Shown here: in pieces, positions 1 through 64,000 of the stretch | How the letters are laid out: every line of letters starts with the position of its first letter | How positions within the stretch are numbered: position 1 is the stretch's first letter | Assembly (NCBI RefSeq): GCF_003670115.1 | Contig: NZ_QQTY01000001.1 | Span: 434,001 to 498,000 of the forward strand | DNA length: 64,000 nt | Reading direction: 5' to 3' | From: Natronorubrum halophilum | Lineage (GTDB): Archaea > Halobacteriota > Halobacteria > Halobacteriales > Natrialbaceae | Translations under genes and position numbers: made by a program | The notes under the pieces: model-generated | The model's database searches: none | Told to the model about the DNA's origin: nothing | What the model saw: the letters and a program-made list of their open reading frames with translations, nothing else

Positions 1-136
1 CGTCGGCGGTGAACACAGCCGGGCACTCCTCGCGCTCGCGGGATCCGTCGGTGTCGGGACCAGCTGGTGGGTCCTCGAGCGAGCATCCGTTCGCCGCCGG
101 CCCGTCCGAACGGTCGAACGGGGGCTGTCGGGATAG
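1..136 (+). CDS. C-terminal fragment of an unidentified protein (cut by window edge)
   Basis: An open frame runs in from the left edge and stops at TAG 134-136, giving about 44 residues that end in ...RTVERGLSG. The fragment has one hydrophobic stretch (ALLALAGSVGVGTSWWVL) followed by an Arg-rich tail, as at the cytosolic end of a membrane protein. The next gene is convergent and ends at 197, which fits a real gene end here. No family can be assigned from so little sequence, and a chance open frame is possible. Confidence 0.4.
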   Translation, partial: VGGEHSRALLALAGSVGVGTSWWVLERASVRRRPVRTVERGLSG

Positions 137-196
137 CGCTCGTCGGTTTCACAGGAGTACAACGATCGGTCGTCGTCCGAGCGTAGCCATCGTTTG

Positions 197-1042
197 TCAG
201 GACTGTGTCCGGTCGGTCCAACCGCCGTCGCTGGACGTACCGTCGGTGGAACGGCCGGCCGACTCGAGAGCGGATCCGACGTCGGTATCGCCGTTTGTCT
301 CCGCCGGTTCGGTGGTGGCCGGCGGCTCCGGCGGTTCGAACGCCGCCGTGAGGGTGTGCACGATTCGCGTCTCGAGCAGGTCGTCCAGATGTCGAGTCGA
401 GCGGAGTCCGAGCGCGGCCAGCGCAACGAGGAGGAGGTAGACCGCGAGCAACGGTCCGGAGAGTGCACTCGCGAGCCCGGTCGCGAGGAAGGAGCCGAGA
501 ACCGCGAGCAGTCCGAACGCGCTCACGGCCCGCAGTGGACGATCGCGGGCGGCCGCGGCGAGTGCGGTTCCAGCGCCGGCGACGGCCGACGACGGTGCGC
601 CCGCCGCGAGTTCGCGAACCGTTCGGTCGATCGTCCGGATGACGGGACCGACGGTTCGGGTCTCGCGGAGATCGACGACGATCACGTCGGGCTCCGGTTC
701 CGCGGTGAGCCATCGATAGCCAGCGGAGGAGTTTGCACACTGCTTGCACCGCGTTACGAAACCGACGAGTCGCGAACTCGACACCGATCGCTGGATTCGC
801 GTTCCGACGTTCGTAACCGGTGCGAGCACTGTTCGGGTCCGAGAGCGAGCGACTCCCCTTTCGAGCGGGCGCACCAGGAACGACGCCGGTCGTGGGTCCG
901 TGGAGTCGCGTAACTGTCTGCCAACCCCGAGCACCCGGGCAAGAGCGGAGCGTTCGGTTGCCGCTCGGACACGCTTGCGTCCTGTGGCTATGAGCCGGCA
1001 AACGGCCGATCGCTCGCGTGCGCATTCGAACATCGCTCTCAC
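197..1042 (-). CDS. Haloarchaeal membrane protein of unknown function
   Basis: The protein has 281 residues. The N-terminal ~90 are Arg-rich and poorly conserved in appearance. A soluble middle (about residues 95-140) contains PDVIVVDLRETRTVGPVIRTIDR, and one or two close hydrophobic segments follow at about 165-210 (ALAGLLAVLGSFLATGL and LLAVYLLLVALAALGL). The tail is acidic and Thr/Glu-rich. I do not recognise the family. The start overlaps the stop of the upstream DUF4330 gene by 4 bases (1039-1042), so the two are probably co-transcribed and translationally coupled. The true start could lie further in, since the first ~90 residues look less constrained. Confidence 0.65.
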   Translation of the reverse strand: MRAMFECARERSAVCRLIATGRKRVRAATERSALARVLGVGRQLRDSTDPRPASFLVRPLERGVARSRTRTVLAPVTNVGTRIQRSVSSSRLVGFVTRCKQCANSSAGYRWLTAEPEPDVIVVDLRETRTVGPVIRTIDRTVRELAAGAPSSAVAGAGTALAAAARDRPLRAVSAFGLLAVLGSFLATGLASALSGPLLAVYLLLVALAALGLRSTRHLDDLLETRIVHTLTAAFEPPEPPATTEPAETNGDTDVGSALESAGRSTDGTSSDGGWTDRTQS

Positions 1043-2163
1043 TCGATTCGAGTGACGTCGCCCTCGAGATATGTCGTGTCGAGATCGAGGACGATGCTGT
1101 TGCCTACGCGGAGCGATTCACCGTGGAAGCGCAGCCCGCTCTGAGTATCCTGCGTGCGTAACTCGACCGTCAACGTCACGTCCTTGTTCGTGGGGTGTTC
1201 CCGGAGGTGGATCCCGCCGTCCTCGCTCTCGGTGACGATTTCCGCCGGTGTCTGTTCTACCGACGTGACCGTCGCGAGCGTCTCGCCGCGAACGGTCTCC
1301 GTCATCCCGGACTCGAGTTCGTTAGCGACCGACGGCCGCACGTTCCGGAGTTCGATTTCGGCGACCGTGGTCGTCGTTTCGCCGGCTTCGACCGTCGCGC
1401 CTCGGCGAACGACGTCGCCCGTCAGGTCGTAGTCGGCCGGGTGCAACTCGAGTTCGCTGTCGATGCTGACGGACGTCCCGCCGAACGTCGGCGTCGTCGC
1501 GCGCTCGAGGGTGACGAGTTCGACGCCGACGAGCGCACGTCGCTCGTCGGTTCCGTTCGGATACAGCTGCAGGTCGGTTACCGTTGCGACGGTGTGGGAA
1601 CCGATCTGGACGGCATCTCCCGGTTCGATTTCGCCTGTGGTCGTCCCGGAGACCGTCGCGTCGAGCAACACCGCCGTTTCCGCGATCTGAAGCGAGTCCC
1701 CGTCGTGATCGAGGCTCGTCACCTCGCCGTCGGTGACGTACTCCTCGGTCTCGAACTCGAGGGTGCTTCCGCTCCGAAGGCGAGTTCCGGCGAACTCGAA
1801 GACCGATCCGTCTCGAGCGTCGTCGACGAGTTCGCCGTTGACGGCCACCCGGACCGTCACGCGGGGCTGGGTACCGTTCTCGCCGTCTCCGGGCGGCGGC
1901 GTGACGTAGACGTCGGTGACGGTAGCGTTGTGGCCGGAGCCGTCGACCGTGGTCGTATCGCCCGCAGCGATGCGGTCGACCACGTAATCCGGCTGGGGGC
2001 CGAGGTCGACGGTCGCGTACCTGGTCTCCGGTTCGCCGTCGGTACCGAGGACGCCGACGAAAGCAACACCCGCGACGAGAACAGCCACCAGGAGGACGAC
2101 AGCGAGCGCGTCGATCACGTTGACGACACCGAAGAGATTGCCGTCGTCGTCGATTAGCGGCAT
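1039..2163 (-). CDS. DUF4330 family membrane-anchored protein
   Basis: The protein has 374 residues. It opens MPLIDDDGNLFGVVNVIDALAVVLL, the characteristic DUF4330 opening, and continues into a single membrane anchor (about residues 17-38). A long exported beta-rich domain follows. The exported part has repeated units with similar turns (for example YVTDGEVTSLDHDGD, DLTGDVVRRGATVEAG and TYLEGDVTRIE), suggesting three or four internal repeats. The function is unknown. A TATA-like element lies at 2209-2219 on this strand, which would give a short leader. The gene is followed with a 4-base overlap by the membrane protein ending at 197. Confidence 0.8.
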   Translation of the reverse strand: MPLIDDDGNLFGVVNVIDALAVVLLVAVLVAGVAFVGVLGTDGEPETRYATVDLGPQPDYVVDRIAAGDTTTVDGSGHNATVTDVYVTPPPGDGENGTQPRVTVRVAVNGELVDDARDGSVFEFAGTRLRSGSTLEFETEEYVTDGEVTSLDHDGDSLQIAETAVLLDATVSGTTTGEIEPGDAVQIGSHTVATVTDLQLYPNGTDERRALVGVELVTLERATTPTFGGTSVSIDSELELHPADYDLTGDVVRRGATVEAGETTTTVAEIELRNVRPSVANELESGMTETVRGETLATVTSVEQTPAEIVTESEDGGIHLREHPTNKDVTLTVELRTQDTQSGLRFHGESLRVGNSIVLDLDTTYLEGDVTRIE

Positions 2164-2208
2164 AGACGAAGATCACTCGAGCAGGTCATTGTTGGCATGA
2201 GGTAACTC

Positions 2209-2220
2209 CCATAATATAAT
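2209..2220 (-). promoter_or_regulatory. TATA box for the DUF4330 gene
   Basis: On the minus strand the sequence reads CGATTATATTATG, centred about 50 nt upstream of the ATG at 2163. With initiation ~26 nt downstream of the box this gives a leader of about 20-25 nt. It is the only strong TATA-like element in the upstream region. Confidence 0.45.
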
Positions 2221-2529
2221 CGTTTCCTGTCGGATCCTGGCAATATCAATGCTGAGACTCTCGGCGATCGGGAGTGCTACGAGGAGGACGGTGACAGTCA
2301 CGATCCGGATCGCCGGACGCATTCGTCTCCCTGCTGGACCGTGACTGACTCGATCGTATCGATGACCGTACGGCGATGCGCGCCCGAGCGCTCACCGCGG
2401 TACATCACTGATTACCGGGTCCGCCGATTCGGTTTTTCGGGTCGCGCTCGAGTGATCGTGCCCGTCTTCGAGTGCCAACAGCCACAACGGTTAACTGCGT
2501 GTTAACTGTCATCTACGGCTCACCACAGT

Positions 2530-2536
2530 GTTTATA
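2530..2536 (+). promoter_or_regulatory. TATA box for sugar transferase gene
   Basis: The sequence TTTATATTC is centred about 27 nt before the ATG at 2561, the classic spacing for a leaderless haloarchaeal transcript. This argues against the longer GTG start at 2528, which would lie upstream of the TATA box. Confidence 0.6.
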
Positions 2537-2560
2537 TTCGTAGAGTTTCCCCCTCGTATA

Positions 2561-4063
2561 ATGTTGACGGGATGGCGGTATCGGATTATCAGTAGCCTGG
2601 GAGCGGTCGTTCTCACCGTCTGTGCAGTGCTCGCCGCGAACCATCCCGTCGCCCAATCGGTGTTTACTACCCACGTTCCGCTGTTCAATCGCCTCGAGGT
2701 GACCGTCCTCACCGGGCGGTCGCTCCAGTGGGCGGTGGTGTTGAGCGTGGTAGCGGTCGCCGGGAGTCTGCTCCCGCTGTACAAGCCGCGGCCGCGGCGG
2801 ATCCTGCAGACGGTCTTTCTGACGCAACAGCGCGTCCTCGCGGGCGGCCTGGCGCTGGCGACGCTCGGCTATTTCAAGTGGTCGCACAGATTGCCCCGCG
2901 CGACGCTCGCCATGACGATCGGGATCCTCGCCGTGGTCGTCCCCGTCTGGTTCGTCTGGATCCGGCGGCGACCCGCGGGCGGATCCGAACGGGCGCTGCT
3001 CGTGGGGGACGACCTCGAACAGCTCGAGCAGGTCGCGCCCGCCATCGAGGGGCCGGTGGTCGGCTATCTGTGCCCGACGAGCGCACTTTCGGATCCGGCG
3101 GCCCGAAGTAATGACCCGGAAGCGGCGATCACAGACGGTGGCGTGGCGATCGAGAACGGCGATCCGAACTCTGACCGGGACGCTGGATCGCGGGATCTCG
3201 AGCGCGTCCTCGAGGCAATCGAGACGCGCGGACGACTCGGCGTGCTTGATCGTCTCGGCGGGCTCTCGAGGCTCGAGGACGTCTTGCTCGAGTACGATGT
3301 CGATACGGCCGTGCTCGCGTTCGAACGCGCCGATCGCGCGGAGTTCTTCGGCGCGCTGGACGCCTGCCACAGACACGGTGTGAACGTGCAGGTCCACCGG
3401 GAGTACGCCGACAGCGTGTTGATCTCGAAAGGGGACGTTGGGGAGCTAGTTGACGTGGATATCGAGCCCTGGGACCCGCTCGATCACCTGTTCAAGCGCC
3501 TGTTCGATGTCGCGTTCGCACTGGCTGGTCTCCTCGTTTTCGCGCCGGTGCTGGGCGTGATCGCTGCCGCGATCAAACTCGATAGTCCAGGGCCGGTGTT
3601 CTACAACCAGGACCGGACGGCCGGGTTCGGCGAGACCTTCCCCGTGTACAAGTTTCGGTCGATGATTCCCGAGGGGGAGGACGCGACGCCGACGGCGGAC
3701 GGGGACAACGACCGGATCACGCGCGTCGGGCGAGTGCTTCGGCGAACCCATCTCGACGAACTGCCACAGCTGTGGTCGATATTCGTCGGGGACATGAGCG
3801 TCGTCGGGCCGCGGGCCGCCTGGATCGAGGAAGAGGTGTTGCTCGAGGAAGACGCGCCGGCCTGGCGCAAGCGCTGGTTCGTCAAGCCCGGACTGACCGG
3901 GTTAGCGCAGATCAACGATATCAAGAGCACCGATCCGAACGCGAAGCTGCGCTACGACCTCGAGTACATCCGAAAACAGTCGTTCTGGTTCGACGTAACG
4001 ATCGTGATTCGGCAGCTGTGGAAAGTTCTCGAGGACGTGTGGGAAATCGTTCGGTCCCGGTGA
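2561..4063 (+). CDS. Polyprenyl-phosphate sugar-1-phosphate transferase (bacterial sugar transferase family)
   Basis: The product is a membrane phosphoglycosyltransferase expected to load a sugar-1-phosphate from a UDP-sugar onto dolichyl phosphate, the first step of a lipid-linked glycan or exopolysaccharide. The N-terminal third has about four membrane helices, then a soluble region, then a fifth helix (FALAGLLVFAPVLGVIAAAI) at the start of the conserved C-terminal catalytic domain. Family signatures there are KRLFDV, DSPGPVFYNQDR, YKFRSM, LDELPQLWSIFVGDMSVVGPR and KPGLTGLAQI. It faces the STT3-like gene convergently with only 16 bases between stops. The start was chosen at ATG 2561 because of the TATA box at 2530. 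The sugar specificity cannot be read from sequence. Confidence 0.88.
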   Translation: MLTGWRYRIISSLGAVVLTVCAVLAANHPVAQSVFTTHVPLFNRLEVTVLTGRSLQWAVVLSVVAVAGSLLPLYKPRPRRILQTVFLTQQRVLAGGLALATLGYFKWSHRLPRATLAMTIGILAVVVPVWFVWIRRRPAGGSERALLVGDDLEQLEQVAPAIEGPVVGYLCPTSALSDPAARSNDPEAAITDGGVAIENGDPNSDRDAGSRDLERVLEAIETRGRLGVLDRLGGLSRLEDVLLEYDVDTAVLAFERADRAEFFGALDACHRHGVNVQVHREYADSVLISKGDVGELVDVDIEPWDPLDHLFKRLFDVAFALAGLLVFAPVLGVIAAAIKLDSPGPVFYNQDRTAGFGETFPVYKFRSMIPEGEDATPTADGDNDRITRVGRVLRRTHLDELPQLWSIFVGDMSVVGPRAAWIEEEVLLEEDAPAWRKRWFVKPGLTGLAQINDIKSTDPNAKLRYDLEYIRKQSFWFDVTIVIRQLWKVLEDVWEIVRSR

Positions 4064-4079
4064 ACGGACGGCGGTCAAC

Positions 4080-6536
4080 TCAGTTCGAGTCGTCCTCGAT
4101 CCCGCCGACCTCGATCCGAGAGCCGTTCATCACGTCGGTCTCGCTCACGTCGACGCGCTCGTCACCGACCGAATACGCACCTGCGTACGGCACCGTCACC
4201 TCGAGGCGACCGTCTTCCCCGACCGGTACTTCGCGTTCGTACGCGAACGACTCGTCGCCGACGGACACGTCCGTCCGCACGTCGACGGTGTCACCCGGCT
4301 CACCCGGAGCGTCGATCGTCGCCCCCGGAACGACGGCGAACGCCGCCGCGGATCGCTCGTCGTCCACGGAGAGCAACTGGTAGTGTGCGAGCGCATCGCC
4401 ACCGTCGCCGCCGGCACCGAGATCCTCGAGCAATCTCACCTGTGCGCTCTCGGCCGGCGCGTCGCCGTCGACCTCGGTCACGACGACGTATCCGACCCTG
4501 TCTTCGAACTGCTCGTAGTGGCCGTCCGGGTCGTCGCCGGAGCGAAAGTCGTCGTAGTTCGACATCGCGTAGTCGTAGCGCTGTGATTCCCCGCTCACGA
4601 AGTAGTTGTACATCCGGTTGTCGCCCCACTCGCTCAGGACGAAGCTCTGCGGGTACGCACGGTCCGTCTCCGCCGCGTGTTCCTCGATCGCGACCACGGC
4701 TTCGTACTGCCCGTCGTCGTGCGTTATCTGCCCGGAGAGACCTGGAACGTAGAGCAAACTCATCCCGCAGACCAGCAAACCGATCCCGAGGATATACGCC
4801 GCCTTTCGCCCGTCGGGAAGCGCGATCGAACGGGTGTCGTTCCCGCCATCGGTCGCGACAGGACGCGCCTGTCCGGTCCCCCCTCGCAGCGGAAGCGGCC
4901 GCCGCGCGAGATCGATCACCGAGAGGGCGTAGACGAATCCGAACCCACCCAGCACGGACAGCGGGATCACAAACTGCGCCGCAAAGCGGACCTGTATCGC
5001 CGCGAACACCATGAACACCGACGCGTACACCGCCAGCAGTACCCACGCCGGTTCGTACCGGCGGGAGGCGATCCAGACCGCCCAGACGAGGACGGCGAGC
5101 CCGAGATAGAAGCCCACTCCGATCTGGATCAACGGCCCGAAAATGACCGCGTAATCGACGGTGAACAGCGAGGCCGTTTCGGTGGCTCCGTCCCGGAAGA
5201 GCAGGTCGTCGGCCCGCCCTCGAGCGTCCGCCCAGTTCTCGGGCCGAAGCCGCCGAAGTGCGTACAGCACCAGACCGGCCACGCCGGCCTCGAGCGCGAC
5301 CAATCCTCCGGTACGGACCTCGAGATGTCGCCACAGATCACCCAGCGCGAGAACGGCAACGGCACCGCCGAGTACGAGCACGGGCGTATAGGCGACGAAC
5401 GCCAGCCGCCAGCCCCAGTTCGCGTGGAGCCAGACCGACAGTCCGGACCCGATTCCGAGCCCGACCAGCACGGGGAGATTCGCCAGCGTCGGCGAGATCC
5501 GCTCGCGGGCGTCGACGGCCGCTCGCAGTCCGATGTATACGGCCAGCGGGATGAACACGAGCGGTGACCCGCCCCAGAGATGCACCGAGACGCCGAGCGC
5601 CACGCCCAGTACGACCGCACTAATCCACGTCATTGGCGACCCGAGATGCTCGCGGACGGCCGTCCGGGCATCCATCGATTCGCGCCGTCGAGTCAGATCG
5701 ACCGCGAGCCACGCGAGCGTCAGCAGCGTGACACCCAGCCAGAAGTACTGGTGCAGTCGGTGCTCGAGAAAGCCGACCTGCGTGTACACCGCGTGCACGG
5801 GCGCAACTGCGAGCAACACGACGGATGCGATCCCCACGCGTACGTCCCTCGTGACGACGACGGCGAGCGCGTAGACGACCACGCCGAGTGCGAGCGTCGC
5901 AGCGACGGGGAGCCAGGTCGCGACCAGTTCGGCTGCCCACTGATCGCCGCCGAACAGCGTCGCGATCCACCAGTTCAGCGCGTGGGTCAACGGCCGCCGG
6001 GAGAGCGCGCCGGGAGGCATCTCCGCGAGCATCCCGATATCGGTCGGACTCGCCGACTCCGCCAGCAGTTCCTCCATCCAGTAGCGATAGAAGTACGGAT
6101 CGTTCCCCGGGGAGACGACGCGACCGTCCCGAAACACCGACCGAAACTGCGTGATCCGCATGACGAACGCGAGGAACAGTGCGCCGGCCAATCCGGCGAG
6201 CGCTCGACGATCACCCCAGATACCGAGTTCGAACGAATCGAGCCCGCCGACGGGACCGGTATCGCTCGACTCCTTGGGAACCTCCTCACCGGCGAGGACG
6301 GCCTCGACCGCCCCGACGTCCGCGACACGATACTCGCCGTCCGCCTTCGTGACGATTCCGCGGGAAACGAGTTCGCCGAACGTCCCCGAATCCAGTTCGA
6401 TGTCGTCGAACGTCCAGGTCGATGACGCCGAATCGGCCTCGAGCACGACCTCGAGCGCACGCTCCCCGTCGTCGCGGTCGTCGAGAAACGCGGTCGTCGC
6501 ATCCGAAACCGCACTCGAGTCGGCGTCGTCGGTCAT
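4080..6536 (-). CDS. STT3/AglB-family oligosaccharyltransferase-like membrane protein with atypical motifs
   Basis: The protein has 818 residues. Residues ~25-90 form a soluble wHTH-like domain, then come about 12 membrane helices (110-600) and a C-terminal outer domain. The STT3 layout is clear: a first acidic motif GND at 144-146 (SPGNDPYFYRYWMEELL), the loop VGFLEHRLHQYF at 254-265 where canonical enzymes have DHH..E, the RFAAQFVIPLSVLGG helix, and the post-membrane segment YEAVVAIEEHAA leading to VLSEWGDNRMYNYF. In canonical AglB the last position reads WWDYG; here it is E636-W-G-D-N640. The protein may transfer lipid-linked glycan to secreted proteins, but altered motifs mean activity is not certain. 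A TATA element at about 6561-6571 gives a leaderless start. Confidence 0.85.
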   Translation of the reverse strand: MTDDADSSAVSDATTAFLDDRDDGERALEVVLEADSASSTWTFDDIELDSGTFGELVSRGIVTKADGEYRVADVGAVEAVLAGEEVPKESSDTGPVGGLDSFELGIWGDRRALAGLAGALFLAFVMRITQFRSVFRDGRVVSPGNDPYFYRYWMEELLAESASPTDIGMLAEMPPGALSRRPLTHALNWWIATLFGGDQWAAELVATWLPVAATLALGVVVYALAVVVTRDVRVGIASVVLLAVAPVHAVYTQVGFLEHRLHQYFWLGVTLLTLAWLAVDLTRRRESMDARTAVREHLGSPMTWISAVVLGVALGVSVHLWGGSPLVFIPLAVYIGLRAAVDARERISPTLANLPVLVGLGIGSGLSVWLHANWGWRLAFVAYTPVLVLGGAVAVLALGDLWRHLEVRTGGLVALEAGVAGLVLYALRRLRPENWADARGRADDLLFRDGATETASLFTVDYAVIFGPLIQIGVGFYLGLAVLVWAVWIASRRYEPAWVLLAVYASVFMVFAAIQVRFAAQFVIPLSVLGGFGFVYALSVIDLARRPLPLRGGTGQARPVATDGGNDTRSIALPDGRKAAYILGIGLLVCGMSLLYVPGLSGQITHDDGQYEAVVAIEEHAAETDRAYPQSFVLSEWGDNRMYNYFVSGESQRYDYAMSNYDDFRSGDDPDGHYEQFEDRVGYVVVTEVDGDAPAESAQVRLLEDLGAGGDGGDALAHYQLLSVDDERSAAAFAVVPGATIDAPGEPGDTVDVRTDVSVGDESFAYEREVPVGEDGRLEVTVPYAGAYSVGDERVDVSETDVMNGSRIEVGGIEDDSN

Positions 6537-6560
6537 TGGACAGTACGTGAGTGTAGAGTG

Positions 6561-6571
6561 CTATCATATTT
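6561..6571 (-). promoter_or_regulatory. TATA box for STT3-like gene
   Basis: On the minus strand the sequence reads AAAATATGATAG, centred ~30 nt upstream of the ATG at 6536. This spacing predicts a leaderless or near-leaderless transcript. The rest of 6572-6763 holds no gene that I can support. Confidence 0.5.
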
Positions 6572-6763
6572 TCGTTCCGAACATTCAGGTACGTACACCG
6601 GTCGTGATCGATCGATTCGGACGGTAAGTGTCCGATCACTCGCCGGAACCGGGGCTGAAAGTGGCCGATAGAGCGTGCCGAAAACGCGCCCTGCAGCGCC
6701 CGTCCACGAAACGAGGTTCGGAGAACGGACCGGACCTCAGTCATCCGAAAACGCCCCCGTCGC

Positions 6764-8563
6764 TCATTCCACGGTCACGCTTTTGGCCAGGTTCCGCGGT
6801 TTGTCGATCGATCGCCCCATGAGGTTCGCGAGCCAGTAGGCGAACAACTGCAACTGCACGTTCGCGACCACGGCGACGTTTAGCTCGTCGGTGGCCGGCA
6901 CCTCCAGGACGTAATCGGCGTACCGGCCGGCCTCCGATTGGCCGTCGGTCACGACCACGACCGGGGCGTCCCGAGCTTCGACCTCCTTGATGTTCGACAG
7001 CGTCTTCCGGGCCGTCGACCCGTCGCCCGTGACGACCGCAACCACCGGCGTGTCCGCGGTTACCAGCGCCAGCGGCCCGTGTTTCAACTCGCCGGCGGCG
7101 AACCCCTCCGCGTGCTCGTAGGTGATCTCCTTACACTTGAGTGCGCCCTCGAGCGCGACCGGATACGCCAGGTCCCGGCCGATGAAAAAGAAGGCGTCGG
7201 AGCCGACCAGTTCCTCGGCGACGGCCCGTGCACGCGAGGTGTCGAGTACGGATTGGATCTGGTCGGGGACGGCCCGCAAAGATTTGATATCCGCATAGGA
7301 GACCGAGTCGCTGAGTTCGCCCGCCAGGAGCGTCAGCGCGAGTTGCTGGCTGGCGAACGTCTTCGTCGCCGCAACGCCGACCTCCGGCCCGGCGCGGATG
7401 TACATGGTTTCGTCGCACGCGCGCGTGGCAGAACTCCCGACGGTGTTGGTCACCACCAGCGTCCGGGCACCCGCCTGCCCGGCCTCGCGCAGCGCCCGCA
7501 GCGTATCCGCCGTTTCCCCGCTCTGGGTGACGCCGACGACGAGCGTCTCCTCGTCGACGGGGATCCGATCGGTCGTGTACTCGCTCGCGATGTACGCGGT
7601 CGCTCCGACGCCGTTGCGCCGACAGAGCGCGGCCCCGTAGAGCGCCGCGTGATACGACGTGCCGCAGGCGACGAACTGGATCCGGCCCGCATCCTCGAGC
7701 GAGCACTCCTCGAGCGTCACCTCGCCCCGGAGTTCGTCGACCCGTCCGCGGAGACACTGGCGGAGTGCGGTGGGCTGTTCGTGGATCTCCTTGAGCATGT
7801 AGTGGTCGTAGCCGCTCTTTCCGGTGTCTTCGGCGTCCCAGTCGACCGTCTCGACCGACGTCTCGACCGGACGACCGCTCGAGTCGGTCACGCGAACGCC
7901 GTCGCCGGTGAGGTGGACGAACTCGCCGTCCTCGAGGTAGACGACGCGGTCGGTCTGTGCGATGAACGCGGGAACGTCGCTGGCCAGATACCGGGTTTCC
8001 TCACCGACGCCGAGGACGAGCGGGGACTCGTTTCTGACACCGTAGATCCCCGTCTCCCCCTCGAAAACGGCTGCGATCGCGTAACTTCCCTCGATTCGAT
8101 CGACGGCCCGTCGGAACGCCGGTTCGGGTTCGGCTCCGGCGTCCAACTGCGACGCGATGAGGTGCGGGACGACCTCGGTGTCGGTGTCGCTCGCGAACTC
8201 GACGCCGGCCCCGATGAGTTCGTCCCGGAGCGACTGGTAGTTCTCGATAATGCCGTTGTGGACGACCGCGACCCGCCGGTCGGTGTCTGTGTGGGGATGG
8301 GCGTTCGCGTCCGACGGCGGGCCGTGGGTGCTCCAGCGCGTGTGTCCGATTCCTGTCGTTCGCCCGCGAAGCTCGGCCGCCGGCACGGTCGATCGCAACG
8401 CCTCGAGTTCCCCCCGTGCCTTGTAGACCTCGAGCGGGCTGTTCGCGAGCGCCACGCCGGCCGAATCGTAGCCGCGGTACTCGAGCGCGGACAGCCCCTC
8501 GAAGAGGACGTCGATCGCGTCGGGTCCGCCGTCGGAACCCGCGGCGCCGATGATTCCGCACAT
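6764..8563 (-). CDS. glmS: Glutamine--fructose-6-phosphate aminotransferase (isomerising)
   Basis: The enzyme makes glucosamine-6-phosphate from fructose-6-phosphate and glutamine, the entry to UDP-GlcNAc. The product is 599 residues, typical for the family. It starts MCGIIGAAG, whose Cys2 is the glutaminase nucleophile. It contains GIGHTRWSTHGPP, then two SIS domains (VACGTSYHAALYG and FFIGRDLAYPVALEGALKCKEITYEHAEGF), and ends with the characteristic DKPRNLAKSVTVE tail. The start is fixed at the MCGIIG methionine, because the longer open frame upstream only reads through the neighbour. Its ATG overlaps the TGA of the upstream nucleotidyltransferase gene (TGATG), so the pair is translationally coupled. 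Confidence 0.97.
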   Translation of the reverse strand: MCGIIGAAGSDGGPDAIDVLFEGLSALEYRGYDSAGVALANSPLEVYKARGELEALRSTVPAAELRGRTTGIGHTRWSTHGPPSDANAHPHTDTDRRVAVVHNGIIENYQSLRDELIGAGVEFASDTDTEVVPHLIASQLDAGAEPEPAFRRAVDRIEGSYAIAAVFEGETGIYGVRNESPLVLGVGEETRYLASDVPAFIAQTDRVVYLEDGEFVHLTGDGVRVTDSSGRPVETSVETVDWDAEDTGKSGYDHYMLKEIHEQPTALRQCLRGRVDELRGEVTLEECSLEDAGRIQFVACGTSYHAALYGAALCRRNGVGATAYIASEYTTDRIPVDEETLVVGVTQSGETADTLRALREAGQAGARTLVVTNTVGSSATRACDETMYIRAGPEVGVAATKTFASQQLALTLLAGELSDSVSYADIKSLRAVPDQIQSVLDTSRARAVAEELVGSDAFFFIGRDLAYPVALEGALKCKEITYEHAEGFAAGELKHGPLALVTADTPVVAVVTGDGSTARKTLSNIKEVEARDAPVVVVTDGQSEAGRYADYVLEVPATDELNVAVVANVQLQLFAYWLANLMGRSIDKPRNLAKSVTVE

Positions 8564-9735
8564 CACTGCACCTCCGCCTCGGCGTCGATCGAGCCGCCCA
8601 CCCTCGCGCCGGCCCGAATCGAGACTTCCGAGCCGACGATCGTGCCCGGTCTGTAAGTCACGCCGCCGCGGTCCGTAGCGCGGTCCGCGATGAGCGCCCC
8701 CAGCTTCTCGTTTCGATGGATCGTCTCGCCGACGTGGACATCCCCCGGTCCGCCGACGACCGTCGATCCGGGGCCGACGGCGACACCACGGCCGGCCACG
8801 CAGTCGATGACGGTCGCTGCCGTCCCGATTCGGGTATCCGAATCGATGACGCTGTGCTCGACCGTCGCGTTCGCCCCGACGGTCACGTTTTCGCCCAGAC
8901 AGACGTTCGGTCCGACGACCGCTCCCGGTCCGATCACGCAATCCGGAGCGACGACGACCGGATCCACGACGGTTGCAGCGTCGTGAATCCGGGCGGACGG
9001 TGCCCGCTCACACGCGACCGCCCCGGTCTCGAGTAACGTCTCGGCGACCGTGAGAAGATCCCAGGGGAACGTCGCATCGATCCACATACCGTCGGTCGTC
9101 ACCGCAGCGACCGTCGTCTCCGTTTCGATTAGCGCCGAAAGCCCGTCGACGAGGGAGTACTCGCCGGCCGTGGAGTCGATACCGGTCATGATCTCGATCG
9201 CGCGGGGATTGAGGGCGTAGACGCCGGCGTTGAGCCAGTAGCTCCGATCGTCGGTGGGGTTTTCGACGATTTCCGTCACGGAGCCGTCGGTGTCGGTAAT
9301 GACGCCGCCGTAGTCGGCGACTGCGGCATCGGCGATGACACCGAGCGTCGCGCCGCCGCTGGACTCGTGGCGGTCGATCGTATCGGCGATGATCGATCGA
9401 TCGACCAACTGATCGCCGTTGACGACCAGCACCGGCTCCTCGATCCTCGACGCCGCCGCGGCGAGCGCGTGGGCGCTTCCGAGTTGTTTCTCCTGCGTGA
9501 CGTACGCGATCGGCACGCCCCGGTAGGACGGCCCGAAGTGAGACTGGACGGTCGTTCGGCCGTAGCCGACGACGACGGTTAGCTCCGAAATCCCGGCGTC
9601 GATGAGGTGGTCGAAGACGTGCTCGAGGATCGGCTTCGTCCCCGCCGGAAGCATCGGTTTCGGCCGGTGTCGCGTCAGCGGCCGCAGTCGAACCCCCTCC
9701 CCGGCCGCCAGCACGATCGCGGATCGAATAGTCAT
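8563..9735 (-). CDS. GlmU-type sugar-1-phosphate nucleotidyltransferase with left-handed beta-helix domain
   Basis: The protein has 390 residues. The N-terminal nucleotidyltransferase domain begins with the signature LAAGEGVRLRPLTRHRPKPMLPAG and carries VNGDQLVD for metal binding. The C-terminal ~150 residues show hexapeptide repeats of a left-handed beta-helix (VVAPDCVIGPGAVVGPNVCLGENVTVGANATVEHSVI and so on). This is the archaeal arrangement of glucosamine-1-phosphate acetyltransferase plus UDP-GlcNAc pyrophosphorylase. The overlap with glmS supports a role in UDP-GlcNAc supply rather than dTDP-glucose synthesis, but substrate cannot be proven. An inverted repeat lies just before the start (9742-9760). 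Confidence 0.88.
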   Translation of the reverse strand: MTIRSAIVLAAGEGVRLRPLTRHRPKPMLPAGTKPILEHVFDHLIDAGISELTVVVGYGRTTVQSHFGPSYRGVPIAYVTQEKQLGSAHALAAAASRIEEPVLVVNGDQLVDRSIIADTIDRHESSGGATLGVIADAAVADYGGVITDTDGSVTEIVENPTDDRSYWLNAGVYALNPRAIEIMTGIDSTAGEYSLVDGLSALIETETTVAAVTTDGMWIDATFPWDLLTVAETLLETGAVACERAPSARIHDAATVVDPVVVAPDCVIGPGAVVGPNVCLGENVTVGANATVEHSVIDSDTRIGTAATVIDCVAGRGVAVGPGSTVVGGPGDVHVGETIHRNEKLGALIADRATDRGGVTYRPGTIVGSEVSIRAGARVGGSIDAEAEVQ

Positions 9736-9741
9736 TGGTCA

Positions 9742-9760
9742 CAGTGACTGTCTGTCACTG
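9742..9760 (-). promoter_or_regulatory. 7-bp inverted repeat at the start of the GlmU-like gene
   Basis: CAGTGAC and GTCACTG are separated by TGTCT and lie 7-25 nt upstream of the ATG at 9735. The nearest TATA-like element (CTTTTAGC, about 9761-9768) is immediately upstream, so the repeat would straddle the transcription start. This position suits a repressor operator. No binding protein is known from the sequence. Confidence 0.4.
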
Positions 9761-10027
9761 GCTAAAAGCTGCTGGATATCTCGTCTGTTTGCCGACCTGA
9801 CGTATAGGCCGTCTCGAGGCGGCGTATAGACGAGATAAGACTGTTTTACTGAAGGGGAGTGTCCAAACGCGATCTAGAGTCGCAGTAATAATCACTTCCA
9901 CCGGTGTTTCATGAACGGGCATCTATCGAGAGTAAAAGCTTGCTTCCCGGTCCCGTCATGCGATTTCACGCAGCAAAATTATCGTTACTGAGTTATTCAT
10001 TGTTCCAGAAAGCTTATTACGTGATGC

Positions 10028-10034
10028 TTTATAT
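10028..10034 (+). promoter_or_regulatory. TATA box of the S-layer glycoprotein gene
   Basis: TTTATAT sits in an AT-rich stretch. Initiation about 26 nt downstream (~10057) would leave an untranslated leader of roughly 90 nt before the ATG at 10146. This is unusual, because most genes here are leaderless, but long leaders are known for haloarchaeal S-layer genes. Confidence 0.6.
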
Positions 10035-10054
10035 GTTTGTATACCCCCTACCCG

Positions 10055-10094
10055 GTGCGAGTCGGTGTGGTTGACACGCTGGTCTCGCTCGCAC
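10055..10094 (+). promoter_or_regulatory. Stem-loop at the 5' end of the S-layer leader
   Basis: GTGCGAG (10055-10061) pairs with CTCGCAC (10088-10094). A small inner stem, GTGT/ACAC, closes a 5-nt loop (10065-10077). The structure would sit at or very near the predicted 5' end of the transcript, a position suited to protecting an abundant mRNA from decay. Confidence 0.4.
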
Positions 10095-10145
10095 TCCGGT
10101 CGAATCGCCCGCTAACTAACCGAAATACGAAATAACAGAAACTTA

Positions 10146-12497
10146 ATGACAACAAACGAAACTTCATATCGCGAAAAGGGACGCGCCGTGTTCCTGGCCG
10201 CGCTTATGGTAATGTCTGTCGTTGCCATGTCCGCAGCGTTTGTGGGCGGGGCGGCAGCGGCAACTAACGATGAATCCGACCTTCACTCAGGAGACACGTA
10301 CTGGGCAGGTCAAGACGTAGTGTTCACTGACGGCTCCGGAGACGATTCCACCTGGAACGTCTACGGTATCGATGGAGATAGCACGGACTTCCAGACTCAG
10401 ATTAACATCGACGCTGGCAACGGTAGCCTCGATACGTCCCAGCTGGACACCGAGGACTTCGACGAGTTCGCTATCCGCGACGATAACGGTGACTGGGTCA
10501 ACTTCGAGAACGGTGACGCAGCACCTGATGAAAACGCTAGCGCCGGCGACGTGAGCTTCACCGTCCTCCAGCAGGATCTGGAAGTCGAGTTCGAAGCCGA
10601 CACGGTCTCTGATCAGAGCTCCGAAGTCGGTGTTGACGTCACCGATGTCCGTGGTTCGCAGAACCTCATCGTTGAGGCCGACGGTCTCAACGGAGAGAAC
10701 CTCGAAGACATCTTCGCTGACGATGATGCCTCTAACAACGCAACGGACGATGAGGACACAGCACTCATCGAGGACGTCGAGAACGATCAGACTCTGACCG
10801 CGAACTTCACCGGCGTCGACACCGGTAACTTCACGTTCACGTTCACGAGCGAAGACACCGGTGTCTCCGCGTCTGACGACGTCGAAATCGTCGACGGTGG
10901 AGACGTCGACGCGCAGTTCGAAGACAGCTCTGTCAGCGAACACCTCGGTGACATCGCAGAGATCACGATCGACCTCGACAACACCGATAGTGCCGAGATC
11001 ACGATCGGTGGCGAAAGCGACGGCTGGATGGCCAACGCAACCGTTACTGACGAGGACGACTCTGGCAACGCAACTATCCTCTTCAACACGGCTCTTGCAG
11101 GCGACGAAAGCGCCAATGACGACGAAGTGCTGTACGCTGCAGATGATGATGATGGCTCCAGTGTCTCGGTCAACGAGCGCGAGAACGTCAGCTCCGGTGT
11201 TCTTGCAACGGGCTCCTACGACATGAAACTCGAGACCCAGGGTATGCAGACCGCACGCGGTACGCTGAACCTGCAGGAAGGTTCAGTCGACAGTGCAACG
11301 ACCTGGAGAGCCAACGGTAACGCTGAGTTCTCGGACGCTGAGGAACTCCGTGACTACCTCGACGACAACAGCGACGTCGCTGAAGGCGACCTCGCCGTTG
11401 TTGGCGTCGAAGCAAGCGGTATCTACGGCTACGACTGGGATAACCAGGGTATCAACCTGTCCATCGAGCAGTCGGAACCCGGAATGAACCAGGAACCTGT
11501 TTCGCTTGATTCCGATGACTACGACCTGGTAGAAGACAGTAACAGCAACGTCGTCTACTACGTCATCGAAACAGCGGGTCTTCTCGACAACGACAACGTC
11601 GAAGACGGTGAGGAGTTCAACTTCTCGCTCGATGTTGACGCAGAAGAGAACGATTACCTGAGCGAAGACGCAGAAGTCTCGAGCACGTTCACCGTGAACG
11701 AGCGCTCGATCGAGTTCGCACAGGAAGAGTACGTCGTTGAAAACACTGACGATGTGGAGATCTCCGGCACGTCCAACCTCGCATCCGGTTCCGAGATTGA
11801 CGTGACCGCTGAGACTGGCGGCGACAACGCGTTCTTCACCCAGGCCACCGCCGAAACCGACGAGAACGGTGACTGGACCGCTACGTTCGACTTCTCCGAG
11901 CGCGAACTCGGTACCGAATTCGAACTTACGGCCGAAGATGCCGAGAGCGATGCCACTGCTGAAGCAACTGGTCTCTTCGACGAGACCGACGAAGAGCCTG
12001 AGGAAGGCCTCTCCGTGAGTGTCGACGCACCAGACAGTATCGCTCAGGACGAAGAAGGCGACTTCGACGTCACTGTGACGAACGATAACGACGAAGAGGT
12101 CAACGAGACCGTCGAACTCGAGATTGGTAACGACACGCAAAGCGAGGAAGTTACCATCGAGGCCGGCGAGGACGCTTCGGTCACCTTCACCGTCTCCGGT
12201 GAGGACCTCGGCGTGGGCGACCACGACTGGACCGTCACTGCTGGTAACGCATCCGACGAGGGTACGTTGACCGTCTCTGACGACTCCAGCGGTGAAGACG
12301 ACGACGACAACGGCTCCGACGACGACAACGGCTCCGACGACGACAACGGTTCCGACGACGACGGTAGCTCCGACGATGACGGGAGCTCCGACGACGACGG
12401 CTCCGACGACGATGACGGAACGCCCGGCTTCGGTGTCGCTGTCGCCCTCGTCGCTCTGCTCGCAGCCGCGATGCTCGCACTGCGACGCCAGAACTAA
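10146..12497 (+). CDS. S-layer glycoprotein with PGF-CTERM anchor
   Basis: This is the surface-lattice protein, 783 residues and strongly acidic. It has a haloarchaeal S-layer signal peptide with SYREKGRAVFLAALMVMSVVAM and a likely cut after GGAAAA (about residue 34). A long beta-rich ectodomain follows, then a spacer of repeated Asp/Asn/Gly/Ser units (DDDNGS three times, then DDGSS repeats). The tail is TPGFGVAVALVALLAAAMLALRRQN, the PGF motif plus helix plus basic end that archaeosortase A recognises for lipid anchoring. I count about 16 N-X-S/T sequons, including three in the spacer, so it is a plausible acceptor for the glycosylation enzymes just upstream. Its promoter and structured leader are unlike its neighbours. 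Confidence 0.93.
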   Translation: MTTNETSYREKGRAVFLAALMVMSVVAMSAAFVGGAAAATNDESDLHSGDTYWAGQDVVFTDGSGDDSTWNVYGIDGDSTDFQTQINIDAGNGSLDTSQLDTEDFDEFAIRDDNGDWVNFENGDAAPDENASAGDVSFTVLQQDLEVEFEADTVSDQSSEVGVDVTDVRGSQNLIVEADGLNGENLEDIFADDDASNNATDDEDTALIEDVENDQTLTANFTGVDTGNFTFTFTSEDTGVSASDDVEIVDGGDVDAQFEDSSVSEHLGDIAEITIDLDNTDSAEITIGGESDGWMANATVTDEDDSGNATILFNTALAGDESANDDEVLYAADDDDGSSVSVNERENVSSGVLATGSYDMKLETQGMQTARGTLNLQEGSVDSATTWRANGNAEFSDAEELRDYLDDNSDVAEGDLAVVGVEASGIYGYDWDNQGINLSIEQSEPGMNQEPVSLDSDDYDLVEDSNSNVVYYVIETAGLLDNDNVEDGEEFNFSLDVDAEENDYLSEDAEVSSTFTVNERSIEFAQEEYVVENTDDVEISGTSNLASGSEIDVTAETGGDNAFFTQATAETDENGDWTATFDFSERELGTEFELTAEDAESDATAEATGLFDETDEEPEEGLSVSVDAPDSIAQDEEGDFDVTVTNDNDEEVNETVELEIGNDTQSEEVTIEAGEDASVTFTVSGEDLGVGDHDWTVTAGNASDEGTLTVSDDSSGEDDDDNGSDDDNGSDDDNGSDDDGSSDDDGSSDDDGSDDDDGTPGFGVAVALVALLAAAMLALRRQN

Positions 12498-12510
12498 ACG
12501 TAACTAACTA

Positions 12511-12540
12511 CCGGACTTCGTCCGGCCCTTGACGCACTTT
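12511..12540 (+). terminator. Hairpin and pyrimidine-rich terminator after the S-layer gene
   Basis: CCGGAC-TTC-GTCCGG (12511-12525) forms a perfect 6-bp hairpin 13 nt after the stop codon. It is followed by CCCTTGACGCACTTTCACTTTCTTTC, which is rich in short T-runs like those that end archaeal transcripts. Confidence 0.55.
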
Positions 12541-12730
12541 CACTTTCTTTCGCACGCTACACCCGATAGCGACAGCCCTCGAGATCGGCCGTAAAGAGTC
12601 GTCGCTATTCCCCTCGAAGCAAAGACGGTCGCGTGTTAAACAGCGTAGACAGCTACGGCTCCATTGGTTTCAGACCCAGTTCGAAACGGTCGCACTCGCG
12701 TACGAATTATCCCGCCAGAACTGTTCAATA

Positions 12731-12739
12731 ACTATAAGT
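12731..12739 (+). promoter_or_regulatory. TATA box before the structured leader
   Basis: CTATAAGTA is centred at about 12735 and predicts initiation near 12762, just before the first of four consecutive hairpins. Confidence 0.45.
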
Positions 12740-12761
12740 AAATCCCGTCAGAAGTATCGCC

Positions 12762-12851
12762 CGGAAGTCACCTCGCGGGGGCATGCGCTGAAATGCCCCG
12801 GGTGCTAGGACACCCGAGACTGGCTTCCAAGCCACAACGGCTTTGTAAGCC
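12762..12851 (+). ncRNA. Candidate structured leader or small RNA with four consecutive hairpins
   Basis: Four perfect stems follow each other within 75 bases. GGGGCAT/ATGCCCC is at 12778-12784 and 12793-12799. CGGGTG/CACCCG is at 12799-12804 and 12811-12816. TGGCTT/AAGCCA is at 12821-12826 and 12829-12834. GGCTT/AAGCC is at 12839-12843 and 12847-12851. The first two share base 12799 and so stack or compete at their junction. The fourth ends at the base before the ATG of the next gene. The 5' end is inferred from the TATA box. It could be a cis-regulatory leader, an independent small RNA, or the scar of an IS605-type element's structured end. Confidence 0.45.
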
Positions 12852-13199
12852 ATGTTCGACTTACTCCCACCGAGACATAAACGTCTCGCAAGCCAACAGT
12901 ATCGCTCTCGAATAGCACCGCCGCCGTCCGCCCCTCGAGCCGGTTCGATATCGGCGGATCGAACGGCCCGTGTCGCGGGCTCCGGCAACGACTCCGGCGG
13001 GTCGACCGACTTGGAGACGGCCGAATCGGACTCGAGGACGGACGCCGACTCCTCGAGCGCGGCGGACGCCGCAACGACGTGGTCGCCGCCCCGCTGCCCG
13101 CGCTGTGACGCGCCGGTCAGGACCGTGACGGCTCTGGGGCCGACCGATCACTACGCCCACCCCTGTGGCTGCCGAGTGTACGCCGGGTTCCTCGAGTAG
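12852..13199 (+). CDS. Small zinc-ribbon protein of unknown function
   Basis: The protein has 115 residues. The N-terminal ~75 are Ser/Asp/Ala-rich and probably disordered. The C-terminal ~40 hold PRCPRCDAPVRTVTALGPTDHYAHPCGCRVYAG, a compact C-X2-C...C-X-C zinc-ribbon of a type common in small haloarchaeal proteins. The ATG directly follows the last hairpin of the leader, so translation would depend on how that leader folds. A start further in is possible, because only the C-terminus looks conserved. Confidence 0.6.
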   Translation: MFDLLPPRHKRLASQQYRSRIAPPPSAPRAGSISADRTARVAGSGNDSGGSTDLETAESDSRTDADSSSAADAATTWSPPRCPRCDAPVRTVTALGPTDHYAHPCGCRVYAGFLE

Positions 13200-13353
13200 G
13201 GGAGAGCGGCGTAGCCGTAAAATCCGGGAGAACAGTCCTCGGTAATCGGAAAACGCGTCGAACGAGAATCTGAATTCCGCCGACGAGTTCGTCGATCGGA
13301 TCGGTGCCGCGAAGCGATCCTCGAGTGTGATCGGAAAGAAGTATCCGCCGGTC

Positions 13354-14730
13354 TCAGTCGTCCGCGGCGATCGCTTCGCCCTCGCTCGTCGACTCCGCGC
13401 GCTCGAGATCCTCGAGATACTCGTCGGCGTCCAGCGCGGCCTTCGAGCCCATTCCGGCGGCCGTCACGGCCTGCTGGTAGTGGAAGTCGACGACGTCGCC
13501 GGCGCCGAAGATGCCGGGGACGTCGGTCTCCGTCTGTCCGCCGCCGTCGCCGCCCTTGGTTCGCAGGTAGCCCTCGTCGTCCATCTGGACGCCGGTGCCC
13601 TCGAGGTAGTCCGTGTTGGGGGTGTGGCCGATGGCGAAGAAGACCGCGCCGACGTCGAACTCGAACTCCTCGGTTTCGGGATCGTCGAGGCGGTCCGTGG
13701 GGTGGCCCAGTTCGTTTTCGACGAGGGTGACGTGATCGACGCCCGCCTCCTGCGAGCCGTGGATCTCGGTCACTTCGGTGTTTTTCATGATCTCGATCTC
13801 GCCCGCCTCGACCTTTTCGTGGACGCGGTCGATCCAGTAGTCCTCGGCGCGGAACTCCTCGCGCCGGTGGGCGATGTAGACGGTGTCGGCGAACTTGGTG
13901 AGGAAGGTGGCTTCCTCCATGGCGGCGTCGCCGCCGCCGACGACGAGCATGTCCTCGTCGCGGAAGAACGCGCCGTCACAGGTCGCACACGTCGAGAGGC
14001 CGTAGCCCATGAGTTCGTCCTCGCCGGGGATACCCAGGGTGCGGGCGCTCGCACCGGAGGCCGCGATTACGGCGTCCGCGGTGTAGACGTCGCCGTTCGT
14101 CAGTTCGACGCGGAACGGCTGCGTCTCGGCGTCGCCGGAACGCGACGCGTTCTGGTTCGCACTCGAACGCTGTTCGACGCGCTCGAGGGATTCGATGATG
14201 CCGTTTTTCAGCTCCGCGCCGAACTGCGTCGCCTGCTCTTTCATGTTGTTGACCAACTCCGGGCCGCTGATTCCCTCGGGGAAGCCCGGATAGTTCGCGA
14301 CGTCCGTGGTCAGCGTGAGCTGGCCGCCGGGTTCGTCGCCCTCGATGACCAGCGGCTCGTTGTTCGATCGACCGGCGTAGATCGCCGCCGTCAGCCCGGC
14401 GATTCCGGTGCCGGCGATGATGAGTTTTCGGTGCTCGAGCACCTCGCCCGCTTCGGTGTCGTCTTCGATCCCGAGTTTCGCGTCCAGTTTGCCCGTCTCG
14501 TCTAACGCGGCGGTGTCGTCCCAGCCGCCGATCAGTTCGTCGTCGATGAACACTTCGGGGGCGGTTTTGCGCCCCTCCGCGCGCTCTACCATCTCCTCGA
14601 ACAGGTCGTCGTCGCCGGTGACGTTGTACGTCTCGTACTCGATGCCTTTCGCATCGAAGAGGTCCTTGGCTTTGTCGCAGTACGGACAGTCCTCCTTGGT
14701 ATAGATCTCGACTCGAGGCTGCTCGCTCAT
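13354..14730 (-). CDS. Glutaredoxin-thioredoxin reductase fusion (NAD(P)/FAD-dependent oxidoreductase)
   Basis: The protein has 458 residues in two parts. Residues 1-85 are a glutaredoxin-like domain with active site C15-P-Y-C18. Residues ~100-440 are a thioredoxin-reductase-type flavoprotein with FAD site GTGIAGLTAA (107-116), redox pair C248-A-T-C251, a second dinucleotide fold VVGGGDAAMEEA, and GIFGAGDVVD for FAD. The natural fusion suggests direct electron transfer from the flavoprotein to its own glutaredoxin module. A Ser/Asn-rich insert (about residues 187-204) is unlike the usual enzyme. The true reductant and partner are not deducible. In halophiles such enzymes may serve a gamma-glutamylcysteine or thioredoxin system. 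Confidence 0.9.
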   Translation of the reverse strand: MSEQPRVEIYTKEDCPYCDKAKDLFDAKGIEYETYNVTGDDDLFEEMVERAEGRKTAPEVFIDDELIGGWDDTAALDETGKLDAKLGIEDDTEAGEVLEHRKLIIAGTGIAGLTAAIYAGRSNNEPLVIEGDEPGGQLTLTTDVANYPGFPEGISGPELVNNMKEQATQFGAELKNGIIESLERVEQRSSANQNASRSGDAETQPFRVELTNGDVYTADAVIAASGASARTLGIPGEDELMGYGLSTCATCDGAFFRDEDMLVVGGGDAAMEEATFLTKFADTVYIAHRREEFRAEDYWIDRVHEKVEAGEIEIMKNTEVTEIHGSQEAGVDHVTLVENELGHPTDRLDDPETEEFEFDVGAVFFAIGHTPNTDYLEGTGVQMDDEGYLRTKGGDGGGQTETDVPGIFGAGDVVDFHYQQAVTAAGMGSKAALDADEYLEDLERAESTSEGEAIAADD

Positions 14731-14802
14731 AGTACACGATTGGGATAGAGCGCCTAAACCGCTTGCGTTCTCAGCAAGTCGAGAAGGGGTACTGTGACGT
14801 CC

Positions 14803-16098
14803 TTAGTCGTCGGTAGATCGCTCTGAGTCGACGAACTCGACGATGACGGAGACCTCTCGATCGGTTCGCTCCTCGAGTCCGCGCTCGAGATCGGCCGCCA
14901 AATTCGGATACGGTACGTCCGCGGGTCGCTGGACGACGACGGTGACTTCCGACGGTCCGTCGGTCCCGGCACTGACGAACTCGGTTCGCACCTCGACTAT
15001 CTCGAGGTCGTCGTACCCCTCGTCATCGAGTACGGTACGGACCTCGCTGTTAACATCGTTCTCGTAGAGGGCGTACTGGCCGAGAACGAGTCCGCCGACG
15101 GAGAGGACGATCAGACCCAACACGAGCGCGACGGCTAGCATGTCGAGGCGGTCGTCGGAGATGTTCTCCCGAATCGAGCCGCGAGTCCAGCCGTCGGGCC
15201 GATAGTCGAGATACCAGAAGACGGCGAGCCCGGAGAAGAGGATCGACGTGGCGTTGACCGTCACCAGGACGAACGCACCGAGAGCAACGGAGAAGTTTCC
15301 CCAGGCCAGTCCGGTGCCGACCGCCGCGGCCGCCGGGATGAGCGCGACGGCGATCATCACGCCGACGAGCGAGACGGGAATCGCCGTGGCGAGACCGAAC
15401 GCGCCCGCGGCACCGGCGCAGATACCGACGATCAGCGCGAGTAAGCCCGGCGAGATGCGGTTTTGTACCTGCACGATGGCCGTGATGTCGATCGTCGAGG
15501 GGACGATCCCGCCGGAGCGAACGAGCCAGGCGAAGACGAACGCGCTGGCGATGGCGACGACGAGGCCGATCGCGAGAGACGTCAGTCCGTCGGCGAGCAT
15601 CTCGCGATCGTTGAGCACGAGGCCGACCGTTCCGGTCAACGCCGCGCTAACCTGCGGGGCGATTACCATCGAGCCGACGACGATCGCCGGCGAGTCGAGC
15701 AGCAGTCCCGCCGTCGCGACGATGGCACTCAGCACGGTCATCGCGTAGTAGGTGGGTCGACCGGGAGTCATGTTCAGCGCCCGAGAGCGGATTTCATCCC
15801 GGGCGATACTGTCGTCCTCTTCCTGGCCATTGACGTACCGCTCCTCGAGTTCGTCGATCCCCGGCGTCCGCGCCGTCTCGATCGAGGAGACGACGACGTA
15901 GTCGTCGTCGATCCCGACCTCGCGGAGCGACGTGAGCACGTGTTCGACCGCCTGCGGTGGCACCGGAAAGCTAACGAGTTCCCCGTCGGAACCGTCGCTG
16001 TTCTCGACGGTCCGAACGTAATCGAGGTCTTCGTCCTCGAGAATCGCCAGCGCGTCGTCGCGTTTGGTGTCCGACACGAACACTTCGATCAGTCGCAC
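14803..16098 (-). CDS. DUF389 / TIGR00341 family membrane protein
   Basis: The protein has 431 residues. A soluble N-terminal domain (about 1-105) starts MRLIEVFVSDTKRDDAL. Eight or so membrane helices follow, with the family-typical segments SPAIVVGSMVIAPQVSAALT and ATAIPVSLVGVMIAVALIPAAAAVGTGLAWG. The C-terminal soluble region (about 345-431) looks like an ACT-sized fold. The function of the family is unknown. It is a single gene with its own upstream region. The acidic tail SERSTDD is typical of halophiles. Confidence 0.88.
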   Translation of the reverse strand: MRLIEVFVSDTKRDDALAILEDEDLDYVRTVENSDGSDGELVSFPVPPQAVEHVLTSLREVGIDDDYVVVSSIETARTPGIDELEERYVNGQEEDDSIARDEIRSRALNMTPGRPTYYAMTVLSAIVATAGLLLDSPAIVVGSMVIAPQVSAALTGTVGLVLNDREMLADGLTSLAIGLVVAIASAFVFAWLVRSGGIVPSTIDITAIVQVQNRISPGLLALIVGICAGAAGAFGLATAIPVSLVGVMIAVALIPAAAAVGTGLAWGNFSVALGAFVLVTVNATSILFSGLAVFWYLDYRPDGWTRGSIRENISDDRLDMLAVALVLGLIVLSVGGLVLGQYALYENDVNSEVRTVLDDEGYDDLEIVEVRTEFVSAGTDGPSEVTVVVQRPADVPYPNLAADLERGLEERTDREVSVIVEFVDSERSTDD

Positions 16099-16295
16099 AC
16101 TCGAGAACGAGGCGGCCGATTGAAACCTATGGCATCGTTATCGTGCCGAACCGTGTCCTAAATACCGTTGTTGAGCGCGCAACGGTTACTCGACACACAT
16201 ATCCGAGGACCCGGGAACGGCCCGTACTCGTCGACGCTCGACCGAACCTGCTTCCCACACGACGCACTTACGGTGTCGAGGACCGAGCATCGACT

Positions 16296-16580
16296 ATGGC
16301 TGCGGATCTCGAGGAGAAGACGGATCGCTACGGGGAGTTGCTCGCGGAGGCGCTCGAGGCGGCGTCGGTCGCGCCGCCGGAGGGAACCCCGATGGCCGAA
16401 GCCGCCGACGAGTGTTACGAGATGGCGTCATCGTACCTCAAGGACGGCTCTCACTTCCGCGACGAGGGCGACCTCGTCAACGCACTGGCGTCGTTTTCCT
16501 ACGGGCACGCGTGGCTCGACGCGGGTGCGCGCGTCGGATTGTTCGACGTCCCGACGGAAGGTCACCTGTTTACCGTTTGA
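16296..16580 (+). CDS. DUF357 domain protein
   Basis: This is a short all-helical protein of 94 residues: MAADLEEKTDRYGELLAEALEAA... followed by AADECYEMASSYLKDGSHFRDEGDLVNALASFSYGHAWLDAGARVGLF. It matches the archaeal DUF357 family in length and in the YEMA..Y..D...F...GD...A.A...YG..WLDAG pattern. The start was set at ATG 16296, because the longer frame upstream lacks conserved character. The role is unknown. Confidence 0.85.
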   Translation: MAADLEEKTDRYGELLAEALEAASVAPPEGTPMAEAADECYEMASSYLKDGSHFRDEGDLVNALASFSYGHAWLDAGARVGLFDVPTEGHLFTV

Positions 16581-16904
16581 TTTCCGCTCCGGTACCCCAG
16601 CCGTTCTCACGCGGGCAGGGACGACAAAGCGATAGTATCTGGGTCCCGAATACGTCGTCGGTGGAGGGCGCTCCGACGGTCGGATCACTGAGCGTACCAA
16701 CGGCCGAACCGATGGGAACGTCCTGTCCCTATTTCAAACGATTAATGACTATGTAACCGGAACATATATACCAATTATGCCGATTAGCTTATAAAGTAGG
16801 CGAAAACTTTATATGCCTTACGGCCTAACTATATGTTAGCCGCGGCGACCGGGTTTCTTCTGGTTACCCCACCCGGGAGCCCCGAGTAACTCACCCGATA
16901 CACC
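16581..16904. promoter_or_regulatory. AT-rich leader and promoter region of the TFB gene
   Basis: This 324-base gene-free stretch has several TATA-like elements: near 16763 (CATATATACC), near 16790 (CTTATAAAG) and at 16808-16814 (TTTATAT). The last predicts initiation near 16838 and a leader of about 65 nt. Multiple boxes suggest alternative promoters, common for general transcription factor genes in haloarchaea. The leader contains a GGTT/CCC-rich segment (16850-16880) that may fold. Confidence 0.5.
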
Positions 16905-17876
16905 ATGACAGACACCACAATCAGAACCTATACGAACGAGACGGAGGAGGAAGAAACGACGGAGCGGTCGGGAGAGCAAGAGCGCTGTCCCGAGTGTGGC
17001 GGCCGACTCGTTTCCGACGACGAACACGCCGAGACCGTCTGTACCGACTGCGGGCTCGTCGTCGAGGAAGACGAGATCGACCGCGGTCCAGAGTGGCGAG
17101 CGTTCGACTCCGCCGAAAAGGACGAGAAATCCCGCGTCGGAGCGCCGACGACGAACATGATGCACGACCAGGGCCTGTCGACGAACATCGGCTGGCAGGA
17201 CAAAGACGCCTACGGTCGCGCGCTCTCGAGTCGTCAGCGCCAGAAGATGCAACGGCTGCGCACCTGGAACGAGCGCTTCCGCACTCGCGACTCCAAGGAG
17301 CGCAACCTCAAGCAGGCCCTCGGCGAAATCGACCGGATGGCCAGCGCGCTCGGTCTCCCGGAGAACGTCCGCGAGACCGCCAGCGTGATCTACCGCCGCG
17401 CGCTCGAGGAGGATCTCCTCCCCGGGCGATCGATCGAGGGCGTCGCGACGGCATCGCTGTACGCCGCCGCCCGTCAGGCCGGCACGCCGCGCAGCCTCGA
17501 CGAGATCTCGGCCGTCAGCCGCGTCGAGAAGATGGAACTGACCCGAACGTACCGCTACATCATCCGGGAACTCGGCCTCGAGGTCAAACCGGCCGACCCC
17601 GAACACTACGTGCCGCGGTTCGTCAGCGACCTCGACCTCTCGGACGAGACCGAACGCATGGCCCGCGAACTGCTCGAGTCCGCGCGCCAGGAAGGCGTCC
17701 ACAGCGGCAAGTCACCGGTCGGCCTCGCCGCCGCCTCGGTGTACGCCGCCGCCCTGTTGACCAACGAGAAGGTCACCCAGAACGACGTCAGCGAGGTCGC
17801 CAGCATCTCCGAGGTCACCATCCGCAACCGCTACAAGGAACTGCTCGAGGCCTCCGATACGGCAGCCCCCGCGTAA
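16905..17876 (+). CDS. tfb: Transcription initiation factor TFB (TFIIB homologue)
   Basis: TFB bridges TBP-bound promoters and RNA polymerase. This 323-residue protein is full length. It has an acidic N-terminal tail, a zinc ribbon with C28, C31, C46 and C49 (CPEC...CTDC), the B-finger/linker region (GPEWRAFDSAEKDEKSRVGAPTTNMMHDQGLST), and two cyclin repeats (about 130-220 and 225-315). The second repeat contains the recognition helix NDVSEVASISEVTIRNRYKELLE. Haloarchaea carry several TFB paralogues; which one this is cannot be told. A second, much shortened TFB-like gene lies at 49327. Confidence 0.97.
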   Translation: MTDTTIRTYTNETEEEETTERSGEQERCPECGGRLVSDDEHAETVCTDCGLVVEEDEIDRGPEWRAFDSAEKDEKSRVGAPTTNMMHDQGLSTNIGWQDKDAYGRALSSRQRQKMQRLRTWNERFRTRDSKERNLKQALGEIDRMASALGLPENVRETASVIYRRALEEDLLPGRSIEGVATASLYAAARQAGTPRSLDEISAVSRVEKMELTRTYRYIIRELGLEVKPADPEHYVPRFVSDLDLSDETERMARELLESARQEGVHSGKSPVGLAAASVYAAALLTNEKVTQNDVSEVASISEVTIRNRYKELLEASDTAAPA

Positions 17877-17994
17877 ACACGAGATTTCGGGTGCTGTCAT
17901 CGGCGAGCGTCGTCTGACATCGGGGCGGTCGATCGATCGACCGACGATCGAACGTGCGGCAACACTTTTGGCGAATGGTGTGTAATACCGTGAC

Positions 17995-18174
17995 ATGGAC
18001 GAAACGACTGTGAAACTCTTGTGTCCAGAATGTACGAAAAATTGGCAGCATTCTCCCAACGACCTCCCCGCGGCGGCGAATATGTTCCACTGTCCGAACT
18101 GCCACGCATCCAGACGCCTATCCGAGTTCATGCAAACGGATCGCGATCTCCGGACGTTGAAACAACTCGGCTAG
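17995..18174 (+). CDS. Small zinc-finger protein (59 residues)
   Basis: The 59-residue frame opens MDETTVKLLCPECTKNW. Two Cys pairs (CPEC near residue 10 and CPNC near residue 33) frame a single zinc-binding knuckle, and a basic helical tail follows, FMQTDRDLRTLKQLG. This is a recognisable small haloarchaeal protein family with no assigned function, probably nucleic-acid or protein binding. Codon use is less GC-biased than in the neighbours. Confidence 0.8.
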   Translation: MDETTVKLLCPECTKNWQHSPNDLPAAANMFHCPNCHASRRLSEFMQTDRDLRTLKQLG

Positions 18175-18405
18175 AAGCAGCGCAATCGCGGCCTCACCAC
18201 ATCACCGAACCCGGAGTAGGAACGAATTAACACACCGGAAGAGTACCCATGAAAATTGAAATAACGGGCGTAGTCTTTCGGTAACAACCTCTTATAACCG
18301 CTCTCACCGGGTGGTTTTCGGCCAGTAGGTGGTTCCTTCGATCGCACCGGTATCGTGACAGACAACATATCGAACACGGGTTGCGTGTTAACGCGACTCA
18401 AGATA

Positions 18406-18415
18406 ATAATATAAC
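18406..18415 (+). promoter_or_regulatory. TATA box for UPF0058 gene
   Basis: ATAATATAAC is centred ~26 nt before the ATG at 18436, predicting a leaderless mRNA. The upstream stretch 18175-18400 has another TATA-like CTTATAACC near 18293 with no gene attached. Confidence 0.55.
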
Positions 18416-18435
18416 CCTGCAGTGGGTAGGACTGC

Positions 18436-18678
18436 ATGGTTATGAAGAAGCAGGAGCTCATTCACCTTCACGGCCTTCTCGCGGAGGTATCGAACCAGTG
18501 CGCGGCGTGGGAAGACTGTAAGATCGACCTCGAGGAGTACGAATCACTTGGCATTCGGCCAACATCAATTCACAAGTCAAAAACAGATCACAAAGCGGCT
18601 GTTTTTGCAATTGCTGGGGGAATTACGAAGAATATGCGTGAAGAAGAGCAGGAAGCAGTCGCCGCTACCGCGGACTGA
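18436..18678 (+). CDS. UPF0058 family protein
   Basis: The protein has 80 residues: M(VM)KKQELIHLHGLLAEVSNQCAAW, a middle with LEEYESLGIRPTSIHKSKTDHKAAVFAIAGGI, and an acidic end. The HLHGLL start and the SIHKSKTDHKAAVF core are hallmarks of this archaeal family, whose His residues may bind metal. Several paralogues per haloarchaeal genome are usual. Start ATG 18436 is favoured by TATA spacing, but ATG 18442 (MKKQEL) is the commoner family start. Codon use is notably AT-richer than in neighbouring genes. Confidence 0.85.
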   Translation: MVMKKQELIHLHGLLAEVSNQCAAWEDCKIDLEEYESLGIRPTSIHKSKTDHKAAVFAIAGGITKNMREEEQEAVAATAD

Positions 18679-18843
18679 GAGAGACGTCGTCTCCTTCGAT
18701 TAGCAAATACGATCAACTGGCGAGACTCGTCTTCTATCTAACCGTTTCCGTTCCGTTTCGGCCGCGTACGCTGACAGTAGGTACACTGAAAACGAATCGA
18801 GACATCGTTCCACCGGGTAACGACCGATGGTCGCTCGAAACTA

Positions 18844-19347
18844 TCAGTCTCTCTCAACTAAGTCTTCGAACTCGGGAAGGATTTCGTCGTCAGCTTGACC
18901 GTCGTCGGTGTCGGTTGAGTCGTCCCCGTCGGACGCCGACTCCGATTCGTCTTCATCGGTCGTCGAATCGTCGGTATCCGTCTCCGACTGAGCTTCGTCA
19001 TCGTCGTCTTCTTCCTCGAGTTCGTCGATCTGGATGACCTCGAGCGGGATATTCTCGAGGCGCTGACCGATCTCCTTGCGGGCGATTCGTGAAGCATGTT
19101 CGTCGCGCTCGACGTTGAAGACGGTCATCTCGAGTTCGAGCGCGACGAGTGCTTCGTCGGCCGCGATGAACGCGGGCGGCAGCTCCTCACCCGACGGAGA
19201 GGTCCGCGTACCCATGTTGATCTCGACGTAGTTTAGATCAGGGTTCAACATCTCGCCAGTCTTCGAGATGGCGATACGGATCGCCTCGTCCTCCGTCTCG
19301 ACGTCGAACACCGGCACGGCGGCTTCGACGACAACCCTGCAGTGCAT
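18844..19347 (-). CDS. DUF555 / UPF0212 family protein
   Basis: The protein has 167 residues. The first ~115 form the conserved domain beginning MHCRVVVEAAVPVFDVETEDEAIRIAISKTGEMLNPDLNYVEI. The last ~50 are an extremely acidic low-complexity tail (runs of Asp, Glu, Ser and Thr) ending in EDLVERD. The start was fixed at the MHCRVVV methionine because upstream reading lacks family similarity. The function is unknown. It is divergent from the DNA glycosylase gene, with a 151-base shared promoter region. Confidence 0.87.
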   Translation of the reverse strand: MHCRVVVEAAVPVFDVETEDEAIRIAISKTGEMLNPDLNYVEINMGTRTSPSGEELPPAFIAADEALVALELEMTVFNVERDEHASRIARKEIGQRLENIPLEVIQIDELEEEDDDDEAQSETDTDDSTTDEDESESASDGDDSTDTDDGQADDEILPEFEDLVERD

Positions 19348-19498
19348 ACCAAGATATTGTGTCGCCTGCAGTATGAAAGTTCGCCCCCACACCGGAGGAA
19401 ACCCGCTCTCGGCAGTAACGGCGGTCGGACTACCGGAGGGTCGCCGTGAGCGCGCCGGTTCGAAAGGCAAAAGCCCGCGCTCCCGAAGACTCGGACGG

Positions 19499-20380
19499 AT
19501 GAAGACAGGGACGATCCCGCTCGATACCCTCCCCGGCGGCCTCGATCTGTATCGCACGCTCGAGAGCGGCCAGAGCTACCTGTGGCGACGCAGCGACGGC
19601 GAGATGTACAGCGGCGCGCCGGCACCCGACGAGTGGTACTACACCGTCGTCGACGGCACCGTCGTTCGCGTCCGACTGTCCGCGGACGCCCTCGAGTGGG
19701 AGTCGACGGCCGACGCCGAACCCGTCGTTCGACGGCTGTTACGGCTGGACGACGACCTCGAAGCGATCGTCGCGGCCGCGCCCGACGACCCGCTCTTGGC
19801 GGAGGCCTACGAGGCCCACCGCGGGATGCGGCTGGTCGAGGATCCGCCCTTCGGCTGTCTGATCTCGTTTATCTGCTCGGCGCAGATGCGCGTGGGACGG
19901 ATCCACACGATGGTCTCGACGCTGGCTCGCGAGTACGGCGATGCGGTCGAGTTCGACGGCGAGACGTACCACGCGTTCCCGACGCCGGCGCAACTCGCAG
20001 CGGCGACCGAAGCCGACCTTCGAGAGCTCGGACTCGGCTACCGCGCCCCCTACGTCGTTCGAACGGCGGAACTGGTCGCCGACGGCGAAGCGGATCCGGC
20101 CGAGGCGCGGGACCTCGAGTACGAATCGGCTCGCGAGTACCTGAAACGGTTCGTCGGCGTCGGCGACAAGGTAGCCGACTGCGTGCTCCTCTTCTCGCTG
20201 GAGTTCGACCAGGCCGTTCCGCTGGATACGTGGCTCAAGTCGGCCATCGAGGACTACTACCCCGACTGCGACCGGGGCTCGTACGGGGCGACCTCGCGTG
20301 CGATTCGCGAGGAACTGGGCGGCGAGTACGCCGGCTACGCACAGACCTACATCTTCCACCACCTGCGGACCGGGGAGTGA
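19499..20380 (+). CDS. DNA glycosylase, Ogg1/AlkA (HhH-GPD) family
   Basis: A base-excision repair enzyme of 293 residues. An N-terminal beta-rich domain (FRTL-like LESGQSYLWRR) precedes the helix-hairpin-helix GPD domain. The active site is seen in VGVGDKVADC with Lys224 and in VPLDTW with Asp243, the Lys/Asp pair of bifunctional Ogg1-type glycosylase/lyases. SFICSAQMRVGRI and ELGLGYRAPYV are further family signatures. 8-Oxoguanine is the likely substrate, but 3-methyladenine activity cannot be excluded. The start at ATG 19499 fits the MKTGTIPLDTLPGGLDLYRTL opening. Confidence 0.9.
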   Translation: MKTGTIPLDTLPGGLDLYRTLESGQSYLWRRSDGEMYSGAPAPDEWYYTVVDGTVVRVRLSADALEWESTADAEPVVRRLLRLDDDLEAIVAAAPDDPLLAEAYEAHRGMRLVEDPPFGCLISFICSAQMRVGRIHTMVSTLAREYGDAVEFDGETYHAFPTPAQLAAATEADLRELGLGYRAPYVVRTAELVADGEADPAEARDLEYESAREYLKRFVGVGDKVADCVLLFSLEFDQAVPLDTWLKSAIEDYYPDCDRGSYGATSRAIREELGGEYAGYAQTYIFHHLRTGE

Positions 20381-20434
20381 GCCGCTGGGCTCGAGACGGA
20401 AACGGCTTTGCGAAACGCTTGTCAATATCGGCGT

Positions 20435-20758
20435 ATGAGCAGTGGTGCCGTCCTCGCCCTACTCGTCGCCGCGGGGTTCGCCGCGACGCTCGGAATCCTG
20501 ATCAAGTACTTCGGGGTGGTTCAGTTGGTCGCGGGCTACGATCCGGACCGAGTGACCGACGACGAGGGGCTGGCGGATTTTATCGGCACGAACATCCTGT
20601 ATGTCGCCACGCTGTTGGTGCTCGTCGGCGTCGTCGAGTACACGGAGCCGTTCGACGGTGACGGCACCGAGGCGGTCTGGATCGCGTTCGTCGTCGTCCT
20701 TCTGGGACTCACCGCTCGGATGATCGTCGGGAGCCGTCGCTACGAAGCGTCGGAGTGA
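20435..20758 (+). CDS. Small membrane protein (DUF3784-like)
   Basis: The protein has 107 residues and three predicted helices: VLALLVAAGFAATLGILIKYF, the segment around FIGTNILYVATLLVLVGVVEY, and AVWIAFVVVLLGLTARMIVG. The G.LIKY.G...L.AGYDP motif between helices 1 and 2 fits DUF3784-type proteins, whose role is unknown. It follows the glycosylase gene by 54 bases on the same strand. Confidence 0.75.
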   Translation: MSSGAVLALLVAAGFAATLGILIKYFGVVQLVAGYDPDRVTDDEGLADFIGTNILYVATLLVLVGVVEYTEPFDGDGTEAVWIAFVVVLLGLTARMIVGSRRYEASE

Positions 20759-20873
20759 CGCCGGCTGCGGGCCCCGAGCGGTCCGAACCGTTGCTCGTCT
20801 CGGTTCCGTCCGCCGACGACTCGTTGAGCCGCCCCATAGCGTCCGTGAGACGATCCCGACGATCGGACGGGGG

Positions 20874-21122
20874 CTATTGCGTATAGTCGTCGCGTCCGGT
20901 GAGCGACCAGTAAGCCTGCGAGACGAACGTGATGGCGAAGATCACCGTCAGGAGTCCCGCGACGGCGAACGCGACCGTCCCGTCGAGCAGAACGTAGGCG
21001 AGACCGCTCGCGACGAGGACGAACAGGATCGAACCGGCGAACAACTCGAGTAGCTCCCGAACCGTCGCGCGGCTCCTCGAGACCTCGAGATACTCGTCTT
21101 CGAATCGTTCGATGATGCCCAT
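20874..21122 (-). CDS. Small two-helix membrane protein of unknown function
   Basis: The protein has 82 residues. A charged N-terminus (MGIIERFEDEYLEVSRSRATVRELLELF) precedes two membrane helices (GSILFVLVASGLAYVLLDG and VAFAVAGLLTVIFAITFVSQAYW). The start was set at MGIIERF, because upstream residues are not coding-like. I do not recognise the family. It is convergent with the gene ending at 20758, with 115 gene-free bases between. Confidence 0.65.
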   Translation of the reverse strand: MGIIERFEDEYLEVSRSRATVRELLELFAGSILFVLVASGLAYVLLDGTVAFAVAGLLTVIFAITFVSQAYWSLTGRDDYTQ

Positions 21123-21251
21123 CGGTGGAATACCTCGATCGTTGTCTGGGGTCTCGTACGGGGCCGAGCCTGATATCAGTACGTGATCGCGAGGCGACCG
21201 ATCGCTCGCGTTGGACCCGGATTTTTGCTTATCGCGGTCGATGGCTCGCGT

Positions 21252-21530
21252 ATGGCAGACCGAACCCGCGCACACGTGTTCGTCTCGGGCACGGTACAGG
21301 GCGTCTACTACCGCGCGAACACTCGCGATACGGCCCGCGAGAAGGGCGTCGAGGGCTGGGTGCAAAACCTCGAGGACGGCCGCGTCGAAGCGGTCTTCGA
21401 GGGGCCGAACGAGGCCGTCGACTCGATGATCGAATGGTGTCGGACCGGGAGCCCCGCAGCCGAAGTCGACGCTGTCACAGCCGAGCGCGAAGAGCCGCGG
21501 GGCGAGGACGGCTTCGAGATTCGGTACTGA
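21252..21530 (+). CDS. acyP: Acylphosphatase
   Basis: It hydrolyses carboxyl-phosphate bonds of acyl phosphates. The 92-residue length is standard. The two signatures are present: VFVSGTVQGVYYRANTRDTAREKGVEGWVQN, with the catalytic Arg in YYR and the catalytic Asn at the end of the stretch, and DGRVEAVFEGP. The start at ATG 21252 gives MADRTRAHVFVSG. It is a single-gene unit next to the convergent kinase gene. Confidence 0.95.
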   Translation: MADRTRAHVFVSGTVQGVYYRANTRDTAREKGVEGWVQNLEDGRVEAVFEGPNEAVDSMIEWCRTGSPAAEVDAVTAEREEPRGEDGFEIRY

Positions 21531-21615
21531 GCCGGCGACCGGCCGCCGCCGGGAAAACGACCGTTGCGCCGGCCAATCGATCGAGCGGCCGGCGAGGCGA
21601 CGGGAGACGCCCGCG

Positions 21616-24600
21616 TCAGCGCTCGGCCCGCGCCGCCTGCAGCGTAAACGAGAACGTCGACCCCTCGCCGGGTTCGGCGTCGACCCAGATCTCGCCGCCG
21701 TGGCGCTCGACGATGCGCTGACAGAGCGCGAGCCCGATTCCCGTCCCGGGATGTTCCTCCCGACTGTGAAGGCGCTGGAACACCTCGAACACGCGCTCTT
21801 CGTCGTCGGGATCGATCCCGATACCGTCGTCGCGGACCGATACCGTCCACTTCCAGCCGTTTCGTTCGGCCCCGACGTAAATCCGCGGCGGCCCGTCGCC
21901 CGAATATTCGATCGCGTTCGACAGGAGGTTCTGGAAGACCTGCGCGAGTTGGCTCTCGTCGCCGCGGACGCGAGGAAGCGAGTCCGTGGCGATATCGGCG
22001 TTTCGCTCCTCGATTTTCACCTGTAGATTGTCGAGAGCGTTCTCGAGTACGCCCTCCAGTTCGATCGGCTCGAGCGGATCGCCCTGCGTATCGACGCGGG
22101 AGTATTCTAGAAGGCCGTCGATCATCTCGCGCATCCGCTCGGCACCGTCGACGGCGAACGCGAGGAACTCCGCTGCGTCTTCGTCTAACTCCTCGGCGTA
22201 CCGGCTCTCGATCAGTTGGAGATAACTCGAGACCATCCGCAGCGGTTCCTGCAGGTCGTGGGAGGCCGCGTAGGCGAACTGCTCGAGGCGCTCGTTGGAT
22301 TCCTCTAGCTCCTCGATCACCGCCTCGAGTTTTTCCTTGCGTTCGACCTGTTCGGTGACGTCCTGGGTGAAACTCAATCCGGCGAAGATGTCGCCGTCGG
22401 CGTCCCGGAGCGGTGCCGTCCACACCCGCCAGCTGCGGCCGTCGAACTCGACCGTGACGCTCCCCGTCTCACCCGCTTCGACGGTGGCTCGAAACAGCGA
22501 CTCGAGATCGTCGACCGTCTGCGGGGGAAACACGTTCGACACCTGCTCGCCTTCGAGGCGGTCCGCGCTGGGGAGTCGTTCGCCGAGAACGTTTCCCCTC
22601 GTCAGCGTGTACCGAAGGTCGCGATCGTAGACCCCGACGGCACCGTTCGGGAAGTTCTCCGCGAGGGTGCGGTACCGGCGCTCGCTCTCCTCGAGCTGGC
22701 GCTGGATCTCCTTTCGGTCGGTGATGTCGGAGATGATCCCCTCTACGTCGACGAGTTCGCCGCCCTCGTCGAAGATCCCCCGACCGTAATCGCTGACCCA
22801 CCGTACCTCGCCGTCGGCGGTCTCGATGCGGTAGGTTTCGGAGAACGTCTCTCCCTCGGCTACCGCCCGGTGGACTGCCTCCCACAGCCTCTCGCGGTCT
22901 TCCTCGAGCATGATGTCTTCTCCCCATCCGACGTCGCCACGCTCGAGCGCGTCGGGCTCGTAGCCGGTCACGTCCCGGCAGGCGTCGCTGACGAACTCCA
23001 TGGGCCAGCCGCGGTCGTTCCGACAGCGATAGACCATGCCGGGAACGTTGGCCATCAGCGCCGAGAGCTGACGCTCTCGCTCCTCGAGTTCCCGTTCGCG
23101 TTCCCGTCGTTCGGTGACGTCGCGGGCGACGGAAAGGACGTACGCTCGATCCAGTTCGACGTACGTGGCGTTGATCTCTATCGGGTACGTGGTCCCGTCC
23201 TTCCGCCGGTGTTCCCCGTCGAACGTCGTTTGCCCGTCGTCTTTGAGATCAGCCACGAACGACCGCCACGCCTCCCGATCGGGGATTTCGGTCTGGAGGT
23301 CGGGGACCGAACGCTGCAGGAACTCCGCCCGCGAGTAACCGCGTCGCCGACAGGCGGTCTCGTTGACGTCCAGATACCGCCCCGTCTCGGGGTCGATCAC
23401 GAGCACGCTATCGGTCGAACGATCGAGCAGGGTCCGAAACAGCTCGAGTTCCCGTTCGCGCTCCGTGCGCTCGGTGATGTCCCGAACGATACCGGTAAAG
23501 TACCGCTCGTTCTCGTATTCGATCTCGCTGAACGAGACCGCCAACGGGACGTCCGAGCCGTCGGCGTGTCGTCCCGTGAGTTCGACGTAGTCCCAGTCCA
23601 GCGTCCGATCGTCCGTCTCGAGGTACTCCGTGAGCCCGGCCCGGTGGCGCTCTCCGAACCCGTCGGGCATCAGCGTCGTCAGCGACTCGCCCTCCAGTTC
23701 GCCGGGTTGGTAGCCGAAAACGTCCTCGACCACCGGATTCACCGACTGGATCGTGCTCGCCTCGTCGATCGTGACGATCACGTCGCTCGCCGCTTCGGTG
23801 AGGGCGTGGTACTGCTCGAGTTGCTGCTCGCGGTTCTTCCGGTCGGTGATATCCCGGAAGTAGACCGACAGCTCCGACTCGGTGGGAGCAGCGTGAACCT
23901 CGTACCAGCTATCGAGCGGATCGGGATAGTAGAATTCGAACGTGGTGGACACCTGGGTTGCCATCGCCCGTTCGTACTCGTCTCTGAGCTTCGAGTCGGC
24001 CGCCCACTCGAACTCCTCCCAGACGTTCTTGCCGAGCAACCCGCCGCCCTCGAAGTCGATCAGCGACTCGGTGCGGTCGTCGACGCGCGTGAACGTCCAG
24101 TCATCGTCGAGCGCGTAGGATGCGTGGGTGATCCGGCCGTAACTTTCCTCGAGTTCGCGCCGCGTTCGTCGGTTCTCGATCGCCGACTCGAGAACGTCTG
24201 CAACGCGCTGGACGAAGCTTACGTCGTGCTCGGTAAACGCCCGCCGTTCGGTCGTGTGGGTTTCCAAAACGCCCCACGGATCCCCGACGGAACCGATGAC
24301 GACACTGATCCCGCTGACGACGTCGTGACTGGCGAGCACCTCGGTGCCGGAAAACCGCTCGTCGGCGCGGAGATCGTCGACGGTGATCGCCCCCTCTGAA
24401 CGCAGCGTATAGCCCGCCAGAGAGTCAATACCGGAGGGGATCGTCGCCGATTCGACGAGGCCATCGCGCCAGCCGACGCCGTGTCTCAGACGGAGGTCGT
24501 CCCCGGGATACGACTCGAGGACGGTCGCGTACTCGGTGTCGAGCGTTTCCGCGACGGCAACCGACGCGTCGCGCAGCACCTCCTCGAGATCGTCGGTCTC

Positions 24601-24687
24601 GAGGGCACGTTGCCCGAGTTCGGCGACGGCCTCCTGCTGGCGGACCCGCGCGCGGAGTTCGGTGTCCGCCTCGGACGTCGAATCCAT
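21616..24687 (-). CDS. Soluble multi-PAS sensor histidine kinase
   Basis: The protein has 1023 residues and no membrane segment, so it should sense cytoplasmic signals. The order is an N-terminal GAF domain (about 20-170) and five PAS/PAC units (about 180-290, 295-425, 430-545, 550-675 and 690-800). Most PAS units end in the RDIT-type PAC motif. A HisKA helix follows with the phospho-acceptor in FAYAASHDLQEPLRM (about 825), then a HATPase domain with QNLLSNAIEYS, DDGIGIDP and GTGIGLALCQRIVERHGG. No response regulator lies nearby, so the partner is unknown. The start was chosen at ATG 24687 (MDSTSEAD) rather than the longer alternative initiation site at 24711. Confidence 0.92.
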   Translation of the reverse strand: MDSTSEADTELRARVRQQEAVAELGQRALETDDLEEVLRDASVAVAETLDTEYATVLESYPGDDLRLRHGVGWRDGLVESATIPSGIDSLAGYTLRSEGAITVDDLRADERFSGTEVLASHDVVSGISVVIGSVGDPWGVLETHTTERRAFTEHDVSFVQRVADVLESAIENRRTRRELEESYGRITHASYALDDDWTFTRVDDRTESLIDFEGGGLLGKNVWEEFEWAADSKLRDEYERAMATQVSTTFEFYYPDPLDSWYEVHAAPTESELSVYFRDITDRKNREQQLEQYHALTEAASDVIVTIDEASTIQSVNPVVEDVFGYQPGELEGESLTTLMPDGFGERHRAGLTEYLETDDRTLDWDYVELTGRHADGSDVPLAVSFSEIEYENERYFTGIVRDITERTERERELELFRTLLDRSTDSVLVIDPETGRYLDVNETACRRRGYSRAEFLQRSVPDLQTEIPDREAWRSFVADLKDDGQTTFDGEHRRKDGTTYPIEINATYVELDRAYVLSVARDVTERRERERELEERERQLSALMANVPGMVYRCRNDRGWPMEFVSDACRDVTGYEPDALERGDVGWGEDIMLEEDRERLWEAVHRAVAEGETFSETYRIETADGEVRWVSDYGRGIFDEGGELVDVEGIISDITDRKEIQRQLEESERRYRTLAENFPNGAVGVYDRDLRYTLTRGNVLGERLPSADRLEGEQVSNVFPPQTVDDLESLFRATVEAGETGSVTVEFDGRSWRVWTAPLRDADGDIFAGLSFTQDVTEQVERKEKLEAVIEELEESNERLEQFAYAASHDLQEPLRMVSSYLQLIESRYAEELDEDAAEFLAFAVDGAERMREMIDGLLEYSRVDTQGDPLEPIELEGVLENALDNLQVKIEERNADIATDSLPRVRGDESQLAQVFQNLLSNAIEYSGDGPPRIYVGAERNGWKWTVSVRDDGIGIDPDDEERVFEVFQRLHSREEHPGTGIGLALCQRIVERHGGEIWVDAEPGEGSTFSFTLQAARAER

Positions 24688-24763
24688 TCTGCGATTGCTA
24701 ACAGAGAGCAACAGGTAAAGTCTTCTATCGAAATGTTAGACCCGCGACTCATCCCGCGGACGG

Positions 24764-25261
24764 TCACTCGAGAGCCGACGAATACGCCGCGAGCCACGAC
24801 GGTTTCTCTGTGTAGCGCCACTCGGCCCACGAGGCCTTCTCACCGGCGTAATAGGCTCGGTAGGCCCCCACGGGGTCGCCGGGTCGCTTGTACTCGTCGG
24901 GCATCGCTTGCGGCCGCGGCGTCGGTTCGGCGGTCGGAAAGTCGATCGCATCCGGATCGATGCGATCGATCACTCGCCAACTGGCGTGGTCGTCGTCCTT
25001 CTCGTACCGGTCGACGAACTCCCTGTTGAGCGCTTCGGCGTGCTCGCGCAGGCGCAGCCAGTTCGCTCGAGACGCCGTCGCCCACTTCGTGACCGGATGG
25101 TCGACGTGCGTCGGTTTGTAGAGGAAATCGGCGTCGTACCCGTTCCGTCGAGCCGCCGTACACAGGACCTGTGTGGCCTCGAGCAACAGCTTATTGACGT
25201 GCTGGTCGCAGTGATAACGCGCCGCGAGGCGCGGGTCCTCGTCGAGCCAGAAGACGTTCAC
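24764..25261 (-). CDS. Conserved protein of a family also seen in phages; function unknown
   Basis: The protein has 165 residues from a GTG start: MNVFWLDEDPRLAARYHCDQHVNKLLLEATQVLCTAAR, then YKPTHVDHPVTKWA, LNREFVDRYEKDDDHAS, and PRPQAMPDEYKRPGDPVGAYRAYYAGEKASWAEW. The pattern D.DP..AA..HCD.HV.K...E..Q.L.TA with a later P.AMP.EY and AYR.YY...K matches a family of unnamed phage proteins that I know only as hypothetical. The conserved His, Cys and Asp residues suggest metal binding or an enzyme. The start was set at GTG 25261, immediately after which the family motif begins. It is divergent from nnr. Confidence 0.7.
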   Translation of the reverse strand: MNVFWLDEDPRLAARYHCDQHVNKLLLEATQVLCTAARRNGYDADFLYKPTHVDHPVTKWATASRANWLRLREHAEALNREFVDRYEKDDDHASWRVIDRIDPDAIDFPTAEPTPRPQAMPDEYKRPGDPVGAYRAYYAGEKASWAEWRYTEKPSWLAAYSSALE

Positions 25262-25336
25262 GAACGTTCTCGGGGACGGAGGCGTTTCAGCGTATCGTCC
25301 ACAATCTTCAACGGCCGGCCCGTCGAACGCCCAGGT

Positions 25337-26764
25337 ATGATCACAGGCGAGCGGATGGCCGCCGTCGACGAGAACGCCGCAGCGCTCGGCGTGGCCCGAA
25401 AGCAGTTGATGGAATCGAGCGGACACGCGGTCGCTCGCACGGTTCGAACGGTTGCGGAGCCCGACGACCGGATCGCGATCGTGGCCGGGCGCGGAAACAA
25501 CGGCGGGGACGCGTTCGTCGCCGCGCGGTTTCTGGACGAGTATTCGGTTAGCATCCTCCTGCTCGGGAAGTCCGAGAACATCGGGACCGGCATCGCTCGA
25601 GAGAACTGGGAGGCTCTCGAGCAGTCGGGGTACGACGCTCGCGAGGTGACGGACTCGAGCGAGTTCGACCTCCCCGAGGCGGACGTCGTCGTCGACGCCA
25701 TGCTCGGCACCGGAATCAGCGGCGACCTCCGCGAGCCCGCGGCGACCGCAGCCGACGCGATCAACGCGTCCGGCGCGACCGTCGTCGCGGTCGACATCCC
25801 CTCCGGCTTCGATGCCGACGACGGCGATCACGCGGCGAACGGCGTCGAGGCCGACCACGTCGTCACCTTCCACGACACGAAACCGGGACTGGAGGGACTC
25901 GATGCAGCGATCACCGTCGCCGACATCGGGATTCCGGCCGCGGCAGAACGCGACGTCGGCCCCGGCGATATCGCGCTCGCGCGGCCCGATAGCCGCGACG
26001 GCCGACCCTACATCATCGGCGGCGGCCCCTACACCGGCGCGCCGGCGCTCGCCGCCCAGGCCGCGCTCCGCGCCGGTGCAGAACTCTCGTTCGTCGCCGC
26101 GCCGGAGTCCGTCGCCGGCGAAATCCAGGGTTACGCCGAGGATCTCATCGTCCAGCCCTACGAGAGCGACGTGCTCACGCCCGAACGGGCCGACGAACTG
26201 CTCGAGACCGCCCAGCGCTACGACAACGTGATCGTGCTGGGGCCGGGACTGGGCACCGCCGACGAAACGCTCGCGGCCGCCGCCCAGTTCCTCGAGTCCT
26301 ACGCCGGCCGGGCGGTCGTCGACGCGGACGCGCTGCGGGTCGTGCCCGACCTCGAGACCGAGGCGACGCTGGTCTGTACCCCTAATCGCGGCGAGTTGGC
26401 GAGGATGGGCGGGCCGGATGTCGACGATCTGGCCGCTGCAGCCGACGAGATCGAAGCCTTCGCAGCCGATCTAGGACACATCGTCCTCGCGAAGGGTGCA
26501 ACCGACGTCATCACAGACGGCGAGCGAACCCGGATCAGCCGGTCCGGCACCGTCGGGATGAAAGTCGGCGGCACCGGCGACACGCTCGCCGGTATCGTCG
26601 CGGCGCTGATGGAACACGCCGAACCGCTCGACGCCGCCGCAGCGGGTGCACAGGTTAACGGCCTCGCGGGCGAACGCCTGGCGGAAACCCAGGAATTCGG
26701 CTTCCTCGCATCCGAAATGCTTGAGGAACTGCCGGCGACACTGTGGGACGAGAGCAATGAGTAA
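25337..26764 (+). CDS. nnr: Bifunctional NAD(P)HX epimerase / ADP-dependent NAD(P)HX dehydratase
   Basis: It repairs hydrated NAD(P)H. The 475-residue product has an N-terminal YjeF epimerase domain (about 1-210) with VAGRGNNGGDAFVAARFL and VVDAMLGTGISG. A C-terminal ribokinase-like dehydratase domain (about 215-475) follows with VLGPGLG, CTPNRGELAR and the key GGTGDTLAGIVAALM motif. The start is ATG 25337 (MITGERMAAVDENAAALG), the standard family opening. The last 8 bases overlap the start of moaC, so the two are co-translated. Confidence 0.95.
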   Translation: MITGERMAAVDENAAALGVARKQLMESSGHAVARTVRTVAEPDDRIAIVAGRGNNGGDAFVAARFLDEYSVSILLLGKSENIGTGIARENWEALEQSGYDAREVTDSSEFDLPEADVVVDAMLGTGISGDLREPAATAADAINASGATVVAVDIPSGFDADDGDHAANGVEADHVVTFHDTKPGLEGLDAAITVADIGIPAAAERDVGPGDIALARPDSRDGRPYIIGGGPYTGAPALAAQAALRAGAELSFVAAPESVAGEIQGYAEDLIVQPYESDVLTPERADELLETAQRYDNVIVLGPGLGTADETLAAAAQFLESYAGRAVVDADALRVVPDLETEATLVCTPNRGELARMGGPDVDDLAAAADEIEAFAADLGHIVLAKGATDVITDGERTRISRSGTVGMKVGGTGDTLAGIVAALMEHAEPLDAAAAGAQVNGLAGERLAETQEFGFLASEMLEELPATLWDESNE

Positions 26765-27272
26765 GAATCCCGAAAACCGGGCGGATCGGTCCGGGGACGC
26801 CGACGAACTGACCCACACGACGGACGAGGGAGACGTACAGATGGTCGACGTCGGCGACAAACCCGACAGCGAGCGTCGTGCGGTTGCCGTCGGCGAGATC
26901 CACCTCCAGCCGTCGACGATCGAGGCGATTCAGGACGATCAGGTCGGCAAGGGCGACGTCCTCGCGACGGCTCGGATCGGTGCGGTCCAGGCCGTCAAAC
27001 ACACCTGGGAAACGATCCCGATGTGCCACCAGATCCCGATCACGAACGTCGACACCGACTTTTCGCTCGCGGACGATCGGATCGAACTCGAGGTCGGCGT
27101 CGAAACGACGGGGAAGACGGGCTGCGAGATGGAGGCCCTCGAGGGCGTCACGACGGGGCTCAACGTCGTCTGGGATATGGTCAAGGCCGTCGAGAAGGAC
27201 GACGAGGGACAGTATCCGGCGACGGGAATCGAGAACGTGCGGGTGCTCGCGAAGGAGAAACACGAGAAGTGA
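26757..27272 (+). CDS. moaC: Cyclic pyranopterin monophosphate synthase accessory protein MoaC
   Basis: Molybdenum cofactor biosynthesis, forming cyclic pyranopterin phosphate together with MoaA. The 171-residue product has an N-terminal acidic extension, then MVDVGDKPDSERRAVAVGEI, KGDVLATARIGAVQAVK, the active-site motif PMCHQIPI, TTGKTGCEMEALEGV and WDMVKAVEKD, all family hallmarks. The ATG overlaps the end of nnr (26757-26764). No other moa gene is in the window. Confidence 0.96.
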   Translation: MSKNPENRADRSGDADELTHTTDEGDVQMVDVGDKPDSERRAVAVGEIHLQPSTIEAIQDDQVGKGDVLATARIGAVQAVKHTWETIPMCHQIPITNVDTDFSLADDRIELEVGVETTGKTGCEMEALEGVTTGLNVVWDMVKAVEKDDEGQYPATGIENVRVLAKEKHEK

Positions 27273-27303
27273 TGTAGCGCTGAGGAGAACCGGAACGCGC
27301 ACG

Positions 27304-28331
27304 ATGACACTCCGGACGCCTCTCTGTGACACCCTCGAGATCGACCACCCGATCGTGCAAGCGCCGATCGGCAGCGCGACGACCCCAGAACTCGCCGCGG
27401 CCGTCTCGAACGTCGGCGGCCTCGGCCACCTCGCGGTGACGTGGCGCGACCTTGAGGAGACGTGATTCGTGAGACTCGCGAACGAACCGAGGAGCCGTTC
27501 GCGGTCAACCTGGTACTCGACGAGGCGACGACGACCGTCGGGACAGAGGTGCACCTCGAGACGGCCCTCGAGGCGGGCGCACCGATCGTCTCCTTTTCGT
27601 TCGGCGACGCGGCTCCCTACGTCGATCGGGTCCACGAGGCGGGCGCGCTCTCGCTCCAGACGGTCGGCAGCGCCGAGGCTGTAGCTGCTGGGGTCGACGT
27701 CGTCGTCACGCAGGACCTCGAGGCGGGTGGCCACGTCCAGAGCGAGGTGGCGACGACGGCGCTCGTTCCCAGCGTCGCGGACGCGGTCGGTGACGAGGTA
27801 CCGATCGTCGCTGCGGGCGGCATCGCCGACGGTCGGGGAGTCGCGGCGGCGCTCGTGCTGGGGGCCGACGGCGCGTGGCTCGGCACCCGCTTCGTCGCGA
27901 CGACGGAGGCGAACGTCCACGACGAGTACCAGCGCCGCGTTCGAGAGAGCGACGAAACCGACACCAGCTACACGACGGTGTTCGACAAGGGCTGGCCCGG
28001 AATGTCCCACCGCGTGTTGGAGAACGAGACGCTCGAGCGATGGGAGGCGGCGGGGCGGCCGACCGCCGGCGAACGGCCGGGCGAGGATGACGTCGTTGCA
28101 CGGGCCAGCGGTAACGACGGCGACGGTGACGGCCGGCCGATCGAACGCTACGACGAGGCCCTGGCGACGCCGGATGTCGACGGTGGTATCGGGGATATGG
28201 CGCTGTACGCGGGCCAGAGTGCCGGGTTGACGGATAACGTTCGGCCGGCGGATGCGGTCCTCGAGACCCTCGTCTCGGAGGCTCGGGAGACGATCACTCG
28301 GGTAGGGACGAGCGTCCGCGATGACAGTTGA
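27304..28331 (+). pseudogene. Nitronate monooxygenase-family protein with a frameshift
   Basis: The first 53 codons (27304-27465) encode MTLRTPLCDTLEIDHPIVQAPIGS... up to TWRDLEET and then TGA. The remainder continues in another frame from about 27462 (VIRETRERTEEPFAVNLVLD). Joined, they read as one nitronate monooxygenase / 2-nitropropane dioxygenase-type FMN protein of about 340 residues. It has QAPIGS for phosphate binding, TQDLEAGGHV, VAAGGIADGRGVAAALVLGADGAWLGTRFVAT and a C-terminal NMO region. A loss of 1 or 4 bases at ~27460 explains the break. It may be a true pseudogene, a sequencing error, or two translated halves, since a GTG lies right at the junction. Confidence 0.8.
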
Positions 28332-28437
28332 GATGGAGTCGGGTGCGCTCAACATCTTCACTCGAGAAGCAGGACCGCGGTTGTCTGAGACGAACCGGAA
28401 ACATCTACATGATGGAATCGTAACTGGACGGTCGGGA

Positions 28438-28839
28438 ATGAACGCCGCAATCGACATCTGGCTGATACCCGCAGCGCTCACGCTACTCCTCGTACCACTG
28501 GCCGGCGCTTGTCTCTGTTACGCGATCGGTGCCGACGCGAGTGCCCGCGGCGCGAGCGGCCTCGGTTGGTGCTCGTTCGCGTTCGTGCTTGCGCCGATCG
28601 CCGTCCCCGCGTACCTGCTGTACAGACGCCGGCTTCCCGCTCGAGGCGACTCAGCCGGACGGACCGAACGTTGGATCGGCGCGTTCGGGATCGGCGCAAT
28701 TGCCGCCTACGCCGTGGGAGCGATCGTCGCCCCGCCGGACCCAATAAGTCTCGTGATCTATACGATTCCGCTGATCGCCATTTTCGTTCCGCTGGCGACG
28801 CGCGTCTACGCGCCGAAGCGACGGGGAATCAGCACCTGA
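28438..28839 (+). CDS. Small haloarchaeal membrane protein
   Basis: The protein has 133 residues and four predicted membrane helices: IDIWLIPAALTLLLVPLAGACLCYAIG, GWCSFAFVLAPIAVPAYLLYRR, IGAFGIGAIAAYAVGAIVA and LVIYTIPLIAIFVPLATRVY. The start was set at MNAAIDIW, because the upstream frame from 28321 overlaps the previous gene and is not hydrophobic or conserved in appearance. I do not recognise the family. Confidence 0.6.
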   Translation: MNAAIDIWLIPAALTLLLVPLAGACLCYAIGADASARGASGLGWCSFAFVLAPIAVPAYLLYRRRLPARGDSAGRTERWIGAFGIGAIAAYAVGAIVAPPDPISLVIYTIPLIAIFVPLATRVYAPKRRGIST

Positions 28840-28893
28840 CGCCGATTGCCGGGCGCGGAACGTACTTTTTCCTCGAGCGCCTAGATCAACGAC

Positions 28894-29874
28894 ATGTCCG
28901 CCGAGGACGTGGACGACGCCGATTCGGTCCCCGAAACCGACTGGACCGAGCAGCTATCCGCGCCCAGCGACGCCTTTCAGGCGCTCGGCAACGAGATCCG
29001 GATGGGCATCCTCGAGACGATGCTCGAGCGCGTCGACGGCGACGGACCGTCACGAGTCACCTTTTCGGAGCTCTTCGAGGCTTCGGAGGTCGACACCTCC
29101 GCGGGCTTCGCCTACCACCTCGAGCAGCTCGTCGGGCCGTACCTCCGAAAACACGCGGAAGGGGACGAAAACGGCGATTCCGACGTGACTACGGCGGGCT
29201 ACGAACTCACCTACGCCGGACTGCAGATCGCTCGCGCGATCGCCACCGGCACCTACACCCACCGGGTCGACCACCCGCCGATCGCGCTCGAGGAGGCCTG
29301 TCCGTTTTGCGGACGCGAGGCGCTCGAGGCCGAATCGACGGACAATATCGTGACCGTAGCCTGTGCCGGCTGTGAGCGCCGGCTGTTAGCGCTCGGCTTT
29401 CCGCCGTCGGGACTCGAGGCCCACGGACGAAGCTTTCCCGAGGCCTTCGACCGCCACCACCGCCATCGGCTCGCGCTCATGCGCGACGGCGTCTGTCCCG
29501 CGTGTGCCGGTGCCGTCACCGCTCGAGTCGATACCCCCTCGAGCGCCGTGGCCGACGAATTACCGGCCGACCACATGGGCCACGTCCAGGCCGTCCTCGA
29601 GTGTTCCACCTGCGGCACCGAAGCGCGCTGTCCCGTCACGCTGGCGCTGCTCGAGCACGCGGCCGTCGTCTCGTTCTACCGCGACCACGACCGGGACGTC
29701 GGCGACCGCCCGATCTGGAACGTCGGCCACGAGTGGGCCGAAACGGTGCTCTCGGAGGACCCGCTCGCGGTTCGGGTCGTCGTCGAACTCGAGGACGACG
29801 TGCTCGCGCTGTACGTCAACGAACGACTCGAAGTAGTCGACGTCCAGCGGTCGTCGGACGCGGAAGACGAGTAG
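28894..29874 (+). CDS. Winged-helix regulator with two zinc-ribbon segments (ArsR-like)
   Basis: The protein has 326 residues. An N-terminal winged helix (about 20-120) reads SDAFQALGNEIRMGILETML...VTFSELFEASEVDTSAGFAYHLEQLVGPYLRK..GYELTYAGLQIARAI. Two Cys clusters follow, CPFCGREA...VACAGCERR (about 137-170) and CPACAGAV...LECSTCGTEARCP (about 205-250), each fit for a zinc site. A C-terminal domain follows. This layout recurs in haloarchaeal putative transcription regulators of unknown target. No operon partner is evident. Confidence 0.8.
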   Translation: MSAEDVDDADSVPETDWTEQLSAPSDAFQALGNEIRMGILETMLERVDGDGPSRVTFSELFEASEVDTSAGFAYHLEQLVGPYLRKHAEGDENGDSDVTTAGYELTYAGLQIARAIATGTYTHRVDHPPIALEEACPFCGREALEAESTDNIVTVACAGCERRLLALGFPPSGLEAHGRSFPEAFDRHHRHRLALMRDGVCPACAGAVTARVDTPSSAVADELPADHMGHVQAVLECSTCGTEARCPVTLALLEHAAVVSFYRDHDRDVGDRPIWNVGHEWAETVLSEDPLAVRVVVELEDDVLALYVNERLEVVDVQRSSDAEDE

Positions 29875-29936
29875 TCCATAGTCAGTGGCGGCGATTCACA
29901 TCCTATTCCGGACCGGCCATACCACGTTGCGGTGGC

Positions 29937-30059
29937 GCGCGCTGTGCTGCGGCGAGCGAACAGCGAGACGTAGCATGAATTTGCGCGAGGGATGAGTGAG
30001 CGATCGAAGAGAGCGAACGAATCGGTTGGGGAGGACGTGGAAATTATCGCCGCCAGCGG
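29937..30059 (+). repeat. Dispersed haloarchaeal repeat, copy A
   Basis: It shares blocks in the same order with 44150-44358. These are a left block GCGCGCTGTG, then GCGAGGG(A/G)TGAG(T/C)GA at 29985 onward, and a right block AATCGGTTGGGGAGG..GTGGAAAT(T/C)A(T/C)CGC(C/T)GCCAGCGG at 30020-30059. The interior differs between copies; this copy is shorter and lacks the two strong hairpins of copy B. Confidence 0.7.
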
Positions 30060-30126
30060 TTGCAGAACACACGTTGTCGTCGTCCGTACGGTATCGGCTC
30101 GAGCGTTCCATTCGTACGGAGACCAT

Positions 30127-30243
30127 AGTAGCCACTGAAAATCAATGCACACCCCATCGCACGAGGGCAGCGCGGTTCTCGCTCACTCCGTTCGCTCCGA
30201 ACCGCGGCTGTGCGATGGGTGTGTACATCGTTTCAGTTGTTAC
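30127..30243. mobile_element. MITE-like palindromic element with ~34-bp imperfect terminal inverted repeats
   Basis: The left end reads GTAGCCACTGAAAATCAATG, then CACACCCCATCGCAC. The reverse complement of the right end reads GTAACAACTGAAACGATGTA, then CACACCCATCGCAC. Inside these a second stem pairs CGCGGTTC (30171-30178) with GAACCGCG (30199-30206) around a 20-nt loop rich in CTCACTCCGTTCGCTCC. There is no internal gene and I see no convincing target-site duplication. The size and structure fit a non-autonomous transposable element or a large transcript-end hairpin. Confidence 0.6.
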
Positions 30244-30265
30244 TATAAACGGGTCGAGACGTCGA

Positions 30266-31027
30266 TCACTCGAGTGCCGCGAGCACCGCTTCGATCTCGC
30301 CGGTCGAGAACTCGTCGACGGTCCCGGTTTCCGAGTCGATCGTCCAGACGTCGAGGCTCTCCGGCTCGAGGGCCGCGTCACCATCGCCTTCAGCCGTCGC
30401 TTCGAGCGCCTCGAGCGCCGCCGTCGTTCCCCGACGTCGATCGAGCGGACCACCGCCGTCCAGTCGATCCTCGAAGAACCCGCTGATCTCGTCGGTGCCG
30501 TTGCCGATCGAGACGGCGCGCCAGCCGTAGGGCGTGCCGCTGGGATCGACTTCGAACAGTCGCGGCTCGACGTCGCTCCCGCCCGGCCGGTCGGGATCGA
30601 TGCCGGCGACGAGCAACGCGGCACCGAACGGTCTCGAGCCGCCGGTCTGGGTGTGCTCCTGAACGTGATCCGCGAGGTGGGTCGCGAGCGGTTCCACGCC
30701 GATGGGTTCGCCGTATCGCACCCGATGGTGCTGTGCGACGCGCCGGGCGACGTCGACGAGCTGTCGCGCGTCGGCCGCGTGACCCGCGGAGGCGATGGCG
30801 AGGTGGTCGTCGACTTCGTGGATCTTCTCGATCGTTTCCGCCTCGAGCAGCGACGAGCGAACCCGCTTTCGCGCCGCGAGGACGACGCCGTCGTCGGTCG
30901 CGACGCCCACGCTCGGCGAGCCGCGTTTGACGGCCTCGCGGGCGTACTCGACCTGGTAGAGCCGGCCGTCCGGTGAGAAGATGGTGTTCCCGCGGTCGTA
31001 GGCCTGTTGACCGGTCGTCGAATCCAT
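30266..31027 (-). CDS. psmA: Proteasome alpha subunit (divergent paralogue)
   Basis: A 20S proteasome outer-ring subunit of 253 residues. The N-terminal gate/helix region is intact: QQAYDRGNTIFSPDGRLYQVEYAREAVKRGSPSVGVATDDGVVLAARKRVRS, matching the alpha signature (YDR...FSP.GRLYQVEYA..A). IASAGHAADARQLVDVARRVAQHHRVRYGEPI and FGAALLVAGID follow. A longer C-terminal part with an acidic insert (about 190-225) is unlike the main haloarchaeal alpha. It lies one base after the beta-subunit gene, so both are made from one transcript. Divergence suggests a second, specialised proteasome. Confidence 0.93.
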   Translation of the reverse strand: MDSTTGQQAYDRGNTIFSPDGRLYQVEYAREAVKRGSPSVGVATDDGVVLAARKRVRSSLLEAETIEKIHEVDDHLAIASAGHAADARQLVDVARRVAQHHRVRYGEPIGVEPLATHLADHVQEHTQTGGSRPFGAALLVAGIDPDRPGGSDVEPRLFEVDPSGTPYGWRAVSIGNGTDEISGFFEDRLDGGGPLDRRRGTTAALEALEATAEGDGDAALEPESLDVWTIDSETGTVDEFSTGEIEAVLAALE

Positions 31028-31028
31028 C

Positions 31029-31808
31029 TTAGACCGCCTCCTCGTCCGTTCGGGTTCCGACCCCCTCGGATCCGTCACCTGTCCTCGCGACGGCGCGGTC
31101 GATCGTCTCGAACTGCTCGAGATCAACCCCGTCGTCGGTGATCGTCGCGACCGTCACTCCGTCGCCGCTCGCGGTATCCCGTTCGGTCGCGCTTCGGACG
31201 GCGCTCGTCACGATCGACCGCAGCTCCGGGACGGACGTCCCAGGATCGTACGCGTCCTCGAGTGCGCCGTAGGCGAGTTGCATACCGCTGCCGTTGGCCG
31301 CGTACGCCGTCTCCATGACGCTGCCACCGCCGCCGATCCGGTAGACGGCCGGCTCATCGTCGACGCCCGCGAGCACGAGCTCGAGAATGTGGTAGGGACC
31401 GCGACGCACGAGATCTCCGGTGACCGTCGCCGCCGTTTCCACCGACGCGGGCTCGCCCTGCCGAAGCTCGTACCGACGGAGTTCGGCTCGCAACTGTCGC
31501 ACGAGCGACTGCGCGTCGCTGACGCTGCCCGCGAAGGTGACGGCCGTTCGATCGGCGACCGGTTCGATCTTTCGGGCGGATCGGTCCGTCACGAACTGAC
31601 CGCCGAGACTCGCACGCGTGTCCGCGGCGAGGACGGCACCGCCGTCGCCGACAGCACCGATCGTGGTCGTTCCGGTCGTAATAGCGGTCGGTGCGTCCGC
31701 CGGAGCGATCCCTTCCTCGTGTCGGTCGACAGTCGCCGCAGTACTGACCGACGAAATTTCGGCCGACTCGAGGCCGTCCGTGCCGGCACTGTCTCTGGAG
31801 TACATCAT
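31029..31808 (-). CDS. psmB: Proteasome beta subunit (catalytic, with propeptide)
   Basis: The catalytic inner-ring subunit, 259 residues. Autoprocessing is expected between Gly46 and Thr47 (TTG-TTTIG), leaving Thr1 as nucleophile. Asp17 of the mature chain is in LAADTRAS and the catalytic Lys is in SARKIEP. FAGSVSDAQSLVRQLRAELRRYELRQGEP and the C-terminal SGDGVTVATITDDG are typical of beta subunits. The propeptide is 46 residues. The mRNA continues into the alpha gene after a 1-base gap. The promoter is a perfect 20-bp palindrome (31841-31860). Confidence 0.93.
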   Translation of the reverse strand: MMYSRDSAGTDGLESAEISSVSTAATVDRHEEGIAPADAPTAITTGTTTIGAVGDGGAVLAADTRASLGGQFVTDRSARKIEPVADRTAVTFAGSVSDAQSLVRQLRAELRRYELRQGEPASVETAATVTGDLVRRGPYHILELVLAGVDDEPAVYRIGGGGSVMETAYAANGSGMQLAYGALEDAYDPGTSVPELRSIVTSAVRSATERDTASGDGVTVATITDDGVDLEQFETIDRAVARTGDGSEGVGTRTDEEAV

Positions 31809-31840
31809 CGAAGAGGACGGGGTTCAGCGGATTAATTGTT

Positions 31841-31860
31841 AGCTAAAATATATTTTAGCT
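31841..31860 (-). promoter_or_regulatory. Perfect 20-bp palindrome containing the proteasome TATA box
   Basis: AGCTAAAATATATTTTAGCT is identical to its reverse complement. Its AT-rich centre (31845-31856) lies ~42 nt upstream of the beta-subunit ATG at 31808, where a TATA box is expected for a ~15-nt leader. Overlap of the TATA box by a symmetrical sequence suggests an operator for a dimeric repressor, or a promoter that can fire in both directions. Confidence 0.6.
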
Positions 31861-31990
31861 GCGGGGGCGTACGAACCCGTCTCGAGCGCTGGAAGCGACT
31901 GTGAGCGGGAGAGCGAGGGGGTCGGAGGGCCCGGAGCACGATCCTTGCGAACTGAACGCTCGGCGCGGGAACGGGAACGACGCGCCCTGT

Positions 31991-32734
31991 CTACAGGTCC
32001 ATTCCGCCGTTGACGTCGATCACTTCGCCCGTCACGTACGACGACTCCTTGCTGGCCAGGAACCGGACGACGGCGGCGACGTCTTCCACTTCCGCCAGTC
32101 GCTCGAGCGGGATCCCGGAGATGATGCGCTCTAAGACCGCCTCCGGAACGCTCTCGAGCATGTCGGTCGCCGTGAAACCGGGTGCGACGCAGTTGGCCGT
32201 CGACCCGCCCTTGGCGAGTTCGAGCGCGATCGTCCGGGTGAAGCCGAACATGCCGCTTTTGGCGGCGGCGTAGTTGGCCTGTCCGAAGTTCCCCTGTTTA
32301 CCGACGACGCTCGAGATGTTGATGAGGCGACCCTCGTCGGCGTTCCAGATGTCGTCGAAGAACTCCTGCGTGCAGTTGAACATCCCGCCGAGGTTGACGT
32401 CCATAACCCGATCCCACTCCTCGCGGGTCATCTCGGTGAACTGCTCGTCGGCGGTGATCCCGGCGTTGTTCACCAGCACGTCCGCCGGACCGAACGCATC
32501 GTGACAGACCTCTCGCATGTGTTCGACGTCCTCGCGGTTCGCAATATCGGCTTTCGCCGTAACGGCCTGGCCGCCCGCCGCTTCGATCGCTTCGACGGCT
32601 TCATGTGCCGATCCTTCCGACGATCGGTAGTTAATCACGACGTTTGCGCCCTCTTCCCCGAGGTACTCCGCGATACCTCGCCCGATCCCGCGTGCCGATC
32701 CCGTGATAATACAGGTGCGCCCATCCATGGACAT
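31991..32734 (-). CDS. phaB: Acetoacetyl-CoA / 3-oxoacyl reductase (SDR family), PHA cluster
   Basis: It reduces 3-ketoacyl-CoA to (R)-3-hydroxyacyl-CoA with NADPH for polyhydroxyalkanoate synthesis. The 247-residue short-chain dehydrogenase has the cofactor site TGSARGIGRGIA, NNAGIT, the catalytic Ser in ISSVVGKQGNFGQANYAAAKSG, and Tyr/Lys as YxxxK. It closes VTGEVIDVNGGMDL. It lies downstream of phaC, but 193 bases apart, with its own TATA element (GTTATTTACC on the minus strand, about 32760-32770). FabG function in fatty-acid-like metabolism is the alternative; context favours PhaB. Confidence 0.88.
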   Translation of the reverse strand: MSMDGRTCIITGSARGIGRGIAEYLGEEGANVVINYRSSEGSAHEAVEAIEAAGGQAVTAKADIANREDVEHMREVCHDAFGPADVLVNNAGITADEQFTEMTREEWDRVMDVNLGGMFNCTQEFFDDIWNADEGRLINISSVVGKQGNFGQANYAAAKSGMFGFTRTIALELAKGGSTANCVAPGFTATDMLESVPEAVLERIISGIPLERLAEVEDVAAVVRFLASKESSYVTGEVIDVNGGMDL

Positions 32735-32927
32735 ATTAGGTGAACGTTACACCGCTGGCGGTAAATAACGGCCTGTTAGATTCGAAACAGGAGGCGGAGA
32801 ACGCTCGCCTAGTCGGTCGACTCGTCCGTCGGCCGTCGCCTTCGTGGATGCGCCGATGCCGTCCGGCGACCTCACCGCTGCGTGTCCGAGTCGACCACCG
32901 GAACGCAAAACGGAACGGAGGAGAGCG

Positions 32928-34514
32928 CTATCGGGTCTGTGCCTGTTCGATCCAGTCTTCGATTCGGCTGGGTGAGATCCCCGTCTCGGCGGCGAGTTCT
33001 GCAACGTCAGCGGACGCGAGTTGATCGAACGTTTCGATTCCGGCGTCGGCCAGATCGTTCGCGTAGGCCTGGCCGACACCGTTCAGGTCGGTCAGATCGT
33101 CTGTTTCTGACTCGATCGCCGTCGACGCCGATTCGCTGGCGACCTCTTCGACGACGTCCTCGTCGACGTTCATCTCGCCCGGTTCCGCGGGCTCGTCCTG
33201 AACGTCCGCTTCGCCGCGCGCGGCGACTTCCTCGTCCGATCGATCTTCGCCGTGGAAATCGCTCGTCTCGTCGTCTAACTCGTCGGTCTCGAAGCCGCTC
33301 TCCGACTCGACGCCCGCTTCACCGTCGGCGAGATCCGCGGGACCGGATTCGTCCCCGGCGACGTCCTCGGCGAGCGCGGCGTCTTCGTCCTTGGGGTCCG
33401 GCGTCTCCGGTTCGGAGTCGACATCGGTGTCGTTCGAACGCTCCTCGAACCACTCACAGACCTGCGGCCAGAGTTCGTCGTGGCTGCGCGAGGAAACCGA
33501 CATCCCGATGTGGCCCGTCGCGAACTCGAGCGTCTCGGTATCCTCGGAGGGGATCGCGTCGTTGAACGGCGTCGAGGCCTCTGGCGGGATGAGGTGGTCG
33601 TACTCCGCGACGATCTGGAGGACCGGCATGTCGATGTTTTCGATGTTGACGTGCTTGCCGCCGAGATAGAGTTCGTTCTCGACAAGCTTGTTGTCCTGGT
33701 AGATGTCGCCGATGAACTCCTCGTAGGCGACGCCGGCGACGTCGATCCCCTCGTCGAGCCAGCGCTCCATCCGGGCGAAGTTCTCGACGAACTCCTCGTC
33801 TTCCACGTTGTCGAAGAACCGGACGTACTTCGTCACGTTGTTCGCGACGGGGTCCATCAGCGCGAAGCCGACGTCGAGGAACTCCGCGGGGACGTTGCCG
33901 AACGTGTCGGTGACCGTTTCGGGGTCGTAGTACTCCTCTGCGCCCCAGAGTTCGAGCACCCCGCCCTCCCCGGTGAAACAGAGCCCGGAGGCCATCAGCG
34001 CGAGGTTCTCGACCTTCTCGGGGTAGAGCGAGGCGTACATGGCCGACTTCGTGCCGCCCATGCAGTAGCCGAGGATGTTGATGGAATCCTGCCCGGAGCG
34101 CTCGCGAACCTCGTCGACGCAGTTGTCGATGTAGCGGTTGACGTAGTCGTCGAGCGACAGCGAGCGGTCCAGCCTCGAGGGTTCGCCCCAGTCGATCAGG
34201 TAGACGTCGAAGCCGGCTTCGAGCAGCGTCTGGACTACCGAACGGTTGGGCTGGAGATCGAGGATGTAGGGCTTGTTGATCAGCGCGTAGACGATGAGGA
34301 TCGGGATGTCGTGTTGCTCCTCCGTCATCGGCTCGTAGTGGAGCAATTTGAGCTTGTTCTCCTCGTAGACGACCTCGCTCGGCGTCTGTCCGACCTCGAC
34401 GTTCTCGACGGTCTCGGTCCGCTCGGGGGCGACCCGCGTTTTCTCGGCCAGATCCGCCGTCGCCTCCCACGCCTGCCGTTGCATGTCGAGGACGGTTGCG
34501 TACGGGTTCTTCAT
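32928..34514 (-). CDS. phaC: Class III polyhydroxyalkanoate synthase PhaC with C-terminal helix-hairpin-helix tail
   Basis: It polymerises 3-hydroxyacyl-CoA on granule surfaces with PhaE. The 528-residue product has the lipase-like box G-Y-C151-M-G-G, and Asp306 (AEYDHLIP) and His335 (ATGHIGMSV) complete the triad. Up to about residue 360 it is a normal class III synthase. Then comes a ~110-residue extremely acidic linker, and a C-terminal module (about 475-528) reading [35 protein letters not shown], a helix-hairpin-helix fold usual in DNA-binding proteins. The start overlaps the phaE stop as ATGA. Confidence 0.95.
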
Positions 34515-35059
34515 TGTTCGTCTTCGAGGTGTTCGAGGACGCGGTCGAGTTTCTGCTCGACGGCGTGCTGGCGGCGCTCGAGTTCGACGAGGCGGTCACC
34601 GACCTCGACGACGTCGTCTCCGGTTGCGAAGCCGAGCGTTCGCAGCGTCTCCTGGGACGCCTCGTCGGCCTGTTGCTGGAGTTCGAGCACGTCGCCGACG
34701 CTCTCGCCGGTCATCTTGGCGAACGCGGTCGTCGACATCACGTCTTTGAACGCCTCGTTCGAGGTGTTGAGCCAGATGTCGCGGAACTCCTCGAGGTCGA
34801 CGTCCTCTCCCTCGAGTTGATCGTTCATCCGGTCGACCATCTGCTGGGAGGCGTTCATCCACGTCTCGTAGGCGCGGGCGTAGCCTTCGAGACCGTCGGA
34901 AACCTCGGTATCGTCGCTCGCCTCGCCGACGGTCTCCGACCAACTTTCGACGAACTTCGCCTGCGCCTCCATGTTCTCCTCGAGCGCGTCGAGAAACTGT
35001 TCGTTCCACTGTTCGGCGAACGCGTTCCAGTCCTGCATCTGGGGCTGTGAATCTGTCAT
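34511..35059 (-). CDS. phaE: PHA synthase subunit PhaE
   Basis: The non-catalytic partner of class III PhaC, 182 residues, mostly amphipathic helix: [102 protein letters not shown]. It ends in a coiled coil ([21 protein letters not shown]). It lies between phaP (52-base gap) and phaC (4-base overlap), the expected haloarchaeal order. The start at ATG 35059 avoids an out-of-frame shadow. Confidence 0.92.
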
Positions 35060-35111
35060 TGTGATAAAATTCGGGATCGACTGTGAAAAGGCTACGGCCG
35101 ACACCGACGGT

Positions 35112-35597
35112 CTACGCTGAGACGTCGATCTCTTCGGCAGCCTCTTCGACGTTTTCGGCGACGGCCGACACGTTCTCCTCGACTTGCTCGTGGGCGTCGA
35201 GGTAGGCGTCGAACGAGTTGTCGACGACCTCGGAGTAGCTGGCGGCGAACTCGTCGTAGGCGGCTTCGGACTCGTCGATCGCTTCGAGGACGGCCTCGAG
35301 CGACTGGCGCTGTGCCTCGGTCGCGGAGTCGAAGCCGTCGTCGACGAGTTCGCGGAGTTCGTCGAACTCGGCGGCCTGTTCCGGCATCGAGGCCTCGAGG
35401 GCGTCGAAGTACGCGTGGACCGCGCCCTTGGTGAGTTCCGCGTTGGACTCGAAGAGCGAGCCCGACGTTTCGACGGCGTCTCCGAAGGCACTGATCGAGG
35501 TCTTCTGGGCCTCGAGGGCGTCGTGGGTGAGGTTCTGGGACTGTTCGAGTGCGGTTCGCTGTGCGTCGAAGACGGCGGTGAATGGGTTCTGAGTCAT
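35112..35597 (-). CDS. phaP: PHA granule-associated phasin PhaP
   Basis: A granule surface protein, 161 residues, entirely helical and amphipathic with high Ala, Glu and Gln: NPFTAVFDAQRTALEQSQNLTHDALEAQKTSISAFGDAVE, then a long coiled coil. It ends acidic (EENVSAVAENVEEAAEEIDVSA). No Cys or catalytic residue is evident. The start overlaps the phaR stop by 4 bases (ATGA), so it is co-translated with its regulator. Confidence 0.9.
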   Translation of the reverse strand: MTQNPFTAVFDAQRTALEQSQNLTHDALEAQKTSISAFGDAVETSGSLFESNAELTKGAVHAYFDALEASMPEQAAEFDELRELVDDGFDSATEAQRQSLEAVLEAIDESEAAYDEFAASYSEVVDNSFDAYLDAHEQVEENVSAVAENVEEAAEEIDVSA

Positions 35598-35914
35598 GGT
35601 TGATCCTCTCGGTTGCGCTTGACGGGAACGACGATCGTCTGGACGATATCTCCCTCTTCGATGTCGAGGGCTTCCCGTTCCGGACCGGGAATGCTGATCC
35701 GACCCCCGCTCTGGACGCGGGCCTTGAAGGTTGCCGTACCCATGTTCATCGGGCCGAAGCTCGAGTCAGTGTCGAACGGGTTCGAGCCGCTCGCCTGCAT
35801 CATCTTCTTCAACATCTCCTGCTGGGATTCGGCAACCTGCTCGCCCGCTTCCTGCATCTGTTCGGTGAACATCGCAGGGGGAAACCAGGGCGTTCGGTCG
35901 GAGTCGTCCGTCAT
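35594..35914 (-). CDS. phaR: AbrB/SpoVT-type PHA regulator PhaR
   Basis: A small DNA-binding regulator of PHA granule genes, 106 residues. An N-terminal amphipathic helix rich in Gln and Met (FTEQMQEAGEQVAESQQEMLKKMMQASG) could bind granules. The C-terminal swapped-hairpin domain reads GTATFKARVQSGGRISIPGPEREALDIEEGDIVQTIVVPVKR. It resembles the PhaR described in Haloferax mediterranei, which represses phaRP. The start at ATG 35914 (MTDDSDRTPW) follows from the TATA box at 35939-35946. Confidence 0.88.
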   Translation of the reverse strand: MTDDSDRTPWFPPAMFTEQMQEAGEQVAESQQEMLKKMMQASGSNPFDTDSSFGPMNMGTATFKARVQSGGRISIPGPEREALDIEEGDIVQTIVVPVKRNREDQP

Positions 35915-35938
35915 CAACAGTACCAATGCGCTCGACCC

Positions 35939-35946
35939 GTATAAAG
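35939..35946 (-). promoter_or_regulatory. TATA box of phaRP
   Basis: On the minus strand the sequence reads CTTTATAC, centred 29 nt upstream of the phaR ATG at 35914, giving a leaderless transcript. Confidence 0.55.
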
Positions 35947-35950
35947 ATTT

Positions 35951-35974
35951 CCACTAGATACCACCTGATACCAC
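35951..35974 (-). promoter_or_regulatory. 10-bp-phased CCAC repeats upstream of the phaRP TATA box
   Basis: CCAC recurs at 35951, 35961 and 35971, the last two inside the direct repeat GATACCAC (35957-35964 and 35967-35974). The 10-bp phase puts the repeats on one face of the helix, directly upstream of the TATA/BRE. A role as PhaR or activator binding site is inferred from position only. Confidence 0.45.
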
Positions 35975-36093
35975 GAGATGGTCTGAAAAGCGTTCAATAA
36001 CCAGTGAAGGTTTTCTCGCTCCACTCGACGAGCGGCTGTCGTCCGCCGATTTAACGCGTCCGCCGGAGCGAAAATCAGCCTCGAGCGCACGTT

Positions 36094-36109
36094 TAGTAAT
36101 CGATTACTA
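36094..36109. promoter_or_regulatory. 16-bp perfect palindrome in the phaR-maoC divergent region
   Basis: TAGTAATCGATTACTA equals its own reverse complement and lies 75-90 bases before the maoC-like start. It is AT-rich within GC-rich surroundings. It probably serves as a dimer binding site, but I cannot name the protein. Confidence 0.5.
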
Positions 36110-36183
36110 GCGTTTCCGCGGAGTAACTATCTCTTGACGAAGCCAAAGAAGTCATAACGTCCACACACCTACTACCCGTATAG

Positions 36184-36819
36184 ATGTCCCACCAGAACGC
36201 TGCGAAAAACAACATCGCTGCGATGACCGACGCGTGGGCGACGATGACGCAGACGCTCTTCCAGAGCGCAACCGCTGCAAACCGTGCAGCCATGTCCGCA
36301 ATGCTAGCCCCGAACGCGGCGAGCGGGCCCGATGGCGAAACCGTCGCCGCGTCGATCCCCTCCATCGACCACTCCAACCTCGACTGGCAGTTCGACCGAA
36401 CCGTCGACGACGCCGCACACATCAGCGTCGGCGACACCGTCACGTTCGAAAAGGCGCTGAGCGAGGACGACGTCCGCGCGTTCGCCCACGTGAGCGGCGA
36501 TACGAACCGGCTCCACCTCGACGAGGAGTTCGCGAGCAAAACCCGATTCGGCGAGCGGATCGTCCACGGCACCCTCGTCTCGGGCCTCATCAGCGCCGCA
36601 CTGGCCCGACTCCCCGGACTCACGATCTACCTCTCTCAAGATCTCGAGTTCAGCGGCCCCGTCGGCATCGGTGACTGCGTCTCCGCTCGCGTCGAGATCG
36701 TCGAAGATCTCGGCAACGACCAGTACCGCCTCGAGACGGTCATCCGGAACGAAGACGACGACGCGACGGTGATCAACGGCGAGGCAGTCGTCCTGATCGA
36801 CGACATGCCCGAGGAGTAG
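36184..36819 (+). CDS. MaoC-family (R)-specific enoyl-CoA hydratase
   Basis: It supplies (R)-3-hydroxyacyl-CoA from enoyl-CoA for PHA synthesis (PhaJ role, inferred from context). The 211-residue product has an N-terminal ~75-residue Ala/Met-rich helical extension (MSHQNAAKNNIAAMTDAWATM...), resembling a granule-targeting phasin segment. The hot-dog domain follows, ISVGDTVTFEKALSEDDVRAFAHVSGDTNRLHLDEEFASKTRFGERIVHGTLVSGLISA, whose D...N..H and the following GF/RFG..I.HG form the hydratase-2 active site. It is divergent from phaR. Confidence 0.9.
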   Translation: MSHQNAAKNNIAAMTDAWATMTQTLFQSATAANRAAMSAMLAPNAASGPDGETVAASIPSIDHSNLDWQFDRTVDDAAHISVGDTVTFEKALSEDDVRAFAHVSGDTNRLHLDEEFASKTRFGERIVHGTLVSGLISAALARLPGLTIYLSQDLEFSGPVGIGDCVSARVEIVEDLGNDQYRLETVIRNEDDDATVINGEAVVLIDDMPEE

Positions 36820-36957
36820 TCGCCGACTGACAGATCCGCACAACGGCCTCCGGTCGGTTCGGTGTCTTCAGGTACCGATCCGGTTCCCCCGCCCGGATCG
36901 ACCGGTTGCGACTCGCAGCGATCGGAAAGCGTATCGACGGCATCGTGTTCTCCGACA

Positions 36958-36964
36958 GTATAAG
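36958..36964 (+). promoter_or_regulatory. TATA box of the phosphohexomutase gene
   Basis: GTATAAG is centred ~28 nt before ATG 36989, predicting a leaderless mRNA. No other element is seen between the MaoC stop and this box. Confidence 0.5.
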
Positions 36965-36988
36965 TAGTTCCTCACGGAACGCCACCAC

Positions 36989-38410
36989 ATGACGCTATTT
37001 GGGACTGCAGGGATCCGCGGTCCGGTCGAAGAGGTCACCCCATCGTTGGCGCTCTCGGTCGGGCAGGCCACCGGTGAACCCGGGGAGACGTTCGTCGTCG
37101 GTCGCGACGGGCGAGAAACCGGCCCCGCGCTCGCCGCGGCCGTCGAAGCCGGCCTCGAGAGTGCCGGGGCCGACGTGCGCCGCGTCGGCGAAGTACCGAC
37201 GCCCGCGCTCGCGTTCGCCTCGCGCGGGCGAAAAGGAGTGATGCTCACCGCGAGCCACAACCCGCCCGAGGACAACGGAATCAAACTCTTCGCGAACGGC
37301 GTCGAGTACGACCGCAACGCCGAGCGAGCGATCGAGGATCGAATCGAGGGAGACGACGATCCCGACACGACCAATCTCGCCCGGTGGGATCAGTGGGGCC
37401 GGCCGTCAACGCTCGAAGTCCTCGACCAGTACCGCGACGCCGTCGTCGCCTACGTTCGCGAGCAGTTCGGCGACAGTCGTTCGGCGGACGGAACGCCCAC
37501 GCCGCTCGCCGGCCTCTCCGTCGCCGTCGACTGCGGAAACGGGATGGGATCACACGCGACGCCGCGGGTGCTCGAGCGCCTCGGTGCCGAGGTCATTGCG
37601 ATCAACGCGAACGTCGACGGCCACTTCGACGCCCGGGAGAGCAAACCGACGCCCGAGACGCTCTCGGAGTTCGTCGCCTTTCTCGAGGAGGGGTCGTTCG
37701 ATATCGGACTGGCCCACGACGGAGACGCCGATCGACTCGTCGTGCTCGGCCCCGACGGCGAGGTGATCCACGAGGATACGGTCCTGGCGGTCGTTGCAGC
37801 CCATTACACCGAGACGAGCGATGTCGATGATCCCGTCGTCGTCACCACGCCCAACGCCTCGGCCCGTATCGACGAACAGGTCCGCAGCGCCGGCGGGCGC
37901 GTCGAACGAGTTCGCCTCGGCGCGCTCCACGAGGGAATCGCTCGAGTGCGCCGCGAAGCGGCGCGGGGGGCGGAAGGCGCGGACGACGATACGGCCGTCG
38001 TCTTCGCCGCGGAGCCGTGGAAACACATCCACACCGCCTTCGGCGGCTGGATCGACGGCGTCGCGAGCGCCGCCGTCGTCGCCGCGCTGGTCGCCAACGC
38101 TGGCAATACGGCCGCCCTTCGTGACCCCATCACCGAGCGACCCTACCGAAAGATCAGCGTCGACTGTCCCGACGACGTCAAAGTCGACGCGATGGCCGCC
38201 CTCGAGACCGCTCTCCCCGACGCGTTCCCCGAGGCTACAGTCGACACCGACTACGGCGTTCGCCTCGAGTTCGATGACGCCTCGTGGGTCCTCGTCCGGC
38301 CGAGCGGAACCGAGCCGTACGTGCGGATCTACGCCGAAAGCGATGCCGTCGACGAACTCGTCGAAGCGGCACGCACCGTCGTCGAGTCGACCATCGCCGA
38401 CTCGAGTTGA
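36989..38410 (+). CDS. Phosphoglucosamine/phosphohexomutase-type alpha-D-phosphohexomutase
   Basis: The 473-residue protein has all four family sites. The catalytic serine loop is TASHNPPEDNGIKLF, the metal loop is DGDADR, the sugar-binding loop EPWKH is in place of the usual GE.SGH, and the phosphate loop is RPSGTEPYVRIY. It could be GlmM, linking GlmS and the GlmU-like protein of this window. It could also be a phosphopentomutase, since it directly precedes nucleoside uptake and salvage genes. The altered sugar loop makes the substrate uncertain. Confidence 0.88.
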   Translation: MTLFGTAGIRGPVEEVTPSLALSVGQATGEPGETFVVGRDGRETGPALAAAVEAGLESAGADVRRVGEVPTPALAFASRGRKGVMLTASHNPPEDNGIKLFANGVEYDRNAERAIEDRIEGDDDPDTTNLARWDQWGRPSTLEVLDQYRDAVVAYVREQFGDSRSADGTPTPLAGLSVAVDCGNGMGSHATPRVLERLGAEVIAINANVDGHFDARESKPTPETLSEFVAFLEEGSFDIGLAHDGDADRLVVLGPDGEVIHEDTVLAVVAAHYTETSDVDDPVVVTTPNASARIDEQVRSAGGRVERVRLGALHEGIARVRREAARGAEGADDDTAVVFAAEPWKHIHTAFGGWIDGVASAAVVAALVANAGNTAALRDPITERPYRKISVDCPDDVKVDAMAALETALPDAFPEATVDTDYGVRLEFDDASWVLVRPSGTEPYVRIYAESDAVDELVEAARTVVESTIADSS

Positions 38411-38601
38411 GGTAACCGGCGACGCTCGAGTTCGCCTGCGGGAGATCTCAAACGAGGTACGATCGGAGCGAGTGTCGATTCGCTGTCAAGCCGTCACTCG
38501 CCGAGGCGACGACTGCTGTGTTTTACGGCGAAACTCGAGTAGAATTAACAACTAATCGCGGCGATTTGCTCGTGTATCTCTACATTCGTGGATTCCGACG
38601 A

Positions 38602-38608
38602 GTATAAA
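38602..38608 (+). promoter_or_regulatory. TATA box of the nucleoside-transport operon
   Basis: GTATAAAC is centred ~28 nt before ATG 38634, so the lipoprotein gene is probably leaderless. It would head the operon of binding protein, ATPase and two permeases. Confidence 0.6.
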
Positions 38609-38633
38609 CCAGCAGTCTACGCTATGTATCCCC

Positions 38634-39692
38634 ATGGTGCGTAATAGACGACGATTCTTGACTGGTGCAACCGCCGCGGGACTAACGATGGCCGCCGGCT
38701 GTGTCGGTGGATTCGGCGCGGAGAGCGAGGAATCAACCGTCCAGATCGGAATGGTGTACGCGACTGGTGGCCTCGGCGACAACTCCTTCAACGACATGGC
38801 CGAGCAGGGGTTACTTGACGCACAGGACGACTTCGACATCTCGTTCGACGATGCCGAGCCGGAAACGGAAGGCGAGTTCCCCGACGCACAGCGGAGTTTC
38901 GCCGAGTCCGGTGACTACGATCTCGTTAGCTGTATCGGATTCGCCCAACTCGACGCGCTCGAGGAGAACGCCGAACAGTATTCTGACCAGGACTTCATCC
39001 TCATCGACGAGGAGTTGGACGGGCGGGACAACGTTCGAAACTACCTCTTCGACGAGCCGGGCGGCTCGTTCCAGGTCGGCCATCTGGCTGGTTTGTTGAC
39101 CGCCGAGGAGTTCTCGGCGGGTAACGGCGAGACGAACCCGGACGCGGACGTCGTCGGCTTCGTCGGCGGTGCCGAATCGCCGTTGATCGAATCGTTCGAG
39201 GCCGGCTTCACCGCCGGCGTCGAGCACGCGAACGATAACGCCGAGGTCGTCACGACGTACGTCGGCGATTTCAACGACACCACCGGCGGTCAGGAAGCGG
39301 CCCTGACGATGTACCAGGATGACGACGCCGACATCGTCTTCCACGCGGCGGGACGAACCGGGTTCGGCGTCCTGCAGGCGGCCGAGTCCGAAGGTCGGTT
39401 CGCGATCGGTGTCGACGCCGACCAATCGATCACCGAGCCGGATTACGCGGATAACATCCTCGCGAGCATGGTCAAGCGGGTCGACGAGGCGATGTACACG
39501 GCGGTCGAATCCGTCGTCAACGACGAGTTCGAGGGTGGCGAAACGGAACGGCTCGGACTCGAGGACGGCGGTATCGAAACCGTCTACGGCGATACGCTCG
39601 GCGACGAGATTCCCGGCGAGATCAAAGACCAGGTCGAGAAGTCCAGACAGGCAATTATTGACGGCGAGATAGACGTCCCTAACGAACCGTAA
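38634..39692 (+). CDS. BMP-family ABC transporter substrate-binding lipoprotein (nucleoside type)
   Basis: An extracellular binding protein for nucleosides, 352 residues. The N-terminus has a twin-arginine signal (RRRFLTG) and lipobox LTMAAGC, so it is Tat-exported and lipid-anchored. The mature part starts with STVQIGMVYATGGLGDNSFNDMAEQGL, the BMP/PnrA signature, and continues with GFAQLDALEENAEQYSDQDFILIDEELD and DADIVFHAAGRTGFGVLQAAESEGRFAIGVDADQS. It heads the operon with the ATPase 4 bases downstream. Confidence 0.93.
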   Translation: MVRNRRRFLTGATAAGLTMAAGCVGGFGAESEESTVQIGMVYATGGLGDNSFNDMAEQGLLDAQDDFDISFDDAEPETEGEFPDAQRSFAESGDYDLVSCIGFAQLDALEENAEQYSDQDFILIDEELDGRDNVRNYLFDEPGGSFQVGHLAGLLTAEEFSAGNGETNPDADVVGFVGGAESPLIESFEAGFTAGVEHANDNAEVVTTYVGDFNDTTGGQEAALTMYQDDDADIVFHAAGRTGFGVLQAAESEGRFAIGVDADQSITEPDYADNILASMVKRVDEAMYTAVESVVNDEFEGGETERLGLEDGGIETVYGDTLGDEIPGEIKDQVEKSRQAIIDGEIDVPNEP

Positions 39693-39696
39693 TCGC

Positions 39697-41367
39697 ATGA
39701 GTGGACCGGGAACACGAACGGGGGCGGCTGCAGAAACGGGAGCGGCCGGTTCAGGTGACACGGGAGACGCCGTCGATCTCGCCGTTCACCTGGACGGAAT
39801 TACCAAGCGGTTCCCAGGAGTCGTCGCGAACGACGACGTCGATCTCCGGGTCGAGCGAGGGACCGTTCACGCGCTGCTCGGGGAGAACGGGGCGGGAAAG
39901 ACGACGCTGATGAACGTCCTCTACGGGTTGTACGAGCCCAACGAGGGCCGCGTCGTCGTCAACGGCGACGAGCGGGCGTTCGACTCCCCCCGCGACGCCA
40001 TCGACGCGGGTGTCGGAATGATCCACCAGCACTTCATGCTGGTCGATACGATGACCGTCGCCGAGAACATCGCGCTGGGAAACGAACCCACGAAGTGGGG
40101 CGGTCTGGCGGTCGACCGCGAGCGTATCAACCGCGAGATTCGCGACCTCTGTGACCGATACGGGTTCGACGTCGACCCGCAGGCGACCGTCGAGGAGATC
40201 AGCGTCGGCGTTCAGCAACGCGTCGAGATTCTCAAGGCGCTGTACCGCGGTGCCGACATCCTCATCCTCGACGAGCCGACCGCCGTCCTCACACCGCAGG
40301 AGGTCGAGGGGCTTTACGACGTACTCGAGGAACTCACGAACCAGGGGAAAACGATCATTTTCATCACGCACAAACTCGGCGAGGCGACCCACGCCGCGGA
40401 CGGAATCACCATCCTTCGCGACGGCGAATCCGTCAGCACGGTCGATCCCGACCGCACGACCAGAGAGGAACTGGCCGAGCACATGGTCGGTCGGGAAGTG
40501 TTGCTCGAGACCGAGACCGATCCGGCCGAAACGGGGACCGCGATCCTTTCGGCGAGCGATCTCGCGGTCGAGGACGCCCGCGGCGTCGAGGTCGTTTCGG
40601 GGATCGATCTCGAGGTTCGGGCCGGTGAAATCCTCGGAATCGCCGGCGTCGACGGGAACGGACAGGCCGAACTGATCGAAGCGATCACCGGTATTCGGAC
40701 CCCGGATCGGGGCGAGATCGCCTTCGTGGACGAGGATATCACGGAGTGGACGCGACGCGAGCGGATCGACGCCGGGATGGCGTACATCCCGGAGGACCGC
40801 CAGGAGCGCGGTCTCGTGATGCCGTTCGACCTCGTCGAAAACGGGGTTCTGGGCAGCCAGCGATCGCCGCCGTTCGCCCGGTCCGGCCGCATCGACTGGG
40901 ACGGCGTCCGCGGCCACTCGGAAGAGATCATCGACACCTACGACGTCCGGCCGCCGGACGCCGACGCGGACGCCGAGTCGCTATCGGGCGGCAACCAGCA
41001 GAAGTTCATCGTCGGCCGCGAATTCGAGCGCGATCCGCGGCTGGTCGTGGCGACACACCCCACTCGCGGGGTCGACATCGGCTCGACGGAGTTCATCCAC
41101 GAGCGACTGCTGGAACTCCGGAAGGAGGGTGTCGCGACCCTGCTCGTCTCTTCGAACCTCGACGAAGTCCGCAGCCTCTCGGATCGACTCGCGGTCATCT
41201 ACGAGGGATCGTTCATCGACGTTACCGATCCCGACGACCTCACCGAAGAGGAACTCGGACTGCTCATGGCGGGCGAGCGGCCGGCGGATCGCTCGGACTC
41301 GAGTCCGGACGCGGTTACCGACGCGCCGGAGCCGACAGCGGACTCCGAACTCGGTGGTGAGCGATGA
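39697..41367 (+). CDS. Nucleoside ABC transporter, double ATPase subunit
   Basis: The 556-residue protein has two fused nucleotide-binding domains, as in the nucleoside (NupA/YufO) and ribose systems. The first has Walker A GENGAGKTT, signature ISVGVQQRVEILKAL and Walker B ILILDEPTAVLTPQEV. The second is degenerate, with GVDGNGQAEL in the Walker A position and LSGGNQQKFIVGREFERDPRLVVATHPTRGVD. It sits between the binding protein and the permeases; the first permease starts within its stop codon (ATGA). Confidence 0.95.
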   Translation: MSGPGTRTGAAAETGAAGSGDTGDAVDLAVHLDGITKRFPGVVANDDVDLRVERGTVHALLGENGAGKTTLMNVLYGLYEPNEGRVVVNGDERAFDSPRDAIDAGVGMIHQHFMLVDTMTVAENIALGNEPTKWGGLAVDRERINREIRDLCDRYGFDVDPQATVEEISVGVQQRVEILKALYRGADILILDEPTAVLTPQEVEGLYDVLEELTNQGKTIIFITHKLGEATHAADGITILRDGESVSTVDPDRTTREELAEHMVGREVLLETETDPAETGTAILSASDLAVEDARGVEVVSGIDLEVRAGEILGIAGVDGNGQAELIEAITGIRTPDRGEIAFVDEDITEWTRRERIDAGMAYIPEDRQERGLVMPFDLVENGVLGSQRSPPFARSGRIDWDGVRGHSEEIIDTYDVRPPDADADAESLSGGNQQKFIVGREFERDPRLVVATHPTRGVDIGSTEFIHERLLELRKEGVATLLVSSNLDEVRSLSDRLAVIYEGSFIDVTDPDDLTEEELGLLMAGERPADRSDSSPDAVTDAPEPTADSELGGER

Positions 41368-42614
41368 GACGGCGGTTCGAACGACTGCTCCGGCGACTGC
41401 TCCGCGCATCGGTGCTCGAACGGATCGCCATCAGTATCGCGGCGCTCGTCGCATCGATGCTGATCGGCGTCGTCCTCGTGTTCGTCGCCGGCGGGTTCGC
41501 CTCCTGTCGCGTCGGACTGGACGTTGCGGGGTGGACCTTCTGTTACAACCCGATGCAGGTCTACTACGAGTTGTTCCTCGGGGCGCTCGGCCATCCGCTC
41601 GAGGCCGGCTGGCATCCCCTGAACTTCTGGATGGCGAAGACGCTCCAGCAGACGACGCTGTTGATCTTCACCGGGCTATCCTTCGCGGTGGCCTACCGGG
41701 CCGGCCTGTTCAACATCGGCACGCAGGGACAGTTGGTCGTCGGGAGTCTCACGACGGCGGTCACCGTGCTCTACGCGGCGGCGGTCGTCCCCGGCGGCCT
41801 CGTCGGGATGCTCATCCTGATCCCGCTGGGCGTTCTCGCTGGCGCGGTCGCTGGCGGATTCTTCGGAGCGATACCCGGCGCGCTCAAGGCCTACGGCGGC
41901 GCGAACGAGGTAATCACGACCATCATGCTCAACTTCATCGCCGTCGGGATCACCTCGACGCTCCTGTCCTGGAAGTTCCAGGATCCCAACAGTAGCAATC
42001 CGAAGACTGCGCCCGTTCCCGAGTACGCCGAAATTCCGACTATCCCGTACGTCGGCTTCGACGACTCGGTGAGCTTCTCGCTGCTCGCACTCGCCTTCGC
42101 AGTCGCGCTCATGATCGGGATCACCTGGTTGCTCACCCGAACCTCGTTCGGCTACGAGCTGCGAACCAGCGGTACCCAGCCGGAGGCGGCCGCGTACGGC
42201 GGCGTCGACGAAAAACGCATGACCGTCGCGAGTATGACCCTCTCGGGTGCGATCGGCGGGATCGCCGGTGCCTTCTGGGTGCTCATGGTTCACGGTAACT
42301 GGCTCAAAAACGTCCCGGCGCTGGGATTCGACGGCATCGCCGTCTCGATTCTCGCGAGCAACAACCCGCTGGGAATCGGCGTGTCGGCGCTCCTGTTCGG
42401 CACCCTCGAGAGCGGCTCGCAGAATATCAGTACCGCGACGGACGTCCCGCCGGAGCTGGTGGGCATCCTGAGCGGACTCATTATCCTGTTCGTCGCGATG
42501 CCGGAGTTCTTCCGGATGATCGGCGGCCGGTACGTCGACGTCGGAAACCGGGACCCCGTCCGCGCGGACGGCGGCGAAACGGCCGGCGACGACGGAGGTG
42601 AGGCCGATGCGTAA
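41364..42614 (+). CDS. Nucleoside ABC transporter permease 1
   Basis: The protein has 416 residues and about ten membrane helices, in the branched-chain/ribose permease family. Typical motifs are FAVAYRAGLFNIGTQGQLVVGSL, GAIPGALKAYGGANEVITTIMLNFIAVGI, and the C-terminal FDGIAVSILASNNPLGIGVSALLFGTLESGSQNI. The start overlaps the ATPase by 4 bases and the end overlaps permease 2 by 8, so subunits are translated in step. Confidence 0.93.
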   Translation: MRRRFERLLRRLLRASVLERIAISIAALVASMLIGVVLVFVAGGFASCRVGLDVAGWTFCYNPMQVYYELFLGALGHPLEAGWHPLNFWMAKTLQQTTLLIFTGLSFAVAYRAGLFNIGTQGQLVVGSLTTAVTVLYAAAVVPGGLVGMLILIPLGVLAGAVAGGFFGAIPGALKAYGGANEVITTIMLNFIAVGITSTLLSWKFQDPNSSNPKTAPVPEYAEIPTIPYVGFDDSVSFSLLALAFAVALMIGITWLLTRTSFGYELRTSGTQPEAAAYGGVDEKRMTVASMTLSGAIGGIAGAFWVLMVHGNWLKNVPALGFDGIAVSILASNNPLGIGVSALLFGTLESGSQNISTATDVPPELVGILSGLIILFVAMPEFFRMIGGRYVDVGNRDPVRADGGETAGDDGGEADA

Positions 42615-43653
42615 TCCGTTCTCCGGAGTGCGTTCGCTGTATGCCCGGCGACCGATCCCGGTGATACTCGGCGCCGTGATAGTCGTCTTGTGCTTCCTCT
42701 GGGGGACCTCTCCGGGGTGGCAGGCGGCGACGCTTCGCCTCGCGGTCCCGATCGCCCTCGCGGCGATCGGCGGCATCTTCGCCGAGAAGAGCGGTGTCAT
42801 CAACATCGGTATCGAAGGGCTGCTTATCGTCTCCGCGTTCAGCTCGATCATCGTCACCTACTGGCTCGGTGCCGGCGAGTCGACGCTCGCCATCTCTCAT
42901 CACTGGTGGGGGCTGCTCGCGGGCGTGCTCGTGAGTACGCTGTTCGCGTTCCTGTTCGCCATCGTCTGTATCGAGTTCAAGGCCGATCAGATCATCGCGG
43001 GACTGGCGCTCTGGCTCATCGCGCTCGGGCTCGCGCCCTTCATCTCGCGGATCGTCTTCAACAGTCCGAACACCGCCGGAGTCGGTCGGTTCGAGGACGT
43101 GACGATCCCACTGCTTTCCGATCTCCCGCTGATCGGCCACCTGCTGTTCGATACCCCGCCACAGGTCTACATCATGCTCGGCGCGATCGCCGTCGGCTGG
43201 TACGTCTTCAACCGAACGAGCTTCGGGCGGTGGGTCGTCGCCAGCGGGGAGAACCCCAAAGCGCTCGATACGGCCGGCGTCGACGTCCGAAAGGTCCGCT
43301 ACGCGGCGGTCATCCTCTCGGGCGTGTTCGCCGGCCTCGGCGGGGCCGGGTTCGCCCTCGGCTACCTCGAGACGTTCGCCGGCGGTGGCGACACCGCCAT
43401 GCAGGGACGCGGCTTCATCGCGATCGCGACCTACCTCCTCGCGAACTATCACCCGATCGGTGCCCTGGGCGGCGCGTTCCTCTTTGCGGGGCTCGACGCG
43501 CTCCAGATTCGACTCCAGACGGCCGGGTACGCCGTCCCGACGGAACTCATTCGCACCGTTCCCCACATGACGGTGATCGTCGTCCTCGTCCTCATCGGCC
43601 GCACGCGGCTGCCGGAAGCCGCCGGCGAGAACTACGAATCCGGCGAGGACTAA
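42607..43653 (+). CDS. Nucleoside ABC transporter permease 2
   Basis: The protein has 348 residues: MRNPFSGVRSLYARRPIPVILGAVIVVLCFLWG, then LAAIGGIFAEKSGVINIGIEGLLIVSAF, the EKSGV.NIG.EG permease signature, and NPKALDTAGVDVRKVRYAAVILSGVFAGLGGAGFAL. Helices alternate as in permease 1, with which it forms the membrane heterodimer. The start was set at 42607, overlapping the end of permease 1, instead of 42598. Confidence 0.93.
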   Translation: MRNPFSGVRSLYARRPIPVILGAVIVVLCFLWGTSPGWQAATLRLAVPIALAAIGGIFAEKSGVINIGIEGLLIVSAFSSIIVTYWLGAGESTLAISHHWWGLLAGVLVSTLFAFLFAIVCIEFKADQIIAGLALWLIALGLAPFISRIVFNSPNTAGVGRFEDVTIPLLSDLPLIGHLLFDTPPQVYIMLGAIAVGWYVFNRTSFGRWVVASGENPKALDTAGVDVRKVRYAAVILSGVFAGLGGAGFALGYLETFAGGGDTAMQGRGFIAIATYLLANYHPIGALGGAFLFAGLDALQIRLQTAGYAVPTELIRTVPHMTVIVVLVLIGRTRLPEAAGENYESGED

Positions 43654-43727
43654 CCGCCGTCGCTCACCCCGAACGCGATTCTGGCGGGTGTCGGTGCCTT
43701 CTTGCCCGCTCTCGAGCAACCACCGGT

Positions 43728-44120
43728 ATGAACGATCTGCTCGAGGCAGCCCGTGAGGTCCAGTCCGCGGCGCACGTCCCCTATTCCGAGTACCCCGTCG
43801 GTGCCGCCCTCGAGACCGCAGACGGCACGGTCTTCGTCGGCTGCAACATAGAGAACGCGAACTACAGTAACAGCCTCCACGCGGAGGAGGTCGCGGTCGC
43901 CGAGGCGGTCAAGAACGGCCACCGCGACTTCTCGAGACTCGCCGTCAGTTCCGACCGCCGGGACGGCGTCACCCCCTGCGGAATGTGCCGCCAGACCCTC
44001 GCCGAGTTCTGCGACGACGACCTCGTCGTGATCTGCGACGAAGGCGACGACGAGGAACCGACGGAGTACACGCTCGGCGAACTCCTGCCGAACACGATTA
44101 CGGAGGAGATGCTCGAGTAG
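43728..44120 (+). CDS. cdd: Cytidine deaminase
   Basis: It converts cytidine or deoxycytidine to uridine or deoxyuridine. The 130-residue homotetrameric-type enzyme has the zinc site and catalytic Glu in SLHAEEVAVAEAV (family C/H-A-E) and the Cys pair in TPCGMCRQTLAEFC. VPYSEYPVGAALET, with GCNIENANYSNSLHAEE, binds the nucleoside. It follows the transporter by 74 bases, so transported cytidine is deaminated at once; the phosphorylase at 44980 then splits uridine. Confidence 0.96.
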   Translation: MNDLLEAAREVQSAAHVPYSEYPVGAALETADGTVFVGCNIENANYSNSLHAEEVAVAEAVKNGHRDFSRLAVSSDRRDGVTPCGMCRQTLAEFCDDDLVVICDEGDDEEPTEYTLGELLPNTITEEMLE

Positions 44121-44463
44121 CGTCGCCCGCCGGGCGCGACATCCTCCCGGCGCGCTGTGGCGCGGTGAGCCGTTCGAGGCGCGACCGGAGGGAGCGCTCG
44201 CGGCGAACCGGGCCGTCGAATCGCGAGGGGTGAGCGAACGACTGACGGGAGTGAGCGTTAGCGCGGAACCTACGGTTCCGCGAACCATGCGAACGGGTGC
44301 TTCGCACCCGTGAGCAGAAATCGGTTGGGGAGGGTGTGGAAATCACCGCTGCCAGCGGACGTGAGCTGTTGACTCCGTTTTCGCTGTTGGTCGATCTCGT
44401 TGCTGTTGACATCTGCTGAATTCGCGTTCTCGAGACGGTACGAGACGCCCTTTCGACCGATCG
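44121..44463. other. Gene-free region occupied by dispersed repeat copy B
   Basis: The gap between cdd and DUF488 is dominated by repeat copy B (44150-44358). The remaining ~100 bases before the DUF488 stop hold a short AT-rich patch with no recognisable element. Confidence 0.7.
44150..44358 (+). repeat. Dispersed haloarchaeal repeat, copy B
   Basis: It shares the ordered blocks of copy A (29937-30059): GCGCGCTGTG, GCGAGGGGTGAGCGAAC and AAATCGGTTGGGGAGG, then GTGTGGAAATCACCGC and CCAGCGG. The interior is longer and has two perfect hairpins, CGCGGAACC-TAC-GGTTCCGCG (44262-44282) and CGGGTGC-TTC-GCACCCG (44294-44310). Blocks conserved at both ends around a variable, hairpin-rich middle fit a mobile or recombinogenic element. 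Confidence 0.7.
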
Positions 44464-44919
44464 TCAGTCCCGAACTTCTGCCCCTTCCGTCTCGAGCACG
44501 TCCCGAAGCACTGTCCGGTGACACCGCTTTTTGTCGGTGTTTTCATAGCAGACGAGCGCCAGCGATTCGCCGTCCTCGAGCCTGTCGACGACGTCCGCGA
44601 GCGCCGCCCGCGCGTCAGCCGATTCCTCGAGGTGGTCCCGATACGCCGCCTCGAACCCCACCTCGTCCCAGGCGGCGTTGTGGGCTCCCTCCGCACAGAT
44701 GCCGCGCATTTTCAGGTCGTCGACGGTCGCCTGAAACGTCTCGAGCAGCTCCGCGGACGGAGCAAGCGCGGCGCGATTCTCGTCGACGGCGGCGTGAAAC
44801 CACGGCGTGGGCTTTCGGACGACGCCGACGAGCGTCGCGTCGTCGGGCACGTCCGCGCGGTCGTGTTGAATGGCGGCGACGTAAGTGTCCGTGAGCGTTC
44901 CGTCGGTTTCGCGGTCCAT
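44464..44919 (-). CDS. DUF488 domain protein
   Basis: The protein has 151 residues: LTDTYVAAIQHDRADVPDDATLVGVVRKPTPWFHAAVDENRAALAPS, and the C-terminal DUF488 mark LEDGESLALVCYENTDKKRCHRTVLRDVLE, where C-Y-E...K-x-C-H-R may be catalytic or metal-binding. The start was set at ATG 44919. It is oriented against the nucleoside genes and is not part of their operon. The function is unknown. Confidence 0.85.
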   Translation of the reverse strand: MDRETDGTLTDTYVAAIQHDRADVPDDATLVGVVRKPTPWFHAAVDENRAALAPSAELLETFQATVDDLKMRGICAEGAHNAAWDEVGFEAAYRDHLEESADARAALADVVDRLEDGESLALVCYENTDKKRCHRTVLRDVLETEGAEVRD

Positions 44920-44979
44920 ACGTGGAGACAGGAGCGCCCTGCAGTTATATACGGTGCCAGCGCAAATCACCCGGCCTGA

Positions 44980-45807
44980 ATGACCGGCAATAGCGAAGAT
45001 CCGAACGCGGACGTACAGTACCACCTCGAGGTCGGCCCCGACGACGTCGCGGAGACCGTGCTCCTTCCTGGAAATCCGGAACGTCTCGAGAAGATCGTCC
45101 CCCACTGGGACGATCACGAGATCGTCGCGTACCACCGCGAGTACCGGACCGCGACGGGGACGACCGAGGGAACGCCCATTTCGGTCACCTCGACGGGCAT
45201 CGGGAGCCCGTCGGCCGCCATCGCCGTCGAGGAACTCGCCCGCGTCGGCTGTGACACGTTCATCCGCGTCGGTTCCTGCGGCGCGATCCAGCCCGAGATG
45301 GGCGTTGGAGACCTCGTCATCACGACTGGCGGGGTCCGCCAGGAGGGGACCAGCGACGAGTACGTCCGGGAGGATTACCCCGCGACGGCCGACGGCGAGG
45401 TCGTCAGCGCGCTCGTGGCCGCCGCGGAGCGACTCGGGTACGACTACCACACGGGCATCACGATGAGCGCGGACTCCTTCTACGCGGGCCAGGGACGCCC
45501 CGGATTCGAGGGGTTCGAGGCCGCCGGGTCCGACGAACTCGTCGAGGATCTCAAAGCCGCGAACGTGAAGAACATCGAGATGGAGGCCAGCGCGATCATC
45601 ACGCTCGCGAACCTCTACGGGCTTCGCGCCGGCGCGGTCTGTTCGGTCTACGCCAACCGCGAGACCGGCGAGTTCCGAACGGAGGGCGAATCGCGCGCCG
45701 CCGAAACCGCGACGCTCGCGACCCACCTGCTCGCGAAAATGGACACCGTGAAACGCGAAGCGGGTGCGGATCGCTGGCACGCCGGACTCTCGCTCGAGGA
45801 CGCCTAA
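44980..45807 (+). CDS. udp: Uridine/nucleoside phosphorylase
   Basis: It splits uridine to uracil and ribose-1-phosphate. The 275-residue PNP/UDP-type fold has LEVGPDDVAETVLLPGNPERLEKI (phosphate site), YRTATGTTEGTPISVTSTGIGSPSAAIAVEELA, RVGSCGAIQPEMGVGDLVITTG and IEMEASAIITLANLYGLRAGAVCSVYAN (purine/uridine family EMEAS motif). With the cytidine deaminase and transporter it forms a nucleoside salvage set. A strong hairpin follows the stop (45815-45834). Confidence 0.93.
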   Translation: MTGNSEDPNADVQYHLEVGPDDVAETVLLPGNPERLEKIVPHWDDHEIVAYHREYRTATGTTEGTPISVTSTGIGSPSAAIAVEELARVGCDTFIRVGSCGAIQPEMGVGDLVITTGGVRQEGTSDEYVREDYPATADGEVVSALVAAAERLGYDYHTGITMSADSFYAGQGRPGFEGFEAAGSDELVEDLKAANVKNIEMEASAIITLANLYGLRAGAVCSVYANRETGEFRTEGESRAAETATLATHLLAKMDTVKREAGADRWHAGLSLEDA

Positions 45808-45814
45808 AACCACA

Positions 45815-45834
45815 CGTGGGACCCCGGTCCCACG
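45815..45834. terminator. Strong inverted repeat after the nucleoside phosphorylase gene
   Basis: CGTGGGACC and GGTCCCACG are separated by CC and lie 8 bases after the udp stop, between convergent genes. There is no T-run after it, so its role as terminator is tentative; it could also protect the 3' end. Confidence 0.45.
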
Positions 45835-45943
45835 CTACGCGCGGGCACGGAAACGCCACACCGTTTCGATCGAGTTCGCTCTGCTCACGCCTTGGTTACT
45901 CACGCGCGATACGTCGTTTGGGAGCGATTCCGGCGGACCGTCG

Positions 45944-46708
45944 TTACCCTCGAATCCGGACGATTCCGTTCTCGAACACCTTCCGATTCGGGACGATGTA
46001 CTCCTCGGAGTCGTCTTCGATCTTCGTCACGAACAGATCGACCTCCTGAACGATCCCAGTCTGGTCGCCGATTCGAACCTCGTCGCCGATCCCGTACGGT
46101 TGGTTGAGCAACAGGTAGATCCCCGCCGCGCTCGAGACGAGAAAGTCCTTGAACGCGACGGTGCCGACGATGACGATTCCGACGGCGTACACCGTGAGCA
46201 AAATCAGCAAGGCAAGCACGTGAACCCCGATCTGGCCCAGTGCGATGATAAAGGTCACGTACAGCACGGAGTATTTGACCAGTTTCGGGATGATCGAAAC
46301 TTCGGGTAACTTGACGCCGCGGAGGTACTCGCCGACGACCAGTTCCGCCTTGTCCGCGACGATGAAGCCGAGGATGAGGACGAGCACCGCGATAAAGACC
46401 TGCGGGATGAAGCCGGTCACCCGCAGCCAGAACGCGTCCGTGTCGAGCAACTGCGCGATATGAATCGCCGTCAGCACGGCGATCCCGTAGATGAACCACG
46501 AACTCAGTCGTGCGACGATGCCGACCGTCGAGGTTCCGATCGACTGGGCAGTGCGCTCGAACGGCGTCCCCTCGACGGCATCGGGGACGCCCGAGGCGGA
46601 CAACAGTTCTTCGTTGAGCCGCCCGACCAGGTAGCCGACGACGATTCCGAGCGCCAGCACCGCCGCGGCTATCACGGTCGGTTCGTCGATGAGCGTCTGC
46701 CAGTCCAT
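45944..46708 (-). CDS. Mechanosensitive ion channel-like membrane protein
   Basis: The protein has 254 residues and four to five membrane helices. The end of the pore helix and beta domain are typical of MscS: VAFKDFLVSSAAGIYLLLNQPYGIGDEVRIGDQTGIVQEVDLFVTKIEDDSEEYIVPNRKVFENGIVRI. The usual cytoplasmic cage is missing, since the chain ends just after the beta domain, so it is a short MscS relative. It follows the diadenylate cyclase gene by one base, an arrangement that hints at c-di-AMP-controlled osmotic release. Confidence 0.87.
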   Translation of the reverse strand: MDWQTLIDEPTVIAAAVLALGIVVGYLVGRLNEELLSASGVPDAVEGTPFERTAQSIGTSTVGIVARLSSWFIYGIAVLTAIHIAQLLDTDAFWLRVTGFIPQVFIAVLVLILGFIVADKAELVVGEYLRGVKLPEVSIIPKLVKYSVLYVTFIIALGQIGVHVLALLILLTVYAVGIVIVGTVAFKDFLVSSAAGIYLLLNQPYGIGDEVRIGDQTGIVQEVDLFVTKIEDDSEEYIVPNRKVFENGIVRIRG

Positions 46709-46709
46709 A

Positions 46710-47528
46710 TCAGTACGCCTCCGGGTCGACCTCCAAAATGAGCTCGCCGGCCTTGAACGCTCGGACGAGCCCGTCGCTTTCGGAAAGCACGATCGTAATC
46801 GAGTTGGTATCCCGCGTGATCGCACCCCCGGCCATGTGACGCGCACCCAGCCCCTTCGGGATGTCTACTCCCTCGGCGGACGGCTCGAGGTAGCGATACG
46901 CCGAGACGATCTTCCCCGCATCCGAGATGATAAAGGCACCGTCGAGCCGCGAGAACTCCTTGAGCATCACGTTCACGATCGGATCCCCGACGTGGACGTG
47001 GGATTTCTCGAACGGGTTGTACGAAAGCGGTCGGGACTTGTTCATCACCTTTCCCGCGTCGCCGACGACGAACAGCGCGCCGACCGGCTTCCCCTTCTGT
47101 CCCTTCTTTCCGAGTTCGATCGCCAGCTCCAACACCGCCTTGACGACCTCCGGTTCCGCTCGAGATTTGACGAAGAGATCGTAGATTCCCGTGTGAGATT
47201 CTGCGTCCGCGCGAACGCGCGAGAGCGTGTCGATACTGGTACTGTCGCTGAACGCTCTCGTCGCACAGACGAGTTCGTCGCCGTCGTCGATCAACCCCTG
47301 CTCCAGGGCCCCCTCGAGTCCGAACCGAATGCGCTCTCTGATGTCGTCGAACGCCAGCGGGAGTTCGACGAATATCTCCGCGCCCACGGCATTTTCCGTC
47401 CCGATGACGATCACGTCGAGGTCCTCAACGTCCGCGAAGCGCTCGTAGTACGAGCCACTCGGTGAAAAGAGGACGACTGCATCGACGTTTGCATAAAGAT
47501 CCCCGAACACATCGTCTAGCCCGGCCAT
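46710..47528 (-). CDS. dacZ: Diadenylate cyclase
   Basis: It makes c-di-AMP from two ATP. The 272-residue DAC protein has the catalytic segments EFSRLDGAFIISDAGKIVSAYRYL (DGA motif) and GLGARHMAGGAITRDTNSITIVLSESDG (the RHR-type motif, here RHM). An N-terminal domain (about 1-110) resembles archaeal DacZ, with VVLFSPSGSYYERF. In haloarchaea such cyclases have been linked to osmotic adaptation. It is translated together with the MscS-like gene (1-base gap). Confidence 0.92.
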   Translation of the reverse strand: MAGLDDVFGDLYANVDAVVLFSPSGSYYERFADVEDLDVIVIGTENAVGAEIFVELPLAFDDIRERIRFGLEGALEQGLIDDGDELVCATRAFSDSTSIDTLSRVRADAESHTGIYDLFVKSRAEPEVVKAVLELAIELGKKGQKGKPVGALFVVGDAGKVMNKSRPLSYNPFEKSHVHVGDPIVNVMLKEFSRLDGAFIISDAGKIVSAYRYLEPSAEGVDIPKGLGARHMAGGAITRDTNSITIVLSESDGLVRAFKAGELILEVDPEAY

Positions 47529-47677
47529 TGATCATATAAGTCGTTCGCGCGCGAATAAGCGTTGTGGACCGTCTGACGTGTGTCTGTCACACGGCGTCCG
47601 CATCGACCCCGATTTCGCGGGACGCACGCGCTGAACTATCCGGTTTCCCCGCTCGAGGACGAGGAGGACGTCCTCGT

Positions 47678-48547
47678 CTAAACGTTGAGCGCCTTCTGGA
47701 TGAGCTGTCGCGAGGCCATCGAGCCGAGGAAGTACCAGACGATCCACGTCGACATCGGCCCCGCGAGGGGTTGCTGCCAGGAGACGGCCCCCGCGATCGG
47801 GACGATCAGGCCCGTCTCGTCGGCGCCGAGGTGGCCGCCGTTGACCTTCCAGCGGAGCCAGAGGAACACAGGAATCGTCAGCAGCATGATCCAGACCATC
47901 GGCCGGAACTGCACCTTCATCATGCCGAGTTGATCACCGGCGGCCTCCAGTTGCTCGTCCTGGATCCGCTCGAGGGCGTCCTCGTCGTCGCGTTCTTTGG
48001 CCGCCTGCTTGCGTTCTCGCAAGTCCGCCATCCGCTGCTGGTACTCCTCGAGTTTCTCGCGGTCGGTCAGTCGCTTTTGTAAGATCGTCGAGTAGAGACC
48101 CGTGACGGCCGCGAGCAGTAGAATAACGGCGTAGAAGGGGACGGCGTCGGTGACCGGACCGAGGACGGCGTTTTCGACCGATGCGATGGCGTTCTGGACG
48201 CCCGAACTCCAGTAGCCGGCGAACAGAGCGAGCGCGAACGCACCCGCCGCCTTGTCCACGGTCGACCAGCGTGCCGGTTCGATCCCGGATTCCGCCTCGT
48301 CCTCGAGTTCGTCGTACTGCTCGAGTGCGTTCTCGATCCGCTCGGGGTTCGAGAGCACGAAGCCCGTTCCCCCGCTGACCAGGACGCCCTCTTCGATGAG
48401 CCGACCCCACTGCTGGCTCGACAGGGCGTCTCTGACGTCGCTCCACTCGAGTTCCTCCGTACTGTCGTCTGACCGTTCGTAGATCACGGTGAGCGCTTCT
48501 CGAATCGACGGGGTATCGAGAAGCACGTCTAGCTGATCGATCGGCAT
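47678..48547 (-). CDS. DUF106 family membrane protein (Oxa1 superfamily, EMC3/TMCO1-like)
   Basis: The protein has 289 residues. An N-terminal winged-helix-like domain (about 1-85) reads LEWSDVRDALSSQQWGRLIEEGVLVSGGTGFVLSNPERIENAL. The DUF106 core has AVILLLAAVTGLYSTILQKRLTDREKLEEYQQRMADLRERKQAAKERDDEDALERIQDEQLEAAGDQLGMMKVQFRPMVWIMLLTIPVFLWLRWKVNG, giving three helices with a cytosolic coiled coil. This core is the archaeal membrane-protein insertase relative. The start was set at MPIDQLDVLLD. Confidence 0.9.
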   Translation of the reverse strand: MPIDQLDVLLDTPSIREALTVIYERSDDSTEELEWSDVRDALSSQQWGRLIEEGVLVSGGTGFVLSNPERIENALEQYDELEDEAESGIEPARWSTVDKAAGAFALALFAGYWSSGVQNAIASVENAVLGPVTDAVPFYAVILLLAAVTGLYSTILQKRLTDREKLEEYQQRMADLRERKQAAKERDDEDALERIQDEQLEAAGDQLGMMKVQFRPMVWIMLLTIPVFLWLRWKVNGGHLGADETGLIVPIAGAVSWQQPLAGPMSTWIVWYFLGSMASRQLIQKALNV

Positions 48548-48669
48548 TCGCTACTCGAAGAACGCCGCCGCGAACCTATCAACCCTTTCGTCCGTCGTTT
48601 CTTCGACACGCTTGAGATCGGGCGGAGTGACGACGCTCGTGTAAGCGCGATCAGGGCGACGATTGTGCT

Positions 48670-48685
48670 GGACCGGATTCGAACC
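48670..48685 (-). repeat. 16-nt copy of the tRNA-Leu 3' end (possible attachment-site relic)
   Basis: The sequence GGACCGGATTCGAACC is identical to tRNA positions 48770-48785 and lies exactly 100 bases away in the same orientation. Partial similarity continues outward (GTGCTG versus GTGCGCG). No other tRNA part is present here, so it is a fragment. Confidence 0.6.
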
Positions 48686-48763
48686 GCGAGGGTCGCTTCG
48701 CTCGCCCTCTGGGCCACGAATCCGCTGAGCGCAGTCTCCGCTCACGACGTTGTTCGCGGAGAG

Positions 48764-48848
48764 TGCGCGGGACCGGATTCGAACCGGCGGACCCCTACGG
48801 GACAGCGTCCTAAGCGCTGCGCCGTTGGCCTAGCTTGGCTACCCGCGC
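48764..48848 (-). tRNA. tRNA-Leu (anticodon UAG)
   Basis: The gene reads GCGCGGG at the 5' end, pairing with CCCGCGC at the 3' end before the discriminator A. The anticodon stem is CAGCG/CGCTG with loop CTTAGGA, which gives anticodon UAG. A long variable arm (TCCC..GGGG) is typical of Leu. The T arm is GCCGG-TTCGAAT-CCGGT. The CCA end is not encoded. There is no intron, since the anticodon loop is a simple 7 bases. Confidence 0.95.
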
Positions 48849-48894
48849 CCACCCTCGAGTTTTCACGAATCGAGTAAGTACCTGTCGGTCCGAG

Positions 48895-49068
48895 TCAACA
48901 CTGTTTCACCGGCTCCTCGGGCGACCAGTCCGGTGGGACGATAAAGGTCACGTGCTCCGCGTCGCGAAGTTGGTGTAGCTCCGCCGCTTGTTCGGCTAGC
49001 GATCGATCTCGATACGGCATCTCGAGGCCGCAGCCGGTGCAGACGAGCTTGCAAGTTGGCTCTTTCAT
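48895..49068 (-). CDS. Small Cys-rich protein (57 residues), probable zinc finger
   Basis: MKEPTCKLVCTGCGLEMPY is followed by an acidic helical segment RSLAEQAAELHQLRDAEHVTFIVPPDW and a Cys-terminated tail. C-X3-C-X2-C plus H residues and a late Cys could bind zinc. The short length, a proper ATG and the start adjacent to a clear gap support a real gene. I do not know the family; chance expression cannot be excluded. Confidence 0.65.
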   Translation of the reverse strand: MKEPTCKLVCTGCGLEMPYRDRSLAEQAAELHQLRDAEHVTFIVPPDWSPEEPVKQC

Positions 49069-49294
49069 GAGACGGGACAGTCGTGGCCCGAAATCGGACG
49101 ACGAGCGTCTATTTTCACCGTCGGCGGGATGGGGGTTTAGTAGTTGTATCCTAGTGAAAATGACAGTGAACGGCCAGTTGATCTAGTCGTTCGTAGCTGA
49201 ACGTTGCCTCGCGTAGCACCGCATTGGATGGGAAATCTCGACCGTCTCACGTCGAATCTCTCTCAAAACAACACATTTCTGACGTGAATTCCGT

Positions 49295-49302
49295 AGCTTT
49301 AT
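49295..49302 (+). promoter_or_regulatory. TATA box of the mini-TFB gene
   Basis: CTTTATTT is centred ~28 nt before the ATG at 49327, which predicts a leaderless mRNA. The upstream 49069-49290 stretch (about 220 bases) has no other feature that I can support. Confidence 0.5.
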
Positions 49303-49326
49303 TTCCGACCGACCGATACCCGTGGT

Positions 49327-49635
49327 ATGCACAGCGCCCGGGATCGTATCGAATACCAACAGTGGCTCGAGGAACTCGAGGAGGTCGCCGAGCGCCTCGA
49401 GTTATCGACCGACGCGCGCTCCTGTGCGGTAGATCTCTTTCTCGCCGACGTCCCCGAAGACGACCGATCGAAGCGGGCCGTGCTCGCCGCGAGCGTCTAC
49501 GCCGGATCGCTCGTCGCCGGCGACGGCCGGACGCAGGGTACCGTCGCCGACGCCGCGGACGTCTCTCGACTCTCGATCCAGTCGCGCTGGAAGGACCTGC
49601 TCGAGCGGGCCGGACTCGAGCCGCCGCGGTGGTAG
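49327..49635 (+). CDS. TFB-related protein reduced to a single cyclin fold
   Basis: The protein has 102 residues: MHSARDRIEYQQWLEELEEVAERLELSTDARSCAVDLFLADVPEDDRSKRAVLAASVYAGSLVAGDGRTQGTVADAADVSRLSIQSRWKDLLERAGLEPPRW. The segment SKRAVLAASVYAGSL...QGTVADAADVSRLSIQSRWKDLLE matches the second cyclin repeat of TFB including its helix-turn-helix. It lacks the zinc ribbon, B-finger and first repeat, so it cannot act as a normal initiation factor. It may compete with TFB or bind promoters. Confidence 0.8.
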   Translation: MHSARDRIEYQQWLEELEEVAERLELSTDARSCAVDLFLADVPEDDRSKRAVLAASVYAGSLVAGDGRTQGTVADAADVSRLSIQSRWKDLLERAGLEPPRW

Positions 49636-49782
49636 GGCGACTGTTTCAGCCGGTTTATCGAAATAGTCCCGTACTGCGTCGGCGTAAGTATACGATACGC
49701 GGACGAAATCGAAGACAACAGCGAGCAGATCTAGTCGATTCGACGCTTCGGCCGGTAGCTCCGCGTCTCGTGGCTCCGGCGC

Positions 49783-50283
49783 TCAGATAGCGTCGTCCGA
49801 ATCGCCGCCGGCCACGTCTTCGGCCTCGAGAACGGTTCCGTGTTCGTCGATCTCTCCGTGGACGATCCGCGTACTCGAGATGATGTTGCCGTCGTCGGCG
49901 CGCAGGTGCGGAACGACGACGACCTCGAGCGGATCGTGCCCCCGTTCTCGACGGATCTCGTTGATCCGGTCGCCGCCGTCTTTGGTCTCGGGCGAGACGA
50001 CCAGGTAGTCGAACTGCGGTTCGGTCGCGATCCCGGTGGGCTCCTCGAGTGGGCGAATTTCGAACTCGCGGTCGTACTCGGCCGCGATCGACTCGAGTTC
50101 CGTCTCGAGGGCGTCCTTTCGCTCGGCGAACGATCTGACGCGTCGCTCGACGTGTCGGGTCTTCGGTGCGAGGTCGTCACTCGTCAGTCCGACGGTCACA
50201 TCTCCGAGTTCGAACGCCCGTTCGAACAGCCGACGATGGCCATCGTGGACGGGGTCGAACGTCCCACCAAGCGCGACGTCCAT
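49783..50283 (-). CDS. coaD: Phosphopantetheine adenylyltransferase (archaeal type)
   Basis: It performs the fourth step of CoA synthesis, forming dephospho-CoA from phosphopantetheine and ATP. The 166-residue product has the nucleotidyltransferase motif GGTFDPVHDGHRRLFERAFELGDV, with GLTSDD, and the signature ISSTRIVHGEI. Archaeal enzymes of this kind are of eukaryal type. It ends acidic (AEDVAGGDSDDAI). It is divergent from the malic enzyme gene. Confidence 0.94.
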   Translation of the reverse strand: MDVALGGTFDPVHDGHRRLFERAFELGDVTVGLTSDDLAPKTRHVERRVRSFAERKDALETELESIAAEYDREFEIRPLEEPTGIATEPQFDYLVVSPETKDGGDRINEIRRERGHDPLEVVVVPHLRADDGNIISSTRIVHGEIDEHGTVLEAEDVAGGDSDDAI

Positions 50284-50435
50284 ACCCCACTTGACTGGCG
50301 CGGTGCGTATAAAACGGTCGAATCGGGGAACTCACCCGTCCGGGCGGTCGCTTACTCGAGGGCCGTCGAAATGATCGACAGTTGTCGAAACTCCCCTTCG
50401 CATTGTTTTTAGTAGCCCCCTGCAGTGTCCCCGGT

Positions 50436-52691
50436 ATGGGACTAGATGAGGACTCGCTAGAGTACCACCGAATCGATCCACCCGGAAAGATCGAGATTTC
50501 GACCACGAAACCGACGAATACGCAGCGCGATCTCTCGCTCGCCTACTCTCCCGGCGTCGCCGCGCCGTGTCTAGAAATCGACGAGGACGAGACGGATGCC
50601 TACACCTACACGGCGAAGGGGAACCTCGTCGGCGTCGTCTCGAACGGCTCCGCCGTGCTCGGTCTCGGCGACATCGGCGCGCAGGCGTCGAAACCCGTCA
50701 TGGAGGGGAAAGGGGTGCTGTTCAAACGCTTCGCCGACATCGACGTTTTCGACATCGAACTCGACGAGGCCGACCCCGACAAGATCGTCGAGGCCGTCAA
50801 AATGATGGAGCCGACCTTCGGCGGCGTCAATCTCGAGGACATCAAAGCGCCCGGCTGTTTCACCATCGAGGAGCGTCTGCGCGAGGAAATCGACATCCCG
50901 GTCTTCCACGACGACCAACACGGTACCGCCATCATCTCCGGGGCCGCCCTCCTCAACGCGGCGGACATCGCCGGGAAGAACCTCGAGGATCTCGAGGTCG
51001 TCTTCTCGGGTGCCGGCGCGAGCGCGATCGCCTCGGCTCGGTTTTACGTCTCTCTGGGCGTCAAAAAGGAAAACATCACGATGTGTGATTCCTCGGGGAT
51101 CATCACCGCAGCGCGCGCCGAAGGCGGCGGCGTCAACGAGTACAAACGACAGTTCGCTCGAGAGATGCCCGAAGGCAACCTCGCGGACGCGATGAACGGC
51201 GCGGACGTCTTCGTCGGCCTCTCGATCGGGGGTATCGTCTCCCCGGACATGGTTCGGTCCATGGCCGACGACCCGATCATCTTCGCGATGGCCAACCCGG
51301 ATCCCGAGATCGGCTACGAGGAGGCGAAGTCGGCTCGAGACGACACCGTCATCATGGCGACCGGCCGCTCGGACTATCCGAACCAGGTTAACAACGTCCT
51401 GGGCTTTCCCTTCATCTTCCGCGGCGCGCTCGACGTGCGTGCGACCGAAATCAACGAAGAGATGAAAGTCGCCTGCGCCGAAGCGCTGGCCGAACTGGCC
51501 CGTCAGGACGTCCCCGACGCGGTCGTCAAGGCCTACGGCGACGAGCCGATTCAGTACGGCCCGAACTACATCATTCCGAAGCCGGTCGACCCTCGCGTGC
51601 TCTTCCGGGTCGCGCCCTCGATCGCCGAGGCCGCGATGGAGTCCGGTGCCGCCCGCGCCGAGATCGAGCTGGACGAGTACGAAGAGGAACTCGAGGCCCG
51701 CCTCGGGAAGTCCCGCGAAATGATGCGCGTCGTCCTGAACAAGGCCAAGAGCGACCCCAAGACGGTCGCGCTGGCGGAGGGCGAAAACGAGAAGATGATC
51801 CGGGCGGCCTACCAGATCCAGGAGCAGGGGATCGCCCTGCCGATCCTCATCGGCGACGAGAGCGAGATCCGCCAGACGGCCGCGAACCTCGGCCTGGACT
51901 TCGATCCGCGGGTCGCGGATCCGTCGGTGGGTGACTACGAAGACTACGCCGAGCGCCTCCACGAACTCCGATCGCGCAAGGGAATTACCCGCAGCGAGGC
52001 TGGCGAACTGATCGAGCGCGACTCGAACTACTTCGGCAGCGTGATGGTCGAACGGGGCGACGCCGACGCGCTCCTGACCGGCCTCTCCCATCACTACCCA
52101 TCGGCGCTCCGCCCGCCGCTGCAGGTCATCGGTACCGACGACGACGTCGACTACGCCGCGGGCGTCTACATGCTGACGTTCAAAAACCGCGTGCTCTTCG
52201 TGGCCGACGCGACGGTCAATCAGGATCCCAACGAGGAGGTCCTCGCGGAAGTCACGAAACAGACCGGCAAACTCGCCCGCCGGTTCAACGTCGAACCCCG
52301 CGCGGCGCTGCTGTCGTACTCGAACTTCGGCAGCGTCGACAACGAGGGGACGCGGAAACCGCGAAAAGCCGCGGCGATGTTGCAGGACGACCCCGAGATC
52401 GACTTCCCGGTCGACGGGGAGATGCAAGCCGACACGGCCGTCGTCGAGGACATCCTCGAGGGCACCTACGGCTTCTCCGACCTCGACGAACCCGCGAACG
52501 TGCTCGTCTTCCCGAACCTCGAGTCGGGCAACATCGGCTACAAACTGCTCCAGCGCCTCGGCGGCGCGGACGCCATCGGCCCGATGCTGGTCGGCATGGA
52601 CGAGCCGGTTCACGTCCTCCAGCGAGGCGACGAGGTCAAGGATATCGTGAACCTGGCGGGTGTGGCGGTCGTCGACGCACAGCAAGAATAG
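50436..52691 (+). CDS. maeB: NAD(P)-dependent malic enzyme fused to phosphotransacetylase-like domain
   Basis: It converts malate to pyruvate and CO2. The 751-residue product has a malic enzyme domain (about 1-420) with [47 protein letters not shown] and the metal site. The Pta-like C-terminal domain (about 430-751), [25 protein letters not shown], is probably regulatory, as is usual for MaeB, which lacks separate Pta activity. The start is ATG 50436 ([13 protein letters not shown]). A TATA-like sequence TTTTTAGTAG sits ~28 nt before it. It is a single gene. Confidence 0.94.
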
Positions 52692-52797
52692 CAGCCGCGA
52701 GCGAGGTCCAGGCAGAGTGAGCGGCTTCGTGTGAGGCCGGCCGACGGATCGCGATTCTTTTTGCCGTCGTCGTTCTTGGCAGATAGCAGGACCAGAA

Positions 52798-54222
52798 ATG
52801 CGACCGACGAACCAATCGACGGCGGCCGGACGTGATCGAGAGAGCCCCGACGGCACCTCCCGGCGACGGCTCCTCCGTCTGACCGGTACGGCCGGAGTTA
52901 CGGGGCTCGCCGGCTGCGTCGAACTCCCGAACACGCTGGGCGACAGCGCCGACGGGACCGACGGACGGTGTGGCTCCGGATCGGACCCGGTGGACTCCGT
53001 CTCCGAGTACGCGACGCACCCCGACGACGACGTCTCGCTGTTCCGACGGGGGCTGCGTCGACTCGGCTACTTCCCGGACGAGGTCGTTCCGTCGTCGGTG
53101 CGCGTCAACTGGACGTTTCCGATCAACTACGTCGGCCACACTGCAGCCAAGTCCAGTCCCGTCCCGACGCCCGACGGCGAGACCATCGTCTTCGCCGGCG
53201 ATAGCGGCTGGGTTCACGCCTACGCGCCGAACGGCGAGAAACGGTGGTCGACGCTGACCGGCGCGACGAAACTCGGCTTCCACGGCTCGGCGGCCGTCGT
53301 CGGCGACACCGCCTACATCGGCGGCTACGACGGCGACCTCTACGCGCTGGCCATCGAAACCGGCGAGATCGTCTGGCGGACGCGATCCGAGGATCTCGAG
53401 GGGACGCTCGCGATCGGCTCGAGCCCCGCCTACTACGACGGCGTACTGTACGTCATCGTCGAGTACGGCTCGCCCTCGTCCGGGGCGCTCTGGGCGTTCG
53501 ACGCCGAGACGGGCGAGGCGCTCCGGAGAGACGACCGCATCTGGGGACAGGCCCATCCGTCGCCGACGATCGACCTCGACGCGGGGCGGATCCTCGCCGG
53601 ATCGAACGACGGCGTCGTCTACTGCTGGGAGTTTCCCTCGCTCGAGTTCGCCTGGGAGTTTCAGGCGGATGCCGACGGCGAGCAGCGGGAGGGCGGCGCG
53701 TTTCGGGCGGGTGCCGAAATCAAGGGGACGGTCGCCGCCCACGACGGGTACGGCTACGTCGGTAGCTGGGACAACAACTTCTACTGCATCGATCTAGCGG
53801 ACGGCTCTCAGGAGTGGGTGTTCGAGACCGACGGCTCGATCATGTCGAATCCGGCGGTCGACGTCGACGAGGACATCGTCTACGCGGGGAGCGACGACAA
53901 TCACGTCTACGCTCTCGACGCCGGTTCCGGCGAGCTGCTGTGGTCGGCGGACGTCAACGGTCGCGTCATCGGCGCGCTGACCGTCACCGCGGGGACGGTG
54001 CTCGTCGGTTCCTACGATTCCCATCTGTACGCGCTCGATAAGGCGACTGGGGAACGGTGTTGGCGGGTTCAGAACCGGGGTCGCGTCACCAGCGCGCCGG
54101 TCCCCGTCGACGGCCGGATCTACTACGCGGAGCGCGGCGCGTTTTCGAACTATTACGATGACGACGCGGAGACGGTTCTGGACGATCCCGGCCACGCCTA
54201 CTGTCTGGTCGACGGCGGGTGA
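52798..54222 (+). CDS. Tat-exported PQQ-type beta-propeller lipoprotein
   Basis: The protein has 474 residues. The N-terminus has a twin-arginine signal SRRRLLRLTGTAGVTGLAGC, where Cys is the lipidation site. It carries seven or eight repeats of the quinoprotein-like type (SSPVPTPDGETIVFAGDSGWVHAYAPNGEKRWS, AYIGGYDGDLYALAIETGEIVWR, VYAGSDDNHVYALDAGSGELLWSADVNG, VLVGSYDSHLYALDKATGERCW). No catalytic residues are seen, so it is probably a binding or scaffold protein on the cell surface. It is convergent with the dehydrogenase gene. Confidence 0.9.
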   Translation: MRPTNQSTAAGRDRESPDGTSRRRLLRLTGTAGVTGLAGCVELPNTLGDSADGTDGRCGSGSDPVDSVSEYATHPDDDVSLFRRGLRRLGYFPDEVVPSSVRVNWTFPINYVGHTAAKSSPVPTPDGETIVFAGDSGWVHAYAPNGEKRWSTLTGATKLGFHGSAAVVGDTAYIGGYDGDLYALAIETGEIVWRTRSEDLEGTLAIGSSPAYYDGVLYVIVEYGSPSSGALWAFDAETGEALRRDDRIWGQAHPSPTIDLDAGRILAGSNDGVVYCWEFPSLEFAWEFQADADGEQREGGAFRAGAEIKGTVAAHDGYGYVGSWDNNFYCIDLADGSQEWVFETDGSIMSNPAVDVDEDIVYAGSDDNHVYALDAGSGELLWSADVNGRVIGALTVTAGTVLVGSYDSHLYALDKATGERCWRVQNRGRVTSAPVPVDGRIYYAERGAFSNYYDDDAETVLDDPGHAYCLVDGG

Positions 54223-54345
54223 GCGCCAAACTCGGCGAACCGAAACCGATCGTGTGAGGCACCGACGGCGATCAGTTCGCAGCCGTCCGTGACGGGCTGC
54301 CTCTCCGACGCCGTCGCTCCGGGTATCGATCCCTCGAACGGCGAA

Positions 54346-55419
54346 TCAGAGCTCCGTCACCACTTCGACTCCCCGCGTCTCGTACTCGGTCATCGCGGCG
54401 AGGCGGTCGGAGACGTCCTCGAGTCCGACGCGCCGCGTGACGAGTTTTGCGGGCTCGAGCGCACCCGAATCGATCATCCGCAGGAGTTCGTCGTAGCGCG
54501 ACGGCGGCATGCCGCGGGAGCCGACGAGGGTAACGTCCCAGCGCGTCATCTCGTCGATCGGGAGCGATACCTCGCCGCGTTCGGCGGCGGTCGTCAGCCC
54601 GATCTGGACGTGGGTGCCGCGGATCCGCAGACACTCGAGGCTGTTGCGACACGTTTCGGCGCGTCCGAGCGCGTCGACGGAGACGTGCGCGCCGCCGTCG
54701 GTGATCGTCCGAATCATCCCCGGAACGTCCGTACGCTCGTCCTCGAGTTCGGACGCGTCGATCGTCTCTTCGGCACCGAGATCGGTCGCCAACTCGAGCG
54801 GGTCGTCGCGAACGTCGATTGCGATCACGCGCGCCCCCAGCGCGGTGGCGATCTGGACGGCCGCCAGTCCGAGTCCGCCACAGCCGTGGACGGCTACCCA
54901 GTCGCCGGCGTCGATATCGGCGCGGTGAGCCAGCGCGTGAAACGCCGTGACGTACCGACAGCCCAGCGCGGCCACGGCTTCCGCTGAGACGCCCTCCGGC
55001 AGCGCCACGGCGTTGAACTCCGCGTGCGGAACGTGGGTCCGTTCGGCGAACGCGCCGGGGACGCTCGGCTCGAACCCCAGCGCGTAGCCGTCCTCGCAGA
55101 CGTTTCCGTGGCCGTTTCGACACTGGTAGCACGATCCGTCACCGAGGTTAAACGGGATCGCCACGCGGTCGCCGACCGCGAGCGTTTCGACGCGGTCGCC
55201 GACCCGAGCGACGCGTCCGGCGGGTTCGTGACCGAGGATCTGTCCGAGCGGCACCCGATCGTCGGCCCACTCTCCATGGCCCTTCCAGGCGTGCCAGTCG
55301 CTCCGACAGATCCCGCAGGCCTCGACGTCGACGACCACGCCGTGGGGAGCAAGCGCCGGAGCGTCAACCGACTCGATCGACAGCGGTTCGCCGTAGGCTT
55401 CGAGTACTGCAGCGCGCAT
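54346..55419 (-). CDS. Zinc-dependent alcohol dehydrogenase
   Basis: The protein has 357 residues (MDR family). Catalytic zinc ligands are in CGICRSDWHAW and GHEPAGRV. NAD binding is through GCGGLGLAAVQIA, followed by an Asp-containing AIDVRDDPL, which favours NAD over NADP. The structural zinc loop reads GDGSCYQCRNGHGNVCEDG, so one of the usual four Cys is replaced by Asp. The substrate is unknown; CRYVTAFHALAHRADI and the glycerol-type fold suggest a medium-chain alcohol. The start was set at ATG 55419. Confidence 0.9.
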   Translation of the reverse strand: MRAAVLEAYGEPLSIESVDAPALAPHGVVVDVEACGICRSDWHAWKGHGEWADDRVPLGQILGHEPAGRVARVGDRVETLAVGDRVAIPFNLGDGSCYQCRNGHGNVCEDGYALGFEPSVPGAFAERTHVPHAEFNAVALPEGVSAEAVAALGCRYVTAFHALAHRADIDAGDWVAVHGCGGLGLAAVQIATALGARVIAIDVRDDPLELATDLGAEETIDASELEDERTDVPGMIRTITDGGAHVSVDALGRAETCRNSLECLRIRGTHVQIGLTTAAERGEVSLPIDEMTRWDVTLVGSRGMPPSRYDELLRMIDSGALEPAKLVTRRVGLEDVSDRLAAMTEYETRGVEVVTEL

Positions 55420-55534
55420 ACCGTCGGTCTCGAGCGCCGTGGAGTTAACCGGTCCGCCCGGGAGGCGGCCGCGTCGCCCCGTCCGGCGCTCCGAAGCAGT
55501 TAGTCTTATCGGCCAGGCCGTTCGAGAGTTCAGT

Positions 55535-56269
55535 ATGCGTGTCACCTTTCTCGGAAGCGGCAGCGCGATGCCGACCGGCGAGCGGTTCCAGACGGGGATT
55601 CTCGTCCAGAACGACGGCCGGACCCTGCTCGTCGACTGCGGATCGGGCGTCCTTCACCGACTCCAGCAGTCAGGGGTCGGCTACGAGGGCGTCTCGACGG
55701 TCCTGTTGACCCACCACCACCTGGATCACGTCGCCGATCTACTGCCGCTGATGAAAGCCCGCTGGCTCGCCGGCGAGGAACACCTCGAGATCGTCGGTCC
55801 GCAGGGGACGAAGGCCCTGCTCGACGACCTGCTCGAGGTTCACGAGTACATGCAGAATAAGCTCGAACTGCAGGTTCGAGAGGTCGTCCCCGGTGAGTTT
55901 TCCGTCGCAGGCTTCGACGTCTCGGCCTACGAGACCCGCCACTCGCTGCCGTGTCTGGCCTACCGCTTCGGCGATCTGTTTACGTTCAGCGGCGACAGCG
56001 AGGCCTTTGCCGGGCTCGCGAACTTCGCCAAGGGCTCCGCGATCCTCGCTCACGACTGTTCGTTTCCCGACGACGTCGACGTCTCGAACCACCCGACGCC
56101 GGAAACCCTCGGGCGGGAACTGGCCGGCCGGGAAATCGGACGCGTGTACTTGACGCACCTCTACCCCCACACCGAGGGTCGCCACGACGAGATGCTCGAG
56201 TCCATCGGCGCTCACTACGACGGTGACGTTCGGTTCGCCGAGGATCTCAAAACGATCTCCATCGAGTAA
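55535..56269 (+). CDS. MBL-fold hydrolase (RNase Z-like, ribonuclease or phosphodiesterase)
   Basis: The protein has 244 residues. The metallo-beta-lactamase motifs are clear: LLTHHHLDHVADLLPLMKARWL (HHHLDH), ETRHSLPCLAYRF, FSGDSEAFAGL and AHDCSFPD, and the conserved His in LTHLYPHTEGRH. The start MRVTFLGSGSAMPTGERFQTGILVQ is the family opening. It lacks the exosite of tRNase Z, so a distinct phosphodiesterase or arylsulfatase-like substrate is possible. A short TATA-like CTTATC lies ~30 nt upstream. Confidence 0.88.
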   Translation: MRVTFLGSGSAMPTGERFQTGILVQNDGRTLLVDCGSGVLHRLQQSGVGYEGVSTVLLTHHHLDHVADLLPLMKARWLAGEEHLEIVGPQGTKALLDDLLEVHEYMQNKLELQVREVVPGEFSVAGFDVSAYETRHSLPCLAYRFGDLFTFSGDSEAFAGLANFAKGSAILAHDCSFPDDVDVSNHPTPETLGRELAGREIGRVYLTHLYPHTEGRHDEMLESIGAHYDGDVRFAEDLKTISIE

Positions 56270-56404
56270 CCGGATCCGCATTTTCGAGACGAAGACGTCG
56301 ATCCGAGTTCGGTTCGCGGAACTCGGTCCGAATCAGTTCCGAATAACGGGCCGTAGGCGTTCCGTTATGCGAATACTACGCACGCTGACGCCCGTACCCG
56401 AACA

Positions 56405-56411
56405 GGTATAT
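56405..56411 (+). promoter_or_regulatory. TATA box of the RND exporter transcript
   Basis: GGTATATAC at 56405-56411 predicts initiation near 56434, eight bases before a small leader ORF (ATG 56442). Confidence 0.55.
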
Positions 56412-56441
56412 ACACCAAGTTTGTAGGATCGTAACAACAGA

Positions 56442-56489
56442 ATGTCCCCCAGCAGTCGCACGGTTGATTTCGGAGGGGTGAGCGGATGA
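56442..56489 (+). CDS. Candidate 15-codon leader ORF coupled to the RND gene
   Basis: MSPSSRTVDFGGVSG, then TGA at 56487-56489, overlapping the ATG of the exporter (56486-56488) as ATGA. Its own ATG lies a few bases after the predicted transcription start, as for a leaderless gene. A purine-rich GGAGGGG is at 56471-56477, 8-14 bases before the exporter start. Termination-reinitiation could regulate the exporter. The ORF is short enough to be coincidental. Confidence 0.4.
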   Translation: MSPSSRTVDFGGVSG

Positions 56490-59400
56490 ACATCCCAGAT
56501 CGTATCGCAGACACGGTGACGTCACACTCTCGAGTCGTCATCGTCGCCCTCCTGTTGCTGACGGCGCTCGTCGGCGCGGGGATGCCGGTCGACGACGACT
56601 CGTCGCTCGATCAGTTCGAGAGCGAGTCCGAGGAAGCGAAAGCCCTCGAGCGAATCCAGGGTACCGACGAAGAGGATGGCTACTTCGCGACCGATAGCGA
56701 CGAAAACACCACCAGCATACAGCTGATCGCACGCGGCGACAACGTGCTCAGCCAGGAGTCGGTGATCGCCTCGCTCGAGTTCCAACAGCAGATTCGCGAC
56801 GACGAGTCGATCAACGAGACGCTGGCCGAAAACGACTCGATCAGCGGCGTCGAGAACATCCTCGCCATTACCGCGATTACCAACGAGCAGGTCGCGGAAC
56901 TCGAAGAACGAGGTGGCGAACTCGAGCAGCGAGGCGCCGAACTCGAACAGCGACAGGCCGCCCTCGAGAACAGAACGGGCGCGCTCGAGGCGGGGCTCAA
57001 TGAGTCGCTGGCCCTCCAGCGGGAGTACGCGGCCCAGACGGCCGCCGGCGAGGACGAAGCCGCCGCGGAGACGGAAGCCGAGATCGAAGGCGTCGTCGAG
57101 GAGGCGATCGCCGCCGCCGATCTGGACGACGAACAGGCCGCCGAGTACGAGGAACGGATCGGCCAGGCCCGCGAGATCGAATCCCAGCGCTGGGAGATCG
57201 AACAGGGGACCGACGATCCCGAGGAGAGCGAGGAGTATCAGGAACTGACCGAGAATCTCGAGCAGGTCTCGGAGGGTGCGACGGCCGGCATTTTCGCGGA
57301 CGAGTACGAGCAACTGGAGGAGGACTCCGCGCAGCTGGAGGAGGACCAGCAGGCGCTCGAGGAAGACTCCGCACAGCTCGAGGAGGATCAGCGGGCCCTG
57401 CAGGAGGGCGACGAGCAGCCGTCGCTCGACGAGCAGATCGAGGCGATCGAGGACCTCGACGACGAGGAGTACGAACAGCTCGTGGCGGAGACCCTCTCGT
57501 CGGACAGCGAAGATAACTTCGCGCTCGCGCTGATGTCCTCTTCGTACGAGCCGGGCAGCACCGAAGCCGAGGCGCGGATGACCTCGATCACCCAGTCGAC
57601 GACGACCGGCGACGGGATGGAGGAGATGGGCGGACTCGACGACCGAATCGTCGAAAGCCAACTCGAGATTCGCGAACTCGCCAACCAACAAGATCAGGAC
57701 TACGTCGTCTTCGGCGGCGGGATCATCACCGACGAGATCGAGCGATCGATGGGCGACAGTCTCGCCATCGTCGGGCCGCTCGCCCTGCTGTTCGTCGTCG
57801 TGGCCCTGGTGGTCGCCTACCGCGACCTGCTGGACATCGTGCTGGGCGTCGTCGGAATCGTCGCCGTTCTCGTCTGGACGTTCGGCTTCATGGGCTGGGC
57901 CGACATCGCGTTCAACCAGATGTTCGTCGCGGTGCCCGTCCTGTTGATCGGGCTCTCGATCGACTACGCGATACACGTCTTCATGCGCCACCGCGAGCAA
58001 CGCGAGACGCGAAGCGTCTCGGATAGCGAGCGGGGAGGGACGACCGGCGAGCAACGCGAAGCGGACGACGAGGCAAGTACCGTCCGCGGCTCGATGCGGA
58101 TCGCGCTGGCCGGCGTCGGCGCCGCGCTCGTCTGGGTGACGGCGACGACCGTCATCGGGTTCCTCTCGAACCTCGTCAGTCCGATCGGCCCCATCCGGGA
58201 GTTCGGGGTCGTCAGCTCGGTCGGGATCGTCGCCGCGTTGATCGTCTTCGGCGCGCTGATCCCGGCGCTCAAGGTCGAGATCGACGAGTTCCTCGAGGGG
58301 CGCGGCCTCGACCGGCGCAAGCGCGCGTTCGGAACCGGCGGCGGCCGTTTCAGCAAGATCCTGACGGTCGGCTCGGTGGCCGCCCGAAAGGCGCCGTTAG
58401 TCGTGCTCGTGCTCGTGCTCGTGCTCTCCGCCGGCGGCGTCTACGGCGCGACCCAAATCGATACCAGTTTCCAGGAGGAGGACTTCCTCGCGGAGAGTCC
58501 GCCGGCCTGGACCGACCACCTACCGGACTCGATGAGCCCCGGCGAGTACCACGCGAAGGCCGATCTGGACTTCGTCAACCAGCACTTCCAGCGCGAGGAC
58601 ACCCAGGCGCAGATCCTCGTCGAGAGCGACGGTGGCGGCGTCGACGACCCCGATCTACTCGAGCGAATGAACGAGACGCGCGACGACGCCGCGGAGAGCG
58701 ACGTCGTCTACACGAGGGCGGACGGCAAGGCGGACGTACAGGATCCGCTGTCGACGATGGAGCGCGTCGCCGCACAGAACGACTCGTTCAACGAGTCGTT
58801 CACCGCGGCCGACACCGACGATGACGGGGTTCCCGACGAGAACGTCACGGCGCTGTACGACCAGCTGTACGAGGCCGACGAGGAAGCCGCGAGTCAGGTG
58901 CTCCACCGGACCGACGACGGGGACTACGACGCGACGCGGATGATCGTCGGCGTTCAGGGCGGCGCCGCCGCCGGCGACACGACCGACGAGGTGCGCACGT
59001 TCGCCGATACCGTCGAGGACGGCAGCGACGGCCGCTGGATCGCCATCGCGACCGGCGACCCGATCGTCAGTCACATCGTCGAACAGGACCTGCTCAATAC
59101 GGTCCTCGAGAGCCTGCTGATCACGCTCGTGGCCGTGTTCGTCTTCCTGTCGGTCGCCTACTGGCTGACCGGCGATAGCGCGGCGCTGGGTGCCGTCACG
59201 CTCCTCCCGGTCGCGTTAACCGTCAGCTGGATCCTCGGAACGATGTACCTGATCGGAATGCCCTTCAACGTGCTCACGGGGATGATCACGAGCCTCACCA
59301 TCGGGCTCGGCGTCGCCTACAGCATCCACGTCAGCGACCGGTACACGCTCGAACTCGAGCGCCAGGGCAACGTCTGGTCGGCGCTGCAAACGACGGTCAC

Positions 59401-59704
59401 CGGCACCGGCGGTGCCCTGCTCGGCAGTGCTGCGACGACCGTCGGCGGGTTCGGGACGCTCGCCTTCGCGATCCTCCCCGCACTCCGCCAGTTCGGGATT
59501 ATCACCGGGCTGACGATTACGTACGCGTTCCTCGCGAGCGTCGTCGTCCTGCCGACGCTGCTGGTGCTCTGGACGCGGTACTTCGGTCCGGACGTCTCCT
59601 TCGACGCGCCGGGAGCGGCCAACCCCGCGGCGGCGAGCGACGGCGGCACGCCCGCCGAACGCGGCGCGGACTCGACGACCGACACCCGAGGGGACGACGA
59701 ATGA
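56486..59704 (+). CDS. RND superfamily exporter (MMPL/HAE3 type) with long coiled-coil periplasmic-side domain
   Basis: The protein has 1072 residues. TM1 is at residues 15-33; a large outer domain (about 35-420) has heptad Glu/Gln/Leu repeats (for example ELEQRGAELEQRQAALENR, QLEEDSAQLEEDQQALEEDSAQLEEDQRAL), predicted coiled coil. Then come TM2-6 (DSLAIVGPLALLFVVVALVVAYRDLL, ...MFVAVPVLLIGLSIDYAIHVFMRH, an RND motif), a second loop, and a second TM set ending GMITSLTIGLGVAYSIHVSDRY...GGFGTLAFAILPALRQFGIITGL. Acidic residues in TM4 (D in SIDYAIH) carry protons. The substrate is unknown. The TrmB regulator gene overlaps its end. Confidence 0.93.
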   Translation: MNIPDRIADTVTSHSRVVIVALLLLTALVGAGMPVDDDSSLDQFESESEEAKALERIQGTDEEDGYFATDSDENTTSIQLIARGDNVLSQESVIASLEFQQQIRDDESINETLAENDSISGVENILAITAITNEQVAELEERGGELEQRGAELEQRQAALENRTGALEAGLNESLALQREYAAQTAAGEDEAAAETEAEIEGVVEEAIAAADLDDEQAAEYEERIGQAREIESQRWEIEQGTDDPEESEEYQELTENLEQVSEGATAGIFADEYEQLEEDSAQLEEDQQALEEDSAQLEEDQRALQEGDEQPSLDEQIEAIEDLDDEEYEQLVAETLSSDSEDNFALALMSSSYEPGSTEAEARMTSITQSTTTGDGMEEMGGLDDRIVESQLEIRELANQQDQDYVVFGGGIITDEIERSMGDSLAIVGPLALLFVVVALVVAYRDLLDIVLGVVGIVAVLVWTFGFMGWADIAFNQMFVAVPVLLIGLSIDYAIHVFMRHREQRETRSVSDSERGGTTGEQREADDEASTVRGSMRIALAGVGAALVWVTATTVIGFLSNLVSPIGPIREFGVVSSVGIVAALIVFGALIPALKVEIDEFLEGRGLDRRKRAFGTGGGRFSKILTVGSVAARKAPLVVLVLVLVLSAGGVYGATQIDTSFQEEDFLAESPPAWTDHLPDSMSPGEYHAKADLDFVNQHFQREDTQAQILVESDGGGVDDPDLLERMNETRDDAAESDVVYTRADGKADVQDPLSTMERVAAQNDSFNESFTAADTDDDGVPDENVTALYDQLYEADEEAASQVLHRTDDGDYDATRMIVGVQGGAAAGDTTDEVRTFADTVEDGSDGRWIAIATGDPIVSHIVEQDLLNTVLESLLITLVAVFVFLSVAYWLTGDSAALGAVTLLPVALTVSWILGTMYLIGMPFNVLTGMITSLTIGLGVAYSIHVSDRYTLELERQGNVWSALQTTVTGTGGALLGSAATTVGGFGTLAFAILPALRQFGIITGLTITYAFLASVVVLPTLLVLWTRYFGPDVSFDAPGAANPAAASDGGTPAERGADSTTDTRGDDE

Positions 59705-60462
59705 CGAACGACGAGAACGAGGCCGTCGACGCGTTCGAACGACTCGGACTCACCAGCTACGAGGCCAAGGTCTTCATCGCCTTACATCGGCTGGGGTCCG
59801 GCACAGCGCGGGACGTCGCGAGCGTTACCGACGTGCCCCGCTCGCAGGTCTACAGCGTCGCCGAGAGCCTCGAGGATCGCGGCCTGCTCGAGGTCCAGCA
59901 AGCGAGTCCGATTCGGTACCGGCCGGTGAGTCTCGAGGAGGCCGAGGAGACGCTCCGAAACCGGTTCGAGCGCGAGCGAGAACGGGCCTTCGAGTACGTC
60001 GACGCGGTCAAACAGGAGCCGACGACGGAGGAAACCCAGGAGGACATCTGGACCGTGCGGAGTCGTGACCGGGTCGACGACCGCATCGTCGACCTGCTCT
60101 CGAACGCCGAGGAGCGGATCATCTTCGGAACGCGGCTGCCGGAACTCATCACGAGGTCGATCGAGGAGGCTCTCGAGGAACGAGCCGCGGCCGGCGTGTC
60201 GACGCTCGTGGTCAGTCGGACCGACGAGGTCCGAGAGCAACTCGACGCGATCGCGGGCGTCGAGACCGAACCGCCGCCCGTGCACCGTGAGGGGGATCAG
60301 CGGTCGGGGCGAATCGTTATCGTCGACGACGACAGCATCCTGCTCAGCGTACTCGACGACGATGGCAGCGAGACGGCGATCTGGAGCTCGGGATCGCTGT
60401 TTGCGTCCGTGTTGATCCAGTTGATCGAAGCGAACGACGAAGTGCGAGAAGAGACCCACTGA
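59701..60462 (+). CDS. TrmB-family transcriptional regulator
   Basis: The protein has 253 residues. The N-terminal winged helix reads AFERLGLTSYEAKVFIALHRLGSGTARDVASVTDVPRSQVYSVAESLEDRGLLEVQQASPIRYRPVSLEEA, followed by a coiled coil (about 80-110) and a C-terminal effector domain that lacks the sugar-binding extension of TrmB proper. It overlaps the RND gene by 4 bases (ATGA), so it probably controls that exporter. Confidence 0.92.
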   Translation: MTNDENEAVDAFERLGLTSYEAKVFIALHRLGSGTARDVASVTDVPRSQVYSVAESLEDRGLLEVQQASPIRYRPVSLEEAEETLRNRFERERERAFEYVDAVKQEPTTEETQEDIWTVRSRDRVDDRIVDLLSNAEERIIFGTRLPELITRSIEEALEERAAAGVSTLVVSRTDEVREQLDAIAGVETEPPPVHREGDQRSGRIVIVDDDSILLSVLDDDGSETAIWSSGSLFASVLIQLIEANDEVREETH

Positions 60463-60488
60463 GCCAGCAGTCGCTGGCTGTTCTCAGC

Positions 60489-61556
60489 TCATTCGAGTCG
60501 GTACCGCAACAGCGCCGCAATCCCGCCGAGATTCGAGAGCTGTTGGCCCGGCGGAAACTCGCTCGAGAAGACCGTCACGTCGCCGCCTTTCTGTTCCGTC
60601 GTGCGGACGATCTCGTCGACGTCGAGCGCCCAGTCACCGTCGGGGCCGCGCTCCTTTCGGAGCCGGTCGTCGAGCACGAGCAGCCGTTCGATCGCGCCGA
60701 ACTCGGCGGCCTGTTTGACCTGTTCGGGGCCGTAGGCGGCCTTCGCTCCCTCGGCCATCCGCCGGGTGAGTTCGTCGATGTACTCGGCCTCGCTCTCGAT
60801 CCGCGTCTCCTGCTGGACGTCCGCGACGGCCCCGCGTTTGAGCACCTCGTGGACCCCACGGTCGCCGACGGCCGCGGTATCGACCATCGTGATCTTCTCG
60901 GTGAGTTCGGGCTCGTTCTTCTCGAGGTACTTGTAGGCGTCCTGTTTCGTAAACCCCGGTCCGGCGAGAATAATCGCATCGACGTCTTGGCGTTTGAGGA
61001 CCTTCGAGAGCTCTGCGAACAGCTCCGAGCGCCCGCGGGCGTATTCGCCTTTACCGGTCGTGCCGGTGATCGTCGCCCGCTCTTCGGTGCCGTACTGGGC
61101 GACCGTGTGGACGTGGGCCTGTCCCTCCTCGACGGTCGCGATGGCGACGTCCGGGTTCTCGGTGGCTTCCTCGGCTTCCTCGAGGCGAGCCGTTTGATCG
61201 GGCTTGAACCGTTTCTCGATCGACAGCTCCTCGCGTTCCTCGACGTTCAGCGTGTGGTGAAATCCCAGCTGGTCTTCGCGCGAGCAGGCGACGATTTCGC
61301 CGCCGACCCGCAGGCGATTGGCGAACTTGTGGAACTCGATGTCGTCGACGGCGATGGCGACCCACATGGGTTCGCGCTCGCCGCCCGTATCCCGCATCTG
61401 GTCGTCGTTGCGCTGGATCCGTCGGGTCGTATCGCCCGCGACGCGGTCGCCGGGCTCGAGGACGTACTGCAAGTGCCAGAGGTCGTCGACGCTCTCGGGG
61501 ACGACAGTCACCCGCTCGCGTCCGCCCTCGATCCGCTCCCGGTCTTTGATCTGCAT
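60489..61556 (-). CDS. pelA: mRNA surveillance protein pelota (Dom34)
   Basis: It rescues stalled ribosomes with aEF1A or ABCE1. The 355-residue product has domain 1 (Sm-like, about 1-130) with [26 protein letters not shown], domain 2 and domain 3 (LILD-like region [12 protein letters not shown] and [13 protein letters not shown]). It lacks the GGQ of release factors. It is convergent with the TrmB gene, 26 bases apart. Confidence 0.95.
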
Positions 61557-61611
61557 ACCCGGCCCTTCTCGAGGGGTCGGTAAGTGCGTGACGGATCCGA
61601 CGGTTTCCCCG

Positions 61612-62574
61612 TCAGGCGTGCGCGAGGTAGTTCTCCGAACACCAGACCCACTCGTTGTACGCCGGCACGTGTAGCCCCCACCAGGTGATGCCGTCGCACT
61701 CTTCGGGGCCGTTCATGACTTCCCCCTGCGTTCCCTCCGGGAGGGTCAACACGACATCGTCGTTGAGACAGGGCTGTTCGCGGCCGTTGAGCGCGGTCGT
61801 CGTGACGACGGTGTCGTCCATCTCGAACTTGTCGCCGCCGCCGCCGCCCCCGCCGTTCCTGACGAGGTTTGCAAAGTGGCCCATATCCCAGTCGGGGTAG
61901 GGGCAGGTTCGCCCGCCGTGGGAGAAACTGCTGCAGTCACCGTCCGGCACGTGCGTGTGGCCGATGATCCCGCCGGGTTCGTTCTGAATGCAGGTGTTGC
62001 TCGTGTAGAACTCGAGGGGGATGTCGTGCATGTCGGCGATGCAGCGGACGAGATCCGCCGACGCCTCGTAGCACGCGTCGCTGATGCCGTTGTTGTCGAA
62101 CCATTCGTGTTCGATGCCGATCGACCGGTGGTTGGCGATGTACCGGGCGTGCCAGGCCGCGCGGTCGTGGTGGACGAGTTGATCGACGTGTCCCGGACTC
62201 GGCCCGTCGGTCCAGTCGTAGTTTTTCACGAGGTAGTGAGAGCTCACGCCCGAACTCGAACTGGTCAGCGTGCTCAGCGCGCCCTGATAGGCCCCCGCGG
62301 TCACGTGGATGACGATCCAGTCGATGCCGTAGTCCCGCGAACTGTGATTCGCCGCCTCGACCCATCGGTCCGCGGCGGCACACTCGGTGTGCGACGCTGC
62401 TACCCGACCGGTCTGGGTTCCGAGAATCGTTCCGGTCCCCGCGGCGGCACCGGTCGCTTGGAGGAACTTTCGCCGTTTCCACTGTCCGCTACCGTCCGCC
62501 CGTGTTGTTTCGGACCCGTCGTCCGATTTCGAACCCGACTCCGTCGTGTCACGCCCAATGCAATCAAGACACAT
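61612..62574 (-). CDS. Tat-exported N-acetylmuramoyl-L-alanine amidase-like protein (PGRP/amidase_2)
   Basis: The protein has 320 residues. A twin-arginine signal [10 protein letters not shown] follows ~33 N-terminal residues, then a leader ending [11 protein letters not shown]. The amidase domain (about 70-235) has [11 protein letters not shown] (Zn ligand His), [29 protein letters not shown] (catalytic Glu), and [14 protein letters not shown] (His and Cys/Asp ligands). A Gly-rich linker joins it to a small C-terminal SH3-like domain ([44 protein letters not shown]). Archaea have no murein, so its target must be foreign. The start was set at MCLDCIGR. Confidence 0.88.
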
Positions 62575-62754
62575 GATGTGACATACCACAATACCTGTAA
62601 TAATAGTACGGAACTGTAGCGTAAATATCATATATTCGTCGATCTATTTACTGCCCGGAACCTAAGAATAACGCCGAACGAAGTCCGATTCTGGAGTGGC
62701 GGAGTTGGCACAGTAAGGGGTCAGGTGTATCCTCACTGCGAGCTAAACGGTAGC

Positions 62755-63291
62755 ATGAAACTCGCACACGTTCAGCTCTTCGAAGACTTCGGCACGCGCT
62801 CGCTTGCGGTACATGCGGTTATGGTGCTCGTGTTTGCGAATGCGGTACTCGCGGGGCTGTTCATCGGGGGAGAACTGGGCTTGCTCTCGTTCATCGCGCT
62901 GCTCAACTTCACCGCCGGACTCTGGGTCGCCCACTCGATTCACTCGCTCGGCAACGTCGCAACCGACGACGAGTACAACGGCGTCCTCAACGAGTTGCTG
63001 GATATCGGCACCGACGAGTCCACGGAGGGGCTCGATACCGGTCGATTCGGTCGGCTGCTCGCGCTCATCGCGGCCGTGACGGCGGTGTCCCTGTTGACCT
63101 CCGCACAGATCCTGCCGGGAACGGTGTTTCCGCTCGCCGTCGTCGCCGTCGGCGCTATCGCCGTCGTGACGGCGATCATCGGGTTCCTGATCGCCCTCGG
63201 CGCGTCCTACGACGACTCGGAACGGTACTGGACCGGCGAAGTCGATCAACACCAGCGCGCGGATGCCGACAACCAGCCAGACCAGCGGTAA
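62755..63291 (+). CDS. Haloarchaeal membrane protein of unknown function
   Basis: The protein has 178 residues and four membrane helices: AVHAVMVLVFANAVLAGLFIGG, LGLLSFIALLNFTAGLWVAHSIHSL, LALIAAVTAVSLLTSAQIL and FPLAVVAVGAIAVVTAIIGFLIALG. A soluble loop between helices 2 and 3 reads NVATDDEYNGVLNELLDIG. The tail is charged and Gln-rich (HQRADADNQPDQR). I do not recognise the family. The start was set at MKLAHVQLF. Confidence 0.7.
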   Translation: MKLAHVQLFEDFGTRSLAVHAVMVLVFANAVLAGLFIGGELGLLSFIALLNFTAGLWVAHSIHSLGNVATDDEYNGVLNELLDIGTDESTEGLDTGRFGRLLALIAAVTAVSLLTSAQILPGTVFPLAVVAVGAIAVVTAIIGFLIALGASYDDSERYWTGEVDQHQRADADNQPDQR

Positions 63292-63321
63292 GCCGACACC
63301 GTTCGGCCGGAACCGATGTGC

Positions 63322-63777
63322 TTACGGCCGCATCCGGGCGATAATCGATTCGATCTCGTCGTCCACGTCGAGCGCCTCGAGTTCGGTCTCGAGATCCAGG
63401 TCGGCGAGAACCGCCCGTCCGGCGGGTTTTCGGCGGAGCGTGAGCGCGGTGTGGAGATAGGAGAGTCGGAGCAGCCGGATCGCGCGGTCGACGTCGTCGC
63501 TCGAGTCGATCGTGAAACTCGTCCAGCCGCCGCCGGCGAAGCGGTGCCTGTTCGTTTCGCCGGTGGCGACGAGACGATCCGCGACTCGCTTGGGGAAGTT
63601 GACGTCGACGACGCGGTCGCCGTGAGTGTGCCCGATCTCCCGGCCGTCGAGCGTGAACTCGTTCGTCCCGAGCCGGTGCGGGCCGACGGCGACGCCGGGC
63701 CACGCCGAGACGGTTTCGAGGATCCGGTCGTCGGCGCTCGCGTCACTCGAAGGGGTGGGCGAGGGTGACATAGTCAT
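63322..63777 (-). CDS. Luciferase-fold (DUF5519-like) protein
   Basis: The protein has 151 residues. The conserved part reads GPHRLGTNEFTLDGREIGHTHGDRVVDVNFPKRVADRLVATGETNRHRFAGGGWTSFTI..VDRAIRLLRLSYLHTAL, fitting the domain found in luciferase-like and DUF5519 proteins, with a HTHGD and an RHRF...GW motif. It has an acidic N-terminus. The function is unknown. The start was set at M1 (63777), but ATG 63771 is an alternative. Confidence 0.75.
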   Translation of the reverse strand: MTMSPSPTPSSDASADDRILETVSAWPGVAVGPHRLGTNEFTLDGREIGHTHGDRVVDVNFPKRVADRLVATGETNRHRFAGGGWTSFTIDSSDDVDRAIRLLRLSYLHTALTLRRKPAGRAVLADLDLETELEALDVDDEIESIIARMRP

Positions 63778-63883
63778 GCTAGGCGCTGTGACGAGATAAC
63801 GCTTTCACAGGTCCGGAGAGCCCACAATGAAGGTGCCATCGCGTACCGGAGACGACTCGATACCGCCGGAAAGGGCCTCGAAC

Positions 63884-64000
63884 TCAGTTCATCAGATCCT
63901 CGAGCGTGTTCTTCGTTTTATCGACGGCCGTCTCGAACGTCTCCTCGATCTCCTCGACGGAGCGCTCCACGTGGCGGACGCGCTCCCTCGGAACGCGGCG
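63884..64000 (-). CDS. C-terminal fragment of an unidentified protein (cut by window edge)
   Basis: An open frame enters from the right edge and ends with TGA (63884-63886 on the plus map). It reads ...RVRHVERSVEEIEETFETAVDKTKNTLEDLMN: amphipathic, charged and probably helical. No family can be named. Confidence 0.6.
   Translation of the reverse strand, partial: RRVPRERVRHVERSVEEIEETFETAVDKTKNTLEDLMN

Follow-up and report, generated by a model that had tools for sequence, protein, structure and literature searches.

The RNA block upstream of a small zinc-ribbon gene in Natronorubrum halophilum is one copy of a structured mRNA leader, in which a P1-P2-P3 three-helix junction is followed by a P4 hairpin. 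By comparison of the copies, the RNA of about 90 nt can form either P1 or an alternative helix, anti-P1. It is probably a switchable 5' leader that acts in cis, with a trans-acting signal common to the copies setting the balance between P1 and anti-P1 and initiation at the AUG. As no catalogued RNA family fits it, the leader appears to be a new kind of gene switch. Most haloarchaeal mRNAs are leaderless or carry short leaders, and to our knowledge natural riboswitch-like control is almost undocumented in haloarchaea. The leader provides a common regulatory handle on a large set of uncharacterised small zinc-finger genes, and the signal of the whole gene set becomes approachable via one reporter. 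The window is the whole stretch of 64,000 nucleotides that was analysed (contig NZ_QQTY01000001.1, positions 434,001 to 498,000 of the forward strand); positions given without a further label are counted from its first base, and the leader features lie on its + strand.

Structure of the leader and its two folds

A TATA box (TATAAGT) is located at 12733-12739, upstream of the RNA block, with a predicted transcription start at about 12760-12763. The sequence-only reading had reported a TATA element and then four stems up to the base before the ATG. All of these are present in the window sequence, namely stem 1 (12778-12784/12793-12799), stem 2 (12799-12804/12811-12816), stem 3 (TGGCTtccaAGCCA, 12821-12834) and stem 4 (GGCTTtgtAAGCC, 12839-12851), the last of which ends one base short of the ATG at 12852. 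As a set of four local hairpins the description holds for the window but not for its relatives, where stems 3 and 4 are not kept locally. These two stems are overlapping GGCTT/AAGCC repeats; in one relative (L006, CCAACCC..GGGTTTGCAAGCC) P4 is kept and both are broken. Conserved elements absent from that list are P1, anti-P1 and a hairpin, P6, past the reported end. In folding calculations, only 3 of 200 dinucleotide shuffles matched or exceeded the stability of the stretch 12755-12860 (z -2.47). Just 5' of the leader, 10146-12497 encodes a secreted protein of 783 aa that has DUF7827 and PGF-CTERM and is probably located at the cell surface.

P1 is formed by a 5' arm at 12763-12774 (GGAAGTCA followed by CTC), at the predicted mRNA 5' end, and a 3' arm at 12816-12828 (GAG-AC-TGGCTTCC). 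Bases 12763-12770 and 12772-12774 pair with 12816-12818 and 12821-12828, and the helix closes the junction with P2 and P3. The P2 hairpin (12778-12799, GGGGCAT-GCGCTGAA-ATGCCCC) has seven pairs, each of which is changed on both sides in both alignments described below. P3 (12800-12815, GGGTG-CTAGGA-CACCC) has GTG/CAC closing pairs that recur widely. P4 (12829-12843, AAGCC-ACAAC-GGCTT, pairing 12829-12833/12839-12843) is found elsewhere as, e.g., AACCC/GGGTT. P6 (12871-12888, CGAGAC-ATAAAC-GTCTCG, arms 12871-12876/12883-12888) lies within the ORF, its loop starting at +26 (counted from the A of the start codon). P1, P2, P3, P4 and P6 all covary.

The TGGCTT of the P1 3' arm doubles as the 5' arm of anti-P1. 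Its alternative partner, for bases 12821-12826, is the AAGCC before the start codon together with the A of the AUG (12847-12852). Because this AAGCC matches the TGGCTT, P1 and anti-P1 are mutually exclusive. The three strands change together among copies, as in AGAAACC/GGTTTCT/AAACC (L035), GGAAGA/TCTTCC/AAGACC (L086) and GGGAAC/GTTCCC/AACCC (L083). An exchange of stems 1 and 2 through base 12799 had been suggested; the exchange that covaries is that of P1 with anti-P1.

Covariation was scored in two alignments made with structure-containing models, which favour the structure, and with many paralogues among the copies. In the first (A3, 103 copies), 34 of 36 pairs were changed on both sides as compared to a shuffled mean of 20.8, with a covariation score of 0.353 vs 0.118 shuffled. 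The second (A4, 33 copies found with covariance model R2, 22 of them outside the set used to build it) gave 34 of 36 pairs vs 23.6, and a score of 0.484 vs 0.137. In a free MAFFT alignment of 30 close copies, two-sided changes were seen at four pairs, against a mean of 3.8 after shuffling. That alignment is too uniform to decide, and P1 and anti-P1 were therefore examined by duplex energy. In this swap test the arms are exchanged among copies and the duplex energy is scored, the alignment columns serving only to locate the arms. It was run on 101 of the 103 copies, two being left out for want of an AUG in place, and kinship among copies remains in it. P1 scored -21.1 kcal/mol native and -14.5 kcal/mol swapped, and none of 5000 permutations reached the native value. 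For anti-P1 the values were -7.5 and -5.9 kcal/mol (0 of 5000; 101 copies), and -6.8 and -5.2 kcal/mol (0 of 5000) in the 47 distinct copies that carry bases other than AAGCC before the AUG. This anti-P1 difference of about 1.6 kcal/mol is modest, and the pairing is disrupted in some copies (L071, +0.9 kcal/mol). The computed P1 fold beats the anti-P1 fold in 160 of 168 copies, with a median gap of only 5.4 kcal/mol, at settings of 1 M NaCl and 37°C rather than molar KCl. One otherwise intact copy, L026, has AAG where the AUG is expected.

The leader ORF and the zinc-finger genes

A TATA-like hexamer is present 20-40 nt 5' of P1 in 120 of 168 copies, most commonly at a spacing of 30-31 nt. With the spacing fixed in this way, the mRNA should start at or near the first base of P1. 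Early in the ORF, a hairpin of 5 bp or longer is present in 119 of 158 distinct copies, with the 6-nt loop (P6) starting at +26 in 94 of these 119. Base C36, the third position of codon 12, is 96% conserved among the 158 copies, and conservation at such a position points to a constraint on the RNA rather than on the peptide.

The window copy opens a 115-aa ORF (12852-13199, +), in which the leader ORF is fused in frame to the zinc-ribbon protein, whose zinc motif begins at 13095. Between the two fused parts, no in-frame ATG or GTG was seen. The ATG at 12852 had been described as the start of the zinc-ribbon gene; this applies to the fused ORF of the window, but most relatives have a separate short leader ORF at this place. 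Of the five copies before zinc proteins of class A (see below) in the source genome, four have separate ORFs with a 4-nt overlap. A survey of 142 distinct copies found a single ORF with the zinc motif in six (the window's included), no zinc ORF by pattern in 47 and separate ORFs in 89. The start of the separate zinc ORF overlaps the stop of the leader ORF by exactly 4 nt in 74 of the 89, by 8 nt in six and by 11 nt in four. Taking the start closest to the stop biases this count towards short distances, but in most ORFs the choice was among no more than three starts (one to three). Of the five other rows, two (L122, L167) are artefacts of the pattern. The overlap is of the ATGA/GTGA type, as in a termination-reinitiation pair, the window copy being fused. 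Short overlaps couple translation in Haloferax volcanii, according to the accessible part of PMC10666635, and the 4-nt ATGA overlaps agree with termination-reinitiation in haloarchaea as described in the accessible parts of PMC6728339 and PMC10666635; the first ORF here differs in that it seems to have no conserved peptide and sits under a structured leader.

Changes at codon positions 1/2/3 were counted in 18 independent pairs of related loci. Codons 1-18 of the leader ORF gave 19/20/19 and the rest of that ORF 96/120/127, as compared to 134/122/265 for the zinc ORF. These counts indicate that the zinc protein is under protein-level selection and the tail of the leader ORF is not, while the head of the ORF is constrained as RNA. 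As its peptide is unconstrained, the leader ORF probably serves to deliver ribosomes to the zinc gene. The peptide is seemingly free to vary while the stop stays locked to the next start.

Out of 130 copies, 119 were distinct and had enough sequence for a test of the downstream gene. Counted as positive was a sense-strand ORF of 30-260 aa that has a paired Cys/His zinc motif and is located within 620 nt. Such an ORF was present in 81 of the 119. In the controls it was seen in 0 of 119 antisense stretches, in 5 of 212 upstream stretches and in 18 of 1056 distant windows of the same loci, i.e. at a rate of about 2% in control stretches. By eye, many of the 38 copies without a zinc motif by these patterns encode proteins of group C, D or E (see below), and a few encode non-zinc proteins. 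At L080 and L241 the leader precedes a non-zinc family (NRTRVPV.GGVLVYEAR..GRELIGFED), which is a possible hint to function.

The zinc proteins were labelled by eye as groups A (CPxCxxPVxxVxxxGP..PCGC), B (CxRC..CPDC), C (48 aa, CPVCGRPVR..GC), D (SWIM-like) and E (CPRGHRSWEPTN..CxxC). In profile comparisons, group A was to some extent related to C (probability 87%) but not to B (14%) or D (0.1%). When ten proteins were scanned for known families, SWIM alone was above the cut-off, in one protein; NCBIfam gave nothing over the cut-off, and two of the ten had strong matches in PHROGs, to viral families of unknown function. A class A profile, built from leader-bearing copies, found 30 loci in 30 genomes; the RNA was located upstream at E<1e-6 in 24, one had a weak leader (E 8.5e-4) and five had no detectable leader. 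In the source genome the leader precedes all five class A genes. At three of the five loci without the RNA (L275, L283, L287) a short ORF still overlaps the start of the zinc gene, as judged from the reading frames. Several class A matches in three genomes (G086, G018, G098) hold one in-frame stop, suggesting decaying copies in paralogue-rich genomes.

Nature of the signal and alternative explanations

The proposal of a cis-regulatory leader is strongly supported by hundreds of conserved copies, by covariation, by the fixed positions of TATA and AUG, and by the coding unit that follows. With P1 formed, the P2/P3 three-way junction would be closed and the strand before the AUG free; with anti-P1 formed, the AUG-adjacent strand would be captured. 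By inference, initiation would be ON in the P1 fold and OFF in the anti-P1 fold. A trans-acting signal common to all copies in the cell, for which a protein, a metal ion and a small molecule are candidates, would set the balance, and the balance would set the initiation rate at the AUG. The zinc protein would then be made via termination-reinitiation, or within the fused ORF as in the window.

The P2-P3 core has a mean identity of 0.77 within class A (703 pairs) and 0.79 between classes A and B (456 pairs). Since the core is equally alike across the two classes, the signal would not be specific to one protein, and one core before unrelated zinc proteins favours one common trans signal over self-binding. 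An autoregulatory leader is specific to its own protein, and here the cores of A and B are as alike as those within A. Self-binding by each zinc protein as the sole mechanism was rejected, because the core does not follow the protein class.

A possible, if tentative, form of the common signal is a host RNA-binding protein, perhaps the zinc-finger protein(s), that would bind P2/P3 and cross-regulate all copies. The P3 closing pairs and loop are recurrent (GTG-loop-CAC in 147 of 168 copies), the zinc products resemble nucleic-acid binders, and the copy in the virus HRPV-9 stands opposite a PhiH1-like repressor gene. However, the RNA core does not follow the zinc class, and A/B and A/D are not detectably related, which makes simple self-binding by each protein unlikely. 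Ribosomal-protein and other protein-binding leaders likewise have one structured leader per regulon, with the start codon in a switchable helix; the leader described here does not precede ribosomal genes and does not follow one protein family.

A riboswitch proper, in which the P2/P3 junction would bind a metal ion, most obviously zinc, or a small molecule, with P1 stabilised as a result, is somewhat doubtful. A conserved, aptamer-like RNA closed by P1 lies in the 5' UTR, the anti-P1 partner is at the AUG, and the comparative evidence of the swap test and energies ties the exclusive helices to an expression signal. One core is common to unrelated zinc proteins, and the downstream products are predicted metal binders. 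Metabolite riboswitches, however, usually precede transport or synthesis genes, and none were seen downstream of the leader. Translational riboswitches, including the fluoride riboswitch of Thermococcus kodakarensis, also act in cis at the mRNA 5' end, with an aptamer-like junction closed by P1 and an exclusive strand beside the start codon. In contrast to these, the present leader has no Rfam class and precedes small zinc-finger genes, and the likeness is drawn from sequence comparison. As of 2021, the fluoride riboswitch was the only natural riboswitch determined experimentally in archaea, as stated in the accessible part of PMC8241225. A fuller proposal, unlikely when taken as a whole, is that a native haloarchaeal riboswitch for zinc or another small ligand runs a cell-wide set of unrelated zinc-finger micro-proteins via an ORF that acts as a peptide-neutral 'ribosome ferry'; in pleolipoviruses this riboswitch would stand before an operon of zinc proteins and integrase.

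A leader whose P1/anti-P1 balance is set by temperature or ions themselves, no specific ligand being involved, would accord with two folds close in computed energy (median 5.4 kcal/mol), but it would need neither the conserved unpaired loops nor the near-invariant P3 closing region, and is improbable. Two further proposals had been an independent small RNA and the structured end of an IS605/TnpB element since lost. The many dispersed copies, some on plasmids and some in viruses, would suit either; both are very improbable, given that nearly all copies have an AUG at one and the same position and most are followed by a coupled coding unit. The structure passes the AUG into a translated ORF, which makes an independent small RNA unlikely. 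A search for the block next to tnpB, as had been proposed, showed that the two are located apart in the source genome: of ten tnpB matches only that at C2:335,689 is within 2 kb of any of ten RNA copies (E<1e-8), and no tnpB is annotated near the six plasmid leader copies read, so that a TnpB/IS605 end (omega RNA) was rejected. That an old gene start was merely copied along with its genes, with no regulatory role, is equally hard to credit, for although copies within a genome are alike and the leader is patchy within the genus, there are compensatory changes over deep distances, the same leader precedes unrelated proteins, and the head of the ORF combines a flat 19/20/19 distribution of changes with strong conservation.

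The view that no known RNA family fits is upheld by Rfam 15, which at gathering scores gave no match in the whole window or in ten relatives, the best match below threshold having an E of 0.097. A tRNA or tmRNA was rejected, as ARAGORN finds only a tRNA-Leu, at 48763-48848, in the window. The reverse strand folds about as well (z -3.13) and was rejected as the functional RNA, because TATA, AUG and ORF fit the + strand only. Cells with G-U and A-C number 178 to 84, favouring the + strand, although the model itself favours G-U there. No report of the leader was found in the literature searched, subscription papers and preprints being outside its scope. The accessible literature on very small zinc proteins agrees in describing very small predicted zinc proteins, many per genome, and in its accessible part makes no mention of a common structured leader.

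Distribution in haloarchaea and viruses

Of 125 genomes of the family, 69 were matched in a DNA search with 12725-12875, frequently at several places, and the distribution within the genus is patchy. The covariance search across haloarchaea that had been suggested as a check was performed with a model built from 30 copies (R1); it located the leader in 125 of the 392 genomes sampled from the order, where weak single matches (E near 1e-4) may include false ones. In a sample of the phylum, 51 of 392 genomes were matched at E<=1e-4, every one in the same order. GC-rich bacteria that matched a contig pattern scan (e.g. L123, L138, L173, L175) are chance matches, none confirmed by the covariance model. 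Named records with the leader belong to Natrinema, Natrialba, Halopiger, Halovivax, Halostagnicola, Natrarchaeobius and Haladaptatus. Copies are also located on haloarchaeal plasmids.

The leader is also present in two pleolipoviruses, HRPV-9 and Humcor2, both matched by the group E protein. At the start of those viral genes the leader model scored 60.7 bits (HRPV-9) and 42.8 bits (Humcor2). An integrase gene is downstream in both viruses, and the leader gene of HRPV-9 faces a PhiH1-like repressor gene. The leader therewith links host genes to a pleolipovirus region beside integrase and repressor genes. In the HRPV-9 record (L255, 4510-5566) leader and zinc protein are opposite the repressor gene and upstream of the integrase gene, and the leader may be part of a lysogeny region. 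The pleolipovirus region of CxxC protein and integrase is discussed as possibly regulatory in the accessible part of PMC7911831, which makes no mention of an RNA leader. A DNA search of phages with the window block gave no match, and no leader match was found at two tailed-virus SWIM homologues (L257, L258). Four pattern scans of viral contigs returned 1, 0, 1 and 0 contigs, that of the first scan scoring only 17 bits.

About 5.9 kb past the right end of the window, G000:C1:503875-504013 (-) is a degenerate leader copy with GTG for ATG, after which a zinc gene was sought and not found. The source genome contains ten copies at E<1e-8 and an eleventh at 6e-4 (model R2). Fuller scoring of 35 genomes at E<=0.01 gave copy numbers of 21, 15, 13, 12, 12 and 10 for some of them. 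L251 (genome G413) has 21 copies and L254 (G311) has 10, and zinc proteins of 45-48 aa follow in the copies read.

Follow-up and report, generated by a model that had tools for sequence, protein, structure and literature searches.

The window analysed here, a stretch of 64,000 nucleotides from Natronorubrum halophilum, carries on its minus strand a gene for a putative amidase, placed between pelA and a gene for a predicted membrane protein (Table 1). The deduced protein begins with MCLDC. An alternative ATG further upstream, at position 62631, would lengthen the reading frame; because the conservation among orthologs starts only at MCLxC, the start at 62574 was preferred. From the N- to the C-terminus the protein consists of a twin-arginine signal, an Amidase_2 domain, a linker of seven consecutive glycines and an SH3 domain, so that the Gly-rich connection between amidase and SH3 part described in the initial annotation was found again. 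The AlphaFold model of the full protein is of moderate confidence, having a mean pLDDT of 69, with most of the amidase core between 70 and 90, and a poorly modelled loop at residues 209–226 that holds Cys224.

Table 1. Features of the amidase gene, its product and the flanking genes in the window
Feature	Residues	Position in the window	Strand	Basis or remark
pelA (Pelota), conserved downstream neighbour		60489..61556	-	context only
Tat-type exported Amidase_2-SH3 protein (predicted), 320 aa and stop	1-320	61612..62574	-	domains, alignment, dN/dS
C-terminal SH3 domain	250-320	61615..61827	-	profile and fold matches; common to other exported haloarchaeal murein hydrolases
Gly7 linker	241-247	61834..61854	-	sequence; pLDDT <50 at 242-247
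Amidase_2 catalytic domain	84-226	61897..62325	-	PF01510; AmpD-type profile and fold matches
Cys224, predicted third zinc ligand	224	61903..61905	-	Cys/Asp ahead of invariant Pro225 in almost every relative shown
His206, predicted zinc ligand	206	61957..61959	-	invariant
Glu155, predicted catalytic acid/base	155	62110..62112	-	invariant; aligns with the AmpD SIGIELEG motif
His90, predicted zinc ligand	90	62305..62307	-	invariant in 32 and 27 relatives
N-terminal region with twin-arginine signal	1-60	62395..62574	-	alignment, TAT models
K33-RRKFLQA twin-arginine stretch	KRRKFL = 33-38	62455-62478	-	sequence
Predicted membrane protein, flanking the amidase gene opposite to pelA, conserved in this genus		62755..63291	+	adjoins pelA directly where the amidase is absent

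The assignment of the catalytic part to the Amidase_2 family, as initially proposed, is confirmed by a score of 73.3 bits (E 3e-20) against PF01510, far above the curated cut-off of 26 and therefore not a chance match. No second Amidase_2 match exists in this genome. Two sets were used to read the conservation of the catalytic site: 32 amidase-SH3 relatives and 27 haloarchaeal amidase domains of greater diversity. The suggested His/Glu/His-Cys layout is borne out, with the two histidines and the glutamate invariant and the cysteine, replaced by Asp in some relatives, directly before an invariant proline. A cysteine as third zinc ligand is known from T7 lysozyme and the peptidoglycan recognition proteins, an aspartate from AmpD-like relatives, and Glu155 presumably takes the position of Glu116 in AmpD. 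When a profile of these haloarchaeal amidase domains was compared with the PDB, AmpD (1.7e-13), AmpDh2, XlyA, AmiD, PlyG and PlyL were found, and Foldseek with the AlphaFold model placed AmpD on top (3.8e-8), followed by PlyL, PlyP100 and staphylococcal amidases. Catalytic domain, zinc and Glu positions are shared with AmpD, AmpDh2 and AmiD, which give the best profile and fold matches; the window protein differs from these enzymes by its predicted export signal, by a third ligand that is Cys instead of Asp and by the SH3 domain. AmpD itself is cytosolic and recycles anhydro-muropeptides. The AmpD equivalog model NF008758 reached only 19.4 bits against a cut-off of 143. In the tree a long stem branch (0.81) leads to the subfamily of the window protein, which shows CPYP where its relatives show CPGP; given both features, the specificity may have shifted in this subfamily.

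For the C-terminal part, Pfam gave no match to the SH3 domain of the window protein alone, which stays below the cut-off of PF08239. An SH3-like domain had nevertheless been suspected there, and three lines of evidence agree with it: the profile matches SH3 domains in the PDB, namely the SH3b domain of the endolysin 4krt (24 bits), 2krs and 2kq8; the tail of the AlphaFold model matches SH3 folds in Foldseek (TM about 0.75 over the target); and Pfam SH3_3 matches 28 out of 45 members of the family described below (E up to 0.1). The Tat signal, also part of the initial annotation, stood up in its motif and not in its scores. Both arginines of RRKFL are near-invariant in the alignment of 32 relatives, but the TAT models gave 13.1 of 22.7 and 15.4 of 16.7 bits for the window protein, both under their cut-offs. 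No lipobox turned up when the 72 SH3-family proteins were scanned with a simple pattern, which makes release more likely than lipid anchoring, and the window amidase is probably a released enzyme.

Seven named genomes, from Natrialba and Natronorubrum, contain full-length orthologs with 83–85% identity. Between the mature parts of these orthologs dN/dS is about 0.05–0.2; judged by this ratio, the gene is under purifying selection. In both genera the amidase gene is found beside or near pelA, with the membrane-protein gene intervening in three Natrialba-type loci. The adjoining pelA and the orthologs in these two genera are in agreement with the archaeal host that had been assumed for this DNA. 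All ten congeneric genomes possess pelA, and three of them have the amidase between it and the membrane-protein gene; the remaining seven have pelA and the membrane-protein gene about 180–230 bases apart, with no amidase in the slot. The gene is therefore dispensable, and the pattern fits an old gene lost repeatedly rather than a newcomer. A functional link between the amidase and pelA was considered and rejected, since the slot is conserved, yet the amidase is missing in most congeners.

For a horizontal origin, raised by the initial annotation, a recent date finds no support: the composition is host-like (GC content 0.646 for the gene and 0.644 for the window), the position is conserved, and the gene groups with other haloarchaeal amidases. 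In the phylogenetic tree 52 haloarchaeal amidase sequences stand opposite six actinobacterial and one phage sequence with a support of 100, the bacterial sampling being narrow and drawn from plasmid and phage records only. The nearest bacterial amidase domains among those searched belong to actinobacterial peptidoglycan recognition/amidase proteins (Nonomuraea, Streptomyces; about 31–39% identity), and, opposite to these, the haloarchaeal sequences all share one side of the tree. A bacterial origin further back in time is plausible. One scan of the genome collection gave matches in haloarchaea only. Phage endolysins resemble the window protein either in an Amidase_2 head (PlyL, PlyG, XlyA) or in an SH3b tail (Psm, 4krt), and they are among its nearest PHROGs matches, which would suit a leftover endolysin or, more generally, a decayed protein that binds peptidoglycan without cutting it. 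We consider this very improbable. The catalytic residues are invariant, the dN/dS ratio is low, and the gene has a conserved place in the chromosome, flanked by cellular genes. Moreover, no full-length relative was found in viral contigs or phages, where endolysins matched weakly and over the amidase domain only; a phage origin was rejected for the same reason. In contrast to the endolysins, the window protein has a predicted export signal and no link to a phage, and its full-length relatives are exclusively haloarchaeal in the collections searched.

Searching with the whole protein gave matches in 51 out of 391 Halobacteria genomes (E up to 1e-5). Many of these span only residues 249–319, in reading frames with other heads: M23 peptidase, SLT lytic transglycosylase, glucosaminidase, and combinations thereof. 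With a profile of the SH3 domain, the family was detected in 46 of the 391 genomes (about 12%). After removal of two truncated duplicates it comprises 72 proteins, for which the heads were determined by Pfam on representatives and then assigned to the remainder via sequence similarity. An amidase is the only head in 34, an M23 peptidase in 20, an SLT domain in six and a glucosaminidase in two; amidase plus glucosaminidase occurs in three, SLT plus M23 and glucosaminidase plus M23 in one each. A recognised murein-hydrolase domain is thus present in 67 of the 72 proteins. The rest are two with an unassigned head, one with GH18 and two without a recognised head. The active-site motifs (HxxxD for M23, Glu for SLT and for glucosaminidase) are visible in most proteins of the respective types, and 69 of the 72 carry a twin-arginine motif close to the N-terminus. 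Outside Halobacteria, a wider sample of the phylum yielded three weak matches to the SH3 domain, and none was found in plasmids or phages beyond Halocatena. Most of the SH3 domains scanned by Pfam score below the SH3_3 cut-off.

Two or more different kinds of these proteins coexist in 17 out of the 46 genomes, three or more in seven. Some are encoded in tandem: SLT-SH3, SH3-M23 and SH3-amidase in L043; glucosaminidase-SH3, SH3-M23 and SH3-amidase in L048; and the pair SLT-SH3 and SH3-M23 in L045 and L143. On a plasmid of Halocatena salina the record annotates the members of such a pair as lytic transglycosylase and M23 peptidase. The genome of the window has three members of the family. Besides the amidase there is a second murein hydrolase, a Tat-type SH3-M23 peptidase on contig 3 (L041, 4305-5081), and on contig 2 an exported SH3 protein (L040, 4055-5152; SH3 part 262474-262689) whose C-terminal domain spans about 140 amino acids. 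In 125 genomes of the family Natrialbaceae the only other copy of this domain is in L042, where it is 83% identical. Pfam, NCBIfam, PHROGs and the PDB gave nothing convincing for it, and its AlphaFold model is poor (pLDDT 40); a SleB-like head, proposed by eye, was rejected as Pfam Hydrolase_2 gave no match. Possibly the domain is a new murein-cutting head.

Several further proteins deserve mention. A haloarchaeal protein of 871 amino acids (L060, 2202-4814) has an alpha/beta hydrolase-like (DUF900) part followed by the order SH3-SH3-amidase-SH3-SH3. Another one (L061, 594-2294) has a Tat signal and, behind a GH18 domain, two SH3 domains that belong to this family; it could be a chitinase or a murein glucosaminidase. 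Two near-identical amidases reside in one genome (L074, 2201-2848; L075, 2321-3007), the former on the largest contig beside an SH3-M23 gene, the latter on a contig of 239,549 bases, a length equal to that of a Halorussus vallis plasmid; this suggests a recent movement between replicons. Finally, in L065 (1957-3087), L063 and L064 a haloarchaeal Amidase_2 domain is joined to tandem PG_binding_1, a targeting module parallel to the SH3 domain, as in Woldo.

Taken alone, a single archaeal Amidase_2 domain could have drifted to another polymer. The strongest argument for peptidoglycan as the probable target of the SH3-bearing enzymes is that one SH3 domain is fused in haloarchaea to four unrelated folds with little in common beyond this substrate. 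The claim that the enzyme acts on bacterial walls gains support from the same fusions. One counter-example to a family devoted to murein only is the member with the GH18 head, which may act on chitin. Altogether, there is good support for reading the window protein as a secreted peptidoglycan amidase aimed at bacterial walls, and we think it very probable that the best explanation of the whole is an exported zinc amidase with a wall-binding SH3 domain, which belongs to a set of murein-cutting enzymes sharing this domain. According to this model, a zinc-dependent N-acetylmuramoyl-L-alanine amidase would fold in the cytoplasm, be exported by the Tat pathway and be released into the brine. There its SH3 domain would bind to a bacterial wall, and the catalytic domain would sever the stem peptide from muramic acid. 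The amidase, M23 endopeptidase, lytic transglycosylase and glucosaminidase of the set would together attack glycan, amide and peptide bonds. Enzymatic activity, peptidoglycan substrate, SH3 binding and cooperation are all deduced.

The enzyme might instead act on a polymer of the archaeon itself or of its kin, such as poly-gamma-glutamate, a glutaminyl glycan or the S-layer glycan, and serve the turnover of envelope or capsule. The long stem branch of the subfamily leaves room for a changed substrate, and L-poly-gamma-glutamate is secreted by Natrialba aegyptiaca (PMC4187202), a genus in which close orthologs of the amidase exist. We regard this as unlikely, since haloarchaea combine the SH3 domain of the amidase with four folds that are unrelated to one another and each known for murein, and the gene is lacking in seven out of ten congeneric genomes. 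We know of no haloarchaeal polymer that offers bonds for all four catalytic folds.

If bacterial peptidoglycan is the substrate, its cleavage may serve antagonism or nutrition, the two uses offered in the initial annotation, and export, a wall-directed SH3 domain and murein-specific heads would fit both. Digestion of the walls of dead or living bacteria mainly for amino sugars and peptides, and not for killing competitors, is a special case of the preferred reading, so that its probability is contained in, and overlaps with, that of the whole; we hold it to be possible but somewhat doubtful. Multi-enzyme sets that cut every class of bond would suit such a full digestion, but a killing cocktail would look the same, and the parallel enzymes Woldo and Danwoldo do kill (PMC12352652). 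The patchy distribution together with this published killing lets us lean towards antagonism, while the sets cutting several bonds suit feeding as well.

Archaeal peptidoglycan hydrolases that attack bacteria, to which the initial annotation had referred, are indeed documented. According to Strock et al. (2025, PMC12352652), about 5% of archaeal genomes encode peptidoglycan hydrolases. Two such enzymes of Halogranum salarium B-1, Woldo (M23, PG_binding_1) and Danwoldo (glucosaminidase, PG_binding_1), kill Halalkalibacterium halodurans. The window protein resembles these two as a predicted haloarchaeal secreted murein hydrolase with patchy distribution (three out of ten congeners at one slot, 51 out of 391 Halobacteria matched), a trait also described by Strock et al.; Woldo has a Tat signal like the one predicted here, and in both cases one binding module is common to different catalytic types within a genome (two types in Halogranum). 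Whereas those enzymes carry an M23 or glucosaminidase head and two PG_binding_1 domains, the window protein has an Amidase_2 head and a single, diverged SH3 domain, and its genome lacks PG_binding_1. Their definition asks for a catalytic domain in Pfam that is known to cut peptidoglycan and, in addition, for a binding domain in Pfam. The window protein has the former, but reaches the latter only through SH3 homology and not by score. It is built like a modular archaeal hydrolase, yet would probably not count under this rule. Since most of the SH3 domains scanned in this family lie under the Pfam cut-off, such proteins probably escaped the survey, subject to the threshold that it applied. The finding is cited in a later paper, which does not extend it to the SH3 family (PMC12893001), and our literature search found nothing on haloarchaeal Amidase_2 or SH3b proteins beyond Strock et al.

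The window enzyme thus extends a kind already published in 2025, and the SH3-tagged multi-enzyme set is the main extension. It is conceivable, though we would put it at not quite an even chance, that there is a dedicated and previously undescribed haloarchaeal lytic system, in which the SH3 family would be the common targeting tag of at least four catalytic folds, in single or tandem copies, exported together via Tat and directed in concert against a single kind of bacterial wall. To our knowledge, the host haloarchaeon has no bacterial-type cell wall and hence no murein; archaea of this kind can encode murein hydrolases with no need for immunity. The occurrence of the SH3 tag with different catalytic heads in 46 out of 391 genomes suggests that the Pfam-based count underestimates both the frequency and the sophistication with which archaea attack the bacteria of brines or feed on them, and the family may serve as a candidate list of probably salt-active lytic enzymes.
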